64,000 nucleotides of DNA from Pukyongia salina (GTDB lineage: Bacteria > Bacteroidota > Bacteroidia > Flavobacteriales > Flavobacteriaceae), in NCBI RefSeq assembly GCF_002966125.1, contig NZ_CP027062.1, forward strand, positions 2,714,501 to 2,778,500. Reading direction: 5' to 3'. The notes below the pieces were generated by a model, which made no database searches, was not told the DNA's origin, and saw nothing but the letters and a program-made list of their open reading frames with translations. Made by a program: the position numbers and the translations under genes. Positions 1-64,000 of the stretch are shown here, piece after piece (positions within the stretch are counted from its first letter, which is position 1; each line of letters begins with the position of its first letter).

Positions 1-1073
1 CTAATATATCCCACAGGAAATTCCTTCTTTACCACATACCCGCGAATTAAGTTTTCCACGGCTTTATCTGCTTTTTTCGACAAATTTACCAACTTAATGG
101 TGCCGTCCTTTTTCTTTATTCTGAAAGTTACCTTAGTATGATTATTGTCTGTAAGGAATGCTGTGATCTCCTCATTCGAAATACATGTGGTTTCAACAAC
201 ACTCGTTCCCGAACGAAGTGACCGCACCACATCACCTTCTTCTATGGTGCCTTCAAAATACGCAGCGCCTCCAGGCGTTACATAGCTTACCACGATCTCG
301 CCTTCCTCATTCTTATCGGTGTATAAACCAAAGGTCATCAAACTTGTAGATACCGAATTCTCGAACATGGTCTTATCGGTGTTGTTAAAAAAGGTGGTAT
401 TCGGATCCTGGTAATTTGTAAAGGCGTTCAGAAACGTCTCGGTGGTAAACCGTTCAATACTGCCTTCAGCATTCTCCATCTCGTCCAATTGACACAACAT
501 TTTTTCGAAAACCTTCGGCCTTATTTCGGTTTCGAGTATGTTAAAATTCTTCTCTAACCTTTCTATTAGACTATCTTCTTCGGTCATTTTAGATAATATC
601 TCAAAACGCAATCTTTTGGACCAGTACTTTTTCATCGCGGCTGTATCGTCAAAATATCCGGATTCCTTCGTTCTATAGTACTTAAGGGTGTCTGTACCAC
701 TATAGTCCAGTTTTGTATTTCTATACGATTCCAATACCTGTTTGGTCTCGGCAATACGTTGCCTAAGTGTTTTTATATATTTCTGAATAAAATCACAGTT
801 ATTGTCTCTTAAGTAATCGTCTATTAGCAGGGAGTCCTTCTTAAATACCGCTATGTCGGCATCTGTAAAGAGGATTTTATCCTCATCAAGCCGTTTCACG
901 AATAATTTATAAACCCCGCTACTTAGTGCATCATCAAAGGGCTTGGGTTTAAAATGTTGTGATTCTACAAGTGATTTAAGGGCAGCCATTTGCTCACAGA
1001 ATGGTGGTTCAGATTGAGAATTAGCCGCCAGGCTGAATAAGAAAGAAGTAATGAGGCAAAGATTCCTGATCAT
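1..1073 (-). CDS. S41-family C-terminal processing peptidase, N-terminal part (truncated by window edge)
   Basis: The reading frame is open from an ATG at 1073 to the left edge of the window with no stop, so about 357 codons are visible and the C-terminus is missing. It starts with a hydrophobic signal peptide (MIRNLCLITSFLFSLAANSQ). A helical region follows (about 30-200) with the phrase DEDKILFTDADI, typical of the N-terminal domain of Prc/Tsp proteases. A segment with DPNTTFF comes next, and then a PDZ-like domain (about 245-330; YVTPGGAAYFEGTIEEGDVV). Known Prc/Tsp proteins are periplasmic serine proteases of the S41 family, and their catalytic Ser-Lys pair lies after the PDZ domain, so it is off the window and cannot be checked. 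The gene follows phhB by 30 bases on the same strand, probably in one transcript. The DPNTTFF position normally reads like DPHTSYL, so this is a divergent family member. Confidence 0.75.
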   Translation of the reverse strand, partial: MIRNLCLITSFLFSLAANSQSEPPFCEQMAALKSLVESQHFKPKPFDDALSSGVYKLFVKRLDEDKILFTDADIAVFKKDSLLIDDYLRDNNCDFIQKYIKTLRQRIAETKQVLESYRNTKLDYSGTDTLKYYRTKESGYFDDTAAMKKYWSKRLRFEILSKMTEEDSLIERLEKNFNILETEIRPKVFEKMLCQLDEMENAEGSIERFTTETFLNAFTNYQDPNTTFFNNTDKTMFENSVSTSLMTFGLYTDKNEEGEIVVSYVTPGGAAYFEGTIEEGDVVRSLRSGTSVVETTCISNEEITAFLTDNNHTKVTFRIKKKDGTIKLVNLSKKADKAVENLIRGYVVKKEFPVGYI

Positions 1074-1103
1074 AGCATTGGGTTGCAAGAAAAATACAAA
1101 AAT

Positions 1104-1385
1104 TTAACTTACCAGATCATTAATAATTTTGGCCAGCGCTATGTCTTTTTCGGTAACCCCATCCTCGGTGTGAGTGTATAATGAAATGTGTAACTGGTTA
1201 TACACATTGCTCCAATCGGGATGATGATCCAGCTTTTCTGCTTCAAACGCAATGCGGGTCATGATAGTGAAAGCCTCTTTAAAGTTTTCGAATTCGAAAC
1301 CTGTATGAAGGGCATTATCTGCATATTCCCACCCGGGTAATGATTGTAATTCATCCTGGATTTCAGCTTCGGAAAGTTTTTTCAT
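1104..1385 (-). CDS. phhB: 4a-hydroxytetrahydrobiopterin dehydratase (pterin carbinolamine dehydratase)
   Basis: This 93-residue protein has the length and signature of the PCD/DCoH family. His54-His55-Pro56 lies in EKLDHHPDWSNVYNQL, His72 in LYTHTEDGVTEKD, and the C-terminal DIALAKIIN helix is present. The family dehydrates 4a-hydroxy-tetrahydrobiopterin, regenerating the cofactor of aromatic amino acid hydroxylases in the cytoplasm. The two active-site histidines and the third histidine in the THxxxGxT strand are intact. It begins two bases after the stop of the epimerase-like gene, so the two are probably co-transcribed with gcvT. No phenylalanine hydroxylase is seen in the window. Start ATG 1385. 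Confidence 0.92.
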   Translation of the reverse strand: MKKLSEAEIQDELQSLPGWEYADNALHTGFEFENFKEAFTIMTRIAFEAEKLDHHPDWSNVYNQLHISLYTHTEDGVTEKDIALAKIINDLVS

Positions 1386-1387
1386 CT

Positions 1388-2236
1388 TTATTTTTTTAAG
1401 GTAATTATTTCGTCGTGTAAGGTACTACTTTCAATGACTTCGGCAACAGTTATTCTATAGGCTTCCGGCAACGAATTTTCCTTCGGAAGAATCGCCTGGT
1501 ATTCATCCTCATTACTGCTAAAAACCTTCTTGAAAACTGGTAACTTGTCGCCTATTCGTACAGCGATCTCTCTGAAGATATCGTCGTGATGCACCACATC
1601 TGTACTGGCCAGGTGGAAGATATCAATTAAATCCTTGTTGATTATATAGTGAAGCTGTTGCGCGATCTTTTCGGCGGTGGTAACACTTATAATACGCTTG
1701 GGGTACACTTCGAATGCCGCGTTGTGCTTTATGGCCTGCCGTAGTTGCATGATGGACGGGGCATTGATACCAAGTATCTCCGGCAACCTGAAAATGGTTG
1801 TTTGCAATGGTAATTGTTCCAATAGCAATTTTTCCAGAGCAATGTTAGCTCGCCCCCAATTTGTTTCAGATAGCGGTTTATCGTATTCGTAAGACGGAAA
1901 CTTCTTTCGGGCGTCGAATACTTCGGCAGACGAGGCAAACAATATCCGGCTCATGGGCAACAGCTCACAATATGAAATGAGTTCGGCATGCGATCTCATA
2001 GCTGCTTCCATTTCCGAAGAAAATGTAGAAATGATATATCGAGGCTTTATCTCATCCAGTAGTTTTAACAGACTATCTGTTTCTGCGTTGTATTTAAAAA
2101 AGACCTGATTGTCCAGATAAAGTCCGTCCTGGGTACAATAAGTCCCATATACATCGAAGTAGGAGTCCAACTCCCTGTATAAGGCATTGCCTACAAATCC
2201 GCTGGCACCAAGTATAAGTATTCTGTTGTGGATCAC
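1388..2236 (-). CDS. NAD-dependent epimerase/dehydratase-like protein with altered catalytic motif
   Basis: This 282-residue protein opens with a Rossmann nucleotide-binding motif ([18 protein letters not shown]; GxxGxxG at about 10-16), as in extended SDR proteins such as RmlD and GalE. A central segment [10 protein letters not shown] fits the strand that carries the catalytic Ser/Thr. The segment that should carry Tyr-x-x-x-Lys reads [14 protein letters not shown]: Trp replaces Tyr and Asn replaces Lys. Family members normally use this pair for hydride transfer, so this copy may bind a nucleotide without catalysing classical SDR chemistry (inference). The start is GTG at 2236, overlapping the gcvT stop by four bases (GTGA), which implies translational coupling. 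The substrate is unknown. Confidence 0.75.
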
Positions 2237-3315
2237 CCCTTGTAGAACGGTAATTTAACAACAGTGGCAGGTACTACATTCTTTCTTATTTGAATTCCGA
2301 TGGAAGTACCTGGTTTACTTAGTTCGGTAGGGACATAGCCTAGTCCTATCCCTATATTGAGAGAAGGGGACATGGTACCACTGGTTACCTTACCAACCAC
2401 TTGCTCACTATCATTTACTATTTCGTAGCCATGGCGGGGAATGCCACGTTCTTCCAGTTGAAAGCCAACTAGTTTACGCCGTACACCTTCTTCCTTTTGT
2501 TTGAGTAAGGCTTCGGAGTTGATAAAGTCTTTTGTGAACTTAGTGATCCAACCCAGTCCCGCTTCCAAAGGAGAAGTAGTGTCGTCTATATCGTTTCCAT
2601 ACAAGCAATAGCCCATCTCAAGGCGTAGCGTATCCCGTGCTGCAAGTCCCACAGGCTTGATCCCGTAGTCGGCTCCTGCTTCCAGTACTTTGTTCCATAC
2701 CTGCTCAACTTCACTGTTCTTACAATAGATCTCGAATCCTCCGCTGCCGGTATAACCGGTTGCACTAATGATTACATGCTCGATCCCTGCAAAATCTGCT
2801 ACTTTAAAGGTATAGAAACCAATTTCACTTAGATCTATGGAGGTAAGAGATTGCATGGCCTCAACGGCCTTCGGGCCCTGAATGGCCAATAAAGAAAAAT
2901 CTTCAGAAATATCTCGCATTTCGGCATTCATACTGTTCTTGCTGGTAATCCACTTCCAATCCTTCTCGATATTAGATGCATTTACAACTAACAGCCATTT
3001 CTCTGCTTCCAGGCGATACACGATAAGGTCGTCCACAATACCTCCATCTTCGTTAGGAAAACAACTATACTGGGCCTGCCCATCAACCAATTTTGATGCG
3101 TCGTTACTACAAACCTTTTGAATTAGATCCAAGGCGTGGGGTCCGGTAATTAGGAATTCGCCCATGTGGGAGACATCAAAGACGCCTACGGCTTTGCGTA
3201 CTGTTTCGTGTTCGGCATTAACTCCTTCGTAAGAAACCGGCATATTATAACCTGCAAATGGTACCATTTTAGCGCCCAGGGCTTCATGAATATGACTAAG
3301 AGCTGTATTTTTCAT
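2233..3315 (-). CDS. gcvT: Aminomethyltransferase, glycine cleavage system T protein
   Basis: This is the tetrahydrofolate-dependent T protein, which releases ammonia and 5,10-methylene-THF from the aminomethyl-lipoyl H protein. Recognisable family segments are [15 protein letters not shown] near the N-terminus, [10 protein letters not shown] with the conserved Asp, [23 protein letters not shown], and the C-terminal barrel ([17 protein letters not shown]). Starting at ATG 3315 gives 360 residues, the usual length. An upstream in-frame TTG at 3339 lies inside a perfect -7 promoter element and is unlikely to be used. It heads a minus-strand operon with the epimerase-like gene, phhB and the S41 protease. 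The H and P proteins are not in the window. Confidence 0.95.
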
Positions 3316-3336
3316 TGGTGAAATATAATTTTGTGG

Positions 3337-3344
3337 CAAATGTA
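3337..3344 (-). promoter_or_regulatory. Putative -7 promoter element of the gcvT operon
   Basis: Read on the minus strand this is TACATTTG, an exact match to the Bacteroidota -7 consensus TAnnTTTG. It ends 21 bases before the gcvT ATG, so a short leader of about 18 bases is expected. No clear TTG box is found at the -33 position. Confidence 0.55.
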
Positions 3345-3376
3345 TTATAATCTGAAGAAGCTAACGAAGGAATTGC

Positions 3377-3407
3377 TTGATTGTTTTCAACAAGGATGGT
3401 AACTTGC
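3377..3407 (+). promoter_or_regulatory. Putative promoter of the NAD(P)HX repair gene
   Basis: A TTG at 3377-3379 is followed after 20 bases by TAACTTGC at 3400-3407. That is the spacing of Bacteroidota sigma-A promoters (TTG, 17-23 bases, TAnnTTTG), although the -7 box lacks one T. The next ATG (3425) lies 17 bases downstream, supporting that start. Confidence 0.4.
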
Positions 3408-3424
3408 ATAAAACATTTTTCAAC

Positions 3425-4972
3425 ATGAAAGTTTTCTCCGCAGAACAGCTGCAACAAGCAGATAAGGTGACCACCGAAAAGCATAATATCAGTTCTTTAG
3501 ACCTGATGGAACGGGCGGGAACTCAGATTTTCAATTGGTTACATCAACGGATGCAGGGAGCCCAGGTGCCTGTGCATATTTTCTGTGGAATTGGAAACAA
3601 CGGCGGTGATGGCCTGGTGCTTGGAAGGCATCTTATAGAACACGGCTATGTTGTACATATCTACATCGCTAATTTCACCGACAAACGCTCTAAATGCTTT
3701 CTGATAAATTATGACCGGGTAAAAGAAATTACGAAGAAATGGCCCATATTGATGACTTCGGAAGCCGATTTCCCGGAAATTCATCCGGACGATGTGATTA
3801 TCGATGCTATCTTCGGAATTGGCCTGAACAGGGCCCCGGAAGGTTGGGTAAAGAAGCTCATACAATATCTCAACGAGCAAAAAGCATTCAGACTATCAAT
3901 AGATATTCCTAGCGGTCTGCATGCCAACAAACCGGTGGCCGATATGGAAGCAGTGATCATGGCAAATCACACGCTTACTTTCCAGGCGCCAAAATTAGCC
4001 TTCTTTCTGCCAGATTCGGGGGATTTCGCCCCATACTTTGAAATTATAGACATAGGCCTCGACCCCGAGTTTTTACACAATACAGTGCCTCTGGCGCATC
4101 TTATTTCAAAGCAGGAAGCCAGGCAATTCTATAAGCAACGTAAAAAATATTCGCATAAAGGAGATTATGGACACGTATTGGTTGTAGGAGGTAGCTATGG
4201 AAAGATGGGTGCCGCTGTCTTGTCTTCAAAAGCCGCCTACAGGGCAGGTGCCGGCCTGGTTACTTCCTTTATACCGAAATGCGGTTACGACATCATCCAG
4301 ACGGCCTTGCCCGAGGTAATGGCTATTACCGATGCTTACGACCATTTGATCTCGGAAGTTGATGATATCCCGGAGGTGGAGGCCATAGCAGTAGGAATGG
4401 GCATTGGTACGAACGAACGTACCGTAAATGCTTTAAAAAAGCTTTTTTCAGAAACAAAGGCCTCCTATGTCATTGATGCCGACGCCATAAATTGTATCGC
4501 ATTGGACAAGGATCTGAAAAAATTGATCCCGCCTCAATCTGTATTAACTCCACATCCCGGGGAATTAAAAAGATTAGTAGGTGATTGGAAAGACGATTAC
4601 GATAAATTAGAAAAGGTAAAAGAATTTACAAGAAAGTATAAATGTATCCTCCTCATTAAAGGAGCGAATTCTATAACAGTACACGAAGATAAACTTTACA
4701 TAAATACGTCGGGAAATCCCGGAATGGCCACAGGAGGTAGTGGAGATGTATTGTCCGGAATGATCGCGGCTCTGCTAGCCCAGGGATACGACCCTCTACT
4801 GGCAACGGTCTTTGCTACCTACCTTCACGGACTTGCCGGAAATATCGTGTCCCAATCCAACAGCTTTGAAGCTGTTATGGCGGGGGATGTGGCCGACCAT
4901 ATTGGTAAAGCATATTTGTCGTTGTTGGAACCGGACCAACCGGTTCAGCAAGACGAAAATGACCAAAAATAA
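3425..4972 (+). CDS. nnr: Bifunctional NAD(P)H-hydrate epimerase / ADP-dependent NAD(P)H-hydrate dehydratase
   Basis: This 515-residue fusion repairs the damaged cofactors NADHX and NADPHX. The N-terminal YjeF_N epimerase domain (about 1-215) contains GIGNNGGDG at 55-63 and DAIFGIGLNR. The C-terminal ribokinase-like dehydratase domain (about 235-505) contains GHVLVVGGSYGKMGAAVLS, LTPHPGELKRL and the catalytic GGSGDVLSG motif near 435-442. Length and domain order match the E. coli YjeF type. ATG 3425 is chosen because the sequence then starts MKVFSAEQLQQAD, as in homologues; the open frame upstream overlaps a candidate promoter. The gene diverges from gcvT and ends at a hairpin terminator. Confidence 0.95.
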   Translation: MKVFSAEQLQQADKVTTEKHNISSLDLMERAGTQIFNWLHQRMQGAQVPVHIFCGIGNNGGDGLVLGRHLIEHGYVVHIYIANFTDKRSKCFLINYDRVKEITKKWPILMTSEADFPEIHPDDVIIDAIFGIGLNRAPEGWVKKLIQYLNEQKAFRLSIDIPSGLHANKPVADMEAVIMANHTLTFQAPKLAFFLPDSGDFAPYFEIIDIGLDPEFLHNTVPLAHLISKQEARQFYKQRKKYSHKGDYGHVLVVGGSYGKMGAAVLSSKAAYRAGAGLVTSFIPKCGYDIIQTALPEVMAITDAYDHLISEVDDIPEVEAIAVGMGIGTNERTVNALKKLFSETKASYVIDADAINCIALDKDLKKLIPPQSVLTPHPGELKRLVGDWKDDYDKLEKVKEFTRKYKCILLIKGANSITVHEDKLYINTSGNPGMATGGSGDVLSGMIAALLAQGYDPLLATVFATYLHGLAGNIVSQSNSFEAVMAGDVADHIGKAYLSLLEPDQPVQQDENDQK

Positions 4973-4995
4973 AAAGAGGGGTTTTCCCCTCTTTT
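4972..4995. terminator. Bidirectional hairpin terminator between convergent genes
   Basis: AAAAGAGGGG, a TTTT loop and CCCCTCTTTT form a perfect 10-bp stem. With A and T tracts on both sides it can serve both the NAD(P)HX repair gene and the convergent thioredoxin-like gene. Confidence 0.85.
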
Positions 4996-5013
4996 AAATT
5001 GCTGTAGCTTGTA

Positions 5014-6042
5014 TTAGATTAGTGTTTGCAATAGTTCCTTTAGTTTAGGATCTGATGGTCGTGGCGCATTGGGATCGAAAACGTTTCCATTAGGATCTAT
5101 AAGGATGAATCGAGGAATTCCGTTGATCTTGTAATTTTTCACAAAATCCGACTCCCATCCTTTAGGAGCCATGATCTGAACGCCTGTTAATTCTTTATCG
5201 GCTACCATCTCTTTCCACGCCTGATGTGCTTTCTCCCACGAATCGTCGTGCCGTTTGTCATCGTCTATGGACATACTCACAAAAGCAATATTCTTATCGT
5301 GAAATTCGGCTTCCAGTTTTTTCAGATGTGGAATTTCCACTTTGCAGGGTCCACACCAGGTAGCCCATACGTCTACATACACATATTTACCTCTAAGATC
5401 TGATAAGGAGGTTGTTCCTCCATTAAAATTCTCGTACTCTTTAAAAACAGGGGAGGGAGCCCCTTTTGGAAAGTCTTTTCTAAGTGAGATTATACCGCCG
5501 TAATAGCGCTCATAAGACAGTAATGTAGCGTCAAGTCGTTCTCTGCTATCATTAGTGATCATGGTGTCTATCTCCCCGGCATTTTCTATAAACGCGCTAA
5601 CCTCGTTTTTTACATTTTCCAAGGCTGCTTTCAACTGTGCCTCATCGAATGAATCGAAATCACCATCCAGCAATTTTTCCTTTAACAGGGCCTCCTCAGC
5701 TAAGAAATTATTGTTTTCGGCACCCACACCGGTATATTTTATGGTCTCATCGAACATCTCGGTATCGAGTGTCATGTGTAGGTCATAACCATTTTCTAGA
5801 AATAGTGAAGTACCTTCATTACCGTCATAAAAACTGTATTTTCCTCTTACCACTTTGAGAGTGTCACTAAAAGTTCCGTCTTCGTTAACTTTTATGAGCT
5901 TGGAATAAGTTCGGTTATAGATCTTAATTTCGTCACTGTTCTTATTTGTAATCTTACCTGTAATTGTTACGTAATCTTTGGGCTTTTCTTCTGCACAAGC
6001 GAACACAGCAAGGGCAAACAGAGCTAGAAGGAGTTTTTTCAT
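5014..6042 (-). CDS. TlpA-like thioredoxin-fold lipoprotein (DUF4369 N-terminal domain)
   Basis: This 342-residue exported protein begins with a signal peptide ending in a lipobox (LALFALAVFAC), so it is probably membrane-anchored by Cys16. Residues about 25-125 resemble the beta-rich DUF4369 domain common in Bacteroidota thiol-disulfide proteins. The C-terminal part (about 205-340) is a TlpA/AhpC-TSA thioredoxin fold with the redox motif WATWCGPCKVE and the cis-Pro region GIPRFILID. It likely reduces or isomerises disulfides in the periplasm; the partner protein is unknown. It is a single gene between the nnr terminator and the hutH promoter. Confidence 0.85.
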   Translation of the reverse strand: MKKLLLALFALAVFACAEEKPKDYVTITGKITNKNSDEIKIYNRTYSKLIKVNEDGTFSDTLKVVRGKYSFYDGNEGTSLFLENGYDLHMTLDTEMFDETIKYTGVGAENNNFLAEEALLKEKLLDGDFDSFDEAQLKAALENVKNEVSAFIENAGEIDTMITNDSRERLDATLLSYERYYGGIISLRKDFPKGAPSPVFKEYENFNGGTTSLSDLRGKYVYVDVWATWCGPCKVEIPHLKKLEAEFHDKNIAFVSMSIDDDKRHDDSWEKAHQAWKEMVADKELTGVQIMAPKGWESDFVKNYKINGIPRFILIDPNGNVFDPNAPRPSDPKLKELLQTLI

Positions 6043-6096
6043 TTATTTTATTTTAGACAGGCTAAAATAATAGAATATTTCGAGTTTACAGATTAA

Positions 6097-6128
6097 TTGA
6101 AATTCCTATCATGGAATTTGTATTTTTG
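6097..6128 (+). promoter_or_regulatory. Strong Bacteroidota-type promoter of hutH
   Basis: TTG at 6097-6099 and the exact -7 box TATTTTTG at 6121-6128 are separated by 21 bases, matching the TTG-N17-23-TAnnTTTG consensus. Transcription should start near 6132. That lies downstream of the ATG at 6111, so translation must start at 6147 or 6153. Confidence 0.7.
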
Positions 6129-6146
6129 CGTGAAACAACCCACTTC

Positions 6147-7658
6147 ATGCAAATGACACATTACGTAAGTAGTGATATAATGGACCTGCCTATTCTCAAA
6201 GAGATCATTGAAGAAGGTAGAAAACTTCAACTATCAGAAGAAGCTGTTCTAAATATCAACAAATCCCACGATTATCTCCACAATAAAATAAAGACCGATG
6301 ATAGCCCGATTTATGGGATTAATACAGGTTTTGGAGCCTTATGTAATGTTAAAATATCTTCAGAAAACCTCTCTAAACTGCAAGAAAATCTAGTGATGTC
6401 TCATGCGTGCGGCACAGGTGAATACGTTCCAAAACATGTGATCCGCCTCATGTTATTATTAAAAATACAGTCTTTGAGCTATGGACATAGTGGGGTTCAG
6501 CTTAAAACAGTAGAACGGTTAATAGACATGTTCAATAACGATATATTGCCGGTGATTTATACCCAGGGAAGTTTGGGTGCTTCGGGCGACCTGGCACCTT
6601 TGGCGCACCTGGCCCTGCCGTTAATTGGCAAAGGGGAGGTGTATGTGAAGGACAAGATTGTAGATGCGGCTCAGATTATGAAAAAATATAATTGGGAGCC
6701 GATCACCCTGGAAGCTAAGGAAGGTCTTGCACTGCTTAACGGAACTCAATTTATGAGCGCATACGGTGTTTATATATTACTTCGTGCCCATAAATTGTCC
6801 TATCTGGCTGATGTGATAAGTGCTGTTTCTTTAGATGCGTTCGACTGCAATATGAGTCCGTTCGATCCTCTTGTACACTTGGCACGACCCCATCGTGGAC
6901 AGGTAAAGACAGCAGAGCGCATGGTATACCTGCTTGAAGAAAGTGAAATAGGCAAGAGTGAAAAGGAAAATGTGCAGGATCCCTATTCGTTTCGATGTAT
7001 CCCCCAGGTTCATGGAGCCAGTAAAGACACTATTTTATTTGCACATAGAACTTTTAAAACAGAGATAAATTCGGTTACAGACAATCCAAATATCTTCGTT
7101 GCCGAAGATAAGATCATTTCAGGAGGGAATTTTCACGGACAGCCTTTAGCCCTTGCACTGGATTATCTCTCCATAGCGCTTGCCGAATTAGCCAATATAT
7201 CTGAACGACGCACATTCCAATTGGTGTCCGGTTTAAGAGGATTGCCCGATTTCCTGGTAAACAACCCCGGCCTGAACAGTGGTTTTATGATCCCACAGTA
7301 TACAGCTGCTAGTATTGTGAGCCAGAACAAACAACTTGCCACTCCTGCATCTGTGGATTCGATTGTGTCTTCAAACGGGCAGGAAGATCACGTAAGTATG
7401 GGGGCAAATGCAGCCACAAAATGTTACAAGGTGTTAGAGAACCTGGAAACGGTGCTTGCGATCGAACTACTTAATGCATCTCAGGCGCTCGAATTTAGAA
7501 GGCCTAAAAAATCTTCTCCATTTTTGGAGAGTTTTGTAAGTTCATTTAGGAATGCGGTTCCTTTTGTGGATGAAGACAGACTACTGGCCGATGACATTCA
7601 TACGGCGATAGGATTTATACAAAATATGAATATCGAAAGTGATATTTTATTTAATTAG
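6147..7658 (+). CDS. hutH: Histidine ammonia-lyase
   Basis: This enzyme deaminates L-histidine to trans-urocanate, the first step of histidine breakdown. The MIO prosthetic-group tripeptide Ala145-Ser146-Gly147 lies in GSLGASGDLAPLAHL. YGINTGFG carries the catalytic Tyr, LVMSHACG the substrate-selecting His, and SSNGQEDHVSMG the Glu of histidine-specific members; tyrosine and phenylalanine lyases usually differ at that Glu. The length of about 504 residues is normal. ATG 6147 or 6153 is preferred because the ATG at 6111 lies within the promoter. No urocanase, imidazolonepropionase or formimidoylglutamase gene is adjacent, so the rest of the pathway must be elsewhere. Its 3' end overlaps the convergent STAS-like gene by eight bases. 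Confidence 0.9.
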   Translation: MQMTHYVSSDIMDLPILKEIIEEGRKLQLSEEAVLNINKSHDYLHNKIKTDDSPIYGINTGFGALCNVKISSENLSKLQENLVMSHACGTGEYVPKHVIRLMLLLKIQSLSYGHSGVQLKTVERLIDMFNNDILPVIYTQGSLGASGDLAPLAHLALPLIGKGEVYVKDKIVDAAQIMKKYNWEPITLEAKEGLALLNGTQFMSAYGVYILLRAHKLSYLADVISAVSLDAFDCNMSPFDPLVHLARPHRGQVKTAERMVYLLEESEIGKSEKENVQDPYSFRCIPQVHGASKDTILFAHRTFKTEINSVTDNPNIFVAEDKIISGGNFHGQPLALALDYLSIALAELANISERRTFQLVSGLRGLPDFLVNNPGLNSGFMIPQYTAASIVSQNKQLATPASVDSIVSSNGQEDHVSMGANAATKCYKVLENLETVLAIELLNASQALEFRRPKKSSPFLESFVSSFRNAVPFVDEDRLLADDIHTAIGFIQNMNIESDILFN

Positions 7659-8049
7659 AATTTGTGTGGCTTTGTACCCAGGCAATTGCGGTATTTAATT
7701 CTTTGAAGGTCCTTAAAGGTTTATTGAGAAATATTTTCTCAAGAATAGCGGTTTCGCGCCGGATATGCTTATCAGATACAATGGCAAAGGCAACTAATCC
7801 TTTTAATTTTGACGTTTCCTTGTACACATAAGGATCTACCGAATATGAGTTCTTTCGGTGGGTGATATAACCAAATTGCCTGTTCTTGTAATAATTAGCA
7901 GCATACTCGCATAGTTGTCTATTAATTTCGAAATCCACAGTTATTCCCTCGTTCATAACCATAAGGATATAATCCCGATGTAATTCGGCCACACCAAAAT
8001 CGAAAGTTTCGATATGTTTTTCATTGGAATTCATAAGGGAATAGTTCAT
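7651..8049 (-). CDS. STAS/SEC14-like (SpoIIAA-type) protein
   Basis: This conserved Bacteroidota protein of about 132 residues has an alternating beta/alpha pattern. It carries the phrase YITHRKNSYSVDPYVYKETSKL and an ending of LNKPLRTFKELNTAIAWV, typical of small STAS/SEC14-domain proteins in flavobacteria. Such domains bind lipids or nucleotides or act as regulatory switches, but the role of this subfamily is not known. ATG 8049 is preferred over a TTG at 8064, which would lengthen the overlap with the DksA-like gene. It follows that gene by about two bases, so the pair is likely co-transcribed. It converges on hutH. Confidence 0.6.
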   Translation of the reverse strand: MNYSLMNSNEKHIETFDFGVAELHRDYILMVMNEGITVDFEINRQLCEYAANYYKNRQFGYITHRKNSYSVDPYVYKETSKLKGLVAFAIVSDKHIRRETAILEKIFLNKPLRTFKELNTAIAWVQSHTNSN

Positions 8050-8051
8050 TT

Positions 8052-8378
8052 TTATCTGGCACAATTTACACAGCTAACCGCATGAGGCATTAAAAGTATC
8101 CTACCTAAAGGTATTTCTTTTTTACAAGATATGCAGTATCCGAAATCTGGATCATCAATTTTTGAAAGCGCTACTTGCAGATTATTGAGTTTATTTTCAG
8201 CCTTACGTAAAGCGGCTTCATTGACCGATTTATTATTTATGGCATCCATTCGGGAAACACGCCCAATCGCATTTTCCGGAGCGATGGGCTTGGTGAGATC
8301 GCGGTACTTTTCCACAAGAATATTGGTGGCTTCTATTTCATCGATTATTCTTTGTTTTACCTGTTTTTTATCTTTCAT
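8052..8378 (-). CDS. TraR/DksA-family C4 zinc-finger protein
   Basis: This 108-residue protein has an N-terminal coiled-coil region (about 5-75, with the hydrophobic heptads ENKLNNLQVALSKI) and a C-terminal zinc finger, Cys82-x2-Cys85-x17-Cys103-x2-Cys106. DksA/TraR proteins enter the RNA polymerase secondary channel and modulate transcription, often with ppGpp. The coiled-coil tip here lacks the classic DxxDxA motif as far as can be seen, so RNA polymerase regulation is plausible but not shown. ATG 8378 is the only ATG; the open frame upstream runs into the clpC terminator hairpin. It probably shares a transcript with the STAS-like gene. Confidence 0.7.
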   Translation of the reverse strand: MKDKKQVKQRIIDEIEATNILVEKYRDLTKPIAPENAIGRVSRMDAINNKSVNEAALRKAENKLNNLQVALSKIDDPDFGYCISCKKEIPLGRILLMPHAVSCVNCAR

Positions 8379-8410
8379 TTCTGAAATTATTTCTCTGCAT
8401 TCAGGCCAAT

Positions 8411-8442
8411 AAAAAAGCACCTGCTTGATGGGAACAGGTGCT
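8411..8442 (-). terminator. Rho-independent terminator of clpC
   Basis: On the minus strand, AGCACCTG pairs with CAGGTGCT around an 11-base loop and is followed by six T residues. It lies 22 bases past the clpC stop and separates clpC from the DksA-like gene. Confidence 0.85.
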
Positions 8443-8463
8443 AAATTTTATTCAGAAAAAAAT

Positions 8464-11019
8464 CTAAGACTCTGTTGTCTTCTTTTGTTTCTTGATCTTG
8501 ATCCTGAGTTCGTTTTTCTTTTCATCCAGATCCATGGCAATTGAATCGCCTTCACGCAGATTCGAATTTATGATCTCTTCGGCCAGGGCGTCTTCTATGT
8601 ATTTCTGAATAGCTCTTTTAAGTGGCCTTGCACCATAATCCTTGTCGAAGCCTTTATCGGCAATATAATCCTTAGCTTTATCTGTAAGGGTAAGGGTATA
8701 GCCGATGTCGGAAATTCGTTCATACAGCTTTTCCAATTCAATATCGATAATTGCGTGTATATGTTCTCTTTCCAGTGGATTGAACACCATCACATCATCC
8801 ACTCGATTGAGGAATTCGGGCGCGAATGTCTTTTTAAGCGCATTCTCAATAACACTTTTCGCGTGCGAATCTGCCTGACTTTCCTTAGCTGCAGTTCCAA
8901 AACCTACACCTTGTCCGAAGTCCTTCAGTTTTCTCGCTCCAATATTGGAGGTCATGATTATTATGGTATTTCTGAAATCGATCTTCCTGCCAAGGCTATC
9001 TGTTAAATATCCGTCGTCCAGCACTTGGAGTAACATATTGAAAACGTCCGGGTGTGCTTTCTCAATTTCATCCAGCAAAACAACCGCATAAGGTTTTCTG
9101 CGTATCTTCTCGGTAAGTTGTCCACCTTCTTCGTAGCCCACATATCCCGGAGGCGCTCCGATCAATCTGGACACTGCGAATTTTTCCATATACTCGCTCA
9201 TATCTACACGAACAAGAGCATTCTCGCTATCGAAAAGTTCTCTTGCCAGTACTTTTGCAAGTTGGGTTTTTCCAACACCTGTTTGCCCCAGAAATATGAA
9301 GGAACCAATAGGCTTATTAGGGTCTTTGAGTCCAGCACGGTTTCGTTGTATCGCTTTCACAACCTTCGAAACAGCTTCATCCTGCCCAATTACTTTACCT
9401 TTGATACGATCGGGTAACTCGGCCAGTTTGTTACTTTCCGTCTGGGCGATACGATTTACCGGAACACCGGTCATCATCGATACTACTTCAGCTACATTTT
9501 CCTCATCTACGGTTTCCTTGTGTAATTTGGATTCACTTTCCCAGGCTTCCTGTTGAGTAGCGAGTTCTTTCTCGAGATTCTTTTCGTCGTCGCGCAATTT
9601 TGCAGCTTCCTCGTATTTCTGTTTTTTCACCACAGAATTCTTAAGTTCACGTACTTCCTCCAGTTTTTGTTCTATCTCCAGGATCTTCTCAGGAACATGG
9701 ATATTGGTAATATGAACACGTGAACCGGCTTCATCAAGTGCGTCTATAGCCTTGTCTGGTAAAAATCTCTCGGTCATATACCTGTTGGTGAGTTTCACAC
9801 AGGCTTCCAGGGCCGCGTCTGTATAACTTACGTTATGATGCGACTCATATTTGTCTTTGATATTCTGAAGTATTTCGATAGTTTCCTCAACCGATGTAGG
9901 CTCTACCAGCACCTTTTGGAATCTTCGTTCCAGGGCACCGTCTTTTTCAATATACTGCCTGTATTCGTCCAGGGTAGTTGCGCCTATACATTGAATCTCT
10001 CCCCGCGCAAGAGCAGGTTTAAACATATTGGAAGCATCCAGAGAGCCTGTAGCACCTCCTGCACCCACTATGGTATGTATCTCATCAATGAATAGAATAA
10101 TATCGTCATTCTTCTCTAATTCGTTCATCACGGCCTTCATTCGTTCCTCAAACTGCCCGCGATATTTAGTCCCTGCAACCAGGCTCGCCAGGTCGAGGGT
10201 AACCACGCGTTTGTCGTATAATATACGAGACACTTTACGTTGAATGATTCGTAGGGCGAGGCCTTCGGCAATAGCCGATTTACCCACTCCGGGTTCTCCA
10301 ATGAGTAGTGGATTGTTCTTCTTTCTACGGCTCAGTATTTGTGAAACACGTTGAATTTCGGCTTCCCGGCCCACAACCGGATCCAGCTTGCCTTCTTCGG
10401 CAAGATTGGTAAGGTCTCTTCCGAAGTTATCTAAAACAGGAGTTTTAGATTTCTTGTTCCCTTTGCCACTGGTTCCGGAAAACAGATTCTCTTTGGAAGT
10501 ATCTTCTTCACCTGCGGCATCATCCTCGTTTGGAAATGACTCGGACGATGGGCTTTCTATATAATCTTCATCGTTTGTGATCATAAGTTTAAATTGATCT
10601 TTTACACCATCATAATCTACTTTCAGTTTATTCAGCAATTTGGTAGTGGGATCGTTCTCATTCCGAAGGATACATAATAACAAATGTGCTGTATTGATCG
10701 ATGAACTCTGAAACAATTTAGCTTCAAGGAAGGTTGTTTTCAAAGCGCGTTCTGCTTGTCTAGTAAGATGCAGGTTCTTTTTATCGTTTGTACTGGATCC
10801 CGCACTTGGGTTTGCAGGGCTTAATATCTCAACTTTACGTCTTAGGTGGTTAAGATCCACATCCAGGGCATTGAGGATTGTTACTGCTTTACCATTCCCA
10901 TCGCGAAGTAATCCAAGCATGAGGTGCTCGGTACCAATAAAATCGTGGCCCAATCTTAGGGCCTCTTCCTTGCTGTACGCAATTACATCTTTTACTCTTG
11001 GGGAAAAATTATCATCCAT
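8464..11019 (-). CDS. clpC: ATP-dependent Clp protease ATP-binding subunit ClpC
   Basis: This 851-residue class I Hsp100 unfoldase feeds substrates to ClpP. Domains in order are a Clp N domain (1-150; two repeats starting FSPRVKDVI and LTRQAERAL), a first AAA+ module with Walker [10 protein letters not shown] and Walker [10 protein letters not shown], a UVR-like middle domain (about 440-500, coiled coil), and a second AAA+ module with Walker [10 protein letters not shown] and Walker [16 protein letters not shown] Clp D2-small domain follows. The middle domain is short, as in ClpC and unlike ClpB. Start ATG 11019 is well supported. It diverges from gyrA across 260 bases, and no adjacent ctsR, mcsA or mcsB is seen. 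The highly charged tail ends in KKQKKTTES. Confidence 0.96.
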
Positions 11020-11233
11020 AAATTTAAATCCAATTCCTTCTAAAAACTCTAAAATTACCTAAAAAAAGGCAAAAACCATACCCACTTTAGATGAACTCCA
11101 GTAAAAGGACAAAAAAACATCGGAAATTCAAAGTATAAAGTTCGATACTTATTAACGATTTACTACTAAATATTTGTTAATAAAATCATGAATTAATACG
11201 TCGGGAAGCCCTATTAAAACTTACAAAAAGGTG

Positions 11234-11241
11234 TATCTTGC
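11234..11241 (+). promoter_or_regulatory. Possible -7 box of gyrA
   Basis: TATCTTGC resembles TAnnTTTG with one T missing, and lies 38 bases before the gyrA ATG. No TTG box is found at the right distance upstream, so this is only a candidate. Confidence 0.25.
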
Positions 11242-11279
11242 CTTTTAGATTTAACAGTAAAATTTAAACTAATATTTCT

Positions 11280-13823
11280 ATGGCTGAAGGCGAAAAACTG
11301 ATCCCGATAAATATTGAAGATGAAATGAAATCTGCGTACATAGATTACTCTATGTCCGTCATAGTGTCACGAGCACTGCCAGATGTGCGGGATGGAATGA
11401 AACCTGTTCACAGGCGCGTTCTTTACGGAATGCACGAGTTAGGAGTTAGGTCGAATAGTGCCCATAAAAAATCTGCGAGAATAGTAGGGGAGGTTCTTGG
11501 TAAGTACCACCCACATGGAGATACCTCTGTTTACGACGCTATGGTACGTATGGCTCAGGAATGGAGCCTTCGTTATATGCTGGTGGATGGACAAGGTAAT
11601 TTTGGATCCATCGATGGTGATAGTCCGGCTGCGATGCGTTATACGGAAGCTCGTATGCGCAAGATCTCGGAGGATATGCTGTCTGATATTGATAAAGAGA
11701 CGGTAGACCATCAATTAAACTTCGATGATACCTTACAGGAGCCTACCGTGCTTCCTACGAGAGTCCCGGGCCTATTGATCAATGGTGCATCCGGGATAGC
11801 TGTTGGGATGGCAACTAATATGCCGCCTCATAACATCAGTGAAGTTATAGATGGTACCATTGCCTATATAGAAAATCACGAGATCGAGATCGATGAACTA
11901 ATGCAGCACGTAAAGGCGCCGGATTTCCCTACAGGAGGCGTTATTTATGGTTATGAAGGCGTAAAGGAGGCCTTTCATACAGGGAGAGGCCGAATTGTTA
12001 TGCGTGGCAAGGCCAATTTTGAAGAGATCAACGGTCGTGAATGTATAGTTGTTACTGAAATCCCATACCAGGTGAATAAGGCTAATATGATCAAGAAAAC
12101 AGCCGATCTGGTGAACGATAAGAAAATTGATGGTATCTCTAATATCAGGGATGAATCAGACCGAAATGGAATGCGGATCGTTTATATCCTGAAGCGCGAC
12201 GCCATTCCGAACATTGTTCTGAATATGTTATATAAATACACAGAGCTGCAATCCAGCTTTAGTGTGAATAATATTGCCCTTGTAAAAGGACGCCCAAGAT
12301 TACTGAACCTCAAGGAAATGATCCACTATTTTGTGGAGCATCGCCATGAAGTTGTGACCCGCCGTACCGAATATTTACTTCGGAAAGCAGAAGAGCGTGC
12401 GCATATTCTGGAAGGACTTATTATAGCTTCCGATAATATTGACGAAGTGATTGCCCTTATACGTGCTTCCTCCAACGCAGAAGAGGCTCGTGAAAAACTG
12501 ATGGAAACGTTCGAGCTGTCTGAGATCCAGGCAAAGGCGATCGTTGAAATGCGATTGAGACAACTTACCGGTCTTGAACAGGATAAACTGCGAAGTGAAT
12601 ACGAAGAATTGATGGCGACCATCGAAGATTATAAAGATATTCTTGATAAGAAAGAGCGCAGAATGCAGATCATCAAGGAGGAACTCGAAGAGATCAAGTC
12701 CAAATACGGAGATGAGAGACGATCTGTGATCGAATATGCCGGAGGCGATGTGAGTATAACCGATCTTATTGCCGACGAAAAAGTGGTAATCACCATTTCG
12801 CATGCAGGATATATCAAGCGTACTTCTCTTACAGAATACAAAAAACAAAATCGTGGTGGAGTAGGCCAGAAGGCATCGGCAACGCGAAACGAGGATTTCC
12901 TCGAGCATTTGTTCGTGGGAACCAATCATCAATATATGCTGTTCTTCACTCAAAAAGGGAAATGTTTCTGGATGAGAGTGTTCGAAATTCCGGAAGGAAG
13001 TAGAACCTCCAAAGGCCGTGCGATACAGAACCTTATCAATATTGAACAGGACGACAAGGTGAAAGCTTTCATTTGTACTCAGGATCTCAAGGATGAAGAC
13101 TATATCAACAATCATTATGTGATCATGGCAACTAAAAAAGGCCAGGTTAAAAAAACTCCTCTTGAACAGTATTCGCGTCCGCGTACCAATGGTATTAACG
13201 CTATTACCATTAAAGAAGATGACGAACTTCTTGAAGCTAAGCTTACCAATGGTGAAAGCCAGGTGATGCTCGCAGTAAAAAGTGGAAAAGCCATTCGTTT
13301 TGAAGAAGAGAAGACTCGGCCTATGGGACGAAATGCATCCGGTGTTCGGGGAATTACACTGGGACATAAGGATGATGAAGTAATTGGAATGATCGCTATT
13401 GAAGATGCTGAAACCGAAATATTGGTTGTGTCTGAAAATGGATACGGCAAACGATCGAGCATTGAAGATTATCGTATCACAAACCGAGGAGGGAAAGGTG
13501 TTAAGACCATAAATGTTACGGAAAAAACCGGTAACTTAGTAGCCATCAAGAATGTAACCGATTCGGATGACCTGATGATCATCAATAAGTCCGGGATCGC
13601 AATAAGAATGGCTGTTGAAGACCTTAGAGTCATGGGACGAGCTACCCAGGGTGTTCGATTAATTAAGGTGAGAGAGGATGATGCAATAGCCGCTGTGGCC
13701 AAGGTCATGCACGATGAAGATGATGTTGATGAAAACGGCGATGTGATTGAAGGTGATATGCCTGAACCGGAAAATGGCACCACTCTTGATAATAGTGATG
13801 CGGATACTGATAATAACGAATAA
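11280..13823 (+). CDS. gyrA: DNA gyrase subunit A
   Basis: This 847-residue type II topoisomerase subunit cuts and rejoins DNA and introduces negative supercoils together with GyrB. The catalytic Tyr121 lies in [10 protein letters not shown]. The quinolone-resistance region reads [10 protein letters not shown], with Thr82 and Asp86; Thr at this position is the wild-type state described in Flavobacterium psychrophilum. The coiled-coil and tower regions are followed by a six-bladed C-terminal beta-pinwheel (from about 500). The GyrA box there is degenerate (QNRGGVG instead of QRRGGKG), with a second related NRGGKG motif near 735. The tail is very acidic ([19 protein letters not shown]). The TPR gene follows after 17 bases. 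Confidence 0.97.
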
Positions 13824-13840
13824 AAATTAAAACCATTACA

Positions 13841-15109
13841 ATGAGAAAACAATTTTTGCTGGCGGGGCTGTTATGTATGACAGTCGTTGCTTTCGGACAG
13901 AAAAAAGAAATTAAAAAAGCCGAGAAAGCATTGGGAGCCGGAAATGTGGCAGAAGCCATTGACTATATTAATCAGGCCGAATCGCTATTAGGAGCAGCCG
14001 ATAACGAAATGAAGGCCCAATTTTATGTATTAAAAGGAAAAGCGTATTTGGCGGAAGCCGGAACGACCGATTTCAATAAATTAAAAACAGCAGCGGATGC
14101 CTTTAAAATGGCTACCGAACTCTCTCCTTCAGGAAAAGTAGCAGAGGAAGCGGCGATTGGAAAGCAAAACCTGAGAGTAGCCCTGGTGAATAGTGCTGTG
14201 GCAGATCAGAATGCGCAAAATTATGCACGGGCGGCCGAGAAATTATACACCAGCTATACCATTCAGAAAGATACTTCCGATCTGTACTATGCAGCAGGTA
14301 ATGCTGTTAATGCGAAGAATTTGGATAAGGCACTGGAGTATTATACCACCTTACTTGATATGGGCTATACAGGTATAAGAGAGGAATTTGTCGCAACCGA
14401 TATTGAAACCGGGGAAGATGTGGTTTTTGCTTCGGAAAGTGACCGTAACACCAACATGCTTTCTGGAAAATATACCAATCCAACCGAAAGGATGTCAGAG
14501 TCTGTTCGTGGAGATGTACTTCAGAAAGTAACTCTTATATATATTAGCCGAAACGACAACGAAAAGGCTTTAGCTCTTATGAAAGATGCTCGTGAGGCCA
14601 ATCCGGATGATCCAAGTTTATTACGAGCCGAGGCTGATATGGCCTACAAAATGGGCGACCTGGAAAAATACAGCCGGTTAATGGAAGAGATCATTGCCGA
14701 TGATCCTAATAACCCGGAACTGTATTACAACCTTGGAGTAGGAAGTGCAAATAAAGGAGAAGCCGAAAAGGCCATACAGTATTATAAAAAGGCTCTTGAA
14801 ATTGATCCTACTTTCACCAATGCCAAGATCAATATTGCAGCTACAATTCTTGCAAAGGAGGGACCCATCATTGAAGAGATGAACAATCTGGGTACATCGC
14901 AAAAAGATTACGACCGTTACGACGAATTAAAAGAAGTAAAGAATGGCCTTTATCGTGATGCCATGCCATACCTGGAAGCGGCAGCTAGCGATCGTCCGGA
15001 CAACATCGAATTATTGAGAACTCTAATGAATATCTACGGACAAGTAGGCGAGGATGATAAATTCAAGGTTGCGAAAGCCAAACTGGCAGAATTGGAAAGC
15101 AAACAATAA
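13841..15109 (+). CDS. Secreted tetratricopeptide-repeat protein
   Basis: This 422-residue protein starts with a signal peptide (MRKQFLLAGLLCMTVVAFGQ). Helical repeats follow in which the TPR pattern is visible, for example PELYYNLGVGSANKGEAEKA followed by IQYYKKALEIDPTF. A charged cluster at 20-30 (KKEIKKAEKAL) follows the cleavage site. TPR domains mediate protein contacts, and the partner is unknown. It is the second gene of a probable gyrA transcript, which is unusual company for an exported protein, and ends at a strong terminator. Homologues are common in flavobacteria (from memory, unverified). Confidence 0.8.
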   Translation: MRKQFLLAGLLCMTVVAFGQKKEIKKAEKALGAGNVAEAIDYINQAESLLGAADNEMKAQFYVLKGKAYLAEAGTTDFNKLKTAADAFKMATELSPSGKVAEEAAIGKQNLRVALVNSAVADQNAQNYARAAEKLYTSYTIQKDTSDLYYAAGNAVNAKNLDKALEYYTTLLDMGYTGIREEFVATDIETGEDVVFASESDRNTNMLSGKYTNPTERMSESVRGDVLQKVTLIYISRNDNEKALALMKDAREANPDDPSLLRAEADMAYKMGDLEKYSRLMEEIIADDPNNPELYYNLGVGSANKGEAEKAIQYYKKALEIDPTFTNAKINIAATILAKEGPIIEEMNNLGTSQKDYDRYDELKEVKNGLYRDAMPYLEAAASDRPDNIELLRTLMNIYGQVGEDDKFKVAKAKLAELESKQ

Positions 15110-15132
15110 TTAATTCTAAATAAGATATAAAG

Positions 15133-15166
15133 ATCCTCCTGCGCATAAGCAATGGAGGATTTTTTT
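15133..15166 (+). terminator. Rho-independent terminator after the TPR gene
   Basis: ATCCTCC pairs with GGAGGAT around a 14-base loop and is followed by six T residues. It overlaps the stop codon of the convergent NlpC/P60 gene. Confidence 0.8.
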
Positions 15167-15914
15167 ATACGATACGTTTTATAACACGCAGTTTATGGGT
15201 GTGTGTTCTTTGTTCACGATTGAAGATGCCGGTATGGTCCAGGCGATCAATCCGAACTTTTCCATGAGCATGTATGATATGATGATCGGCCATGATGATC
15301 CCCACATGAATGATATCGCCATCGGTATTGTCGAAAAATACCAGATCTCCCGGCTCGCTTTCTTCAATAAAACTCAACGCCTCACCCTGAGAAGCCTGAT
15401 CACTGGCGTCCCTGAGTAAACTATAACCACATAGTTTATAAACGAGTTGGGTGAATCCGCTGCAATCGATCCCAAAAGGAGATTTACCGCCCCATAGATA
15501 GGGGGTGTTAAGAAATAATAAGGCCGTTTCGACAATTGCGGATTTAGGTAATGGGCTCTCTACCCGGTTACCTTCAAAGGTATGCCCAAGATATTTAGTC
15601 GCGGCTACATTACTACCGATAGTGATAAGATTTAGTTCCTCCCTTTCGTTAGTTAAGAAATTAACCAGATCCGCCAATAACTGTTTGGGCAGATCATTCA
15701 ATTTATTAAAATCCTCCTTGGAAATAGCGGTAAATTGCTTGTTATCTATCCACCCCTCGTACTTATCTAAGTGAAGTTTAACACGGCTCCATTTTTTTCT
15801 ATGATCCAGGATCTTAAAAGTTTCACCGTAAAGAAGTTGGCTAACCATTTCGCTTCGGTCTGATGCCTCGGCGCGTAAAGGGACGATACTTAAATTGCAA
15901 ATGCCGTGTTTCAT
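15165..15914 (-). CDS. NlpC/P60-family cell-wall hydrolase with SH3-like domain
   Basis: This protein of about 249 residues has an N-terminal bacterial SH3-like region (about 1-70; LLYGETFKILDHRKKWSRVKL) and a C-terminal NlpC/P60 cysteine peptidase domain. The catalytic Cys is in PFGIDCSGFTQLVYK, the His in IIHVGIIMADHH, and a third polar residue in IIHAHGKV. Family members cut gamma-D-Glu-diaminopimelate bonds in peptidoglycan peptides. No signal peptide is visible, which fits the YkfC-like cytosolic recycling type found in Bacteroidota (inference). Start ATG 15914 is preferred to a TTG one codon upstream. It follows the thiolase gene by 15 bases. Confidence 0.88.
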   Translation of the reverse strand: MKHGICNLSIVPLRAEASDRSEMVSQLLYGETFKILDHRKKWSRVKLHLDKYEGWIDNKQFTAISKEDFNKLNDLPKQLLADLVNFLTNEREELNLITIGSNVAATKYLGHTFEGNRVESPLPKSAIVETALLFLNTPYLWGGKSPFGIDCSGFTQLVYKLCGYSLLRDASDQASQGEALSFIEESEPGDLVFFDNTDGDIIHVGIIMADHHIIHAHGKVRIDRLDHTGIFNREQRTHTHKLRVIKRIV

Positions 15915-15929
15915 CAATGCGGGCAGTAG

Positions 15930-17108
15930 TTAAACTCGTTCAATTACTACTGCTGACGCACCACCACCACCATTACATATAGCAGCAGCTCCGTAGCGTG
16001 CATTGTTCTGGTCCAGAATGTTCATTAGTGTAATAAGGATTCGTACACCGCTACAACCAAGAGGATGCCCTAACGAAACAGCACCTCCATTTACATTTAC
16101 ATTCTCATCATTTAATCCAAGAATTTTCATATTGGCAAGACCCACAACGGCAAAAGCTTCATTAAATTCGAAATAATCTATTTCACTGATATCCAGACCT
16201 GCCTTAGCCAATGCTTTGGGTAGTGCTTTGGCTGGTGCTGTAGTGAACCATTTAGGTTCCTGGGCAGCGTCTGCGTAACTTTTTATAATTGCCAAAGGTG
16301 TTAACCCCATCGCCGAAGCTTTTTCTTCACTCATTAGGATTACAGCTCCCGCACCATCATTAATGGTAGAGGCATTGGCAGCTGTAACAGTTCCATCTTT
16401 AGAAAATGCAGGGCGTAGAGTGGGAATTTTATCCATACGCACATTCTTAAATTCTTCGTCTTCAGAAATAATTATCGGCTCCCCACGTCTTTGTGGAACT
16501 TCTACAGAAACAACCTCGTTTGCAAACTTTCCTTCGGCCCACGCTTTGGCAGATCGTTCATAAGATTGAATGGCAAAAGCGTCTTGCTCTTCCCTTGAGA
16601 ATTGATGTTCGGTAGCACACAGATCGGCGCAAACTCCCATGGCTTGTTCATCGTAAGCATCAACCAACCCATCCTTTTGCATTCCGTCTATCATGGTCTT
16701 CGGACCAAATTTATGTCCATTTCTTAAATGCAGGTAATGTGGGATATTACTCATACTCTCCATTCCTCCCGCCACGATAATATCTGCATCGCCTAAAGTA
16801 ATAGCTTGTGCAGCAAGCATTACCGCCTTCATGCCAGATGCACATACCTTATTCACTGTAGTACATGGTACCGAATCCGGAATTCCAGCGCCTAAAGCAG
16901 CTTGTCTTGCTGGAGCCTGCCCAACACCTGCCTGAACAACATTTCCCATATATACTTCGTCTACAAGGGCCGGATCCAGGTTGATCTTAGACATAGCACC
17001 TTTTATGGCAGTCGATCCTAGTGCGGATGCAGAAAGCGAAGATAAGCTTCCCATAAAACTACCAATTGGTGTTCTTGCTGCCGATACAATTACTACTTTT
17101 TTACTCAT
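15930..17108 (-). CDS. Acetyl-CoA C-acyltransferase (thiolase)
   Basis: This 392-residue thiolase has the nucleophilic Cys in NKVCASGMKAVMLAAQ (about residue 88), the NEAFAVVG motif with its Asn, the GGAVSLGHPLGCSG motif with its His, and the C-terminal CNGGGGASAVV motif with the second Cys. It condenses two acetyl-CoA or cleaves 3-ketoacyl-CoA; the sequence resembles biosynthetic acetyl-CoA acetyltransferases. The open frame extends 47 codons further upstream from a non-homologous region, but ATG 17108 gives the standard start MSKKVVIVSAARTPIG. It is probably co-transcribed with the NlpC/P60 gene. Confidence 0.93.
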   Translation of the reverse strand: MSKKVVIVSAARTPIGSFMGSLSSLSASALGSTAIKGAMSKINLDPALVDEVYMGNVVQAGVGQAPARQAALGAGIPDSVPCTTVNKVCASGMKAVMLAAQAITLGDADIIVAGGMESMSNIPHYLHLRNGHKFGPKTMIDGMQKDGLVDAYDEQAMGVCADLCATEHQFSREEQDAFAIQSYERSAKAWAEGKFANEVVSVEVPQRRGEPIIISEDEEFKNVRMDKIPTLRPAFSKDGTVTAANASTINDGAGAVILMSEEKASAMGLTPLAIIKSYADAAQEPKWFTTAPAKALPKALAKAGLDISEIDYFEFNEAFAVVGLANMKILGLNDENVNVNGGAVSLGHPLGCSGVRILITLMNILDQNNARYGAAAICNGGGGASAVVIERV

Positions 17109-17228
17109 TAGCTTGCGAATTTTCAAGATTGATAAGAGGAACGCAAATTTACATATTATAATATGAAATATCAATCTCCAAGACCAATGCTTGTAAGAAT
17201 AATGGTTCATTATTATTACTTTTTCCTG

Positions 17229-17236
17229 TACATTTG
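17229..17236 (+). promoter_or_regulatory. Exact -7 box immediately upstream of the 7TM-HD gene
   Basis: TACATTTG matches TAnnTTTG exactly and ends only five bases before the ATG at 17242. If used, the transcript would start within about two bases of the ATG, giving a leaderless mRNA. No TTG is present at the expected -33 position. Confidence 0.4.
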
Positions 17237-17241
17237 AGGTT

Positions 17242-19290
17242 ATGAACAAACGTTTATCGCAGTTCTCCAGAAATCAAGCCCTTGTCTACAAGATCTTCTT
17301 GTTTATAGCTTCTACTTTACTGGTGATATACTTACTTCCGAAAGGCGGGCAGTTCAAATATGATTTTCAGAAAGGGAAACCCTGGCAGTACGAAAATTTA
17401 TATGCTCCATTTAGCTTCACCATAAAGAAAAGTGAGGAAGCCCTCGCAAATGAACAGGCCGAGATACGAAAGAACGCGATCCCTTATTTTGATTTTAACG
17501 CGGGTAGTGTGGAGCAATCCAAAGACAAATTTCAGCAATTACTCGACGAGTCCTATGTAGATTCGCTCTATAGCACAAGAAAGCAAACGCTGCTTAATTT
17601 GGGTAACAACATCATTGATAAGATGCATTTACACGGGGTAACCGCCGAGATTCATGCTTATTCGCAGGAGCAACTTGTTTATTTGAAAAAAGGCAACGAG
17701 GTAGAGGAGATCCCATATCGCCAGATCGTAAAACAGGATGACCTGGATGAAAAAGTGCTGGAATTGATTAAAGCAGGCACCAATTCGGAGAATGTATGGA
17801 ATTATATGGAGATCCTTCTAAAACGATCCATGGTACCAAGTGTGACCTTCAACCAGCAACTTACCGAATCTGCAATTGAAGCGGAAATTGAAAGTCTTAA
17901 CCCTAACCGAGGAATCATAGAAAAAGGAGGCCGGATCATTGCCAAAGGGGAAGTTGTTGAGGGAGATACCTTTCAGATTCTCAATTCTTTAAAAGATGAG
18001 TATAAATCGCAGGTATGGAGTAAATCTAATCTCATATGGCTGCTGGTAGGCTACGCAATGCTGGTATCCCTCGTCTTTTTAATGTTGTTTTTATTTCTGA
18101 AAAAATACAGAGAAGATATCTATTCCAATAATACCAAGGTCACGTTTATATTTTTCAATATCGTGTTAATGGTATTTCTCACCACTTTTATCGTTAAACT
18201 CGATGCTGCTTATGTTTATGTGGTTCCTTTATGCGTTCTGCCACTTATTCTGAAAGCCTTTTTCGATCCACGGCTGGGCCTCTTTGTGCATGTTCTTACT
18301 TTGTTATTACTAGGATTTATAGTACCCAATAGCTTTGAGTACCTGTTTTTGCAAATTATTGCGGGAATTGTAACCATACTTACCGTATCCGAACTATACC
18401 GAAGAGCCAATCTTTTTATCTCTGTGGCACAAATAACCTTCATTTACATAATAGGGTACTTCGCTTTTTTTATCATTCAGGAAGGAAATATACAGACCTT
18501 ACAATGGGAGACATTTGGTTATTTCATCTTGTGTGGTTTGGCTACGCTGTTTGCGCACCCATTAATATACTTCTATGAAAAGTTATTCGGACTGGTATCT
18601 GATGTATCTTTACTTGAATTAAGCGACACTAATAGTAAGTTACTCAAGGAGTTATCAAATAAGGCACCAGGTACTTTTCACCACTCATTGAATGTTGCAA
18701 ATCTTTCCGAAGCCGCTGCAAATGAGATAGGTGCCAATGCCATGCTGGTAAGGGTAGGAGCCTTGTATCACGATATTGGAAAGATGCAGAATCCAACATA
18801 CTTTACAGAAAATCAGCTCAACGCTGTAAATACTCATAATGAGTTAGCCCCAAAAGAAAGTGCAAAGATCATTATAGAGCATGTGATCAAGGGAATTGAA
18901 ATTGCCAGGAAGAATAATTTGCCGGATCGTATTATCGATTTTATTCGTACCCATCATGGAACTAATCTCGTGTATTACTTTTATAAGAAAGAGAAAGAAT
19001 TGAATGGTGACGCCAAAATTGAGGATTTCATGTATCCCGGACCTATACCATTTTCCAGAGAAACCGCTATACTTATGATGGCAGACAGTGTAGAGGCGGC
19101 GAGCAAAAGCCTTAAAAACCCTACATCTTCCAAGATCGATGCCTTTGTGGAAAAGATAGTCAATGCTCAAATGGATAATGGGCAGTTCCTGAATGCGCAC
19201 ATTACTTTCAAGGAAATTCAGACAATAAAAAAGGTTCTGAAAAAGAAGCTAAATAATATCTATCATCTTCGGGTGGAGTACCCGGAATAA
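17242..19290 (+). CDS. pgpH: 7TM-HD membrane phosphodiesterase (PgpH-like)
   Basis: This 682-residue protein has one N-terminal membrane segment (about 17-34) and an extracytoplasmic 7TMR-HDED domain (to about 265). Seven further membrane helices follow (about 270-455), then a cytoplasmic HD phosphohydrolase domain. In the HD domain GTFHHSLNVANL and LYHDIGKMQNPTYF carry the metal ligands, with His510-Asp511 as the HD pair; RTHHGT and MMADSVEAASKSL are also present. PgpH of Listeria hydrolyses cyclic di-AMP, and the same domain order makes that the likely reaction. The start is supported by the typical opening before the first helix. The nagB gene follows after 13 bases. Confidence 0.88.
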   Translation: MNKRLSQFSRNQALVYKIFLFIASTLLVIYLLPKGGQFKYDFQKGKPWQYENLYAPFSFTIKKSEEALANEQAEIRKNAIPYFDFNAGSVEQSKDKFQQLLDESYVDSLYSTRKQTLLNLGNNIIDKMHLHGVTAEIHAYSQEQLVYLKKGNEVEEIPYRQIVKQDDLDEKVLELIKAGTNSENVWNYMEILLKRSMVPSVTFNQQLTESAIEAEIESLNPNRGIIEKGGRIIAKGEVVEGDTFQILNSLKDEYKSQVWSKSNLIWLLVGYAMLVSLVFLMLFLFLKKYREDIYSNNTKVTFIFFNIVLMVFLTTFIVKLDAAYVYVVPLCVLPLILKAFFDPRLGLFVHVLTLLLLGFIVPNSFEYLFLQIIAGIVTILTVSELYRRANLFISVAQITFIYIIGYFAFFIIQEGNIQTLQWETFGYFILCGLATLFAHPLIYFYEKLFGLVSDVSLLELSDTNSKLLKELSNKAPGTFHHSLNVANLSEAAANEIGANAMLVRVGALYHDIGKMQNPTYFTENQLNAVNTHNELAPKESAKIIIEHVIKGIEIARKNNLPDRIIDFIRTHHGTNLVYYFYKKEKELNGDAKIEDFMYPGPIPFSRETAILMMADSVEAASKSLKNPTSSKIDAFVEKIVNAQMDNGQFLNAHITFKEIQTIKKVLKKKLNNIYHLRVEYPE

Positions 19291-19303
19291 TTAAATTCAC
19301 ATT

Positions 19304-21211
19304 ATGATAAAGATCGCATATCAACCGGCCGGACAATTTGAAAGTACGAGGTTTGAGAAAATTCATAATGTAGAATTTCCACATTACAGCGAAGCCTCTA
19401 TCGCTGTTGCAAACGAAATTGCAAATCTCATTAAGGAAAAGGATAAGAAGGGAGAGTATTGCGTCCTCGGACTCGCAACTGGCTCATCTCCAATAAAAGT
19501 ATATGAAGAACTGGTGAGATTACACAAGGAGGAAGGTCTTAGCTTTAAACATGTAGTCACTTTCAATTTGGATGAATATTATCCTATGGATAAGAAAAAC
19601 CTGCAAAGTTATAATCACTTTATGCAGGAACATTTATTCGCTCATATAGACATTAAAGACGAGAACATACATATTCCTAATGGAGAACTGGCCTACGAAG
19701 ATATTCATGACTTTTGTCTTAATTACGAAGAGAAGATAGCATCTTTCGGTGGATTAGACTTGCAATTACTGGGGATAGGGCGTACGGGGCATATTGGTTT
19801 CAATGAACCCGGTTCTCATTTTAATTCCGGTACACGAATTATAACCCTGGACCATATCACCAGGGTAGATGCATCAGATTCTTTTCTCGGTATTGACAAT
19901 GTCCCCCGTAGGGCGATCACCATGGGTATAGCGACCGTACGGAAGGCCAAACGAATTATTTTACTGGCCTGGGGACAGCATAAAGCCGAGATCGTAAAAG
20001 AGACTATTGAAGGAGAAATTTCTTCTGAAGTACCAGCCACTTATTTGCAAAGTCATGAGAATACTACCTTCATACTCGACTATGAGGCAGGCTCACAACT
20101 TACTCGTAATAAAACCCCTTGGTTAGTTGGCCCGTGTAATTGGACATCGGAATTGAAACGCAAAGCGATCGTATGGTTATGCGAATCAACCAATAGATCT
20201 ATCCTTCGACTTACAGACAAAGATTACAACAATCACGGGATGTCCGGATTATTAGCGGAGGAAGGATCGGCCTACGATCTTAATATCCAAATGTTCAATA
20301 CGTTGCAACATACTATTACAGGATGGCCTGGAGGTAAACCCGATGCAGACGATAGCAAACGGCCTGAACGTGCTAAACCGGCTTCCAAAAGGGTATTGGT
20401 TTTTAGCCCACACCCGGATGACGATGTAATTTCAATGGGGGGAACGCTAGACCGATTAATAGAGCAAGGTCATGACGTACATGTGGTATATCAAACTTCA
20501 GGCAACATAGCAGTTTCAGACCAGGAAGCCCTAAAATTTATTGAGATCGCCAATTTTCTGGAACCGGACTCAGGTTTAAAGATGGAACTTCTTAAAGAAC
20601 TCAAAAATAAAAAAGATCATACCATCGATAGTATTGCACTACGGCAACTAAAAGGAAATATTAGAAGAAGTGAATCCTACGCTGCTCTGCGATATTTGGG
20701 ATTACCCGACAACAAAGTGCATTTTCTGGACTTACCTTTCTACGAAACGGGAAAGGTGAAAAAAAGCGGTTTAACCGATGTGGATATCGAATTAATGATT
20801 GGGATAATTACTAAGATAAAACCACATCAGATATATGCTGCAGGAGATCTTGCCGATCCACACGGTACTCATAAAGTGTGTTTGGATGCATTATTTGAGG
20901 CCTTGAACAGGCTTTCATCCGAATCTTTTATGCAACAGTGCTGGGTTTGGCTCTATAAAGGAGCGTGGCACGAATGGGAATTGCACGAGATCGAGATGGC
21001 CGTACCTATGAGTCCGGACCAGGTGATCAAAAAAAGACACGCTATTTTCTTTCATCAGTCGCAAAAAGACAGAGTAATGTACCAGGGTGATGACGAAAGA
21101 GAATTCTGGATGCGAGCTGAAGAACGAAATAAGAACACAGCGGCACTTTACAGGTTGGTTGGAATGGCCGATTATGCCGCTATGGAAGCTTTTGTTCGGT
21201 ATCGGTTTTAA
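19304..21211 (+). CDS. nagB: Glucosamine-6-phosphate deaminase fused to a PIG-L/LmbE deacetylase-like domain
   Basis: This 635-residue two-domain protein begins with a NagB isomerase/deaminase domain (about 20-280: LGLATGSSPIKVYEEL, FNLDEYYPM, GIGRTGHIGFNEPGSHF). NagB converts glucosamine-6-phosphate to fructose-6-phosphate and ammonia. The C-terminal domain (about 360-635) has the PIG-L zinc motif SPHPDDD starting near His370 and the DPHGTHK motif near 525, typical of GlcNAc deacetylases. Deacetylation followed by deamination of an amino sugar phosphate in one chain is a plausible pathway (inference). The fusion is common in Bacteroidota. It converges towards the palindromic repeat array, which starts 76 bases after its stop. 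Confidence 0.92.
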   Translation: MIKIAYQPAGQFESTRFEKIHNVEFPHYSEASIAVANEIANLIKEKDKKGEYCVLGLATGSSPIKVYEELVRLHKEEGLSFKHVVTFNLDEYYPMDKKNLQSYNHFMQEHLFAHIDIKDENIHIPNGELAYEDIHDFCLNYEEKIASFGGLDLQLLGIGRTGHIGFNEPGSHFNSGTRIITLDHITRVDASDSFLGIDNVPRRAITMGIATVRKAKRIILLAWGQHKAEIVKETIEGEISSEVPATYLQSHENTTFILDYEAGSQLTRNKTPWLVGPCNWTSELKRKAIVWLCESTNRSILRLTDKDYNNHGMSGLLAEEGSAYDLNIQMFNTLQHTITGWPGGKPDADDSKRPERAKPASKRVLVFSPHPDDDVISMGGTLDRLIEQGHDVHVVYQTSGNIAVSDQEALKFIEIANFLEPDSGLKMELLKELKNKKDHTIDSIALRQLKGNIRRSESYAALRYLGLPDNKVHFLDLPFYETGKVKKSGLTDVDIELMIGIITKIKPHQIYAAGDLADPHGTHKVCLDALFEALNRLSSESFMQQCWVWLYKGAWHEWELHEIEMAVPMSPDQVIKKRHAIFFHQSQKDRVMYQGDDEREFWMRAEERNKNTAALYRLVGMADYAAMEAFVRYRF

Positions 21212-21286
21212 TAGGGGGTAGGAGTCTTATCGGCTGAACTTCTTAGCTATTCCCTTTATTTCACGGTAAACATCATTAAACACAAC

Positions 21287-22158
21287 TGGATTACTCACTT
21301 CGTACGTGATCCTGACAAACTTCTACTTCATAAAACTATACAGGATAACTCGTTCCACTCGTGATCCTGATCACATTACACATCCAATAATATAGGATTA
21401 CTCGTTCCTATCGTGCTCCTGATCACATTACACATCCAATAATATAGGATTACTCGTTCCACTCGTAATCCTGACATCAATCTTCTTCTGAAGGAACAGG
21501 ATTACTCACTTCGTTCGTGATCCTGACAGCAATCCTCTTCTGAAGGCACAGGATTACTTACTTCGTTCGTGATCCTGACAGCGCTCCTCTTCTGAAGGAA
21601 CAGGATTACTCACTTCGTTCGTGATCCTGACAAACTTCTACTTCATAAAACTATACAGGATTACTCGTTCCACTCGTGCTCCTGATCACATTACACATCC
21701 AATAATATAGGATTACTCGTTCCACTCGTAATCCTGACATCAATCTTCTTCTGAAGGAACAGGATTACTCACTTCGTTCGTGATCCTGACATCAATCTTC
21801 TTCCGAAGGAACAGGATTACTCACTTCGTTCGTGATCCTGACAAACTTCTACTTCATAAAACTATACAGGATAACTCGTTCCACTCGTGCTCCTGATCAC
21901 ATTACACATCCAATAATATAGGATTACTCGTTCCACTCGTAATCCTGACATCAATCTTCTTCTGAAGGAACAGGATTACTCACTTCGTTCGTGATCCTGA
22001 CATCAATCTTCTTCCGAAGGAACAGGATTACTCACTTCGTTCGTGATCCTGACAGCAATCCTCTTCTGAAGGCACAGGATTACTTACTTCGTTCGTGATC
22101 CTGACAGCGCTCCTCTTCTGAAGGAACAGGATTACTCACTTCGTTCGTGATCCTGACA
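21287..22158. repeat. Tandem array of 17 palindromic units with about 52-bp period
   Basis: Seventeen copies of a roughly 28-base palindrome begin near 21287, 21342, 21394, 21446, 21498, 21550, 21602, 21657, 21709, 21761, 21813, 21868, 21920, 21972, 22024, 22076 and 22128. The arms are AGGATTAC and GT(A/G)ATCCT with an 11-base centre. The 16 linkers of about 24 bases fall into only five recurring classes (3, 4, 5, 2 and 2 copies), and several hold a smaller CTTCnGAAG palindrome. A block of 211 bases is duplicated almost exactly in tandem (about 21631-21840 and 21842-22051). Together with the non-gene stretch 21212-21286 and 22159-22268 it fills the space between nagB and tRNA-Arg. Repetition of linkers argues against CRISPR; the array resembles REP/BIME mosaics. 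Confidence 0.9.
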
Positions 22159-22203
22159 GCGCTCCGCGCTGAAAACCAACAAAAGAACCTCTCCGCTTTA
22201 TTC

Positions 22204-22240
22204 CAAAAAGAAAGCGAGCTTCCTTTTTGGAAACTCGCTC
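22204..22240 (-). terminator. Terminator downstream of tRNA-Arg
   Basis: On the minus strand, AGCGAG and CTCGCT form the core of a hairpin that also includes TTTCC/GGAAG pairing, followed by a T-rich tract (TTTCTTTTT). It lies 29 bases past the tRNA 3' end. Confidence 0.65.
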
Positions 22241-22268
22241 GATGTTCACCTTTTTGTTGGTTTATTCG

Positions 22269-22342
22269 TGATCGCGACAGGATTCGAACCTGTGACCGTC
22301 TGCTTAGAAGGCAGATGCTCTATCCAACTGAGCTACGCGACC
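22269..22342 (-). tRNA. tRNA-Arg (anticodon TCT)
   Basis: The minus strand folds as a cloverleaf. Acceptor GGTCGCG pairs with CGCGATC (discriminator A), the D arm is AGCTCAGTTGGATAGAGC, the anticodon loop is CTTCTAA, and the T arm is ACAGGTTCGAATCCTGT. No CCA is encoded. A terminator follows, and the 17-unit palindromic array lies beyond it on the 3' side. Confidence 0.95.
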
Positions 22343-22482
22343 CTATAGCGTGTCTTGTCTTAGACGGCTGCAAATTTAGATAAATAATGCGTTATACCAA
22401 AAGTAAAGCAAACATTTGAGATGAATAAATACTTGTAACTAGAAGTTCAATCAAAATGACTGATTTTCTAAAAAATTACTTT

Positions 22483-23649
22483 CTATTTTTTCAACTCTTT
22501 AATATCAACCACACATCTAAAACCCACGTGATTCATCGCTGCATCCATTTCGAGGGGCATACGTGCTGAAACCCTATAACTGGCGCAATAACTGTCATTA
22601 CATAAAAACGATCCGCCTTTAATTACACTATGTAGAGTAAAGTATCCATCACCGAAAGATGCTTTTTCAGCACCGGATGGATTATTAAGGGTGTCTGAAA
22701 TCGTTAGGGTTTTATAATAATTCTCATCGTACCAATCGGCTGTTATCTCCCAAACATTTCCAGCCATATCGTAAAGTCCGTACCCATTGCTTATAAAACT
22801 TCCTACAGGTGCGGTAGCCTGATAAGTATCCTTTAATGTATTTGTGGTAGGGAAAATTCCTTGAAAGAAATTTGCTCTATAAGGAGCATCATTCACATCG
22901 CAATCTCCCCAGGGATATATGGGATCCTGCAAGCCCCCACGGGCAGCCCATTCCCATTCGGCCTCTGTTGGCAATCTTTTCCCAGCCCATTTGGCATATG
23001 CCTTTGCGTCTTCCAAAGCAATATGAACCACCGGATGATCATCTTTTCCTTCTATGGTGCTTTCCGGCCCTTCCGGATGTTTCCAATTTGCGAAGTTGGT
23101 CCATGACCACCATTGGGAAATATCACCGAGCTGTGTAGTATTGCGGTTTGGCGTAAAAACAAGCGAACCCGGCTGTAGTAAGTCATCGGAAGGCTTTGGT
23201 GTTCCTATCGGAACATGTTTTTTTAACTCTTCCCAATCAACCGGTCGCTCCGCGATAGTTTTATACCCTGTTGCTTCCACAAATCTTTTAAAATCGGCGT
23301 TAGTAACCTCATAGGTATCCATGTAGAACCCGTCCACACTTACCGGGTGTTTGGGATATTCCCTATCCAGTGCCAGCTCTCCAACAGCGCCCATCATAAA
23401 CACTCCTCCGGGTATTAATCTCATTCCTTCGATTCGTTTCTTAAATGCTGTATCCGTTCTAAGCTTAGAGTCGTAAAGGGCAATGGTATCCCTAATTCGT
23501 TTAATATGATCGGGAATTTTTCCGTCTACATAACATAAGAAATTTGCACCTACCAGTGTAGAATTGACATCTTTTTCAGAATCCTTAGAGGCTTCGTTAC
23601 AACTGCAGAATACAATAAACAACAGCAAATAAAGAAAGTAGGTTTTCAT
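22483..23649 (-). CDS. Formylglycine-generating-enzyme (SUMF1)-family lipoprotein
   Basis: This 388-residue protein starts with a signal peptide and Cys-rich lipobox (LLLFIVFCSC), so it is probably lipid-anchored. A region of about 70 residues precedes the FGE-sulfatase fold (MRLIPGGVFMMGAVGE, PTEAEWEWAARGG, YGLYDMAGNVWEITADW, GGSFLCNDSYCASYR, GFRC). Cys350 and Cys355 match the copper-binding Cys pair of true formylglycine-generating enzymes, which oxidise a sulfatase Cys to formylglycine. Many flavobacterial relatives, such as GldJ and GldK, lack that pair. No sulfatase gene is in the window. ATG 23649 is preferred over an upstream TTG because it begins the signal peptide. The gene lies alone between tRNA-Arg and the second palindrome array. 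Confidence 0.85.
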   Translation of the reverse strand: MKTYFLYLLLFIVFCSCNEASKDSEKDVNSTLVGANFLCYVDGKIPDHIKRIRDTIALYDSKLRTDTAFKKRIEGMRLIPGGVFMMGAVGELALDREYPKHPVSVDGFYMDTYEVTNADFKRFVEATGYKTIAERPVDWEELKKHVPIGTPKPSDDLLQPGSLVFTPNRNTTQLGDISQWWSWTNFANWKHPEGPESTIEGKDDHPVVHIALEDAKAYAKWAGKRLPTEAEWEWAARGGLQDPIYPWGDCDVNDAPYRANFFQGIFPTTNTLKDTYQATAPVGSFISNGYGLYDMAGNVWEITADWYDENYYKTLTISDTLNNPSGAEKASFGDGYFTLHSVIKGGSFLCNDSYCASYRVSARMPLEMDAAMNHVGFRCVVDIKELKK

Positions 23650-23755
23650 GAAATTAAATTGATTGTTGCAATGTAATAAATTACTCAACACCTCACCATT
23701 AGATAGGTAGTTCAGACTAAAAAGTAATATAATTACCGTTAATAAGATCTATTAA

Positions 23756-24270
23756 CAAAACAGGGAAGCTTTGCTTCATCTCCCTGTGTCACCCTGAATT
23801 TGATTCAGGGTCTATTTCATACTTTACCAGGATTACGCTCGTACCTCGCGTGATCCTGATCGGGGAATGTTGCTCAGTGAAAGTCGGGGAAGCTTTGCTT
23901 CACCTCCTTCTGTCACCCTGAACTTGATTCAGGGTCTATTTCATACTTTACCAGGATTACGCTCGTACCTCGCGTGATCCTGATCGGGGAATGTTGCTCA
24001 ATGAAAGTCGGGGAAGCTTTGCTTCACCTCCTTCTGTCACTCTGAACTTGATTCAGGGTCTATTTCATTCCCAGGATTACGCTCGTACCTCGCGTGATCC
24101 TGATCGGGGAATGTTGCTCAATGAAAGTCGGGAAGCTTTGCTTCATCACCCTGTGTCACCCTGAACTTGATTCAGGGTCTATTTCATACTTTACCAGGAT
24201 TACGCTCGTACCTCGCGTGATCCTGATCGGGGAATGTTGCTCAATGAAAGTCGGGAAGCTTTGCTTCCCT
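23756..24270. repeat. Tandem array of a roughly 120-bp mosaic unit with three palindromes
   Basis: Five copies (last one partial) of a 119-125-bp unit begin near 23763, 23888, 24012, 24131 and 24254. Each unit carries three hairpins in order: GAAGC-TTT-GCTTC; ACCCTGAA and TTCAGGGT around a 5-base loop; and AGGATTACGC and GCGTGATCCT around a 9-base loop. The third hairpin shares its arms with the 17-unit array near 21.3-22.2 kb. Copy 3 lacks a few bases between hairpins 2 and 3. The last copy ends in a perfect GGGAAGC-TTT-GCTTCCC palindrome. Another palindrome, TGAAGCAAGCTTCA, lies at 24296-24309. Short frames across this stretch are not credible genes. Confidence 0.9.
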
Positions 24271-24321
24271 TACTTTTTTATTCCCACCGCGGCCGTGAAG
24301 CAAGCTTCAGCCTTGTGGAAA

Positions 24322-24354
24322 TAAAAAAGTCGGACACTTTCTGTGTCCGACTTT
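24322..24354 (-). terminator. Terminator downstream of tRNA-Pro
   Basis: On the minus strand AAAGTCGGACAC pairs perfectly with GTGTCCGACTTT around a 5-base loop, followed by more T residues. It starts seven bases past the tRNA-Pro 3' end. Confidence 0.9.
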
Positions 24355-24360
24355 CATTGG

Positions 24361-24435
24361 TCGGGGTGGCAGGATTCGAACCTGCGACCTCCTGCTCCCA
24401 AAGCAGGCGCGATAACCGGGCTACGCTACACCCCG
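24361..24435 (-). tRNA. tRNA-Pro (anticodon TGG)
   Basis: The cloverleaf on the minus strand has acceptor CGGGGTG pairing with CACCCCG (discriminator A). The anticodon arm CCTGCTTTGGGAGCAGG has TGG in the loop, and the T arm is CAGGTTCGAATCCTG. No CCA is encoded. The 5' flank of 114 bases is duplicated upstream together with two degenerate tRNA-like copies. Confidence 0.95.
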
Positions 24436-24763
24436 AATTGGTTATCAATAATTCTTTATTTCAATCTCTTATCGATATTACCGGTTTAACCCTCGTAATA
24501 CCCAGAACGTTTTTCACTGTAAAGAATATATACAATCATACTCTTTCACTTGGGGTGGTCACGCCTTCAGCGTGACGACCTTCACGCCATAGGCGTGACT
24601 CGATAACCGGGCGGAGTCTATCCTGAACTTGACTCAGGGCTACACCCCGAATTGGTTATCAATAATTCTTTATTTCAATCTCTTGTCGATATTACCGGTT
24701 TAACCGTAGTAATACCCAGAACGTTTTTCACTGTAAAGAATATATACAATCATACTCTTTCAC
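24436..24763 (-). repeat. Tandem duplication of the tRNA-Pro 5' flank
   Basis: The 114 bases at 24436-24549 recur at 24650-24763 with only a few substitutions (for example CTTATCG versus CTTGTCG). Each copy ends at a tRNA-Pro-like element. The pattern is that of a tandem tRNA array in which only the 3'-most copy is a normal tRNA. A third copy retains only about 16 bases of the flank (24841-24856). Confidence 0.9.
24550..24649 (-). pseudogene. tRNA-Pro-derived tRNA-like element 1, three arms altered by palindromes
   Basis: The acceptor stem (CGGGGTG/CACCCCA on the minus strand) and parts of the D arm match tRNA-Pro at 24361-24435. In plus-strand order, the T arm is replaced by TCACGCCTTCAGCGTGA and the anticodon arm by TCACGCCATAGGCGTGA, each a perfect or near-perfect hairpin. 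The CGACCT between them is retained. The D-loop carries an insertion centred on CCTGAACTTGACTCAGG, which differs by one base from the second hairpin of the array at 23.8-24.3 kb. It cannot act as a normal tRNA because the anticodon and T-loop are gone. Confidence 0.8.
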
Positions 24764-24840
24764 TTGGGGTGGTCACGCCTTCAGCGTGACGACCTTCACG
24801 CCATAGGCGTGACGCTATAACCGGGCTACGCTACACCCCG
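24764..24840 (-). pseudogene. tRNA-Pro-derived tRNA-like element 2, anticodon and T arms replaced
   Basis: Compared with tRNA-Pro, the acceptor stem and whole D arm are intact. The T arm is TCACGCCTTCAGCGTGA (17 bases instead of 15) and the anticodon arm is TCACGCCATAGGCGTGA (17 instead of 17). The joining bases CGACCT and CGC are conserved. The result can still fold into a four-armed cloverleaf of 77 bases, but with no TGG anticodon and no GTTCGAATC T-loop. The two substituted hairpins share the stem TCACGC/GCGTGA. Whether the RNA is made or stable is unknown. Confidence 0.8.
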
Positions 24841-24907
24841 AATTGGTTATCAATAAATCGTTTCACCCACGCTTTACGATCTATGAATTAAGATCTAGTG
24901 TGAAACT

Positions 24908-24941
24908 AAAAACCCTTCGCTACAATTGTTTTGAAGGGCTA
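24908..24941 (-). terminator. Terminator downstream of tRNA-Ser
   Basis: On the minus strand CCCTTC pairs with GAAGGG around a 14-base loop and is followed by TTTTT. It begins about six bases past the tRNA-Ser 3' end. Confidence 0.75.
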
Positions 24942-24946
24942 TTGCG

Positions 24947-25028
24947 GAGAGACCGGGATTCGAACCCGGGCAACGGTTGCCCGTTGACAGATTAGCAATC
25001 TGCTCCATTACCACTCTGGCACCTCTCC
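24947..25028 (-). tRNA. tRNA-Ser (anticodon GCT)
   Basis: The minus strand has acceptor GGAGAGG pairing with the 3' end TCTCTCC (discriminator G) and anticodon arm CAGATTGCTAATCTG with GCT in the loop. It also has a long variable arm typical of serine tRNAs (CAACGGGCAACCGTTG) and T arm CCGGGTTCGAATCCCGG. Confidence 0.93.
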
Positions 25029-25154
25029 AATATTTAAAGAACTTTACCTGATTTATCGGCTTTTTAATGGAATTAATCTTCCGTATACAGGCGGGTGCAA
25101 ATGTAACTTTTCAATTACTTTCTCGCAAACAAAAAATTAATTTTTAGTACTGTA

Positions 25155-25724
25155 TTATTCGATGCAACCCAGGTTGTTTATAAAATATTCCTGTGGATAA
25201 ATTGGAACTTCAATAGCCGGGTTACTTAAAACCCGCTTAAATTCGATATCGAAATTGGTATTCATACTGGTAATTCGCATCGACTTCAGCGCCGATCCCA
25301 TTAATTTAGCCATACTTTCTTCATTCATGAAAAATGCAGCTTCCGAAGTGCTGTTATCTAATTGGTTTTCATGATCTGTTTGCCTTCCACAATTAACTTC
25401 ATCTAAATATGGTAAGGAAACATAACTACCATCTTCAAGTAAGAACGTTATCCTACTTCTCTTATCGAAGCACATGATAGGAGGCATTTCCAATGCATTA
25501 AGAGATATCTGCATTACAAGACTGGATAGATCGCCTTCCCTCATCAACGAAAAATAAATAAAAACACTCTGTGTTCTCGACAACTCGTATTCCACCAATT
25601 GTTCGGTAGTTAGCTTAAAATTTTCTTCTTCGGTATCGACATTGATCTTATATGAACATTTATCCTGAGCAAAACTCAACGTAGTAAAGCTAAGAGCAAG
25701 AAGGATAGTGCATAGATTCTTCAT
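25155..25724 (-). CDS. Secreted protein of unknown function
   Basis: This protein of about 189 residues has a clear signal peptide (MKNLCTILLALSFTTLSFAQ). I do not recognise a domain. It contains four cysteines in the mature part (KCSYKI, IMCFDKR, VNCGRQ, LGCIE) that could form two disulfides. The start ATG at 25724 overlaps the stop of the upstream methyltransferase gene as ATGA, so the two are translationally coupled despite different cell locations. An upstream in-frame start at 25742 is less likely because it would extend the signal peptide with charged residues. Confidence 0.65.
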   Translation of the reverse strand: MKNLCTILLALSFTTLSFAQDKCSYKINVDTEEENFKLTTEQLVEYELSRTQSVFIYFSLMREGDLSSLVMQISLNALEMPPIMCFDKRSRITFLLEDGSYVSLPYLDEVNCGRQTDHENQLDNSTSEAAFFMNEESMAKLMGSALKSMRITSMNTNFDIEFKRVLSNPAIEVPIYPQEYFINNLGCIE

Positions 25725-26893
25725 AAGTGAATTTTTTCGCAAATTAACATCATTTTTTTGTCATTTTGAACCGTGGTGAAAAATACGTATCGCTCTCCAC
25801 CGTCTTTTATTTTCCATCTTTTTTTTAATTCTGAAACACTTTCCGGAAAATTTCGAACCGCGACATTGGCTTTATCAAAAGTAATGCCAGCACGCATGTG
25901 TTTTTTAGTATACGGAATCCTCTCCATAACTTTAAATTGCCTACCCGGAAACTCTATCAACTCATCGGAACTAAATAAATGCGTATGCTTATGTAACTTT
26001 TCAATATCAAAATTCTCCGATATAACCGAAAACCCACCACTTTTCATTATAGCGGCATTCGGTTCATACAGATAACTTCTCACATCACCATATGTTCCAG
26101 AGTCTGAATCGCCATAATGAAAACTGAACCGCTGAACTTCCGATCCTATAAAATTTACGGTTAATATCCTGGGGGAGGATTGGCCTGGTGGTTCCACCAC
26201 CCATACTAATTCCTTTACTTCATTTTCCACCGCAACAACATGGATCTCACTCACGAATCTCATTGCTTTTATGCCGATTGATATATCAAGCATAGGGGAG
26301 GTCTTTACCAATATCCTATTTGTACTTTTCAGTAAACTATCGAGGTGTAGCGGAATATTGGGAAGGCAATCTTCCAATAAGAAGACTTTCTTTTTATCTT
26401 GATCTCTCCGTGAGGGATCTACATAAATTAGGTCGTATTTTTTATTAGCTACAGCTTGTACCCCCTCTTTAGTATAAAAACTGATGTTATTACTTCCCAG
26501 GACCTTAAAATTGTGCTGCACAATCTCTGAAAGATTTTCGTTTATCTCAAAATGATCCACTGTGTTGAAACTTTTTGAAAAGTAAAAAGTATCTACACCA
26601 AATCCGGCGGTGATATCGGCCATGCTTTTCCCTCCAAATAATTTTGCTTTGTAATTTGCTGTAATTGCTGAAGAGGTCTGTTCCATGTTCATTTTGGGAG
26701 GATAATAAATTCCTTCATTTTCTGCCCAAACTGGAAATTTGATTTTTGCCGTTCTATATCCTGTGATCTGTTCGAGTAATTCCTGTACAGAAATGTTATT
26801 GAAAGGGCTCCCCGAAAAAGCCAACCGAGTGGTGTCGCCATCAAAATTTCTAATAAAATTCTGCACTTCAGGATCTAAAATTGCGCTATTCAA
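25721..26893 (-). CDS. Class I SAM-dependent methyltransferase with THUMP-like domain
   Basis: This protein of about 390 residues has a helical N-terminus (LDPEVQNFIRNF), then a Rossmann methyltransferase core (MADITAGFGVDTFYFS, where DxTAGFG is the SAM-binding loop), then DLIYVDPSRRDQDKKK, which resembles the catalytic D/N-P-P-Y position of RNA or DNA methyltransferases. A THUMP-like C-terminal region follows. The target is probably RNA but is unknown. The longest open frame starts at a TTG at 26914, but that TTG is part of a -7 promoter box, so the next TTG at 26893 (LNSAILDPEVQ) is the more likely start. Its stop overlaps the next gene (ATGA). Confidence 0.75.
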   Translation of the reverse strand: MNSAILDPEVQNFIRNFDGDTTRLAFSGSPFNNISVQELLEQITGYRTAKIKFPVWAENEGIYYPPKMNMEQTSSAITANYKAKLFGGKSMADITAGFGVDTFYFSKSFNTVDHFEINENLSEIVQHNFKVLGSNNISFYTKEGVQAVANKKYDLIYVDPSRRDQDKKKVFLLEDCLPNIPLHLDSLLKSTNRILVKTSPMLDISIGIKAMRFVSEIHVVAVENEVKELVWVVEPPGQSSPRILTVNFIGSEVQRFSFHYGDSDSGTYGDVRSYLYEPNAAIMKSGGFSVISENFDIEKLHKHTHLFSSDELIEFPGRQFKVMERIPYTKKHMRAGITFDKANVAVRNFPESVSELKKRWKIKDGGERYVFFTTVQNDKKMMLICEKIHL

Positions 26894-26911
26894 GGCTTTC
26901 GATTTAAGTTG

Positions 26912-26919
26912 CAAAGATA
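26912..26919 (-). promoter_or_regulatory. Putative -7 box of the methyltransferase operon
   Basis: On the minus strand TATCTTTG matches TAnnTTTG exactly. It covers the first possible start codon of the methyltransferase frame and overlaps the end of the upstream SpoU gene region. No convincing -33 TTG is seen. Confidence 0.4.
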
Positions 26920-27420
26920 CTATTTCGAAGCCGTAAGATGATATAGTGCAACAGCGGCGGCCTGGGCAACATTAATGCTACTGTTCTCACCAAAGAGTTC
27001 GATATGATAGGATTTATCTGTTAGCTTTAAAATGGGTTCCGAAACACCATGAGCTTCATTTCCAAGGACTATCGCAAGTTTATCGGTGCCATTCCATTGA
27101 AGATCATGCAGTGGTTTACTGTTATTAGTTATCTCCAGGGCCGCAATAATAAATCCTTTTCCTCTCAGGTTATTAATAGTCTCGTTGAGATCGTGACTCT
27201 GTGAATGATTTACTTTTCTATGTGTATCTCGAGCAGTCTTTTTTAACCGTCCCGAATCGAATTCAATTTCTGAATTTCCAAAAATAATCTCTCTTACCCC
27301 AAATGCTTCTGCAATCCGAAAAAGTGATCCAATATTCGCAGGACCTTTAACCCCGTCACAGATCAATACGATTGGAAATTCGCGCTTTATAAATGGAGTG
27401 GATGAATGAGTGAGTTGCAA
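26920..27420 (-). CDS. SpoU/TrmH-family RNA 2'-O-methyltransferase
   Basis: This 166-residue SPOUT protein has the three TrmH motifs: motif 1 in GPANIGSLFRIAEAFGV, motif 2 in LAIVLGNEAHGVSEPIL and motif 3 in SSINVAQAAAVALYH. These form the knotted SAM site, and family members methylate ribose 2'-OH of tRNA or rRNA. At 166 residues it is a minimal catalytic domain without an N-terminal substrate-binding domain. The start is TTG at 27420; no ATG exists in the N-terminal part, and stop codon TAA lies two codons further upstream. It begins six bases after the DUF4159 gene's stop. Confidence 0.85.
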   Translation of the reverse strand: MQLTHSSTPFIKREFPIVLICDGVKGPANIGSLFRIAEAFGVREIIFGNSEIEFDSGRLKKTARDTHRKVNHSQSHDLNETINNLRGKGFIIAALEITNNSKPLHDLQWNGTDKLAIVLGNEAHGVSEPILKLTDKSYHIELFGENSSINVAQAAAVALYHLTASK

Positions 27421-27426
27421 AACAGA

Positions 27427-28071
27427 TTAATTTTCGAAAGCATATTTCACAATATTCGCTCCCATACGCAGGGCTTTCAGTCTTACTTCCTCAGGGTCGT
27501 TATGAATTTCCGGGTTTTCCCAACCATCCCCCAAGTCACTTTCGAAGGTATAAAGCAGGATCAATCTTCCTTCATGAGTGATACCAAAAGCTTGTGGTCT
27601 GCCACTATCATGTTCATGGATTTTGGGTAAACCTTCAGGAAACTTATAGTTGTAGGCGAAGATTGGATGATCCCCCGGCAATTCCTTTAATTCTTTATCA
27701 GGAAATATTTTCACCAGTTCCTTTCTCAAATACTCATCCATCCCGTAATTATCATCAATGTGTAAAAAGCCTCCACTCAATAAATAGTTCCGCAAATTAA
27801 GAGCTTCTTCATTTGTGAAAAATACGTTGCCATGGCCTGTCATGTGCACGAAGGGAAAATTGAAGATATCTATACTGCCAGGTGCCACAGTCTCTGTGCT
27901 CATACTTATGGCAGTATCGATCTGCTCATTACAGAACTTTGCCAGGTTAGGTAGGGCAGTAGGATTACTATACCAGTCGCCCCCGCCTCCATACTTTAAC
28001 ACAGCTATCTGCTGAGCGTTTAACTGGCTAACACCAATTATAATGAGAATGAATATTAATTTAAACCGCAT
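27427..28071 (-). CDS. DUF4159 secreted protein
   Basis: This 214-residue protein has a signal peptide (MRFKLIFILIIIGVSQLNAQ). It carries the DUF4159 pattern: YGGGGDWYSNPTALPNLAKF, FVHMTGHGNVFF, LLSGGFLHIDDNYGMDEYL, LPGDHPIFAYNY and YTFESDLGDGWE. The fold resembles a glutamine-amidotransferase-like (ThuA) hydrolase, but no function is established for the family. It is conserved next to envelope or gas-vesicle-like AAA/MoxR operons in some Bacteroidota, but here it sits in an RNA-modification cluster. Start ATG 28071. Confidence 0.85.
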   Translation of the reverse strand: MRFKLIFILIIIGVSQLNAQQIAVLKYGGGGDWYSNPTALPNLAKFCNEQIDTAISMSTETVAPGSIDIFNFPFVHMTGHGNVFFTNEEALNLRNYLLSGGFLHIDDNYGMDEYLRKELVKIFPDKELKELPGDHPIFAYNYKFPEGLPKIHEHDSGRPQAFGITHEGRLILLYTFESDLGDGWENPEIHNDPEEVRLKALRMGANIVKYAFEN

Positions 28072-28116
28072 TCATCAAATTTACAGTTTTCAATCCTCAC
28101 AAATAATAATACAGTC

Positions 28117-28278
28117 TTAAATTTTCTTGAACATTCGTCCAAAAACGGTTCCCATAAACCGCTCCCATTCAGTTTTGGTATTAACAGGTGATTTTTCGAG
28201 GATTTTGTCTGAATTTTCTTCGGAATCAGGTGGTACGCTCAAGTCACCCTTTACAGGTTTAGTTGCTTTTGCATTCAT
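28117..28278 (-). CDS. Small conserved-looking cytoplasmic protein (53 aa)
   Basis: The product has a Pro/Lys/Glu-rich N-terminus with the phrase TKPVKGDLSVPPD and a basic, aromatic C-terminus (EWERFMGTVFGRMFKKI). The composition looks like a genuine small protein rather than random frame use, and it has the orientation of its neighbours. Start ATG 28278; an upstream start at 28317 is less likely. The function is unknown. Confidence 0.4.
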   Translation of the reverse strand: MNAKATKPVKGDLSVPPDSEENSDKILEKSPVNTKTEWERFMGTVFGRMFKKI

Positions 28279-28413
28279 AGCTAAGATGTTAGGTTTAGTG
28301 AAGGGGAGGTAATACAAGCGAATAGAAGCCTAAAAGTACATTAATTTAAAATAGAATCGAAAGTGAATTGGTGAAATTTCTATCTCAAGACATAGATATT
28401 ACATCTAGCAGGT

Positions 28414-29130
28414 TCAGGTGGTGGTTTGATTCATGAATGCAACACTATGACATGCAACCAGAGCTGCAGTTTCGGTTCTTAACCTAGTGGTCCCAAGATG
28501 TATTTCGGTGAATCCATGTTCTATTGCCTGTTCTATTTCGTTTGATGAGAAATCGCCTTCCGGACCTATTAAAATCGTTACAGGCTCATGGGGTACGACA
28601 ACATCCTTTAATGATCTTTTTTCCGAATTTTCACAATGAGCTATACATTTAATTCCTTCCTTGGGTCTAATAGCCAAGAACTCGCGAAGGGTGATAGCAG
28701 GATTAAGAATAGGCAGCCAGGCCTTCAGGGATTGTTTCATCGCACTTTGAAGAATCCGCTCGTAACGGTCTGCTTTGATCACTTTTCGCTCACTGTGATC
28801 GCAAATGATCGGTGTTATCTCACTTACACCTATTTCTGTCGCTTTCTCTAAAAACCATTCGTAACGGTCGTTTAATTTGGTTGGGGCCACGGCGAGATGC
28901 AAATGATAGGGTAGTGGGGCTATCTTTTCAGTAGAAATAATTTCGGCAACTGCCTTTTTTACGTCAACTATGGTTAGTGCCGCTTCAACCATTAAACCTT
29001 GTCCATTGGTTACATTTAATCTATCACCGGCATTAAATCGTAATACTTTGAAAATATGCCTACTTTCATCCTTATCGAAAATGATCGATGTGGATGTATC
29101 GGAAAGGTTTGCATTATAAAATAACTGCAT
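28414..29130 (-). CDS. rsmE: 16S rRNA m3U1498 methyltransferase
   Basis: This 238-residue RsmE/SPOUT methyltransferase has an N-terminal PUA-like domain (1-70; LFYNANLSDTSTSIIFDKDE, HIFKVLRFNAGDRL) and a C-terminal knot with KATEIGVSEITPIICDHSER, VTILIGPEGDFSSNEIE and LGTTRLRTETAAL. The last two are the signature SAM-binding loops. It methylates N3 of U1498 in 16S rRNA. The start ATG overlaps the TfoX stop by one base (TGATG), placing it third in a tightly coupled tsaD-tfoX-rsmE operon. Confidence 0.95.
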   Translation of the reverse strand: MQLFYNANLSDTSTSIIFDKDESRHIFKVLRFNAGDRLNVTNGQGLMVEAALTIVDVKKAVAEIISTEKIAPLPYHLHLAVAPTKLNDRYEWFLEKATEIGVSEITPIICDHSERKVIKADRYERILQSAMKQSLKAWLPILNPAITLREFLAIRPKEGIKCIAHCENSEKRSLKDVVVPHEPVTILIGPEGDFSSNEIEQAIEHGFTEIHLGTTRLRTETAALVACHSVAFMNQTTT

Positions 29131-29465
29131 CAGGATTCGGTTTTCGATTTAGCATGTGCGATTCCATACTCTGTCCAATATTGCAGTTTTTCTTCCGTGT
29201 CGAAACCTTTTTCAGAAACAAAAATAAATTCCTTTATTGGCTTTCCCGTAAAATCCATGGGCGTTACATGCTGCATCTTTAACACCTTTTCCATGTGTTC
29301 AGAAAGCACACGGACCATTAATCGCTGTTTGGTTTCTCCCACGCACATCTTGCCTTTATATAAAAAGCAAGAGCCGCCAAACATCTTTTTTTCGGTGATA
29401 TGGTCACTCCAGGGGTTTAAACTTACCCGTATCCGCTGCACTATATTTCTACTAGTTTCGTCCAT
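29130..29465 (-). CDS. TfoX N-terminal-domain protein
   Basis: This 111-residue protein matches the TfoX/Sxy N-terminal domain: EKKMFGGSCFLYKGKMCVGE, LMVRVLSEHMEKVL, TPMDFTGKPIKEFIFV. Full-length TfoX/Sxy controls competence in gamma-proteobacteria, but isolated N-terminal domains are widespread and of unknown role, so competence control is not implied here. Start and stop overlap its neighbours by one base each (TAATG with tsaD, TGATG with rsmE), giving strict translational coupling. Confidence 0.85.
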   Translation of the reverse strand: MDETSRNIVQRIRVSLNPWSDHITEKKMFGGSCFLYKGKMCVGETKQRLMVRVLSEHMEKVLKMQHVTPMDFTGKPIKEFIFVSEKGFDTEEKLQYWTEYGIAHAKSKTES

Positions 29466-30487
29466 TAAAATTTCATTCGCGCCTGAGATACTATATCCGG
29501 TGAAGAGAACATTTGCTGCTTGTATTTCAATTCACCTACCATAGCGATCATAGCCGCATTATCGGTACAATATTCAAATTTAGGGATATAGGTCTTCCAT
29601 CCATAAGACTTTTCGGCATCATTTAAAGCTTTTCGTATCCCACTGTTAGCCGAGACTCCTCCACCTATGGCAATCTCTTTAATTCCTGTTTTCTTTACTG
29701 CATTTTTTAATTTGTCCATTAGATAGTCCACGATAGTGGCCTGTATGCTTGCACAAATATCATTACGGTTCTTTTCTATAAACTCTGGATCAGCACCGGT
29801 TTCCCTTTCGATAAAATATAAAACTGAAGTTTTCAATCCACTAAAACTGAATTCCAGGGGGCCTACCTTGGGTTTAGGAAATGGAAAGCGATCCGGATCA
29901 CCTAGTTGAGCGTATTTGTCTATTAGAGGCCCGCCGGGATATGGCAGGCCAAGGATCTTAGCAGATTTATCGAAAGCCTCACCTACGGCATCGTCTAATG
30001 TTTCGCCTATGATCTCCATCTCAAAATAGTCTGTCACTTTTACTAATTGAGTATGACCACCGCTAATGGTTAACGCCAGAAAAGGGAAATTGGGTGCGGC
30101 CTGTTCTTCTGTTTTAATAAAATGCGCCAAAATGTGCGCCTGCATGTGGTTTACACCTATTAAGGGAATATTCAGACCCAGGGCAAACGACTTGGAAAAT
30201 GAGGCTCCAACCAACAGTGATCCCATTAGTCCGGGACCCTGTGTAAAAGCTATGGCGCTTACGTCTTTTTTATCGATATTTGCTTTGCGCAGTGCCTCAT
30301 GAACGACCGGGACAATATTTTGCTGATGGGCACGTGAGGCAAGTTCGGGGACAACTCCTCCGTAGGCCTCGTGAATTTTCTGTGTTGCCACAACATTAGA
30401 TAAAACCACGCCGTTGTTAATAACAGCAGCAGCAGTGTCATCGCAGGACGATTCTATGCCAAGAATATAAATGTTTTTGTCTTCCAA
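29465..30487 (-). CDS. tsaD: tRNA N6-threonylcarbamoyladenosine synthase subunit TsaD
   Basis: This 340-residue protein has the ASKHA fold and contains ILGIESSCDDTAAAV, the metal-binding HMQAH motif in GVNHMQAHILAHF, SGGHTQLV, GGPLIDKYA, the catalytic-loop region LEFSFSGLKTSV and IAIGGGVSANSGIR. TsaD transfers threonylcarbamoyl to A37 of ANN-decoding tRNAs together with TsaB and TsaE. The start is TTG at 30487; the only alternatives before the upstream stop are ATT and similar codons. It heads the tsaD-tfoX-rsmE operon and diverges from tamB across less than 50 bases. Confidence 0.95.
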   Translation of the reverse strand: MEDKNIYILGIESSCDDTAAAVINNGVVLSNVVATQKIHEAYGGVVPELASRAHQQNIVPVVHEALRKANIDKKDVSAIAFTQGPGLMGSLLVGASFSKSFALGLNIPLIGVNHMQAHILAHFIKTEEQAAPNFPFLALTISGGHTQLVKVTDYFEMEIIGETLDDAVGEAFDKSAKILGLPYPGGPLIDKYAQLGDPDRFPFPKPKVGPLEFSFSGLKTSVLYFIERETGADPEFIEKNRNDICASIQATIVDYLMDKLKNAVKKTGIKEIAIGGGVSANSGIRKALNDAEKSYGWKTYIPKFEYCTDNAAMIAMVGELKYKQQMFSSPDIVSQARMKF

Positions 30488-30532
30488 AATAAGGCACGTT
30501 TATTGGGAGTAAAATTAAAACTTTAAAAGCGT

Positions 30533-33500
30533 ATCAAAAAACTCCGGAAAATAATACTTCGCACCTTTGCAATCATAGTATTGCTGCTGTTGCTTATTGT
30601 GATCATTCTATCCATTCCGGCTGTTCAGACCAGGATCGCTAAAAAGGTAACGGAGAATCTCAATGAAACCTATGGAACTGATATCACTATACAACGCCTT
30701 GGTCTTAACTGGAAGGGCGAGGTAGATATACGCGAGGTATATATCGCCGATCACCATAAAGATACGCTCATTTATGCAAAGCAATTGCAAACCAACATTC
30801 TAAGCCTTCCTAATATTTTAAAAGGAAAACTTGAATTTGGTGAAGTAGCACTTATTAATTCAAAGTTATATGTAAAGACGTACCTGGGTGAAACTGATGA
30901 TAACCTGTATATTTTTACTGAAAAATTCAACACGGGCCCTCCTAGTGAGGAACCTTTCTTTTTGTTGGGGAACGATGTAATGATGGTAAACAGCGACATC
31001 AAGATATCCGATGAGAACCTGGATGTCCCTGAAATTATTAAACTGCAAAAAATTAATCTGAAAGCCAAAGATTTTGAGATCAACGGCCCGGACATAGACG
31101 CAGATATTCTCTCATTGTCCATGTTAAGTGATTTCGGACTTATGATAGAAAATCTATCGGCAGACTTCTCATATTCCCCTGAAGAAATGCGATTCCTGGA
31201 CCTCACTCTAGATACCGGTCAATCGTTGCTGAAAGGAAATGTGGAATTGGATTATTCTAAAAATGGGATGGCCGATTTTAAGAATAATGTGGTGATAACA
31301 GCTCAATTGGATAATTCTACTATTGCCACAAACGATCTGAACACATTTTATAATGAATTTGGACCGAGTCAAATTATCAATTTTAGTGGTAGCCTGGAGG
31401 GCATTTTGAATGATTTTAAACTTACAAACACCGATCTAAGTACCTCTAATTCTCGTATTAGAGGGAATTTTTACTTTAAAAACCTTTTTAATGAAGACGG
31501 GCTTTTTACCATCACCCTAAATGATCACCTGATCAATTCAGACTATTACGACCTGCGCCGTTTAATGCCACGCGTTTTAGGAGAAGTACTGCCCACTGAA
31601 TTAAAACCTTTAGGTAGTTTTACTTTTGCAGGAAATACAATTATTACCAGTAGTGAATTAAAAACAGATAGTAAATTAAACAGTAGGATAGGAAGCCTGG
31701 AAACAGCTTTCGAGATGGGAAATACAACCGATATAGAAAACGCCTACTACAAGGGAAGAGCGAAACTCACGAAATTCAATCTTGGAAAATTGGTGGGTAC
31801 TCAATCGATAGGAAATGTAACAGCAAACCTGTTATTTGATGGTCGCGGCTTTACCCAGGAAACTGTAGACACTCATCTAAACGGAAGCATTTCATCCTTC
31901 AATTTTGAAAACTACACCTATAAGGATATCAAGGTGGCCGGAAACCTAAAGAACCCGATCTTCGACGGAGACCTTATCATAAACGATCCTAATCTAAAAA
32001 TGGAGTTTAAAGGGCTTATAGATGTTTCTAAGGAATTCAATCAATATGATTTCGAAGCCGATGTGGAATATGCAGAACTCAACAAATTAAATCTTTTTAA
32101 ACGGGATAGTGTTTCGGTATTTGCCGGAAGGATCATCATGGATATGGACGGAACCACCGTAAACGATGCCGAAGGAACTATTGAGTTTGTACAAACCTTC
32201 TATCAAAATGAAGACGACGATTTCTTCTTCGATGATTTCCTTATCACTTCCTCATTCAATGGCCCGGTGAGAACCATAGATATTAAATCGCCTGATATTA
32301 TTACGGGAATGATAAAAGGGGAGTTTTTAATTGAAGATGTACCTGATCTCTTCAGGAACGGGGTTGGTAGTATCTATGCTAACTACATACCAAATGAAGT
32401 TACCGTTAATCAGTACATCGATTACGAATTCGAGGTTTATAATAAGCTGGTTGAGGTTTTCGTTCCTCAATTGAAATTTGGGGAAAATACAAGAGTGAGA
32501 GGATCTGTTGCCTCGAACGAATCTGAGTTCAAGTTGGATTTTCGTTCGCCTGAGATCCTGGTGTTCGACAACTACCTGGGGAAAGTAAATATACAGGTTG
32601 ATAATGATAACCCGCTTTTCAACACCTTTATTTCGATCGATTCTGTAGACACAGGCAAATACAAAGTTTCAGATATAAATGTGATCAATAAGACTTTACT
32701 GGATACCCTTTATATAAGATCTCGCTTTAAAGGAGGAAAAAAGAAAAAAGACCTCTTCAATTTTTCTCTTTATCATACCATAAACCCCGAAGGGAAATCT
32801 GTAGTGGGTGTTAAGAAATCGGACATCACATATAAGGATAATGTCTGGTTTGTAAACAAGGATAATAACAACTTGAATAAGATCACTTTCGATGATAATT
32901 TTAAGTTCATTAAAATAGACTCGCTGGTTTTAAATCACAACGACGAATTTATTCGATTCGCCGGTTCTGTGAGGGATACAACCTACAAGAATTTACAGCT
33001 TCAGTTTAAGAATGTTAACTTCGGAAATATTGTTCCGGATATCGATAGCCTGGACCTACAAGGCGTGGTGAACGGGAGACTTAATTTTCTTCAGAAAGGA
33101 GGTGCCTATTATCCAAACTCTACAGTAACCATAGACGATGTGGAGATAAACGACGTCGAATTTGGGGATCTAAGTCTGGATATTAGCGGAAATAAAGATC
33201 TTACACGTTATTCGATCAATACCACGCTAATAAATAATAATGTGAAATCTATATCGGCTGTTGGAACGATAGATGTTGCAACAGAGAATCCTCAGATCTC
33301 ATTGAATGTAGACCTCGATCGTTTTAATATGCACGCGTTTAGTCCTTTTGGCGGCGACGTGATCACCGATATTCGAGGTTTTATAAGCGGCAGCGCCAAG
33401 GTAGTGGGTAATTATAAATCGCCCGATATCCTGGGAAGGCTCCTACTTGTAGAAAGTGGCCTTAAGATCCCGTACCTCAATACCGATTTCAACCTATCGG

Positions 33501-34969
33501 AAAATACGCAGGTTATAGTTACTAAGAATAAATTCGATATAGGTAGAACGACCATTACCGATACTAAATATAACACCACTGGAACGTTAGTAGGTAATGC
33601 GACACACAGAAATTTCGGGGACTGGGCACTCAACCTCAATATAGAAACAGACAGATTGCTGGTACTGGATACTCCACCCGATGAAGATGCCTTGTATTAC
33701 GGAACAGCATTTATTAGTGGTACAGCAGACATAAAAGGACCGGCAGAGGAACTGGTTATAGACGTGGTGGCTACTACCGAAGAGGGAACCACATTTAAAA
33801 TACCTTTAAGCGATACAGAATCCATTGGGGATAATTCCTTTATAAAGTTCCTTTCACCAGAAGAAAAAGCTGCCCGAATTAGTGGGGAGACCTTTGTTTC
33901 TGAAGATGTAAAAGGACTTTCACTCAACTTCGAACTGGATATAAACGAAAATGCCGAAGTTGAAGTAGTGGTAGATCAGGTAAATAATTCGAGGCTTAAG
34001 GGGAGAGGAGCCGGAATTCTTCTCCTGGAGATCAATACCCTTGGAAAATTCAGGATGTGGGGAGATTTCCTCGTAATCGAAGGAACCTACGATTTCAGAT
34101 ATGGAGGATTGGTTCAGAAGACATTTACAGTAGAACCTGGTGGAAATATAACCTGGGATGGCAGTCCCGAACGTGCCAATCTCGACCTAACCGCCAAATA
34201 TACCACAAATGCTAATCCGTCAATTTTACTCGACAACCCATCGGTGAATAGCAAGATCCCGGTGGAAGTACTTATTAACCTGTCGGGCGAACTCATCCAA
34301 CCCGATATTAATTTCGAGATAGGATTCCCAAGAGCTTCTTCAATTGTTAGAAGTGAATTGGATTATAAACTTCAGAATAAAGAACAACGGGAAAAACAGG
34401 CCTTGTTCTTACTCGCTTCAAATTCGTTCGTGGGTGATAACTTACAGGGAAGCGGAGCCTTTTCAGGAACACTGGCCGAAAGTGTGGCAGGAATAGTAAA
34501 CGATATCTTTGCAGATCAGGACGGAAAATTTGCGGTAGGTTTGGATTATACTCCAGGGCAAAACTCGCCTAATCAATACATTAGTGACCAGGTTGGGATC
34601 ACACTATCTACCCAAATAAATGAACGTATTCTTATTAATGGAAAGGTAGGAGTACCGGTAGGTGGTGTGAACGAATCTGCAGTGGCCGGTGATATTGAGG
34701 TACAGTGGCTGGTGAATGAAGACGGCTCATTGCGTATAAACTTTTTCAACAGGCAGGCAGATATTCAATTCATAGGGGAGGACCAGATCTTCGAGCAAGG
34801 TGCAGGACTTTCTTATTCTGTGGATTTCGATACCTTCCGTGAGCTGGTAAATAAATTGTTCAATAGAAAACTTACCCTCGAATCGGAAAACGAGATTCCA
34901 GTAGTGCCGGATGACGATACAATTCCTGTGGATTTCAATCAGACTGCCATAAAGGAGAAGGAAAATTAA
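30533..34969 (+). CDS. tamB: TamB-like translocation and assembly module protein (DUF490)
   Basis: This giant protein of about 1478 residues has a single N-terminal membrane anchor and a long beta-helical AsmA/TamB body ending in the DUF490 domain (about 1050-1440; ADIKGPAEELVIDV, GTYDFRYGGLVQKTF, EQREKQALFLLASNS). TamB proteins bridge inner and outer membranes for lipid transport or outer-membrane protein insertion. The first standard start codon is TTG 30581, but the frame is open upstream to 30527. The segment from ATC 30533 reads KKLRKIILRTFAIIVL, the basic flank expected before the membrane helix. No ATG, GTG or TTG lies between 30527 and 30581. I propose an ATC start or a mutated ATG. 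Confidence 0.9.
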   Translation: MKKLRKIILRTFAIIVLLLLLIVIILSIPAVQTRIAKKVTENLNETYGTDITIQRLGLNWKGEVDIREVYIADHHKDTLIYAKQLQTNILSLPNILKGKLEFGEVALINSKLYVKTYLGETDDNLYIFTEKFNTGPPSEEPFFLLGNDVMMVNSDIKISDENLDVPEIIKLQKINLKAKDFEINGPDIDADILSLSMLSDFGLMIENLSADFSYSPEEMRFLDLTLDTGQSLLKGNVELDYSKNGMADFKNNVVITAQLDNSTIATNDLNTFYNEFGPSQIINFSGSLEGILNDFKLTNTDLSTSNSRIRGNFYFKNLFNEDGLFTITLNDHLINSDYYDLRRLMPRVLGEVLPTELKPLGSFTFAGNTIITSSELKTDSKLNSRIGSLETAFEMGNTTDIENAYYKGRAKLTKFNLGKLVGTQSIGNVTANLLFDGRGFTQETVDTHLNGSISSFNFENYTYKDIKVAGNLKNPIFDGDLIINDPNLKMEFKGLIDVSKEFNQYDFEADVEYAELNKLNLFKRDSVSVFAGRIIMDMDGTTVNDAEGTIEFVQTFYQNEDDDFFFDDFLITSSFNGPVRTIDIKSPDIITGMIKGEFLIEDVPDLFRNGVGSIYANYIPNEVTVNQYIDYEFEVYNKLVEVFVPQLKFGENTRVRGSVASNESEFKLDFRSPEILVFDNYLGKVNIQVDNDNPLFNTFISIDSVDTGKYKVSDINVINKTLLDTLYIRSRFKGGKKKKDLFNFSLYHTINPEGKSVVGVKKSDITYKDNVWFVNKDNNNLNKITFDDNFKFIKIDSLVLNHNDEFIRFAGSVRDTTYKNLQLQFKNVNFGNIVPDIDSLDLQGVVNGRLNFLQKGGAYYPNSTVTIDDVEINDVEFGDLSLDISGNKDLTRYSINTTLINNNVKSISAVGTIDVATENPQISLNVDLDRFNMHAFSPFGGDVITDIRGFISGSAKVVGNYKSPDILGRLLLVESGLKIPYLNTDFNLSENTQVIVTKNKFDIGRTTITDTKYNTTGTLVGNATHRNFGDWALNLNIETDRLLVLDTPPDEDALYYGTAFISGTADIKGPAEELVIDVVATTEEGTTFKIPLSDTESIGDNSFIKFLSPEEKAARISGETFVSEDVKGLSLNFELDINENAEVEVVVDQVNNSRLKGRGAGILLLEINTLGKFRMWGDFLVIEGTYDFRYGGLVQKTFTVEPGGNITWDGSPERANLDLTAKYTTNANPSILLDNPSVNSKIPVEVLINLSGELIQPDINFEIGFPRASSIVRSELDYKLQNKEQREKQALFLLASNSFVGDNLQGSGAFSGTLAESVAGIVNDIFADQDGKFAVGLDYTPGQNSPNQYISDQVGITLSTQINERILINGKVGVPVGGVNESAVAGDIEVQWLVNEDGSLRINFFNRQADIQFIGEDQIFEQGAGLSYSVDFDTFRELVNKLFNRKLTLESENEIPVVPDDDTIPVDFNQTAIKEKEN

Positions 34970-35346
34970 CGAGAGGCGATCATCGATATCTCCACATTTA
35001 CATACTTCGGAAGATTAGCTACTTCCACAGTTTCCCTTGCAGGCGCTGTTTCTTCTTTGAAATAGGTGGCGTATACTGTATTTATTTCAGCAAAATTTTT
35101 CATATCACTTATAAAAATGGAGGTTTTTAACACATTTTCGAAAGTCATATTCGCTGCTTCCAACACAGCTTTTAGATTTTCCATCACCAGTTCGGTCTCT
35201 TCAGAGATGGTGCCGGAGAATAACTTACCGGTAGCAGGGTTTATGGCAATCTGCCCCGAGGTAAAAAGCATATCACCCTTTAACACAGCCTGGTTATAAG
35301 GCCCAATTGGTGCCGGGGCTTTTGTAGTATGTATGATCTGTTTCAT
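34966..35346 (-). CDS. ridA: RidA-family enamine/imine deaminase
   Basis: This 126-residue YjgF/RidA protein contains the family motif around the substrate-binding Arg (EETAPARETVEVANLPKYV, ending with VNVEISMIA). It also has the N-terminal APAPIGPYNQAV and FTSGQIAINPATG. RidA hydrolyses reactive 2-aminoacrylate to pyruvate and ammonia. It converges with tamB, their stop codons overlapping by four bases, and is followed downstream by lptD on the same strand at a gap of about 60 bases upstream of its start. Start ATG 35346. Confidence 0.95.
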   Translation of the reverse strand: MKQIIHTTKAPAPIGPYNQAVLKGDMLFTSGQIAINPATGKLFSGTISEETELVMENLKAVLEAANMTFENVLKTSIFISDMKNFAEINTVYATYFKEETAPARETVEVANLPKYVNVEISMIASR

Positions 35347-35408
35347 TTTTCTGAATTTTTTCTGAATTTTTTAGAATTGTGAATCCTTTTCCGAAATTCA
35401 TTGTGGGA

Positions 35409-38180
35409 CTATAAACTTCTGTCCGGCTCTCGGCGTTTGTCGTATTTAATATCGCTAAGTACACTTGAACGTATACCAATAAAGAAATACCAGTTGGTAT
35501 TGATACTACCGATGGGCGTCCAGTTAAACCTGAGCTCCCAACTTTCAAGATCTCGCACAAAACGCAATTGAGTAAGTGTCACCCCTTTGTTCTTAAAATC
35601 ATAACCTGATGAAATTCCCACTCGCCAGCGCGGCGATAATTCGAGGTTAGAACTAAACATTATAGATTGTGAGCTAATCTCGTTTTGCCGCTGGTTATTG
35701 GCATAAGTCATCGTGTAAGCCACACGAAGATCCCAGGGTACCGAGAAATTATACCAGTCTATATTCTTCTCGCGGTCTGTTTCTTCGTCCTTGGTTATCG
35801 CCGCAGACCTGTCGTTCAAACTGGTAGCATCCCCGAACAGATCGTCCGGCCGGCCACCGTTTCTAAAAGTTTCGTCATCCAGGATATCATCATCTTTCTT
35901 GTCACTTTCAAAATCCTTGCTGGAAAAGGAGTAATTAAAGCTGATATTAGCGTTGGTAAGCCTGAACAAACTACCGCCGTTATTGATGTTAAATTCGTCT
36001 ATCCTTGTATTATTGTTGCTAAGAGCATAAGGATCCAGACTTCCATTGAAGTTGAAATCGAGCTTCTTTATTATAGGGATACTTCCTGTAAATCGAACCG
36101 GACTAATGGGTAGAGAATCTCCCGATAGATTGTATGCCGTACTGAAATTGAGGTTGTTTAGCAACACGATCTTGCGCGGCTCTGTGGCGGTTGTATCCTT
36201 ATCCCTAACCTTTGCTTCAAGCGTATTACTGAGAGAAAACCCGATGGAGCTGGAGAACGTTCTTCCCGGAGCGCCATATAAGGTATTCTGAAACCGTGAA
36301 TAAGCAACTACTTCATCGTTCACATCGGGGTCTGCAGAGGGGATGGTATAATCCTCGTAATATTGATCGAAACCAGGATTTATGTTATAAGAAATAGACG
36401 GCCGCATAACATGCCGGATCGCTTTAATCTTTTTGTCTTCTCCCTCGTCTTCAAAATCGTACATCCCGTATAAGGTTGTTCCCAGACTAGTAGAGAAGTT
36501 ATAAGTAAGGTAGCGGTCAAATCCCTGCAAGGTATCCCTTACTACCGCACCGGCGCCTTCTTCTGCAGATTGGTCGTAATATTCACGGGTGGTTTGTAAT
36601 GTCCAGGTTTCCTGTATTCCGGTACTCATGGAGGCGCTGAGATAATCGAAGATCTTAAAATTCGTACTCACAGGAATAGAATGCCTTGCACCAATCTGCG
36701 CACCATCGAACATCTCACTTTTAAAGAATAGCGAATCTACTGTGGAGATCCGGTTTTCGGCAGACATGTCGTATTGGAAATTTATATTCTGAATGATCCC
36801 CTTTTTTACACCCGTCTTAGGTGCGAACGGAAAAATACGGGATACGTTGGCGTTCACATTTGGTAGGGACAAATTAACCTCGTCTGTATTGGTATTTTGC
36901 TGATGTGTCCCGGCTACTGTTAGATTTACCTGGGGTTCGCCACTAAATGTTTTAGAATAGGAAACAGACGAACTTAAGGTATTCACCAACGCACTGGCAT
37001 TATTGGTTTGATTGATAGACTGCCTGAAATATCGACTACTCCCTAAATTTACCGATGCTGAAAAACGTGAGGTTGGATTTGCCTTAGCATCCTGGGTATG
37101 CGTCCAGCGGATGTTATATACCGAACTCTGACTGAAATCCGGAAAGCCTCTCTCACTATTAATGAGGTTTTCGTACCGTACGCTTACATTCCCGCTGAAT
37201 TTATATCGGAGGGAGTAGGAGGATTCGCCTCGAAGTCCATAACTACCATTGGTGTAATAGTCACCCAGCACCGTTAGATCGAGATAATCGTTTATCGCGA
37301 AATAATAGCCGCCATTCTGAAAGAAAAAGCCACGATTGTTGTTATCACCAATAGTAGGTAGTATAAACCCGGAAGTGCGATCCTCTGTTAGTGGGAAAAA
37401 AGCAAAAGGGAGACCGATCGGTGTTGGTACATCGGCGATATACATATTGGTGAGCCCTGTCACCACCTTTTTCTTTGGTACGAATTTAGCCTTTCTGGTA
37501 TAGAAGTAGTATTCGGGATCTTCAACATTCTTGGAAGTTGTAAACTTTACATTCCGAAGAAAATAAACCGAATCATTCTCTTTTTTGGTCACTTCTGCGA
37601 TTGTCTGTATACCGTTCTGTTCGGTTCGGGTATTGTATACGATCGCTTTTTTGGTGTCTGTATTGAAGCGAAGTGAGTCTGGTTCTGCGGTATTGGAAGC
37701 CTGTACAAAAACAGGGCGTTGCGAGTAGACACCGGCGCTATCGATCCCCTTTGCAGAGATCTCGTTCTTATTCAGGTCCAGGATTATAAGGCCGGCGTCT
37801 ATCCTCATGTCTCCGTAGATGATAAAGGCTTTGTTGTACATATATACCTTGTTGTTCTTTCGGTCTATGTACACATAGTCTTCACCGTAGTAATCTACCA
37901 CATCCTCCAGCAATTCCTTTTCGGGCTTAATGGTATCTGTCTTGACCGTGTCGGCAAAGACTTCGTTGATGGGTTGGACAGGCACCTCGATGTTCACCGT
38001 CGTGGTATCGGCATTGTTCGTCGATTCGATGACCACATCATTCTTAGGCGGAATATCCTGAGCCTTCCCGCAAAAGATTCCGAAGGAAAAGAAAAAGAGT
38101 AGAAAAGTATATATTTTGGGTAGCTTCAAGCTGCTCCTGTTTGAGAGTATTCCTTTGTAAGATTTTGAATAATTGTTCAA
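35409..38180 (-). CDS. lptD: LPS-assembly outer membrane protein LptD
   Basis: This 923-residue protein has a signal-anchor region (LPKIYTFLLFFFSFGIFCGKAQ). An OstA/LptA-like jellyroll follows (about 95-260; YIDRKNNKVYMYNKA, YVEYGDM-like phrases and KKAIVYNTRTEQNGI), and then a long beta-barrel with GLPFAFFPLTEDRTSGFILP, a typical LptD junction. Alternating hydrophobic strands continue to the C-terminus. LptD with LptE places lipopolysaccharide in the outer leaflet. The start is TTG, either 38180 or, by homology to signal peptides, the later TTG near 38129. It diverges from the amidase gene across 188 bases. Confidence 0.88.
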   Translation of the reverse strand: MNNYSKSYKGILSNRSSLKLPKIYTFLLFFFSFGIFCGKAQDIPPKNDVVIESTNNADTTTVNIEVPVQPINEVFADTVKTDTIKPEKELLEDVVDYYGEDYVYIDRKNNKVYMYNKAFIIYGDMRIDAGLIILDLNKNEISAKGIDSAGVYSQRPVFVQASNTAEPDSLRFNTDTKKAIVYNTRTEQNGIQTIAEVTKKENDSVYFLRNVKFTTSKNVEDPEYYFYTRKAKFVPKKKVVTGLTNMYIADVPTPIGLPFAFFPLTEDRTSGFILPTIGDNNNRGFFFQNGGYYFAINDYLDLTVLGDYYTNGSYGLRGESSYSLRYKFSGNVSVRYENLINSERGFPDFSQSSVYNIRWTHTQDAKANPTSRFSASVNLGSSRYFRQSINQTNNASALVNTLSSSVSYSKTFSGEPQVNLTVAGTHQQNTNTDEVNLSLPNVNANVSRIFPFAPKTGVKKGIIQNINFQYDMSAENRISTVDSLFFKSEMFDGAQIGARHSIPVSTNFKIFDYLSASMSTGIQETWTLQTTREYYDQSAEEGAGAVVRDTLQGFDRYLTYNFSTSLGTTLYGMYDFEDEGEDKKIKAIRHVMRPSISYNINPGFDQYYEDYTIPSADPDVNDEVVAYSRFQNTLYGAPGRTFSSSIGFSLSNTLEAKVRDKDTTATEPRKIVLLNNLNFSTAYNLSGDSLPISPVRFTGSIPIIKKLDFNFNGSLDPYALSNNNTRIDEFNINNGGSLFRLTNANISFNYSFSSKDFESDKKDDDILDDETFRNGGRPDDLFGDATSLNDRSAAITKDEETDREKNIDWYNFSVPWDLRVAYTMTYANNQRQNEISSQSIMFSSNLELSPRWRVGISSGYDFKNKGVTLTQLRFVRDLESWELRFNWTPIGSINTNWYFFIGIRSSVLSDIKYDKRREPDRSL

Positions 38181-38368
38181 AAGTTTAAAATTAAATTTTC
38201 AACAAAGGAAGTTTGCATAACCGAATTTAATTTTTCTTTGTGATACGCAAAATACGCTATGCCCTTTTGGCTTAGTTTTTGAAACCTCAAAATTAAGCAT
38301 ATTTTTTATGAGGGGTTTTTAAATTTAGTAAATTAAAATATCAAGTTTCAACACACGTTATTAACAAT

Positions 38369-39490
38369 ATGAGAACGAAGATTTTACTTTTTTTCGTACT
38401 TACCATAGGATCCATCACTTTCTTTTCGTTTACGGGGCACAACAATGATACCATAAAGCCCTTTGTGGTAGTCCTGGATGCAGGACATGGGGGGCATGAC
38501 AGCGGAAATACCGGAAATGGATATAAAGAAAAGGATATCGCATTGGATATCATCCTGGAGGTAGGAAAGATACTCGAGAAAGAACCAGGGATAAAAGTGA
38601 TTTACACCCGTGATTCGGATAAATTTGTCGATCTGTGGGAAAGAGGCGCCATCGCTAATCGGGCAGATGCAGACTTATTTGTGTCTGTTCATTGCAATGC
38701 ACACAATTCTGATGCTTACGGTACCGAAACCTTTGTATTGGGTTTACATGCGAACAAACGAAATCTTGAAGTTGCGAAAAAAGAAAATGAAGTAATCTTC
38801 CTGGAAGAGAATTACGAAGAAAAATATGCCGGTTACGACCCCAACAGTCCGGAGTCCTTTATAGGCCTAACCTTACTTCAGGAAGAATATCTGGACCAGA
38901 GCATTATGCTGGCCGGCCTGGTACAGAATAATTTTGCGAGCAACCTGAAAAGAAAGGACCGAAGTGTGAAACAAGCAGGTTTCATTGTACTTCACCAGAG
39001 TTATATGCCAAGTGTGCTCATTGAAACCGGTTTCCTTACCAATAAGAAGGAAGGCGCTTATCTCAATTCTAAAAAGGGGCAGAAAGAAATGGCTCGTGAA
39101 ATAGCTAAAGGTATAATCACTTACCGTAAAAACCTGATGTTAGCCACAAGTGACAGTAAGAACCCCGTAATCACGCAAGAAGAGATCGATAAAGCGATCT
39201 CGGAGGCCGAAGAGGATATTTACGATGGTGTGGTGTTCAAGGTTCAGTTATTGGCGAGTAGCAAAAAAATAGAAACTTTCGCCTATAATTTTAACGGCCT
39301 GAAGGATATAAACAGGCACCTTGAAGATGGGCTTTACAAGTATTATTACGGAAAAACATCAGATTATAACAAAATCCGTTTAATGCAGACTTATGCGAAG
39401 GATAATGGATATCCTACCTGTTATATTGTAGCCTTTAAGGATGGAAAAAAGCTAAAACTATCGGAAGTACTAAAATCACAGGACAATTAA
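38369..39490 (+). CDS. N-acetylmuramoyl-L-alanine amidase (Amidase_3)
   Basis: This 373-residue protein has an N-terminal signal peptide (MRTKILLFFVLTIGSITFFS) and an Amidase_3 catalytic domain (about 30-245). The zinc ligands are visible as His in LDAGHGGHDSG, Glu in GYKEKDIALD and His in SVHCNAHNS; the catalytic Glu is in PSVLIETGFLTN. The C-terminal part (about 290-373; FKVQLLASSKKIE, FKDGKKLKLSEVL) resembles a SPOR-type domain, which binds denuded glycan at division sites. It cuts the amide between MurNAc and the stem peptide. It begins an eight-gene plus-strand run. Confidence 0.93.
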   Translation: MRTKILLFFVLTIGSITFFSFTGHNNDTIKPFVVVLDAGHGGHDSGNTGNGYKEKDIALDIILEVGKILEKEPGIKVIYTRDSDKFVDLWERGAIANRADADLFVSVHCNAHNSDAYGTETFVLGLHANKRNLEVAKKENEVIFLEENYEEKYAGYDPNSPESFIGLTLLQEEYLDQSIMLAGLVQNNFASNLKRKDRSVKQAGFIVLHQSYMPSVLIETGFLTNKKEGAYLNSKKGQKEMAREIAKGIITYRKNLMLATSDSKNPVITQEEIDKAISEAEEDIYDGVVFKVQLLASSKKIETFAYNFNGLKDINRHLEDGLYKYYYGKTSDYNKIRLMQTYAKDNGYPTCYIVAFKDGKKLKLSEVLKSQDN

Positions 39491-39544
39491 ACCCGTTATT
39501 CTAGATTTATTTCTAAATTTGTTTCAGCACTAAAAAACCAGCCC

Positions 39545-40495
39545 TTGAAACTATCCAGAGAACTAAAAACCGGTATTTTCGCTATAGTAGTGATCCTACT
39601 TTTCATATTCGGTTACAGCTATCTCAAAGGCACGAATCTCCTGGATAATCAACGAGTTTATCATGTAAAATACAATAATGTGGAAGGCCTTGCTGTTGGC
39701 GCTCCCGTTACTATCAATGGTTATCAGGTAGGAAAGGTTCAGAATATCGACTTTGCCAATGGGAGTGGAGACCTGGTAGTAACCTTTTCGGTGGAAAAAG
39801 ATTTTAAATTCTCTCGTAAAAGTATAGTTCAAATATATAGCAGTGGTTTTATTGGTGGAAATAACCTGGGAATCCTCCCTGATTACGATCCCAACGACAT
39901 CGCTCAAAAAGGGGATACCCTAAATGGTATTATTCAACAAGGGATTTTAGATCAGGTAACCGGTAAACTGGCGCCATTGGAAGCAAAGATCCAAAGTACG
40001 CTCACCAGTTTGGATACATTATTAATTAGTGTAAATGAAGTCCTGGACGATGACAGCAAGGAAAACCTAAGACGTACGATCTCCAATCTCAGTGCTACTG
40101 TTACCGAATTCAGGGGTGCCTCGAGATCAATGAATCAACTTTTAGGTGACAATAAGGAAAAGCTTGGCAACACCATAGCAAATCTGGATAAGACGACCGA
40201 AAATTTCGCAAGACTGTCCGATTCTCTTGCGGAGATCGAAGTAGGGAAGATGGTACAGGAACTGGAAGGTACTCTAGAAAGATTTAATAACATTGCAGCA
40301 CAGATAGAGAGTGGCGATGGCACCATTGGAAAGTTGTTGAAAGACGACGAATTATACGATAATTTGGCTGGTGCCTCACTTCAAATTGAAAAACTATTAG
40401 AGGATATGAGGTTAAATCCGAAGCGCTACGTTCATTTCTCAATCTTCGGAAAGCGCCCAAAACCCTACGAACCACCTAAAGATACCGTTAATTAA
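39545..40495 (+). CDS. MCE-family lipid transport protein (MlaD-like)
   Basis: This 316-residue protein has an N-terminal membrane helix (about 8-26), the single MCE domain (about 35-120; YHVKYNNVEGLAVGAPVTIN, FIGGNNLGILPD) and a long helical tail (about 140-290) with amphipathic coiled-coil character. MCE proteins form hexameric rings that move phospholipids between membranes, and the Mla ATPase and permease are not in the window. The start is TTG at 39545: it gives the homologous opening MKLSRELKTG, and no ATG is nearby. The gap to the next gene is three bases. Confidence 0.85.
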   Translation: MKLSRELKTGIFAIVVILLFIFGYSYLKGTNLLDNQRVYHVKYNNVEGLAVGAPVTINGYQVGKVQNIDFANGSGDLVVTFSVEKDFKFSRKSIVQIYSSGFIGGNNLGILPDYDPNDIAQKGDTLNGIIQQGILDQVTGKLAPLEAKIQSTLTSLDTLLISVNEVLDDDSKENLRRTISNLSATVTEFRGASRSMNQLLGDNKEKLGNTIANLDKTTENFARLSDSLAEIEVGKMVQELEGTLERFNNIAAQIESGDGTIGKLLKDDELYDNLAGASLQIEKLLEDMRLNPKRYVHFSIFGKRPKPYEPPKDTVN

Positions 40496-40498
40496 AAT

Positions 40499-41821
40499 AT
40501 GAAATATCTCCCGAATATAATATTTCTGGTTGCGCTTGCTGTGGGTATAGGCTACTTTACCTACAATATCCGTAAGCTTATTCGGAATATCAAATTAGGT
40601 CGAGAAATCGAAGAGTTAGGGGATAAGAAAGAGCGTTGGGGAAATGTGGTTCGAATTGCGCTAGGGCAATCTAAAATGGTGGTACGACCCGTCGCAGGGA
40701 TCATGCACATAATTGTTTACGTAGGCTTTGTGATAATCAATCTGGAAGTTCTGGAGATAATTATCGACGGCTTATTTGGGACCCATCGAGTTTTTGCCTC
40801 GTTAGGACCGGTGTACGACTTGCTGATAGCATCGTTCGAGATCCTGGCATTGCTTGTTATTGTTGCCGTGGTCGTATTCTGGATCAGGCGTAATATACAG
40901 CGGTTAAGAAGGTTCATGAATCCCGAAATGAAGGGATGGCCTAAGAACGATGCCAATTATATCCTTTATTTCGAAGTAGTGTTAATGACACTTTTCCTTA
41001 CCATGAATGCTGCCGATCATCAGCTGCAGCAATTAGGCTCAGCACATTATACCCAAGCTGGTATGTTCCCGGTTAGTAGTTATTTACTTCCTGTTTTTAG
41101 TGATATGTCTGAACAAAGTCTCATTATTGTGGAAAGAACCGCGTGGTGGTTACACATTATCGGGATTTTGATCTTTCTGAATTATCTTTACTTTAGTAAG
41201 CATCTCCATATAATTCTGGCTTTTCCCAATGTTTTCTTCGGAAAAGTGGTTCCGAAGGGAAAATTCAATAATCTGGAATCTGTAACAAAGGAGGTGAAAT
41301 TGATGATGGATCCAAACGCCGATCCATTTGCAGCTCCGGCTGAAGGTGCTGAAGTACCGGCAAAATTTGGCGCAAGTGATGTCACAGATCTTAGTCGGAT
41401 CCAGCTCCTGAATGCGTATACCTGCACCGAATGTGGTAGATGCACTAGTGAATGTCCGGCTAACCAGACAGGAAAGAAACTATCACCTCGGAAGATTATG
41501 ATGGACACCCGGGATCGTCTGGAAGAGGTTGGAAAAAATATTGATAAGAATGGCGAATTTAAAGATGATGGTAAACAACTCCTCGACGACTATATCACTC
41601 GTGAGGAAATATGGGCCTGCACAACTTGCAATGCCTGTGTTGAAGCCTGCCCGGTAAGTATTGATCCACTATCCATAATTATGGATATACGCCAATATCT
41701 GGTTATGGAACAATCTGCAGCACCAAACGAATTGAACATCGCAATGACGAATATAGAGAATAACGGAGCCCCATGGCCGTATAATCAAATGGATCGATTG
41801 AACTGGAAAAATGAGTCGTAA
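40499..41821 (+). CDS. Membrane 4Fe-4S protein (HdrC/GlpC-like)
   Basis: This 440-residue protein has several membrane segments (about 5-22, 65-95, 100-125, 155-175 and 215-240) and a cytoplasmic domain with two Cys clusters, CTECGRCTSECPAN and CTTCNACVEACPVS, each binding a 4Fe-4S cluster. This is the electron-transfer half of heterodisulfide-reductase-like or glycolate/lactate oxidase-like systems. The partner CCG protein is encoded two genes downstream. The electron donor and acceptor are unknown; quinone reduction from the membrane part is an inference. Stop and the next start abut (TAA followed by ATG). Confidence 0.85.
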   Translation: MKYLPNIIFLVALAVGIGYFTYNIRKLIRNIKLGREIEELGDKKERWGNVVRIALGQSKMVVRPVAGIMHIIVYVGFVIINLEVLEIIIDGLFGTHRVFASLGPVYDLLIASFEILALLVIVAVVVFWIRRNIQRLRRFMNPEMKGWPKNDANYILYFEVVLMTLFLTMNAADHQLQQLGSAHYTQAGMFPVSSYLLPVFSDMSEQSLIIVERTAWWLHIIGILIFLNYLYFSKHLHIILAFPNVFFGKVVPKGKFNNLESVTKEVKLMMDPNADPFAAPAEGAEVPAKFGASDVTDLSRIQLLNAYTCTECGRCTSECPANQTGKKLSPRKIMMDTRDRLEEVGKNIDKNGEFKDDGKQLLDDYITREEIWACTTCNACVEACPVSIDPLSIIMDIRQYLVMEQSAAPNELNIAMTNIENNGAPWPYNQMDRLNWKNES

Positions 41822-42256
41822 ATGAAAAGAGAAGAAGCAGAAAAATTATTACACGATAAAGTTGAAAAAGGTGAACAGGTAAGCCCTGTATTGCCTAAAG
41901 GCGTAAAGAACTATCTTATAGACATCGATGGTACAATAACCGAGGATGTGCCTAATGAGCAGCCGGAGCGTATGGCAACATGCGAACCCTTTCCGGATGC
42001 CCTTCATACCTGCAATAAATGGTATGACGAAGGCCATCTTATTTGTTTTTTCACTTCCCGAACCGAAGCACATCGCGAGGTTACCGAGAAGTGGCTGGAC
42101 AAACACGGATTTAAGTATCATTCGCTACTTATGGGAAAACCACGCGGCGGGAATTACCATTGGGTAGACAATCACCTGGTAAAAGCCACACGCTATAAAG
42201 GTAAGTTTACCGATATGGTAGAAAAGAAAGTAAAAATCGAGGTTTTTAAAGATTAA
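41822..42256 (+). CDS. HAD-superfamily phosphatase-like protein
   Basis: This 144-residue protein has all four HAD motifs: DIDGTITED (motif I with the nucleophilic Asp and general-acid Asp), FTSRTEAHRE (motif II), the Lys in MGKPRGGNYHW (motif III) and WVDN (motif IV Asp). It is near the size of polynucleotide or sugar-phosphate phosphatases of the superfamily. It lies between the two Fe-S subunits with zero- and nine-base spacing, an insertion that suggests a functional connection. The substrate is unknown. Confidence 0.8.
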   Translation: MKREEAEKLLHDKVEKGEQVSPVLPKGVKNYLIDIDGTITEDVPNEQPERMATCEPFPDALHTCNKWYDEGHLICFFTSRTEAHREVTEKWLDKHGFKYHSLLMGKPRGGNYHWVDNHLVKATRYKGKFTDMVEKKVKIEVFKD

Positions 42257-42265
42257 GAAGAAAGC

Positions 42266-43057
42266 ATGAGCGAATCCATCAAGGTACCTACAATGGCCGA
42301 ATATATGGCCCAGGGAAAGCAACCGGAAGTTTTATTTTGGGTTGGATGTGCCGGCAGTTTCGATGATCGCGCAAAAAAGATAAGTAAGGCATTTGTGAAA
42401 TTACTCCATAATGCCAAAGTAGATTTCGCTGTTTTGGGAACCGAAGAGAGCTGTACCGGAGACCCTGCAAAACGTGCAGGAAATGAGTTTCTTTTCCAGA
42501 TGCAGGCCATGATGAACATACAGGTTTTAAATGGATACGAAATTAAAAAGATCGTGACCGCCTGCCCTCATTGCTTTAATACCCTTAAGAACGAATATCC
42601 CGAACTAGGTGGAAATTACGTGGTGATGCATCACACCCAGTTTCTAAAATCTCTCTTAAACGAAGGCAGATTAAAAGTGGCCGGAGGGAAGTTTAAAGGG
42701 AAGAGAATAACCTTCCACGACCCATGTTACCTGGGGCGTGCAAACAACGAATACGAAGCTCCACGGGAATTACTGGAAAAACTGGAAGTGGAATTGGTAG
42801 AAATGAAACGATGTAAATCCAGAGGATTGTGTTGTGGTGCGGGGGGAGCACAAATGTTCAAGGAACCGGAGGAAGGCAATAAGGACGTAAATATTGAACG
42901 AACCGAAGAAGCGATCGAAACTCAACCCGAAGTAATCGCGGCAGGGTGTCCGTTTTGTAATACGATGCTTACCGATGGAATAAAAGCCAAGGAAAAAGAA
43001 ACAGAAGTAGCTGTAATGGATATAGCCGAAATGATTGCTAATGCAGAAGATTTATAG
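42266..43057 (+). CDS. CCG-domain (Fe-S)-binding oxidoreductase subunit (HdrB/LutA-like)
   Basis: This 263-residue protein carries two CCG-type cysteine motifs, each CCGAGG-like. They are visible as FWVGCAGS with TACPHCFNTL, and HDPCYLGRANN with RGLCCGAGGAQM and AAGCPFCNTM. CCG domains ligate a special 4Fe-4S cluster in HdrB and in lactate or glycolate oxidase subunits. It is probably the catalytic partner of the membrane Fe-S protein at 40499-41821. A start ATG at 42266 follows the HAD stop by nine bases. Confidence 0.88.
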   Translation: MSESIKVPTMAEYMAQGKQPEVLFWVGCAGSFDDRAKKISKAFVKLLHNAKVDFAVLGTEESCTGDPAKRAGNEFLFQMQAMMNIQVLNGYEIKKIVTACPHCFNTLKNEYPELGGNYVVMHHTQFLKSLLNEGRLKVAGGKFKGKRITFHDPCYLGRANNEYEAPRELLEKLEVELVEMKRCKSRGLCCGAGGAQMFKEPEEGNKDVNIERTEEAIETQPEVIAAGCPFCNTMLTDGIKAKEKETEVAVMDIAEMIANAEDL

Positions 43058-43059
43058 AG

Positions 43060-43545
43060 ATGGTTACAGATTTCAAAAAATTACCGGACGATTCGCGCAT
43101 CTGGGTCTATCAGGCGAATAGAAAATTGTCCGATGAAGAAGTTCAGAAAATAGAAGAGCAAACCAGAGAATTCCTCACTCAATGGACAGCCCACGGCACC
43201 GAACTGGAGGCTGGCTTTGAAGTAAAATACAATAGATTTATCGTAATAGGCCTCAACCAGGCAAATGCTTCGGCCTCCGGATGCAGCATAGACGCATCTG
43301 TAAGATTTATTCAGTCTTTGGAGAAGCAGTTCGAACTGGATCTGCTAGACAAAATGAACGTTACCTTTTACAACGGTCCGTATATAGCCCATAAGTCATT
43401 GGAAGATTTTAAGAAAATGGCCAAGTCGCGCTCAGTATCCCCTAATACCGTCGTTTTCAATAATTTAGTGAATACAAAAGCTGAGTATGAAGAACACTGG
43501 GAAGTCCCTGCTAAAGATAGCTGGCACAGTCGTTTTTTAGCATAG
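43060..43545 (+). CDS. Conserved Bacteroidota protein of unknown function
   Basis: This 161-residue soluble protein has no signal peptide. It contains the phrase RIWVYQANRKLSDEEV near the N-terminus and a central GCSIDASVRFIQSLEKQF segment. Homologues are often labelled ABC transporter ATPase, but no Walker A or signature motif is present, so that label is wrong for this sequence. It starts two bases after the CCG gene and probably belongs to the same transcript. I do not know its role. Confidence 0.7.
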   Translation: MVTDFKKLPDDSRIWVYQANRKLSDEEVQKIEEQTREFLTQWTAHGTELEAGFEVKYNRFIVIGLNQANASASGCSIDASVRFIQSLEKQFELDLLDKMNVTFYNGPYIAHKSLEDFKKMAKSRSVSPNTVVFNNLVNTKAEYEEHWEVPAKDSWHSRFLA

Positions 43546-43564
43546 TTTTTGCTACATTCGAAAT

Positions 43565-46495
43565 ATGAAAAAACTGCTTGTAACCTCACTTCTTGCATGC
43601 TCATTCCTATCTGTTTGCGCCCAGCAAATTAATCCGCTCATCGATAAAGACGATTTCGAAAATCAGAAAAAATGGGTGGATAGTATCTATGGGAAAATGT
43701 CGCTTCAGGAAAAAGTAGGGCAACTTTTCATGACCGTGGTATTTTCCAGCGATCCTTCTTCAACCACCAATAAAACCAAAGAGTTGATCTCTAACTATTA
43801 CATTGGCGGGGTTATATTTTCTAAAGGAGGCCCGGTAAGACAGGCACGGCTCAATAACGAATTTCAGGAATTAGCCGAAGTACCCCTGATGATAGGAATG
43901 GATGCCGAATGGGGTCTTGCCATGCGGCTGGATTCTACATACGCTTATCCGTGGAATATGACCTTAGGTGCGATCACCGATAATAAGATCGTAGAAAGAG
44001 TAGGGAACAGGATAGGAGAGCACTCAAAAAGACTTGGGGTTCATATAAATTTTGCTCCTGTAGTGGATATCAACACCAATCCTAAAAACCCTATCATTGG
44101 GAATCGCTCTTTCGGAGAGGATAAGGACAATGTTACACTGAAATCACTGGCTTTTATGAAAGGGATGCAGGATGCCGGTGTATTGGCAAATGCCAAACAC
44201 TTTCCCGGCCATGGAGATACCGATACCGATTCGCACAAAACCTTGCCAACAATCGAGTTTACAAAAGAACGTCTGGACAGTATAGAACTTTATCCCTACA
44301 GGAAGCTTATCAACGAAGGATTGAGTAGCGTGATGGTGGCACATCTCAACGTACCTGCATTGGAAAGAAGAGACGGGTTTCCAAGTTCTATTTCGGAAAC
44401 AATTGTTACCGATTTATTGAAACATGAACTGGGATTTAACGGCCTCATCTTCACAGATGCTCTCAACATGAAGGGGGCTTCAAATTTTAAAGAACCCGGG
44501 GAGATCGATCTTGCGGCATTCCTGGCAGGGAATGATGTGCTGCTCATTTCCGAAGACATTCCAAAAGCGCACGATCTAATGGTGGCTGCTTATAGAGAAG
44601 GAGTGATCACCGAAGAACGACTAGCACATTCGGTAAAAAAGATATTGTACGCTAAATATCTGGTTGGATTAAATGAATACAAACCTGTAAATACGAATTA
44701 TATTTACGATGACCTGAATTCGGTGATCGATGATGCCCTATACGAAACCGCAATGGAACAGGCATTAACTGTCCTTAAGAACGATAAGGCCATTCTTCCA
44801 ATAAAAGACCTTCAGAAAAAAAAGATCGCCTATATAAACTTTGGGGATGATGATGGAAGACCCTTCCTGGAACAATTAAGAAAATATGCCGATGTGGATT
44901 GGGTAAGGGCGAATAATCTCGAATCTTATCTCAGTAAACTAGAGAGCTATAACTATGTGATCGTTGGCTTTCACAAATCTAACGACAACCCCTGGAAAGA
45001 CTACCAATTTACCGATAAGGAATTGGTTTGGCTATACGAGATCGCACGCACAAATACGGTGATACTCGATGTCTTTGCAAGGCCTTATGCAATGCTCGAC
45101 TTGAATACTACCGCAAATTTTGAGGGGATTATCCTATCTTATCAGAACAGTGAAGTTTCCCAGGAATTATCTGCTCAACTTATTTTTGGTGCGAGGGAGG
45201 CTAATGGAAAACTCCCGGTATCCCTGGGTGAGGATTTTCCATTGCATACTCATTTCAGGACGAAATCTTTACGCCGACTCCAATACGGAACTCCGGAAAG
45301 TGTTGGAATGAACAGCTATAAATTGAAAAAGATCGATTCGCTGGCAAATATTGGACTCTGGGGAGGAATGATGCCGGGAGCGCAAATTCTGGTGGCACGA
45401 AAAGGTAAAGTGGTTTACAGCAAGAATTTTGGCTATCACACCCAGGATAAAGAGAACAGGGTACGGTCTAATGACATTTACGATGTGGCGTCTCTAACAA
45501 AGATTCTCGCCACCCTTCCTGTAGTAATGTCCCTGGTAGACCGTGATATTATTAATATGGACACTAAACTGTCGGAAATGCTGCCCGAATATGCCAGATC
45601 AAACAAGGCGAATATCAACTTAAAGGATATGTTATCGCACTATGCGCGGTTACGGGCATGGATCCCCTTTTATACACAAACGATCGATTCGGTAACAAAA
45701 AGACCTTCCGAAAAATATTACGCTTCTGCTGCTTCGAAAGAATTTAATATTAAGGTTGCTGAAGATCTGTACATGCGCAGTGATTATAAGGATAGCATTT
45801 ATGACGCTATAAAGGATAGTGAATTGAGATCCCGACTTAGTTACAAATACAGTGATCTGCCGTATTATATTCTGAAGAAATATCTCGAAGAGTTTTATGG
45901 AGCCTCTTTAGATAAAATCACCCAGCGAGATCTATACGAATCTCTTGGGGCTAATTATACTACCTTTAATCCGCTTGAGAAATTTTCTAAAAATGATATC
46001 GTTCCTACCGAGATAGACGATTATTTTCGTATGCAGACAGTACATGGTTATGTGCACGATCAGGGAGCCGCTATGATGGGTGGCGTAAGTGGTCACGCTG
46101 GTTTGTTCAGCAATGCCAACGACGTTGCCAAGATCATGCAAATGTATCTATGGAAGGGATTTTACGGCGGAAAACGATATTTCAATCCCGAAACCCTGGA
46201 TCTCTTTAATACATGTTATTATTGTGAGAAAGATGTAAGGAGAGGCGTAGGTTTCGACAAACCTCAATTAGGGGATGTTGGTCCAACCTGTGGATGTGTG
46301 TCTATGACCAGTTTTGGTCATAGTGGGTTTACAGGTACCTTTACCTGGGCAGATCCCGATGAAGAGATCGTATATGTGTTTTTGTCGAACAGAACCTATC
46401 CTTCTGCCGAAAATAGAAAATTAATTAGCAGTGACCTTAGAAGTAAGATACAGGAAGCGATCTACGAGGCCATAGACTATAAATTGATGGAATAA
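43565..46495 (+). CDS. Secreted GH3 beta-N-acetylhexosaminidase fused to a serine beta-lactamase-like domain
   Basis: This 976-residue protein has a signal peptide (MKKLLVTSLLACSFLSVCAQ). The GH3 N-terminal domain (about 50-370) contains NFAPVVDINTNPKNPIIGNR and the NagZ-type AKHFPGHGDTDTDSHK, with its catalytic Asp-Ser-His loop. The GH3 C-terminal domain runs to about 570. The class C beta-lactamase-like domain has Ser643-x-x-Lys646 in VASLTKILATL, Tyr in KYSDLPYY and His919 in FGHSGFTG. The first half removes N-acetylglucosamine from muropeptides, and the second could be a transpeptidase-like or muropeptide peptidase (inference). The fusion occurs across Bacteroidota. The gap to bshA is one base. 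Confidence 0.9.
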   Translation: MKKLLVTSLLACSFLSVCAQQINPLIDKDDFENQKKWVDSIYGKMSLQEKVGQLFMTVVFSSDPSSTTNKTKELISNYYIGGVIFSKGGPVRQARLNNEFQELAEVPLMIGMDAEWGLAMRLDSTYAYPWNMTLGAITDNKIVERVGNRIGEHSKRLGVHINFAPVVDINTNPKNPIIGNRSFGEDKDNVTLKSLAFMKGMQDAGVLANAKHFPGHGDTDTDSHKTLPTIEFTKERLDSIELYPYRKLINEGLSSVMVAHLNVPALERRDGFPSSISETIVTDLLKHELGFNGLIFTDALNMKGASNFKEPGEIDLAAFLAGNDVLLISEDIPKAHDLMVAAYREGVITEERLAHSVKKILYAKYLVGLNEYKPVNTNYIYDDLNSVIDDALYETAMEQALTVLKNDKAILPIKDLQKKKIAYINFGDDDGRPFLEQLRKYADVDWVRANNLESYLSKLESYNYVIVGFHKSNDNPWKDYQFTDKELVWLYEIARTNTVILDVFARPYAMLDLNTTANFEGIILSYQNSEVSQELSAQLIFGAREANGKLPVSLGEDFPLHTHFRTKSLRRLQYGTPESVGMNSYKLKKIDSLANIGLWGGMMPGAQILVARKGKVVYSKNFGYHTQDKENRVRSNDIYDVASLTKILATLPVVMSLVDRDIINMDTKLSEMLPEYARSNKANINLKDMLSHYARLRAWIPFYTQTIDSVTKRPSEKYYASAASKEFNIKVAEDLYMRSDYKDSIYDAIKDSELRSRLSYKYSDLPYYILKKYLEEFYGASLDKITQRDLYESLGANYTTFNPLEKFSKNDIVPTEIDDYFRMQTVHGYVHDQGAAMMGGVSGHAGLFSNANDVAKIMQMYLWKGFYGGKRYFNPETLDLFNTCYYCEKDVRRGVGFDKPQLGDVGPTCGCVSMTSFGHSGFTGTFTWADPDEEIVYVFLSNRTYPSAENRKLISSDLRSKIQEAIYEAIDYKLME

Positions 46496-46496
46496 G

Positions 46497-47627
46497 ATGA
46501 AAATTGCAATTGTATGTTATCCAACCTTTGGAGGTAGTGGCGTAGTAGCGACCGAATTAGGAATAGCACTCACCGAACATGGGCATGAAGTGCATTTTAT
46601 TACGTACAAACAACCTGTTAGATTAGAGTTGATCTCACATCATATTCACTATCATGAAGTTTCTGTGCCGGATTATCCACTCTTCCATTTTCAGCCCTAT
46701 GAGCTGGCCTTGTCCAGTAAGTTGGTGAATGTGGTAAAGCAACATCAGATCGATCTTCTTCATGTACATTATGCAATTCCTCATGCCTACGCTGGATATA
46801 TGGCCAAGAAAATGCTTGAATGTGAGGGTATTTCCATTCCAATGGTTACCACCTTGCACGGTACCGATATCACGTTAGTTGGAAGTCATCCTTACTACAA
46901 ACCGGCTGTTACTTTCTCCATTAACCGAAGTGATGTTGTTACATCGGTATCTCAAAGTTTAAAAGACGATACTAACAGATTATTCGACATCACCAATGAG
47001 ATCATTGTAGTTCCTAATTTCATCGATGTTGCCAAGCATGTAAACCCCTATACCGAATGCCAGCGTGATCTCATGGCCGAACCACATGAACGAATAATTA
47101 CGCACATAAGTAATTTAAGGCCTGTTAAGCGTGTGCCGGATGTGATCGAGATCTTCGACCGTATTAACAAAAAAATACCATCACGACTACTTATAGTAGG
47201 TGAGGGGCCAGATAAAAAGGCATGTGAAGAATTATGTGAATCTAAAGGGATAGAAAACAAAGTGGCTTTTTTAGGAAATAGTAATGAAGTAAATAAGATC
47301 CTGTGTTTTTCGGATCTGTTCCTTCTTCCTTCCGAAAAAGAGAGCTTTGGTCTGGCAGCACTTGAAGCAATGGCCTGTGGAGTGCCGGTTATCTCATCGA
47401 ATACCGGAGGGCTTCCCGAAGTGAACGAACACGGAATAAGCGGATATCTTAGTGATATTGGCAATGTGGCCGAAATGGCAGATCATGCAATTAGTATTTT
47501 ATCTTCAGATGAAAAATTAGCTCAATTCAAGGCCAACGCCAAAGAGGTGTCTAAGAAATTCGACACAAAAATGATCGTTCCTCAATACGAAGCAGTGTAT
47601 GAGCGCGCCCTGCACCTGGTCTCATGA
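46497..47627 (+). CDS. bshA: N-acetyl-alpha-D-glucosaminyl L-malate synthase (bacillithiol biosynthesis)
   Basis: This 376-residue GT4-family retaining glycosyltransferase has a glycine-rich N-terminal loop (CYPTFGGSGVVATELGIAL), DLLHVHYAIPHAYAG, TTLHGTDITLVGSHP, and the donor-binding C-terminal domain (LLIVGEGPDKK, PSEKESFGLAALEAMACGVP). It joins UDP-GlcNAc and L-malate, the first step of bacillithiol synthesis. This suggests the main low-molecular-weight thiol of the organism is bacillithiol rather than glutathione. bshB and bshC are not seen here. It ends the eight-gene plus-strand run; the flanking 40 bases contain no obvious terminator. Confidence 0.92.
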   Translation: MKIAIVCYPTFGGSGVVATELGIALTEHGHEVHFITYKQPVRLELISHHIHYHEVSVPDYPLFHFQPYELALSSKLVNVVKQHQIDLLHVHYAIPHAYAGYMAKKMLECEGISIPMVTTLHGTDITLVGSHPYYKPAVTFSINRSDVVTSVSQSLKDDTNRLFDITNEIIVVPNFIDVAKHVNPYTECQRDLMAEPHERIITHISNLRPVKRVPDVIEIFDRINKKIPSRLLIVGEGPDKKACEELCESKGIENKVAFLGNSNEVNKILCFSDLFLLPSEKESFGLAALEAMACGVPVISSNTGGLPEVNEHGISGYLSDIGNVAEMADHAISILSSDEKLAQFKANAKEVSKKFDTKMIVPQYEAVYERALHLVS

Positions 47628-47668
47628 TCCATGATCGCTAATATGAATTAGTAAAAAGAACATGAACA

Positions 47669-49243
47669 TCAGGACAATTTGATATCATCGAGGAATTTAT
47701 TGGAGAATACTTTTTGCATCCTGGTTGAAAGCAATTGAGCCCTGAGCTGCTTCCACTTGTGAGCATCATTTCCGAACATATGACTGGCCAGGCCTGGGTG
47801 GTCCCACTTAGCATTTTTCCCCCAATGTATCGTAAATGGAATGTTGTTTTGTTTCAAAGCTTTGATCATTCTATCAGAATATTCCTCGAGGCTAATCAGC
47901 CCGTCCGATTCGTTCCATTGAATTCCATCGATCTCTATCATACAGGTAAACGGAAATTTAGTGCATGCCAATAATGCATCCGATTGTTTTACAAAGCGCA
48001 TAGCGAAGATACCCGGGATAGGACCATCATCAATAGTCACTTTCGAGAGCACCTTAAGTGCCTTTTCAGAGTTTGTATGGTCTACCCCAAAGGAACAGGC
48101 AAATGCTCTTCCCTTATACTGGGCGTCCCAGAAAATTTCCCAGAGTTTACCCATTACAGGCTTATCCTCTTTAGGCATGATGCTGTTTTTCAACAAATTG
48201 ATGAGTGCTGGTATTGAGCCAGGAACTTTTTCGGCAAACTTGATCAAAGTATAGATCAGGTCGGTGTAAATGAATTGGGCCATATTTGGAACCGGATCCT
48301 CATAGATACTCTGGTAATTAGGGAAGAAGTCTCTTTTGTAGATCAACTCTACGGGCAGTTCAGCCTCATCATTGTATTGATTAATATAAACTTTGAAATG
48401 ATATGGGCGCACTCCCTTATAATCGGGTTGGTTGGGGTCAAGTGGATTAATAGGAAACTCTGGATCGAAATTGCTGAAGTCCAAAGTGTTTGATAATTTC
48501 AGTGCTATTTCTTTTTTAATTTTCTTTACACAGCGATGTAATAGGAACATATCTTCCGCTTCGATCACCACACCGTGAATGAACCCCATAGACCCTAATC
48601 CTACGAGTGCAGCATTAAATAGGTCATCATCTCGAATTATTTTGCACTTGAAATTTTTTATATAGTCATCATGAAGCGCAGGTTTGGAAGCTCGCTCCAG
48701 GTAGATCACATCTTCTGGTTTGGTCCCTGTAATTATATTGAGCCCAATCACGTAGTCCTGTACAGATCCCACATCAACAGCCGCCCCATGAACCCCGGTT
48801 GAAATACAGCCGGCTATGGTTTGACCATTACTCGCTCCGTGCGTCTTTAACGATTTTTGTTTTTTCTGAAGCGCCAGGGAGATCTCCTTTATAACATTAC
48901 CACATTGAAACAGAAATACATTCTCGCTTTTATATGGTGAATTGACATGAATATCCGAGTCGCGTAGAGCAAATTTTAAGTTCAGTCTCGGGGTGTACAC
49001 CATTCGATCTTTGCAATGTGCTATGCTCGAAAGCGACCATTTGGAACCCATAGGACGGAAACGTTCATTGGCATTATCGGCTAATCGGATCAATCTTCTA
49101 ATCTCGGTTGCGGCAGCATTATAACTCTCGAATTTAGAGAGATTCCTGTTCAATTTGGTATCGTGGAATAGTTTCAGATCGAAAGGGCCATTCTTGTGAA
49201 GGGTATTCCAACGATCCCTAGTTTGAGTATTTGTAGTTGCCAT
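47669..49243 (-). CDS. FAD-binding oxidoreductase of the aldonolactone oxidase type
   Basis: This protein of about 524 residues has an FAD-binding PCMH domain (about 45-240) with the pyrophosphate-binding phrase GASNGQTIAGCISTGVHGA, followed by an ALO-type C-terminal domain. The final part reads IHWGKNAKWDHPGL, which carries the typical HWxK motif of D-arabinono-lactone and alditol oxidases. VAO-family enzymes of this kind oxidise sugars or sugar lactones with oxygen. ATG 49243 (MATTNTQTRDRWN) is chosen over an upstream frame start that would overlap the Bor-like gene. It is co-directional with the two genes upstream. The substrate is unknown. Confidence 0.85.
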   Translation of the reverse strand: MATTNTQTRDRWNTLHKNGPFDLKLFHDTKLNRNLSKFESYNAAATEIRRLIRLADNANERFRPMGSKWSLSSIAHCKDRMVYTPRLNLKFALRDSDIHVNSPYKSENVFLFQCGNVIKEISLALQKKQKSLKTHGASNGQTIAGCISTGVHGAAVDVGSVQDYVIGLNIITGTKPEDVIYLERASKPALHDDYIKNFKCKIIRDDDLFNAALVGLGSMGFIHGVVIEAEDMFLLHRCVKKIKKEIALKLSNTLDFSNFDPEFPINPLDPNQPDYKGVRPYHFKVYINQYNDEAELPVELIYKRDFFPNYQSIYEDPVPNMAQFIYTDLIYTLIKFAEKVPGSIPALINLLKNSIMPKEDKPVMGKLWEIFWDAQYKGRAFACSFGVDHTNSEKALKVLSKVTIDDGPIPGIFAMRFVKQSDALLACTKFPFTCMIEIDGIQWNESDGLISLEEYSDRMIKALKQNNIPFTIHWGKNAKWDHPGLASHMFGNDAHKWKQLRAQLLSTRMQKVFSNKFLDDIKLS

Positions 49244-49253
49244 GCTAATTATG

Positions 49254-49598
49254 TTAAAAATCGTCGCTTCCTTCTTTTGTACAGACATATCTAATTCTCA
49301 CCTCTTTGTTCCGTCCAAAGGTGATTAGATAAAGTAAGATCCCACCAAAGGTATTGGTGTATTCTACAGTATGTAAGGATCCGGATTCACAATCCTTGAT
49401 CATGAAAAAATCGTTTCCTTGAAGCAACTTCCGATTTACAACCATTGTTTGTTCGCGAAACATTTGTCCGGCCAGAGGATCTTCCGAATTACTGTTCTCA
49501 GTTTCCGGCACCCCATTGTGAACCTGGAACCTCACGGTATAGCATGAAGTTAAGGAGAGCATGAGTAGGCAACAAATGCTAAATTTTAAGATTCTCAT
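49254..49598 (-). CDS. Small lipoprotein resembling the Bor/Iss family
   Basis: This 114-residue protein has a signal peptide with lipobox LMLSLTSC (Cys19). After it comes YTVRFQVHNGVP and, near the C-terminus, TFGGILLYLITFG followed by RIRYVC. The pattern of a short mature domain ending in a hydrophobic LxxLITxG stretch and a C-terminal Cys is reminiscent of the phage-lambda Bor/Iss lipoproteins (weak similarity). No phage gene is near. It ends ten bases before the oxidase start, so the two are probably co-transcribed. Confidence 0.6.
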   Translation of the reverse strand: MRILKFSICCLLMLSLTSCYTVRFQVHNGVPETENSNSEDPLAGQMFREQTMVVNRKLLQGNDFFMIKDCESGSLHTVEYTNTFGGILLYLITFGRNKEVRIRYVCTKEGSDDF

Positions 49599-49756
49599 AT
49601 CATCTATTTAAGATTCGACAAAACCAAAACAAAGTAATATAGGCCACGCAATGTAATTCAGAAGCCATAAGAGTGTACTGTCTTCTTTACGAAGAATAAT
49701 GCAAATTACTAATTAACAGCATATTAGAAAAGGGGTTTTTCCCTGAATTTATACCA

Positions 49757-49790
49757 TTAAAAAACCCTCCTTCATTTCTGAAAGAGGGTT
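49757..49790 (-). terminator. Terminator of the outer membrane barrel gene
   Basis: On the minus strand ACCCTCTTTC pairs with GAAGGAGGGT around a 6-base loop and is followed by TTTTT. It begins about 24 bases past the gene's stop codon. Confidence 0.85.
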
Positions 49791-49813
49791 GCAATATTTT
49801 TAATTAAACTTCT

Positions 49814-50299
49814 CTAGAACTGGTACCTTATACCCAGGGCAATGTCGAAATCGACGTCGTCCCTATAATCTCCAAAACCAAATTCCGGCCTGAAATCCAA
49901 CGAAAGCAACAACGGAATATCAAAATTGTATTCTATCCCTATATCACCGGCTGCAAAAATGAAAGTCTCGGCATCGGGATCGCCGGGAAAATTGTCATCG
50001 AAATCGATCTGTCCAACACCACCACCTGCGCCGGCATACCAGTTAAAATTACCATCAAGCACCCATACCCATTGGTACAAGGCTGCTACTTTAATGGCAG
50101 TAACATCGTTGCTACTGCGCCATCCAAGACCTAGTTCGAGACGGTTATTTTCACCAAGCGCCCGTTGATAGTTGACTTCGGTACCGAAGCCGTCGCTATC
50201 CCCAAGACGTAAACCAATAGCATTATCGGCAATACCCTGAGCATTCATGGTTAATGAAAAAGATATTAATGCAACTAATGTAAGCAAGAATCGTTTCAT
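49814..50299 (-). CDS. Small outer-membrane beta-barrel protein
   Basis: This 161-residue protein has a signal peptide (MKRFLLTLVALISFSLTMNAQ) followed by alternating amphipathic strands (NRLELGLGWRS, AIKVAALYQWVWVL, WYAGAGGGVGQID, LLLSLDFRPEFGFGDY). It ends in aromatic Phe (IALGIRYQF), the mark of an OmpA- or OmpW-like barrel. With about eight strands it is small. The acidic composition fits a marine bacterium. A terminator follows at 49757-49790. The ligand is unknown. Confidence 0.85.
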   Translation of the reverse strand: MKRFLLTLVALISFSLTMNAQGIADNAIGLRLGDSDGFGTEVNYQRALGENNRLELGLGWRSSNDVTAIKVAALYQWVWVLDGNFNWYAGAGGGVGQIDFDDNFPGDPDAETFIFAAGDIGIEYNFDIPLLLSLDFRPEFGFGDYRDDVDFDIALGIRYQF

Positions 50300-50439
50300 A
50301 AGATTTTTTTTAAGTTTAGATACAAAATAAGTAAATGTGCAGAATCTAATATGTTAACGTTTTGACAACTTTTTTAATTGCTTTTTCTTAGCTTTTACTT
50401 CTGAAATTAAATGCGTTTACTACCTTTACTTAGTACACT

Positions 50440-53355
50440 ATGGAGGCTAGACTCGCAGCATTAGAATACAAATTTGAAGGAGACCTCTTCTATGACGAGC
50501 TTCATAAAGACATGTATGCAACAGATGCCTCTGTGTATCGGAAACTACCCCTGGCCGTTGCCTATCCTAGATCTGAAGAGGCCATAAGGCAATTGATAAA
50601 CTTTGCAAAAAAGAATAATACCTCGTTAATTCCCAGAACCGCAGGTACCTCGCTCGCAGGCCAATGCGTGGGAGAAGGAATAGTAGTGGATGTTTCCCGC
50701 TATTTCACTAAGATCATCGAACTAAACGAGGAAAATAGAACAGTTACGGTTCAGCCCGGAGTTATACGTGATGAGTTAAATGAATTTCTAGAACCTTACG
50801 GTTTATTTTTTGGCCCGAATACCTCTACGTCTAACCGGTGTATGATAGGAGGGATGGTAGGTAACAATAGTAGTGGAACAACCTCCATTAAATATGGCGT
50901 TACGCGCGATAAAGTATTGAAATTGAAGACCATTCTCTCGAATGGTGAGGTATGTATCTTCCAACCAATGACCAAAGAAGCGTTTATCACTAAAAGCCTG
51001 GAAAACTCGATGGAAGGAAAGATCTGCAGTCTTTTACACGGGGAATTATCTTCGGAAGTTACCAAACGAGAGATAAGGAATGAATTTCCGAAACCACAGA
51101 TCCATCGGAGAAATACGGGTTATGCGTTGGATGCGTTGCTGGATTCGGAGGTTTTTTCCGAAAATAAAGAACAGATCAACCTTTGTAAACTACTGTGTGG
51201 TAGTGAAGGAACTTTAGCATTTACAACAGAGATCACTTTGCAACTGGACATTTTACCCCCAACGGAAACCGCGTTGGTAGTTGCGCAATACAACGACCTG
51301 TCGCATTGCCTGAAAGATGTGCTGGTGGCTATGAAACACGATCTGTATACCTGTGAGCTAATGGATGATGTCATCCTTGATTGTACCCGTAAGAACAAAA
51401 TGTACGATCCCTACCGATTCTTTGTACAAGGGAATCCGAAAGCCTTATTGTTATTAGAGCTAAAAGCCAATACTAAAGAAGAATTAAGCCATAAGCTCGA
51501 AGCCCTAATACGTGACCTGGTAAACAGCGGGAATAGTTATGTAAGACCGGTCTTAAAAGGTGATGAGATCGAAATGGCAATGGCTTTAAGAAAAGCCGGG
51601 CTGGGCCTACTAGGAAATATGGTAGGAGATAACAAAGCGGTGGCTTGTATTGAAGATACGGCAGTTGCCCTGGAAGATCTTCCGGATTATATAGATGAAT
51701 TCAATACCCTGTTAGATTCGTACAACCAAAAAGCTGTTTACTACGCCCATGCAGGAGCCGGAGAACTGCATCTAAGACCTATTTTAAATCTGAAGACCAG
51801 TGAAGGAGTTTCTTATTTCAGGAAGATCACTACCGATGTGGCCAAGCTGGTGAAGAAGTACAAGGGATCGTTTTCAGGCGAACACGGAGATGGGATCGTA
51901 AGGGGAGAATTTTTACCTATGCTCATAGGCGAGTCGAACTACCAGCTATTGCGCAAAGTAAAACAAGTTTTCGATCCCCAGAATATCTTCAATCCGGGGA
52001 AGATCGTTGATCCGGTGAAGATGGACCAATCCCTGCGATATGAAACAGATCGTGAAGAGCCCCAGCTACGTACTTTTATGAATTTCGAGGACACCCTAGG
52101 GATACTACCACTAGCCGAAAACTGCAATGGAAGCGGGGACTGTCGCAAAACAGAGCGAGCCTCCGGGATGATGTGTCCCAGTTATCATGCTACGCGCGAA
52201 GAAAAAGATACTACCCGGGGAAGGGCTAATGTGCTTAGGGAAGTGTTGACGAACAGCTCCACTATAAATAAGTTCAATTCGGAAGAACTAAAAGAATCTA
52301 TGGATTTGTGCCTTAGTTGCAAGGCTTGTGCAAGTGAATGCCCCAGCAACGTGAATATAGCTGCCGCCAAGGCCGAATTCCAGTATCAATATAATAAGAA
52401 CAACAGGGTTTCCTTAGCTAACCGTTTAATTGCTAAGAGCAGTATTTACAACAAACGAGCGGCGAAATTTCCCGCCATCTCTAACTGGTTATTCCGAAGT
52501 TCGTTTACTTCTGCTATAATAAAAAAAATAGGTGGGATCGCTATGGAAAGAGAGATTCCGTTGGTTTCAACTAAAAGCTTCAGTAAAATATATCAAACAC
52601 CTTTAAAAGAGAGAGTTACATATATTTCAGAAGTATATTTATTTGTTGATGAGTTTAGTAATTACCTGGATGCCCACATTGCCCAGGATAGCTACGAGTT
52701 ACTTGAAAAGTTAGGGTATAAAGTACATGTTGTCGATACATTGGATAGCGCTAGAGCCCTCATTTCGAAGGGGTTTCTAAAAGAAGCCAAGAAGGCTGTG
52801 AATTTCAATTTAGACTTTCTAAAGGAGAAAATTAGTTCGGAGACTCCGCTTTTAGGTATCGAACCCTCTGCTATCCTTGGATTTCGTGATGAGTACCTGC
52901 GTCTTGCGGACGACATAGATACCGCGGGAAAAATATCTCGATCCGCGTATCTGGTGGAAGAGTTTTTGGCCGAGGAATTTAAAAAAGGGCATATTAAAGT
53001 CGATTCATTTACTTCAGAAGAAAAGAAAATAAAGATCCACGTTCACTGCCATCAAAAAGCGTTGAGCAACCAGAAAGTAACCTTCGATATCCTCAATATT
53101 CCTTTACATTACAATCCAACAATTATCCCATCAGGCTGCTGTGGTATGGCGGGTAGTTTTGGCTATGAAAAAGCGCATTACGCAATAAGTATGAAGATAG
53201 GGGGATTAAAGCTGTTTCCTGCCATTGATAAACTGGGTGATGATACGATAATCGCTGCCAACGGAACCAGTTGTCGGCACCAGATCAAGGATGGCACTGG
53301 AAGGGAGGCGCTTCATCCAATCACGATACTTAGGCGGGCACTTATAACTCGGTAG
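50440..53355 (+). CDS. FAD-linked oxidase fused to a 4Fe-4S/CCG module (D-2-hydroxyacid dehydrogenase type)
   Basis: This 971-residue fusion begins with a GlcD-type FAD-binding PCMH domain (about 30-250; PRTAGTSLAGQCVGEG, GGMVGNNSSGTTSIKYGV). An FAD-linked oxidase C-terminal domain follows (about 270-520; YAHAGAGELHLRP, SGEHGDGIVRGEF). Then come two 4Fe-4S clusters (CNGSGDCRKTE with MMCPSY; CLSCKACASECPSN) and a C-terminal CCG-like region (VHVHCHQKAL, SGCCGMAGSFGY). The architecture is that of YdiJ and Dld-II-like enzymes that oxidise D-lactate, D-2-hydroxyglutarate or glycolate. It is a single-gene transcript as far as can be seen. Confidence 0.9.
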   Translation: MEARLAALEYKFEGDLFYDELHKDMYATDASVYRKLPLAVAYPRSEEAIRQLINFAKKNNTSLIPRTAGTSLAGQCVGEGIVVDVSRYFTKIIELNEENRTVTVQPGVIRDELNEFLEPYGLFFGPNTSTSNRCMIGGMVGNNSSGTTSIKYGVTRDKVLKLKTILSNGEVCIFQPMTKEAFITKSLENSMEGKICSLLHGELSSEVTKREIRNEFPKPQIHRRNTGYALDALLDSEVFSENKEQINLCKLLCGSEGTLAFTTEITLQLDILPPTETALVVAQYNDLSHCLKDVLVAMKHDLYTCELMDDVILDCTRKNKMYDPYRFFVQGNPKALLLLELKANTKEELSHKLEALIRDLVNSGNSYVRPVLKGDEIEMAMALRKAGLGLLGNMVGDNKAVACIEDTAVALEDLPDYIDEFNTLLDSYNQKAVYYAHAGAGELHLRPILNLKTSEGVSYFRKITTDVAKLVKKYKGSFSGEHGDGIVRGEFLPMLIGESNYQLLRKVKQVFDPQNIFNPGKIVDPVKMDQSLRYETDREEPQLRTFMNFEDTLGILPLAENCNGSGDCRKTERASGMMCPSYHATREEKDTTRGRANVLREVLTNSSTINKFNSEELKESMDLCLSCKACASECPSNVNIAAAKAEFQYQYNKNNRVSLANRLIAKSSIYNKRAAKFPAISNWLFRSSFTSAIIKKIGGIAMEREIPLVSTKSFSKIYQTPLKERVTYISEVYLFVDEFSNYLDAHIAQDSYELLEKLGYKVHVVDTLDSARALISKGFLKEAKKAVNFNLDFLKEKISSETPLLGIEPSAILGFRDEYLRLADDIDTAGKISRSAYLVEEFLAEEFKKGHIKVDSFTSEEKKIKIHVHCHQKALSNQKVTFDILNIPLHYNPTIIPSGCCGMAGSFGYEKAHYAISMKIGGLKLFPAIDKLGDDTIIAANGTSCRHQIKDGTGREALHPITILRRALITR

Positions 53356-53500
53356 CCGGGCCGTTAGTAGTTTTCCTGGGAAAATCAGGTAATTCATCTT
53401 CCTTTCGCACTATAAGAGGAGCTGGTTTTATTACAGGGATAATAATAATAGTAATAGTAATAATACATCCAGCCTTCCAAACTATACCTACTTCGATCAT
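53342..53500 (-). CDS. Possible small membrane protein (52 aa)
   Basis: The frame encodes a basic N-terminal stretch, a hydrophobic helix (VWKAGCIITITIIIIPVIKP) and a charged C-terminal tail (RKEDELPDFPRK). The pattern looks like a single-pass membrane peptide, but codon content is skewed by an ATA/ATT-rich tract. The 3' end overlaps the convergent oxidase gene by 14 bases. It may be chance; no ribosome-binding evidence is visible. Confidence 0.3.
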   Translation of the reverse strand: MIEVGIVWKAGCIITITIIIIPVIKPAPLIVRKEDELPDFPRKTTNGPATEL

Positions 53501-53600
53501 TCCTTGTATGTTATTTGTAGATGTTGAAAAATGTGATGCGTGACCGGGTTTATACACATTTTAGCCTATTTTTAGATTTTTAATATTCGGCTGTAAAGGC

Positions 53601-53608
53601 TACATTTG
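53601..53608 (+). promoter_or_regulatory. -7 promoter box of aroC
   Basis: TACATTTG matches TAnnTTTG exactly and ends 13 bases before the aroC ATG. The upstream TTT near 53578 is only a weak -33 candidate. Confidence 0.5.
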
Positions 53609-53621
53609 TTGAAAACACCGT

Positions 53622-54686
53622 ATGGCAGGGAATTCCTTCGGAAATATTTTCAAACTAACTACTTTTGGCGAGTCACACGGGGAGGCAATAGGTGGTATAA
53701 TTGACGGTTGTCCGGCGGGTCTGGAAATCGATCTCAATGCCGTCCAGGCAGAAATGCAACGAAGGAAACCGGGTCAATCGGCTATTGTTACTCAGCGAAA
53801 GGAAGAAGATGAAGTAAAATTCCTATCCGGTATCTTCGAAGGAAAAACTACGGGTACCCCGATCGGTTTTGTAATTGAGAATACCAATCAGAAATCAAAA
53901 GATTATTCCCATATAAAAGACACTTACAGACCATCGCATGCCGATTACACCTATGATAAAAAGTACGGCATAAGGGACTACCGCGGAGGAGGCAGGTCAT
54001 CTGCCAGAGAAACGGCCTGCAGGGTGGTAGCAGGCGCAATCGCTAAACAACTACTTGGAGACATAAAGATCACTGCTTATGTGTCGGCGGTTGGCGAATT
54101 AGAGCTAAACAAACCGTATCAGGAGCTCAATTTTGCTGAGATAGAGAAAAATCCTGTACGTACGGCAGATGCCTCAACAGCACAGCAAATGGAGTCCTAT
54201 ATCAGGGAGATCAGAAAACAAGGAGATACCGTAGGAGGAGTGATTAGTTGTGTAATTGAAAATGTCCCAATAGGATTAGGCGAGCCTGTATTCGATAAGC
54301 TGCACGCACAGTTTGGCAAAGCTATGCTATCTATCAACGCAGTAAAAGGGTTCGAATTTGGGAGTGGTTTTGCCGGCACTCGATTAAAAGGCAGCGAACA
54401 TAACGATCTGTTCAATGAAGATGGCAGCACCCAAACAAATTATAGTGGAGGAGTACAGGGAGGAATAAGCAATGGGGAAGATATTTATTTTAAAGTGGCC
54501 TTCAAACCAGTAGCTACGATCATGCAAAAACAACAAACCATTGATAACGAAGGCAATTTAATGGAGATGCAGGGTAAAGGAAGGCACGACCCCTGTGTTG
54601 TTCCCAGAGCCGTACCCATTGTGGAGGCCATGGCTGCCTTGGTACTTGCCGATTTTTGGCTGTTGAACAAACTATCAAAATTATAA
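53622..54686 (+). CDS. aroC: Chorismate synthase
   Basis: This 354-residue enzyme is FMN-dependent and makes chorismate from EPSP. It carries the three family signatures: [19 protein letters not shown] near the N-terminus (His18 region), [20 protein letters not shown] in the centre and [18 protein letters not shown] near the C-terminus. The usual length and an unambiguous ATG 53622 support the call. No other aromatic-pathway gene is adjacent; the symporter gene follows with a 14-base gap, so the two are probably co-transcribed. Confidence 0.97.
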
Positions 54687-54700
54687 ACGAACTTTATCGT

Positions 54701-56026
54701 ATGAAGAAATTAGCATTACACTGGCAGATTTTAATCGGGATGTTCCTGGGACTGATTTTTGGTTTCATTATGCTGCAATTAAGCTGGGGAGTGGGATTTG
54801 TGGAAAATTGGATCAATCCGGTTGGAACCATCTTTATCAAACTTTTAAAGCTTATCGCTATTCCTTTGATCCTGGCATCGCTGATAAAAGGTATTTCAGA
54901 TCTAAAGGATATTTCGAAATTCAGGAATATAGGTTTGCGAACGATCATAACCTATGTTTTTACAACGGTGATCGCTATTTCCATAGGATTGATGCTAGTG
55001 AATGTTTTACAGCCGGGTAATGGAGTTTCGGAGGAAACGATCGCCAAGTTAACCGAAACCTATGCCGGTGATAGTAATGTGCAATCTAAGATCGAAGAAG
55101 CTACCAGACAGAAAGAAAGTGGCCCCTTGCAATTCCTCGTAGATATGGTTCCGGATAATGCCATCAATGCAATGAGCGATAATTCTTTGATGTTACAGGT
55201 GATCGTTTTTGCGATCTTCCTGGGAATTTCGCTTTTACTCATTGGAGAAAAACGAGCTAAACCTCTCAAAGATGTCTTTGACTCATTGAATTATGTAGTA
55301 TTGAAGATGGTAGATCTTATTATGCTTTCTGCGCCTTATGCGGTATTTGCGCTTCTAGCCAATGTTGTGGTTTCCTCGGGCGATCCGGATCTGCTGTTTG
55401 CTTTATTAAAATATGCAGGAACTGTGGTTTTAGGCTTATTATTGATGATAGTGTTCTACCTTATCGTTGTAGGAACATATACAAAGAAGAATCCGTTTTG
55501 GTTTCTCAAAGAGATCAGTCCGGCTCAACTATTGGCATTTTCTACAAGTTCGAGTGCAGCAACCCTTCCAGTTACTATGGAGCGAGTAGAAGAGCATATA
55601 GGTGTAGATAAAGAAGTAAGTAGTTTTGTGCTTCCGGTAGGTGCCACAATAAATATGGACGGAACCAGCCTGTATCAGGCTGTTGCAGCAGTATTTATTT
55701 CGCAGGCACTTGCATTCGATCTCACCTTTGGCGATCAGCTAACTATTGTATTAACAGCGCTGTTGGCGTCCATAGGATCGGCAGCGGTTCCTGGAGCAGG
55801 AATGGTAATGCTGGTGATTGTTTTAGAAGCTATCGGTTTCCCGGCGGATCGGTTCCCAATTGCACTTGCACTTATTTTCGCAGTGGACAGGCCTCTGGAT
55901 ATGTGCCGAACGGTTATAAATGTAACCGGCGATGCCACTGTTTCGATGATTGTGGCGAAATCTGTTGGAAAATTAGGGAAACCTAAGGTAGAAGAATGGG
56001 ATGATCACTATGATGAAGTAAAATAG
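54701..56026 (+). CDS. Dicarboxylate/amino acid:cation symporter (DAACS family)
   Basis: This 441-residue membrane transporter has about eight hydrophobic segments and the family hallmarks of GltP/DctA: AFSTSSSAATLPVTM (HP1 serine-rich loop), the NMDGT motif in TINMDGTSLYQAV, and GSAAVPGAGMVML (HP2) with the sodium-binding NVTGDA near the C-terminus. It imports glutamate, aspartate or C4-dicarboxylates with sodium or proton. ATG 54701 gives MKKLALHWQI; the open frame further upstream overlaps the end of aroC and is rejected. Downstream lie 139 bases with no gene. Confidence 0.92.
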   Translation: MKKLALHWQILIGMFLGLIFGFIMLQLSWGVGFVENWINPVGTIFIKLLKLIAIPLILASLIKGISDLKDISKFRNIGLRTIITYVFTTVIAISIGLMLVNVLQPGNGVSEETIAKLTETYAGDSNVQSKIEEATRQKESGPLQFLVDMVPDNAINAMSDNSLMLQVIVFAIFLGISLLLIGEKRAKPLKDVFDSLNYVVLKMVDLIMLSAPYAVFALLANVVVSSGDPDLLFALLKYAGTVVLGLLLMIVFYLIVVGTYTKKNPFWFLKEISPAQLLAFSTSSSAATLPVTMERVEEHIGVDKEVSSFVLPVGATINMDGTSLYQAVAAVFISQALAFDLTFGDQLTIVLTALLASIGSAAVPGAGMVMLVIVLEAIGFPADRFPIALALIFAVDRPLDMCRTVINVTGDATVSMIVAKSVGKLGKPKVEEWDDHYDEVK

Positions 56027-56165
56027 CTTTATCCTTGTTTCCCGGCTTTTCATGAATTCACTTTCCTAAATCACCCACATTTCATGAATTAAGGGTAAGA
56101 CCTCAACTTTCTTTACGCTTTCGAAGTTAATATTGGTTAACATTGAACAGTGAATCGAAATTGTA

Positions 56166-56969
56166 TTGAGAGTGCAAAGGTTGTTAATTGTCTTTTTAAT
56201 GTTTGTTGGTTTTCAGATGAATGCTCAGGTAGGAATAAATACTACAGCACCAAGTCCGGCCTCCATTCTTGAGATCAGCAGCACTCGTGACAATATAATT
56301 TTCGGTGGATTAATGCCTCCCAGGGTACCCACTTTAGCCAATAGAAATTCTATAAACCCAAGCGCCTCCGATATTGGATTACTAGTTTTTGTAGAAGAGG
56401 TTTTGTGTTATCAGGTATGGAATGGAACAACCTGGGAGGATATCCACTGTCTTAATACGGTATCATTACTAGGCATCTTTCAAAATTTCGATCTCAATAC
56501 CAGCTGGGGTTACAGGAGTGATGTACCTTTCTTTGATAACGGTAACGATGGTTTCTTCGGAATTACAGACAATAATAACAATGGTTTTAGCAATCTTTCA
56601 ACCATGACCAATAATTTCCTGGGCATAAGGGACCTGGATGACGAAGGAATAAACGGAACTACTGGCTTTGCGACCATTACATTTAATACCATAAATATCT
56701 CAGAAGCCCCATCAGGTGTTACGCTTTCTTTCAATTATGAATTTTTCGAATTCGACAATGGAGATGATGTGTTCTACACTATAAGCATTGATGGCGTCCC
56801 GCAAACCGAGATCCAACTTATAGATGGAATGGCAAACTCTTCCATATCAGGCAGTGTGTCTGAAGTCATTCCGCCGGGAACAACTTCGGTTGGGTTAAGT
56901 ATTAGAATTCGCCAGGACGGGGCCGGTGATTATGCCGGTTTCGATAATTTCGCCATAGCTCCCATTTAA
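56166..56969 (+). CDS. Secreted protein of unknown function (T9SS-era flavobacterial type)
   Basis: This 267-residue protein has a signal peptide (LLIVFLMFVGFQMNAQ) followed by VGINTTAPSPASILEISS, a phrase common in Bacteroidota proteins that resemble collar or tail-fibre adhesins. The rest is Gly/Asn/Asp/Phe-rich beta-structure. No C-terminal T9SS sorting domain is seen; the last residues are DNFAIAPI. The start is non-ATG: TTG at 56166 or GTG at 56172. The function is unknown and adhesion is only a guess. Confidence 0.65.
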   Translation: MRVQRLLIVFLMFVGFQMNAQVGINTTAPSPASILEISSTRDNIIFGGLMPPRVPTLANRNSINPSASDIGLLVFVEEVLCYQVWNGTTWEDIHCLNTVSLLGIFQNFDLNTSWGYRSDVPFFDNGNDGFFGITDNNNNGFSNLSTMTNNFLGIRDLDDEGINGTTGFATITFNTINISEAPSGVTLSFNYEFFEFDNGDDVFYTISIDGVPQTEIQLIDGMANSSISGSVSEVIPPGTTSVGLSIRIRQDGAGDYAGFDNFAIAPI

Positions 56970-56979
56970 CTCAGAAATA

Positions 56980-57795
56980 TTACTCCTTTCTATGTATTTC
57001 CACCCTATGAGGATATGGGATTTCAATATCGGCGGCATCCAGATCCTCTTTGATCGTGGCGATCAAATTGAATTGCACCGGCCAGAAATCGTCGTTATAG
57101 ACCGAACAACGTACGGCAAAATCGACAGAGCTTTCACCCAAACCGGAAACTTCAACCAAAGGAGGCGGGTCTGTTAGCACTTTTTCCTGCTTCTCGATTG
57201 CGCCCAATAATACCTCTTTCGTTTGCTTAATATCTGCGTCGTATGAAACTCCTATTGTGAGAAATATTTTCTGGAATCCTTCAGCGGTGAAGTTGGTAAT
57301 CGCACCGTTGGAAAGGGATCCATTAGGCAGAATAACAAGTCGGTTCTGAGGCGTTAATAGTTTTGTAGTAAATATGTCGATTTCCTTCACCTTTCCGGTT
57401 TCTCCCTGAGCACTAATAACATCTCCAACCTTAAAAGGCCTGAACAACATAATAAGTACCCCGCCAGCGAAATTGGACAAGGAGCCCTGTAGTGCCAATC
57501 CTATGGCAAGCCCGGCAGCTCCGAGAACTGCAATAAAGGAGGTAGATTCTATACCCAGCTGACTCAAAACCGCTATAAACAACATTACTTTCAGGATCCA
57601 GCTTACAAGATTGGAAAGAAATTTTTGCAGCGTCTCGTCCATTTCACGGCGCGCCAGTCCCTTTCTAATTCCCCTGCTTATATATTTAATGACCCATAAA
57701 CCAAGTACTAGTAACAATAATGCCAATAGGACCCTCGGTCCATATTCTAATAATAGATCTTTAGCTATCTGAAGATAATCTGTACTGCCTTCCAT
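56980..57795 (-). CDS. Small-conductance mechanosensitive channel (MscS family)
   Basis: This 271-residue protein has an N-terminal membrane helix (about 15-35), two further helices (about 60-110), and the pore-lining glycine/alanine pattern AVLGAAGLAIGLALQGSLSN. The beta-domain segment RPFKVGDVISAQG follows, with the C-terminal alpha/beta domain after it. MscS channels open under membrane tension to release osmolytes. The usual length is about 270-290. Start ATG 57795. It converges with the secreted protein at 56166-56969, leaving ten bases between stops. Confidence 0.93.
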   Translation of the reverse strand: MEGSTDYLQIAKDLLLEYGPRVLLALLLLVLGLWVIKYISRGIRKGLARREMDETLQKFLSNLVSWILKVMLFIAVLSQLGIESTSFIAVLGAAGLAIGLALQGSLSNFAGGVLIMLFRPFKVGDVISAQGETGKVKEIDIFTTKLLTPQNRLVILPNGSLSNGAITNFTAEGFQKIFLTIGVSYDADIKQTKEVLLGAIEKQEKVLTDPPPLVEVSGLGESSVDFAVRCSVYNDDFWPVQFNLIATIKEDLDAADIEIPYPHRVEIHRKE

Positions 57796-57923
57796 AAATT
57801 TTACTGCTGAATTGAGATTTTAAAATAATTTGAACCTTGGATAACCGTCCATTTAAAACGATCTCACCTAATCGAAATAGGTAACGATCCTGTTTTTATC
57901 CGTTTCGCACAATTTAGTATTTC

Positions 57924-57955
57924 TTGTTACAAAGTAAATAGATTTAGTATATTTA
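57924..57955 (+). promoter_or_regulatory. Putative promoter of the ATP-grasp/DUF1704 cassette
   Basis: TTG at 57924-57926 and TATATTTA at 57948-57955 are 21 bases apart, matching the Bacteroidota consensus except that A replaces the final G. The cassette's first ATG follows 18 bases later. Confidence 0.5.
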
Positions 57956-57973
57956 TTTTCTAAAGAACCAATC

Positions 57974-59002
57974 ATGAACGTTTGCTTTATTATGTATCCC
58001 TGGGAGGAGATGGATCCCGATAATGATTCCACTCTAGCAATGATCCACGAATTTGTGAAACGGGGGCACGGAATGGCCATCACTACTCCGGCTAATCTAA
58101 CAATTCGCGACAGTGTCGCCTTTGCATTTTGTAAATGTGTAATACGATCTGAAAAGATAGGTAAAACCTTGAAATCTTTTCATAACAGTACCAAATTCTA
58201 TGACGAGATGCTGCCTATGGCTGGTTTTGATGTGATCGTACTTAGGAGTAATCCACCCCTGGATATGATCATGCTTAATTTTTTGGATAGTGTGAAGGAC
58301 GATGTGTTCATTATGAATGATCTCGACGGTATAAGGCGAGCCAACAATAAATTATACACGGCTGTGTTCGAGGATGAAGAGAATGAGATCATCCCGCGTA
58401 CTCATGTAACCAAGAATAAGGATTACTTAAAAAAGGTGATCCGTGAGGGGCCAGATAAAATGATTTTGAAACCTCTTAACGGTTACGGTGGGTCTGGCGT
58501 GATACTTATTGAGAAGAGGGCTATGAAAAGTATAAATTCATTGCTCGATTTCTATATTGATAATAAGGACGGAACCAGTAATTATGTGATCCTCCAGGAC
58601 TATATTGATGGGGCAGACAAAGGAGATGTTCGTATTTTGATGTTAAATGGGCAACCCATTGGTGCCATGAAGCGTGTGCCGGGAGATGAAGATCACAGAT
58701 CTAACGTTAGCGCGGGTGGCTCGGTTCAGAAACACAGTCTTACCAAGCAGGAAAAAGAGCTCTGCCGCAGGATAGGCCCAAAATTGGTAAAGGACGGTTT
58801 GTATTTTGTAGGTATAGATGTAATAGGAGGAATGTTGGTGGAAGTAAACGTAATGTCTCCCGGCGGAATAACCTATATGAACAAGGTGTATAAGACTAAG
58901 GTTCAGGAAAAGGTGATCGATTTTGTTGAAGACAAAGTACTTGAACGGGTCAATGCCTTCGAACGTCGTCAAAAACTTCGTAAACATGTGAGTGACGCAT
59001 GA
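57974..59002 (+). CDS. ATP-grasp ligase (glutathione-synthetase-like)
   Basis: This 342-residue protein has a pre-ATP-grasp N-terminal region (1-120) with LRSNPPLDMIMLN and then the ATP-grasp fold. KPLNGYGGSGVILIEKR (about 165-180) is the flexible glycine-rich loop, and FVGIDVIGGMLVEVNVMSPGGI (about 275-295) holds the Mg-binding Asp/Glu/Asn. It is closest in pattern to bacterial GshB. A bacillithiol gene in the same window and the partners here make glutathione synthesis doubtful (inference). It starts a three-gene coupled cassette: the stop overlaps the next start as ATGA. Confidence 0.85.
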   Translation: MNVCFIMYPWEEMDPDNDSTLAMIHEFVKRGHGMAITTPANLTIRDSVAFAFCKCVIRSEKIGKTLKSFHNSTKFYDEMLPMAGFDVIVLRSNPPLDMIMLNFLDSVKDDVFIMNDLDGIRRANNKLYTAVFEDEENEIIPRTHVTKNKDYLKKVIREGPDKMILKPLNGYGGSGVILIEKRAMKSINSLLDFYIDNKDGTSNYVILQDYIDGADKGDVRILMLNGQPIGAMKRVPGDEDHRSNVSAGGSVQKHSLTKQEKELCRRIGPKLVKDGLYFVGIDVIGGMLVEVNVMSPGGITYMNKVYKTKVQEKVIDFVEDKVLERVNAFERRQKLRKHVSDA

Positions 59003-59829
59003 TGATAAAACTTTCAGTTCCCGAAATCATAGCACGCATAAAAAATGAGGAGATCTTCGAAGCTGTTTCGGAAGATTACTCATTTACCTTGAAAATCGAT
59101 ACGTACGTTCCGTATTTGTGTGGTGCCGTACATGACGGACATCAATTCAGAAAAAAACTATGGGATAATTGTTATCATAGCGAATACGACCGCTGGTATG
59201 AGGAAGACCCCTGTACCAAAGAATTTGTTAGAACACTTCCTATAGTAATAGCAGGTTGTGATAGCAGGTTTGAATACGATCTAAACAGAGATCCGGCCAA
59301 TGCTATATTTGAAGATGCCTGGGGCAAGAAATTATGGAAATCGCCGCTTTCCGCAGCAATGAAAGAAAAGAGCCTGGCGAAACATGCTGCATTCTACAAG
59401 GTAGTTCACGCTCTCGTAGAGAAGTTGGAACAAAAATTTGGGACCATCGTTGTTTACGATATGCACAGTTATAATTGGAAACGATGGGATAGGGAAGTGC
59501 CGGTAATAAATCTGGGTACTTCAAACATTGACAATGAACGTTACGGTAATTCGGTAGAACTCTGGCGTCACTCGTTGTCACGGCTCCAGCTCCCGGGAGT
59601 TGAGGAGACCAGCTCTAAGATCAATGATACATTTTATGGAAATGGTTATTTCCTGAAATATATTACGAAAACCTTCAGAAATACCTTAGTTTTGGCTACC
59701 GAATTCAAAAAGATCTATTGTGATGAATTACAACAGATCATATTCCCTGAGGTTGTTTCAGCCATAGAAACTCAGCTGAAGACCCAGATAGAGGAACACG
59801 CAAACTCATTTTATAAAGAACACAATTAA
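58999..59829 (+). CDS. N-formylglutamate-amidohydrolase-family protein
   Basis: This 276-residue protein shows the family core: CGAVHDGHQF, the FEYDLNRDPANAI segment with its DLNRDP signature, and VVYDMHSYN, matching the metal-binding DxHS motif. Known members hydrolyse N-formylglutamate or related amides with zinc. It starts at ATG 58999 (ATGA overlap with the ligase) or at the second ATG 59002. With the ligase before it and a metallopeptidase after it, it is more likely part of a peptide-modifying cassette than of histidine catabolism, although hutH does exist elsewhere in the window. Confidence 0.8.
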   Translation: MMIKLSVPEIIARIKNEEIFEAVSEDYSFTLKIDTYVPYLCGAVHDGHQFRKKLWDNCYHSEYDRWYEEDPCTKEFVRTLPIVIAGCDSRFEYDLNRDPANAIFEDAWGKKLWKSPLSAAMKEKSLAKHAAFYKVVHALVEKLEQKFGTIVVYDMHSYNWKRWDREVPVINLGTSNIDNERYGNSVELWRHSLSRLQLPGVEETSSKINDTFYGNGYFLKYITKTFRNTLVLATEFKKIYCDELQQIIFPEVVSAIETQLKTQIEEHANSFYKEHN

Positions 59830-59832
59830 TTT

Positions 59833-60996
59833 ATGTCGCTCTCTGAAGCCATAGTAACACGCCATCCCAATGTGGTGCGCATCGATAATAATTTGAATAA
59901 CCTGGTGAAAAAGATCGAGTTACTCAATTACATCAACCCAACAAATATCGAACAGGAAAAGCGTAATTTCTTTTCATCCAAGTACAATAGCAACCCGCGG
60001 TTTCATTATAGAAAAATCGATTTCGATGCTCATAAGGTTCAGCAACATCTGTTTTCACAAGACATAGACAGCATCAAGGATGAAGAAACACGAAACTTTT
60101 ACAGGGACGTGATCTATGATTATTCGGGATTAATACAGTGTATTGAATCGATAGGTAAGGGCAGTAAATTTTATTTTAATTCTTTAAAGTCCTTCGGAAC
60201 CCCAACCGAGAAAGATGTCGAGAATGCAAAATTCATTCTGCATTTCGAAGACGAAGAATACGATCAGGAAATGTTTCCTGTTTTTAGTGCCCAGGAAGCA
60301 GCAGAATATTTTCAGGAATTCACCAGAAAATACGGCTTTGAATTCGACCTGAAGTATTCCACAAAGATCTCGGCAGCGGCGATGGTTACAAATAGTACTC
60401 AAACGCTGGTGCTAAAAAAGAACCACCTGTTTAGCGCCAATCAGCTTAAAGTTCTTGCAAATCATGAGATTGGTGTACACTTAGTAACAACTTTCAACGG
60501 ACTCGCACAACCCTTGAAGATCTTCCACAATGGTTTCCCGAAAAATCTCGAAACTCAGGAAGGAATGGCTGTATTTAGTGAATATATGAGTGGTTGTCTC
60601 ACTCTTTATCGCCTAAAAGAATTATCGTATCGCGTACTCGCTACAGACAGTTTACGCAAGGGATTCGATTTCCGGGCAACCTTCGATCTTTTGCATAACG
60701 AATACAAACTCAACCGAGATGAAGCCTACACTATATCGCTTAGAGCCCACAGGGGTGGAGGATTCACCAAAGATTACCTTTACCTAACCGGCCTAAAAAA
60801 GATCTACGATGCGTATCACAGGGGAGAAGATCTCAATCCACTGTTAGCCGGTAAAGTAACTTTCGAATATGTTAACGTAGTAAACAGATGGCTGGAAATG
60901 GGGTTGGCAGATAAAATCAAATACAAGAATTTTGCCTTCGAAAAGAATGAGAATAAAAACGTCAACCTGGAATTTATTCTAAAGAACCTGAAATAA
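59833..60996 (+). CDS. DUF1704/MATCAP-family zinc metallopeptidase (QEGLA motif)
   Basis: This 387-residue protein has the DUF1704 (PF08014) hallmarks: LANHEIGVHLVTTFNG, with His211, Glu212 and His216 as HExxxH zinc ligands and catalytic Glu; TQEGMAVFSEY, the QEG(L/M)A motif, with Glu243 as probable third ligand; and SLRAHRGGGFTKDYLYLTG. Members are often named flavohemoglobin-expression-modulating QEGLA proteins. The eukaryotic relative MATCAP is a tubulin tyrosine carboxypeptidase. It starts three bases after the amidohydrolase stop and converges with the DCC gene with zero spacing. Its natural substrate is unknown; a C-terminal peptide trimming role is inferred. Confidence 0.85.
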   Translation: MSLSEAIVTRHPNVVRIDNNLNNLVKKIELLNYINPTNIEQEKRNFFSSKYNSNPRFHYRKIDFDAHKVQQHLFSQDIDSIKDEETRNFYRDVIYDYSGLIQCIESIGKGSKFYFNSLKSFGTPTEKDVENAKFILHFEDEEYDQEMFPVFSAQEAAEYFQEFTRKYGFEFDLKYSTKISAAAMVTNSTQTLVLKKNHLFSANQLKVLANHEIGVHLVTTFNGLAQPLKIFHNGFPKNLETQEGMAVFSEYMSGCLTLYRLKELSYRVLATDSLRKGFDFRATFDLLHNEYKLNRDEAYTISLRAHRGGGFTKDYLYLTGLKKIYDAYHRGEDLNPLLAGKVTFEYVNVVNRWLEMGLADKIKYKNFAFEKNENKNVNLEFILKNLK

Positions 60997-61401
60997 TTAG
61001 AGGAATTTTCTCTTTATATCGGGTGTTGGAATCATACAACTTTCTTTTTTTCCAAACCATTTATAGCGATACCTAGCAATGATATCGTACACAACGTCTC
61101 GTATAAAACGAGGTACGATGAGTGCTCCGTGACATAAGGGCCACAATCCCTTTAAGTAAAGGGCTATGTGAAGGGCTGCGGTCGATTTCACATACGCTTT
61201 TCCATTATCGATAAGAACAATAGAGTCTATCCTGGAGGTGTCGATGTTGTATTTCTTTGTAAGCGCAAGGCCCGCTTCTTCCTGCAAGGCCGCAAACATA
61301 AAGCGATCATCGTGATCGCGTTTGATCATAAACTGTACGGCACTATTGCACAAATTACACACACCGTCGAATAGTACTATTTTATTTGTTGTTGCCTTCA
61401 T
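60997..61401 (-). CDS. DCC-family thiol-disulfide oxidoreductase (DUF393)
   Basis: This 134-residue protein contains the name-giving motif: VLFDGVCNLCNSAVQF, with a CxxC redox pair in a DxxCxxC context. ALYLKGLWPLCHGALIVP follows, along with a basic C-terminus. DCC proteins are predicted thiol-disulfide oxidoreductases of the thioredoxin-like fold, with no defined substrate. It begins two bases before the mutS2 stop region, so it may be co-transcribed with mutS2. Start ATG 61401. Confidence 0.85.
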   Translation of the reverse strand: MKATTNKIVLFDGVCNLCNSAVQFMIKRDHDDRFMFAALQEEAGLALTKKYNIDTSRIDSIVLIDNGKAYVKSTAALHIALYLKGLWPLCHGALIVPRFIRDVVYDIIARYRYKWFGKKESCMIPTPDIKRKFL

Positions 61402-61403
61402 TG

Positions 61404-63563
61404 TTAAACCTTCTCAAGTTCATCCATCTTCACATCGGCGGTAAACATCCCGTAATTTACAATGGCTTTGTTTTTTTCTATAGAATCGATGGTCCCTACC
61501 GCACGACCATCTATCATCCGCACCCGATCTCCAACTTTCAAAGCAACTTTTGGTTTAGGAGGTGGTGCTTGTTTGGCTTCTTTTTTTGCTTTCACTTTTT
61601 TCTCACGGATCACCGCTACCTTCTTTTCTACCTCTTCCTCCAGTTTCTTCTTTTTAGCTTTCACAACCTTCTTTTTCTTAGGATGAAGCTTCTTTCGTTT
61701 GCTGTTCTCTATCATGACCAACTTCACCAATTCATCGATCAACTCCCTTTTCTTTTTATTGTTTAAGTAGCGTTCGGCCAGGCTATCTACCTTTTTACCC
61801 AGGGTGAGTAATTTCATGTTACTGTCGTACAATTCCTGGTAGCTTTCCAGTTTATCCTGAAGTTTTACATTGATCTGCTCCAGTTGTTTACTTTCCTCCC
61901 TGGCTTTCTTTTCGGTAGTCTCCAGGGTGGCAGCCGTTTTACGAACGTTGGATCGCTCCTTCTGAAGGTTAGCTATTGTTTTATCAAAACGCACTTTACC
62001 TCGCTCGATCTTTTTCTTGGCCTTGTTGATCAGGCTATACGGAATTCCGTTTTTCTGAGCTACTTCGAAGGTAAAAGAGCTCCCTGCCTCACCCAGGTGC
62101 AATTTGAACATAGGTTCAAGGCTTTTGCTATCAAATTGCATATTGGCATTAACGGCATTGGGTAATTCGTTTGCCAGCAGTTTTAGATTGGTGTAGTGGG
62201 TGGTTATAATGCCAAATGCTTCCCGTTCATAAAATACTTCCAGAAATGTTTCGGCCAAAGCACCTCCCAATTCGGGGTCACTACCGGTGCCAAATTCATC
62301 GATAAGAAAAAGTGTATCGCTCTTACATTTTTTCAGAAATTGATTCATCATTTTCAAACGATAACTGTAGGTGCTTAGGTGATTCTCAATACTTTGGTTA
62401 TCGCCTATGTCTGTTAATACCCTTCCGAAGAAACAAAACTCACTCAACGGATCTGCCGGTACCAGCATACCCGATTGTAACATGAGTTGTAATAGCCCTA
62501 CCGTTTTTAGCGTGATACTTTTACCCCCGGCATTTGGGCCGCTAATTACAATGATCCTTTTATCAGGGGCCAGTTCGATGGTTTGAGGAAAGGTTTTTGC
62601 TTTTTGTTTTCTGTTGGAAACTAAAAGGAGTGGGTGATAGGCATTTTTCAGGAAAAGCCTTTTTTCTGAACTCAACAAAGGTAAATTCCCGCCTATATCG
62701 ATGGCGTATCGCGCTTTAGCATAAAAAACGTCGATCCTGGTAAGATATTCCTGATAGCCGGATAAGGTTTCCCTGAAAGGGCGTATAAAGTCGGTTAACT
62801 CCTTAAGAATGCGTTTAACTTCTTCTTGTTCCTCATAGACAAGGTTACTTAGTTCGTTTGCAAATTCCAAGGTCTCTTGTGGCTCAATATAGACAATACT
62901 ACCCGTCTTGGATTGTCCCAGGACCATTCCCTTTACCTTTCGCCTGTGCATGGCCTTAACAGCGAGTACTCTTCGGTTGTCTACCACAGATTCCCTTATC
63001 TCGTCCAGGAGATCTGAAGAGGAGTATCTGCTAAGAGCCTTCGTAAACGACGAATTGATCTGTCCCTTTACTACATTTAAACGTTTCCGGATAGCAGCCA
63101 GTTCACTTGAAGCACTATCCTTGATCGCGCCATAGCGATCGATAACAGCAATTATTGCTTCGGAAATACTATTGGTGTAATCCACATCTCCGGAGTACTC
63201 ATAAAGTTGGGTATAGAATTCGTTATACTTTTTAAAGAAGGCTAACAATTCTTTGGTTGTATTTGAAACGGAAAGTATTCTTCTGAAAGCACCTATTTCT
63301 AACGAACTATTTTCAATGTTCAGAAGGTGTAATTCGTTGGAGATCGCTTCGAAACCATGATTTGGGATTCGATTTTCATTATCGAAAGAAGCAGTAAATT
63401 CCTTGACACGATACAACTCCGGTTGGATAGATTCTGTGTCTTTATAAGGAACTATAGCCAACACTTCATTTCGACCAGGATCTGTAATGCAAAATTCTGA
63501 GATCTGCTGCAAAACGGATGGAAATTCTAAATCCTGTAATGTTTTTTTATCAATTCGAACCAT
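61404..63563 (-). CDS. mutS2: DNA mismatch-like ATPase MutS2 without Smr domain
   Basis: This 719-residue protein has the MutS core and clamp helices (about 1-300), the Walker A motif ISGPNAGGKSITLKTVGL, Walker B TLFLIDEFGTGSDPELG and ITTHYTNLKL. A coiled-coil tail (about 510-590), a lysine-rich linker (about 620-660) and a short KOW-like end (LKVGDRVRMIDGRAVGTI) follow. Canonical MutS2 ends with a nuclease-active Smr domain, which is absent here. MutS2 suppresses homologous recombination and rescues stalled ribosomes in other bacteria. Start ATG 63563; it diverges from ung across 49 bases. Confidence 0.93.
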   Translation of the reverse strand: MVRIDKKTLQDLEFPSVLQQISEFCITDPGRNEVLAIVPYKDTESIQPELYRVKEFTASFDNENRIPNHGFEAISNELHLLNIENSSLEIGAFRRILSVSNTTKELLAFFKKYNEFYTQLYEYSGDVDYTNSISEAIIAVIDRYGAIKDSASSELAAIRKRLNVVKGQINSSFTKALSRYSSSDLLDEIRESVVDNRRVLAVKAMHRRKVKGMVLGQSKTGSIVYIEPQETLEFANELSNLVYEEQEEVKRILKELTDFIRPFRETLSGYQEYLTRIDVFYAKARYAIDIGGNLPLLSSEKRLFLKNAYHPLLLVSNRKQKAKTFPQTIELAPDKRIIVISGPNAGGKSITLKTVGLLQLMLQSGMLVPADPLSEFCFFGRVLTDIGDNQSIENHLSTYSYRLKMMNQFLKKCKSDTLFLIDEFGTGSDPELGGALAETFLEVFYEREAFGIITTHYTNLKLLANELPNAVNANMQFDSKSLEPMFKLHLGEAGSSFTFEVAQKNGIPYSLINKAKKKIERGKVRFDKTIANLQKERSNVRKTAATLETTEKKAREESKQLEQINVKLQDKLESYQELYDSNMKLLTLGKKVDSLAERYLNNKKKRELIDELVKLVMIENSKRKKLHPKKKKVVKAKKKKLEEEVEKKVAVIREKKVKAKKEAKQAPPPKPKVALKVGDRVRMIDGRAVGTIDSIEKNKAIVNYGMFTADVKMDELEKV

Positions 63564-63612
63564 TCCGTTATAATGCTGTAATTTTAGCTGTTGGATTACA
63601 AAAATACGGATA

Positions 63613-64000
63613 ATGGATGTAAATATTGAAGAAAGCTGGAAGCAGGTCCTTGGTAAAGAATTTGATAAGGATTATTTCAAACTGCTAACCAACTTCGTGA
63701 GGAAAGAATACGCTACGCATAAGTGTTTCCCTCCGGGAAGGGAGATTTTTTCGGCTTTCGATCATACGCCGTTTTCGCAAGTTAAAGCCGTTATTTTGGG
63801 GCAGGATCCGTACCATGGTGATGGACAGGCGAACGGACTCTGTTTCTCGGTGGGCGAGGGGGTTGCGAAGCCGCCTTCTCTGGTTAATATATTTTCAGAA
63901 TTGAAGAATGATCTGGGTGTAAGTCCGCCCGATCATGGTAACCTGCAATCATGGGCAGAGCAAGGAGTCCTTTTACTCAACGCAACACTCACCGTAAGGG
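63613..64000 (+). CDS. ung: Uracil-DNA glycosylase, 5' part (truncated by window edge)
   Basis: About 129 codons are visible. The signature [18 protein letters not shown] carries the catalytic Asp and the water-activating site, and [12 protein letters not shown] and [15 protein letters not shown] match the family. Ung excises uracil from DNA at the start of base-excision repair. It starts at ATG 63613, divergently from mutS2. The C-terminal His-containing loop lies outside the window. Confidence 0.94.

Follow-up and report, generated by a model that had tools for sequence, protein, structure and literature searches.

Palindrome-armed tRNA-Pro copies in Pukyongia salina are parts of small GIY-YIG nuclease elements at tRNA genes

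What exchanges whole arms of a tRNA gene for palindromes? The question is posed by a locus of Pukyongia salina contained in the 64,000-nucleotide stretch analysed here (the window), in which an intact tRNA-Pro(TGG) gene is accompanied by two tandem copies whose T and anticodon arms have been replaced. Read along the minus strand, the locus runs from tRNA-Ser(GCT) through pseudo-tRNA copy 2, a broken open reading frame (ORF), pseudo-tRNA copy 1 and another broken ORF to the intact tRNA-Pro(TGG) and a terminator-like hairpin, with the following positions.

25028-24944, minus strand: tRNA-Ser(GCT), upstream end of the locus order
24764-24840, minus strand: pseudo-tRNA-Pro copy 2, T arm and anticodon arm swapped, D arm native
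24773-24789, minus strand: palindrome at the T-arm position of copy 2 (pattern search of the window)
24796-24812, minus strand: palindrome at the anticodon-arm position of copy 2 (pattern search of the window)
24651-24753, minus strand: broken GIY-YIG ORF of unit 2, internal deletion identical to unit 1 (tblastn, 80% identity over 30 aa, two stops)
24550-24650, minus strand: pseudo-tRNA-Pro copy 1, T arm and anticodon arm swapped, plus a D-arm insert
24559-24575, minus strand: palindrome at the T-arm position of copy 1 (pattern search of the window)
24582-24598, minus strand: palindrome at the anticodon-arm position of copy 1 (pattern search of the window)
24613-24638, minus strand: D-arm insert of copy 1, hairpin CCTGAGTCAAGTTCAGG (minus strand), with a one-base variant in the element of genome G003
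24437-24539, minus strand: broken GIY-YIG ORF of unit 1 (MIVYILYSEKRSGYYEG*TGNIDKRLK*RIIDNQ), aligned to the full G003 ORF (tblastn, 80% identity over 30 aa, two stops)
24361-24435, minus strand: intact tRNA-Pro(TGG) (ARAGORN; Rfam RF00005, 69.2 bits)
24326-24354, minus strand: terminator-like hairpin after the intact tRNA-Pro, a 12-bp perfect inverted repeat AAAGTCGGACAC / GTGTCCGACTTT followed by a minus-strand T run

The initial annotation of this DNA had placed an intact tRNA-Pro(TGG) next to two tandem tRNA-Pro-derived copies, and both observations hold: the former is recognised by ARAGORN and by Rfam (69 bits) at 24361-24435, while the latter, at 24764-24840 and 24550-24650, lie 214 bp apart in two tandem units of 214 bp that are 97% alike over 188 nt. 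The reported replacement of T arm and anticodon arm by palindromes in both copies can be read directly from the sequence, the swapped arms being TCACGCCTTCAGCGTGA and TCACGCCATAGGCGTGA in plus-strand reading. On the tRNA strand, the intact T arm CAGGTTCGAATCCTG and anticodon arm CCTGCTTTGGGAGCAGG give way in both copies to TCACGCTGAAGGCGTGA and TCACGCCTATGGCGTGA, and the joining bases are retained. Copy 1 does carry the extra D-arm hairpin ascribed to it, in the form of the insert at 24613-24638. The pattern TCACGCN{1,12}GCGTGA has four sites in the window, all in the pseudo-copies, where 0.01 would be expected. Since the whole 3.18-Mb genome contains only seven sites, these four included, the palindrome is not a dispersed genomic repeat. 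Elsewhere in the window (23800-24260) there is a tandem intergenic array with a unit of about 120-190 bp and hairpins TCACCCTGAACTTGATTCAGGGTC and CAGGATTACGCTCGTACCTCGCGTGATCCTG; the insert in the D arm of copy 1 looks like the CCTGAA..TTCAGG hairpin of this array.

The main point, overlooked by that annotation, is that the hairpins are part of a GIY-YIG nuclease element. Behind each pseudo-copy in the window lies the broken ORF of a GIY-YIG nuclease (MIVYILYSEKRSGYY...), that of unit 1 containing two in-frame stops and an internal deletion and running into tRNA-Pro. The two remnants have both the deletion and the stop codons in common when aligned to the full G003 ORF, and the deletion therefore predates the tandem duplication. 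As their ORFs are broken, the window's two element copies are dead; the intact tRNA-Pro(TGG) at 24361-24435, with which the array ends, is the host gene in its restored form. An unbroken form is present in G003, of the same genus, at another tRNA-Pro locus, and consists of a pseudo-tRNA, a GIY-YIG ORF of 79-81 codons and an intact tRNA-Pro, within which the last codons and the stop of the ORF lie. The G003 pseudo-tRNA has a D-arm insert, a native anticodon arm and TCACGCCTATGGCGTGA as its T arm.

The element ORF is identified by Pfam PF01541 (E=3.3e-12), and the best matches of its profile among solved structures are UPF0213 and SLX1. Residues Y4, Y15, R25, H29, E61 and K65 are conserved at 99-100% in 98 ORFs; family ORFs belong to the GIY-YIG nuclease superfamily by virtue of the domain and the catalytic Tyr, Tyr, Arg, His and Glu, the window copies being truncated. 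The median dN/dS of 0.185 indicates purifying selection. At tRNA-Arg(ACG) the window's own genome also contains a tandem array of three 307-bp units whose GIY-YIG ORFs are open (G000:C1:2033942-2034780; L056, L195) and whose tRNA copies carry the palindromes TCCGCCTGAGGCGGA and GCCCGCCTATGGCGGG. This array, intact and in the same genome, is the best place for studying the element. A further GIY-YIG ORF of that genome is found 124 nt beyond a same-strand tRNA-Asn(GTT) (G000:C1:1294600-1296400; L216), with no evident downstream pseudo-tRNA.

An ORF scan of 85,000 species genomes gave 80 loci with a related ORF, distributed among Flavobacteriaceae, Cytophagales, Chitinophagaceae and one Ignavibacteriota genome. 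At most of these loci a tRNA-Pro gene (TGG or GGG) begins at or just past the ORF end, and in the tRNA-Pro types the palindrome lies 34-50 nt ahead of the ORF. Within the tRNA-Pro(TGG) group every readable element (39/39) carries a palindrome in place of an arm, and in no case (0/39) is the native T arm kept, a count in which L173 was read by eye and which leaves aside L100 and L117, cut by a contig end. The T arm has become TCACGC..GCGTGA in 33 of the 39; the remaining six (L123, L135, L136, L138, L139 and L173) have a swapped anticodon arm and no T arm.

The boundaries of these exchanges are those of the arms: tRNA positions 52-66, CAGGTTCGAATCCTG, are replaced by TCACGC..GCGTGA, positions 29-45, CCTGCTTTGGGAGCAGG, by TCCCGCCTGAAGCGGGA, and positions 28-44 of tRNA-Ala, CTACGCTGGCAGCGTAG, by TCCCGATGCATCGGGA. 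The recurrence of identical exact-arm exchanges in relatives confirms the modular replacement of whole arms that had been proposed for the window copies. The nuclease tree requires at least four changes for anticodon-arm swaps and at least eight for D-arm swaps or inserts, so arms have been exchanged repeatedly. The possibility that hairpin-bearing forms at orthologous loci might turn out to be an unrelated repeat was also looked into, and the pseudo-copies of relatives are clearly tRNA-derived. Four of them (L091, L094, L097 and L125) are called tRNA-Pro by ARAGORN, a warning for annotation, where arm-swapped copies may thus pass as functional tRNAs.

The cloverleaf, which the initial annotation considered to be kept, fares less well. 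It is possible for copy 2 (-35.6 kcal/mol), but the minimum-energy fold of that copy is a single long hairpin (-41.4 kcal/mol), because its two hairpins are mutually complementary. As a general rule cloverleaf retention fails, since many relatives lack an arm or an acceptor strand and still have the hairpin. Cloverleaf mimicry as a general selected feature was rejected on these grounds, together with the fold of the window copy.

What is under selection is the hairpin form of the arm replacement itself. Across the arm-defined palindromes of 35 elements, 98% of cells are paired and there are 29 two-sided changes, compared with 7.0 in shuffles. The covariation score is 0.424 against 0.121 for shuffled sequences, with none of 500 shuffles as high and slid controls reaching at most 0.095; a single G-C pair close to the stem's top never varies. 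Selection of the 35 arms was by their flanks and by position in the tRNA, in part by eye; three of them are imperfect. These measures were preferred to a general scan of hairpins against shuffles, which is diluted by terminators in the regions of 3'-type elements.

Comparison between genomes provides empty and filled versions of the same sites. At its second tRNA-Pro locus (L053) the window's genome has, still empty, the site that is filled in G003 (L040); in G005 (L041/L042) this site is likewise occupied, and in G002 (L046) there is a remnant with no ORF. The window's tRNA-Ser/tRNA-Pro locus, for its part, is empty in G002 (L049) and G006 (L051), with the element present in G005 (L043). At filled sites the left flank is joined to the 5' end of the pseudo-tRNA and the right flank stays with the intact tRNA. 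Short ORF-less remnants upstream of tRNA-Pro were seen at five loci of the genus (L044, L045, L046, L047 and L048), each comprising the 5' part of the tRNA with an insert CCTTCGACTCCGC..GGCGTCGCTCAGGATAAACTCCG; they are probably MITE-like deletion derivatives of the element. Copies in one genome at different tRNA-Pro loci (L105/L106, L135/L138 and L107/L116) have ORFs 90-98% identical and unrelated flanks, which shows movement or conversion between tRNA-Pro loci. Mobility of the element is well supported.

Searches with a profile of the ORF found matches in 60 of 146 genomes of the order and, in Bacteroidota, in 101 of 296 genomes and 68 of 140 genera. The tRNA targets include Pro, Arg, Ala, Asp, Asn, Val, Met, Phe, Leu, His and Ser. 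Better-scoring ORFs adjoin a tRNA gene, on the same strand in all adjacent cases, with a chance adjacency of about 0.3%, and most weak-scoring ones have no nearby tRNA; scores were binned by the E-values of the local search, and some loci were fetched twice. In an independent set of the 24 best hits, nearly all outside the order, the ORF lies within 75 nt of a same-strand tRNA in 19. On the ORF tree, tRNA identity (16 states) changes 22 times as against 51 when shuffled, so that a nuclease lineage mostly keeps to a single tRNA.

Two layouts were found. In the 5'-type the pseudo-tRNA is followed by the ORF and then the intact tRNA; in the 3'-type the order is intact tRNA, terminator, ORF, pseudo-tRNA and a copy of the terminator. 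The part of the tRNA retained in the pseudo-copy is nearly always that on the side far from the ORF, the 5' part in 61 of 66 5'-types and the 3' part in 31 of 33 3'-types. Whole-arm swaps occur beyond tRNA-Pro, for example from TCTGCCTTCTAAGCAGA to TCCCGATTTCAATCGGGA in Arg, from CTACACTGGCAGTGTAG to CCCCGAAAGCTTTCGGGG in Ala and from CCTCGTTTACACCGAGG to TCCCGATTTTTATCGGGA in Val. Arrays of two to eight units are common; they multiply pseudo-tRNAs and ORFs, and those that were read retain about one intact tRNA.

The explanation that we favour, with moderate confidence, is a selfish, homing-like GIY-YIG element that would cut tRNA genes, regenerate the host tRNA and use the pseudo-tRNA, its cut arm replaced, as a homology arm. 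The window copies would then be the tRNA parts of tandem decayed elements, each built as a pseudo-tRNA with hairpin-swapped arm or arms, a GIY-YIG ORF of about 80 aa and an intact host tRNA. The nuclease would cut the cognate intact tRNA gene in the anticodon or T arm, whichever is swapped in its own pseudo-copy, and the break would be repaired from an element-bearing tRNA locus, one homology arm being the stretch of the pseudo-tRNA that lies away from the ORF and the other the opposite portion of the intact tRNA. The predicted product keeps one complete tRNA gene and gains a pseudo-tRNA and an ORF, as in the filled sites observed. With the cut-site arm replaced, the pseudo-copy would be protected from cutting and the intact tRNA would still be cuttable. 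If the intact tRNA of a filled site were cut and repaired from the pseudo-copy of the sister, an extra unit would result, and repeated rounds would produce [pseudo-tRNA-ORF]n-tRNA, with n pseudo-copies, n ORFs and one tRNA.

Several observations count against this homing-like scheme. The presumed target persists in the intact tRNA of a filled locus, so that insertion does not destroy the site, unlike classical intron homing. Loss of the target alone needs no palindrome, and the model leaves the palindromic form unexplained. The pseudo-copy of 3'-type elements still has its T arm, which means that the presumed cut site must differ between clades, and some D-arm changes are insertions, not replacements. 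Tandem arrays can also be obtained by plain unequal crossing over. A role of the hairpins in recombination insulation, through lowered homology between tRNA copies, was judged weak, as many elements retain about 50 nt of perfect homology.

The main rival to homing is a structure-guided nuclease, and both could act together. We put forward only tentatively the idea of a class of minimal selfish element, widespread in Bacteroidota, in which a hairpin-recognising GIY-YIG nuclease would exchange tRNA-gene arms for its own palindrome and leave behind an arm-swapped copy and a working tRNA. Y1 transposases act on REP or IS200 hairpins, and a comparable hairpin-guided transposition might be at work here, though we consider it rather unlikely: the palindrome would be the element end or a recognition structure, a GIY-YIG protein related to UPF0213/SLX1 would cut at hairpin bases in single-stranded or cruciform DNA, and tRNA arms would be targeted as hairpins too, one hairpin being exchanged for another. 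Such a process would account for the exchange of whole arms at their stem bases and for palindromicity held by compensatory change. It is also consistent with the presence of several hairpins of one stem type within a single pseudo-tRNA, with the position of SLX1 among the nearest solved structures, and with a stem type that follows the element group and not the tRNA (at Arg(tct), CCTGCC..GGCAGG in the 5'-type and TCCCGA..TCGGGA in the 3'-type). The elements, however, keep to their cognate tRNA genes and to one orientation, and tRNA identity follows the clade, which argues for specificity towards a sequence or a locus; within the element family no ORF flanked by hairpins turned up away from tRNAs, and no target-site signature was found.

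A function at the RNA level appears unlikely. The nuclease mRNA would here carry the pseudo-tRNA, made from the tRNA promoter, as a structured 5' leader or as a trailer, with arm replacement blocking processing, modification and charging of the pseudo-tRNA and the hairpin controlling stability or translation. Every adjacent element is on the tRNA strand, hence co-transcription is expected, and the place of the hairpin just ahead of the ORF in tRNA-Pro types would suit such a role. So would the position of the ORF stop codon, which lies within the downstream tRNA in 55 of 69 5'-type cases (e.g. L040:809-1048), so that RNase P processing would leave a stop-less message, possibly a built-in expression limiter of 5'-type elements. 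The swap is nevertheless present in 3'-types too, where the pseudo-copy stands downstream of the ORF with the 5' strand of its acceptor stem missing, and the cloverleaf is not the best fold of the window copies. That the nuclease might serve the host by amplifying tRNA genes, for instance against tRNA-cutting toxins or phage defences, is very unlikely: arrays at tRNA genes and the precedent of phage SegB speak for it, but it is the pseudo-tRNAs and ORFs that multiply, and the decay of copies and their uneven occurrence among congeners have a selfish look. Ordinary tRNA pseudogenes struck by palindromic repeats of a dispersed kind, next to an uninvolved ORF, are scarcely credible and were rejected, for despite the likeness of the copy 1 insert to dispersed repeats near 23800-24260 the TCACGC palindrome is not scattered through this genome and is conserved at the same arm beside a conserved ORF in many genera.

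Among known systems, phage T4/T6 SegB resembles the element in being a free-standing GIY-YIG nuclease gene beside tRNA genes (segB lies in a tRNA cluster). It cuts tRNA genes, with the motif RAWTSGAAC, and drives tandem amplification of tRNA and segB, with microhomology between the tRNA 5' end and the segB 3' end (PMC13096335). On the opposite strand this motif would, we infer, be T-loop sequence. It is matched by the T arm of the intact tRNA-Pro at 24373-24381, where the plus strand reads GATTCGAAC, and by neither window pseudo-copy; GATTCGAAC itself is likewise absent from both. The elements described here differ from SegB in their location in bacterial chromosomes, their units of about 214-390 bp with an ORF of about 80 aa, their palindrome-armed pseudo-tRNA and their many tRNA types, with one tRNA identity per clade. 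UPF0213/SLX1-like nucleases are of the same fold family; the element ORFs are set apart by sitting at tRNA genes, whereas the weak-scoring survey matches mostly do not. As with integrative elements at tRNA genes, insertion duplicates part of the tRNA and one full tRNA remains, but here the sole ORF in the unit is the GIY-YIG nuclease, with no tyrosine or serine integrase, both 5' and 3' configurations occur and the duplicated part has arm-swapped hairpins.

REP/RAYT and Rickettsia palindromic elements are small palindromes linked to a nuclease or transposase, or inserted in genes including RNA genes. In our case, by contrast, the palindrome replaces whole tRNA arms in a tRNA-bound GIY-YIG element, and assignment to REP/RAYT was rejected for want of a Y1 (HUH) domain and of dispersal of the palindrome. 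A classical intron or intein homing endonuclease does not fit an element beside which the intact tRNA is regenerated, and units of 214-390 bp are too short for a mobile group I intron; Rfam gave no intron match in the window, and the NCBIfam group I intron endonuclease model scored far below its cut-off. Empty and filled alleles and spread within genomes do appear to fit a free-standing homing endonuclease gene, a kind of gene defined by cutting alleles that lack it and so being copied into them. As to known anti-phage defence systems, the only PADLOC matches were weak and partial, to the GIY-YIG portion of PDC-S14. With regard to a vector, none was identified, as tblastn with the tRNA-Pro(TGG) ORF gave no match in phages and with the tRNA-Pro(GGG) ORF merely two weak ones in plasmids. 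No description of this tRNA/GIY-YIG element was found among open-licence PMC papers.

A family of probably selfish elements of less than 400 bp is hidden in the tRNA loci of about a third of the sampled Bacteroidota genomes, at many tRNA types, and would extend the phage case of a tRNA-gene-cutting, amplifying GIY-YIG nuclease to bacterial chromosomes. Its sequence evolution is unusual in that whole RNA arms are repeatedly exchanged for unrelated palindromes, with selection on pairing, and it offers many natural pairs of target and donor for the study of GIY-YIG specificity, immunity to self-cutting and array growth. Some arrangements fall outside the common layouts. Arrays of eight and seven GIY-YIG ORFs, respectively, occur at G072:C34:6300-10600 (L203) and G158:C1:541200-544700 (L223), in stretches where ARAGORN calls no tRNA. 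At G066:C1:263700-265300 (L233), a GIY-YIG ORF lies 197 nt downstream of a tmRNA gene, which is a possible non-tRNA target of the family.
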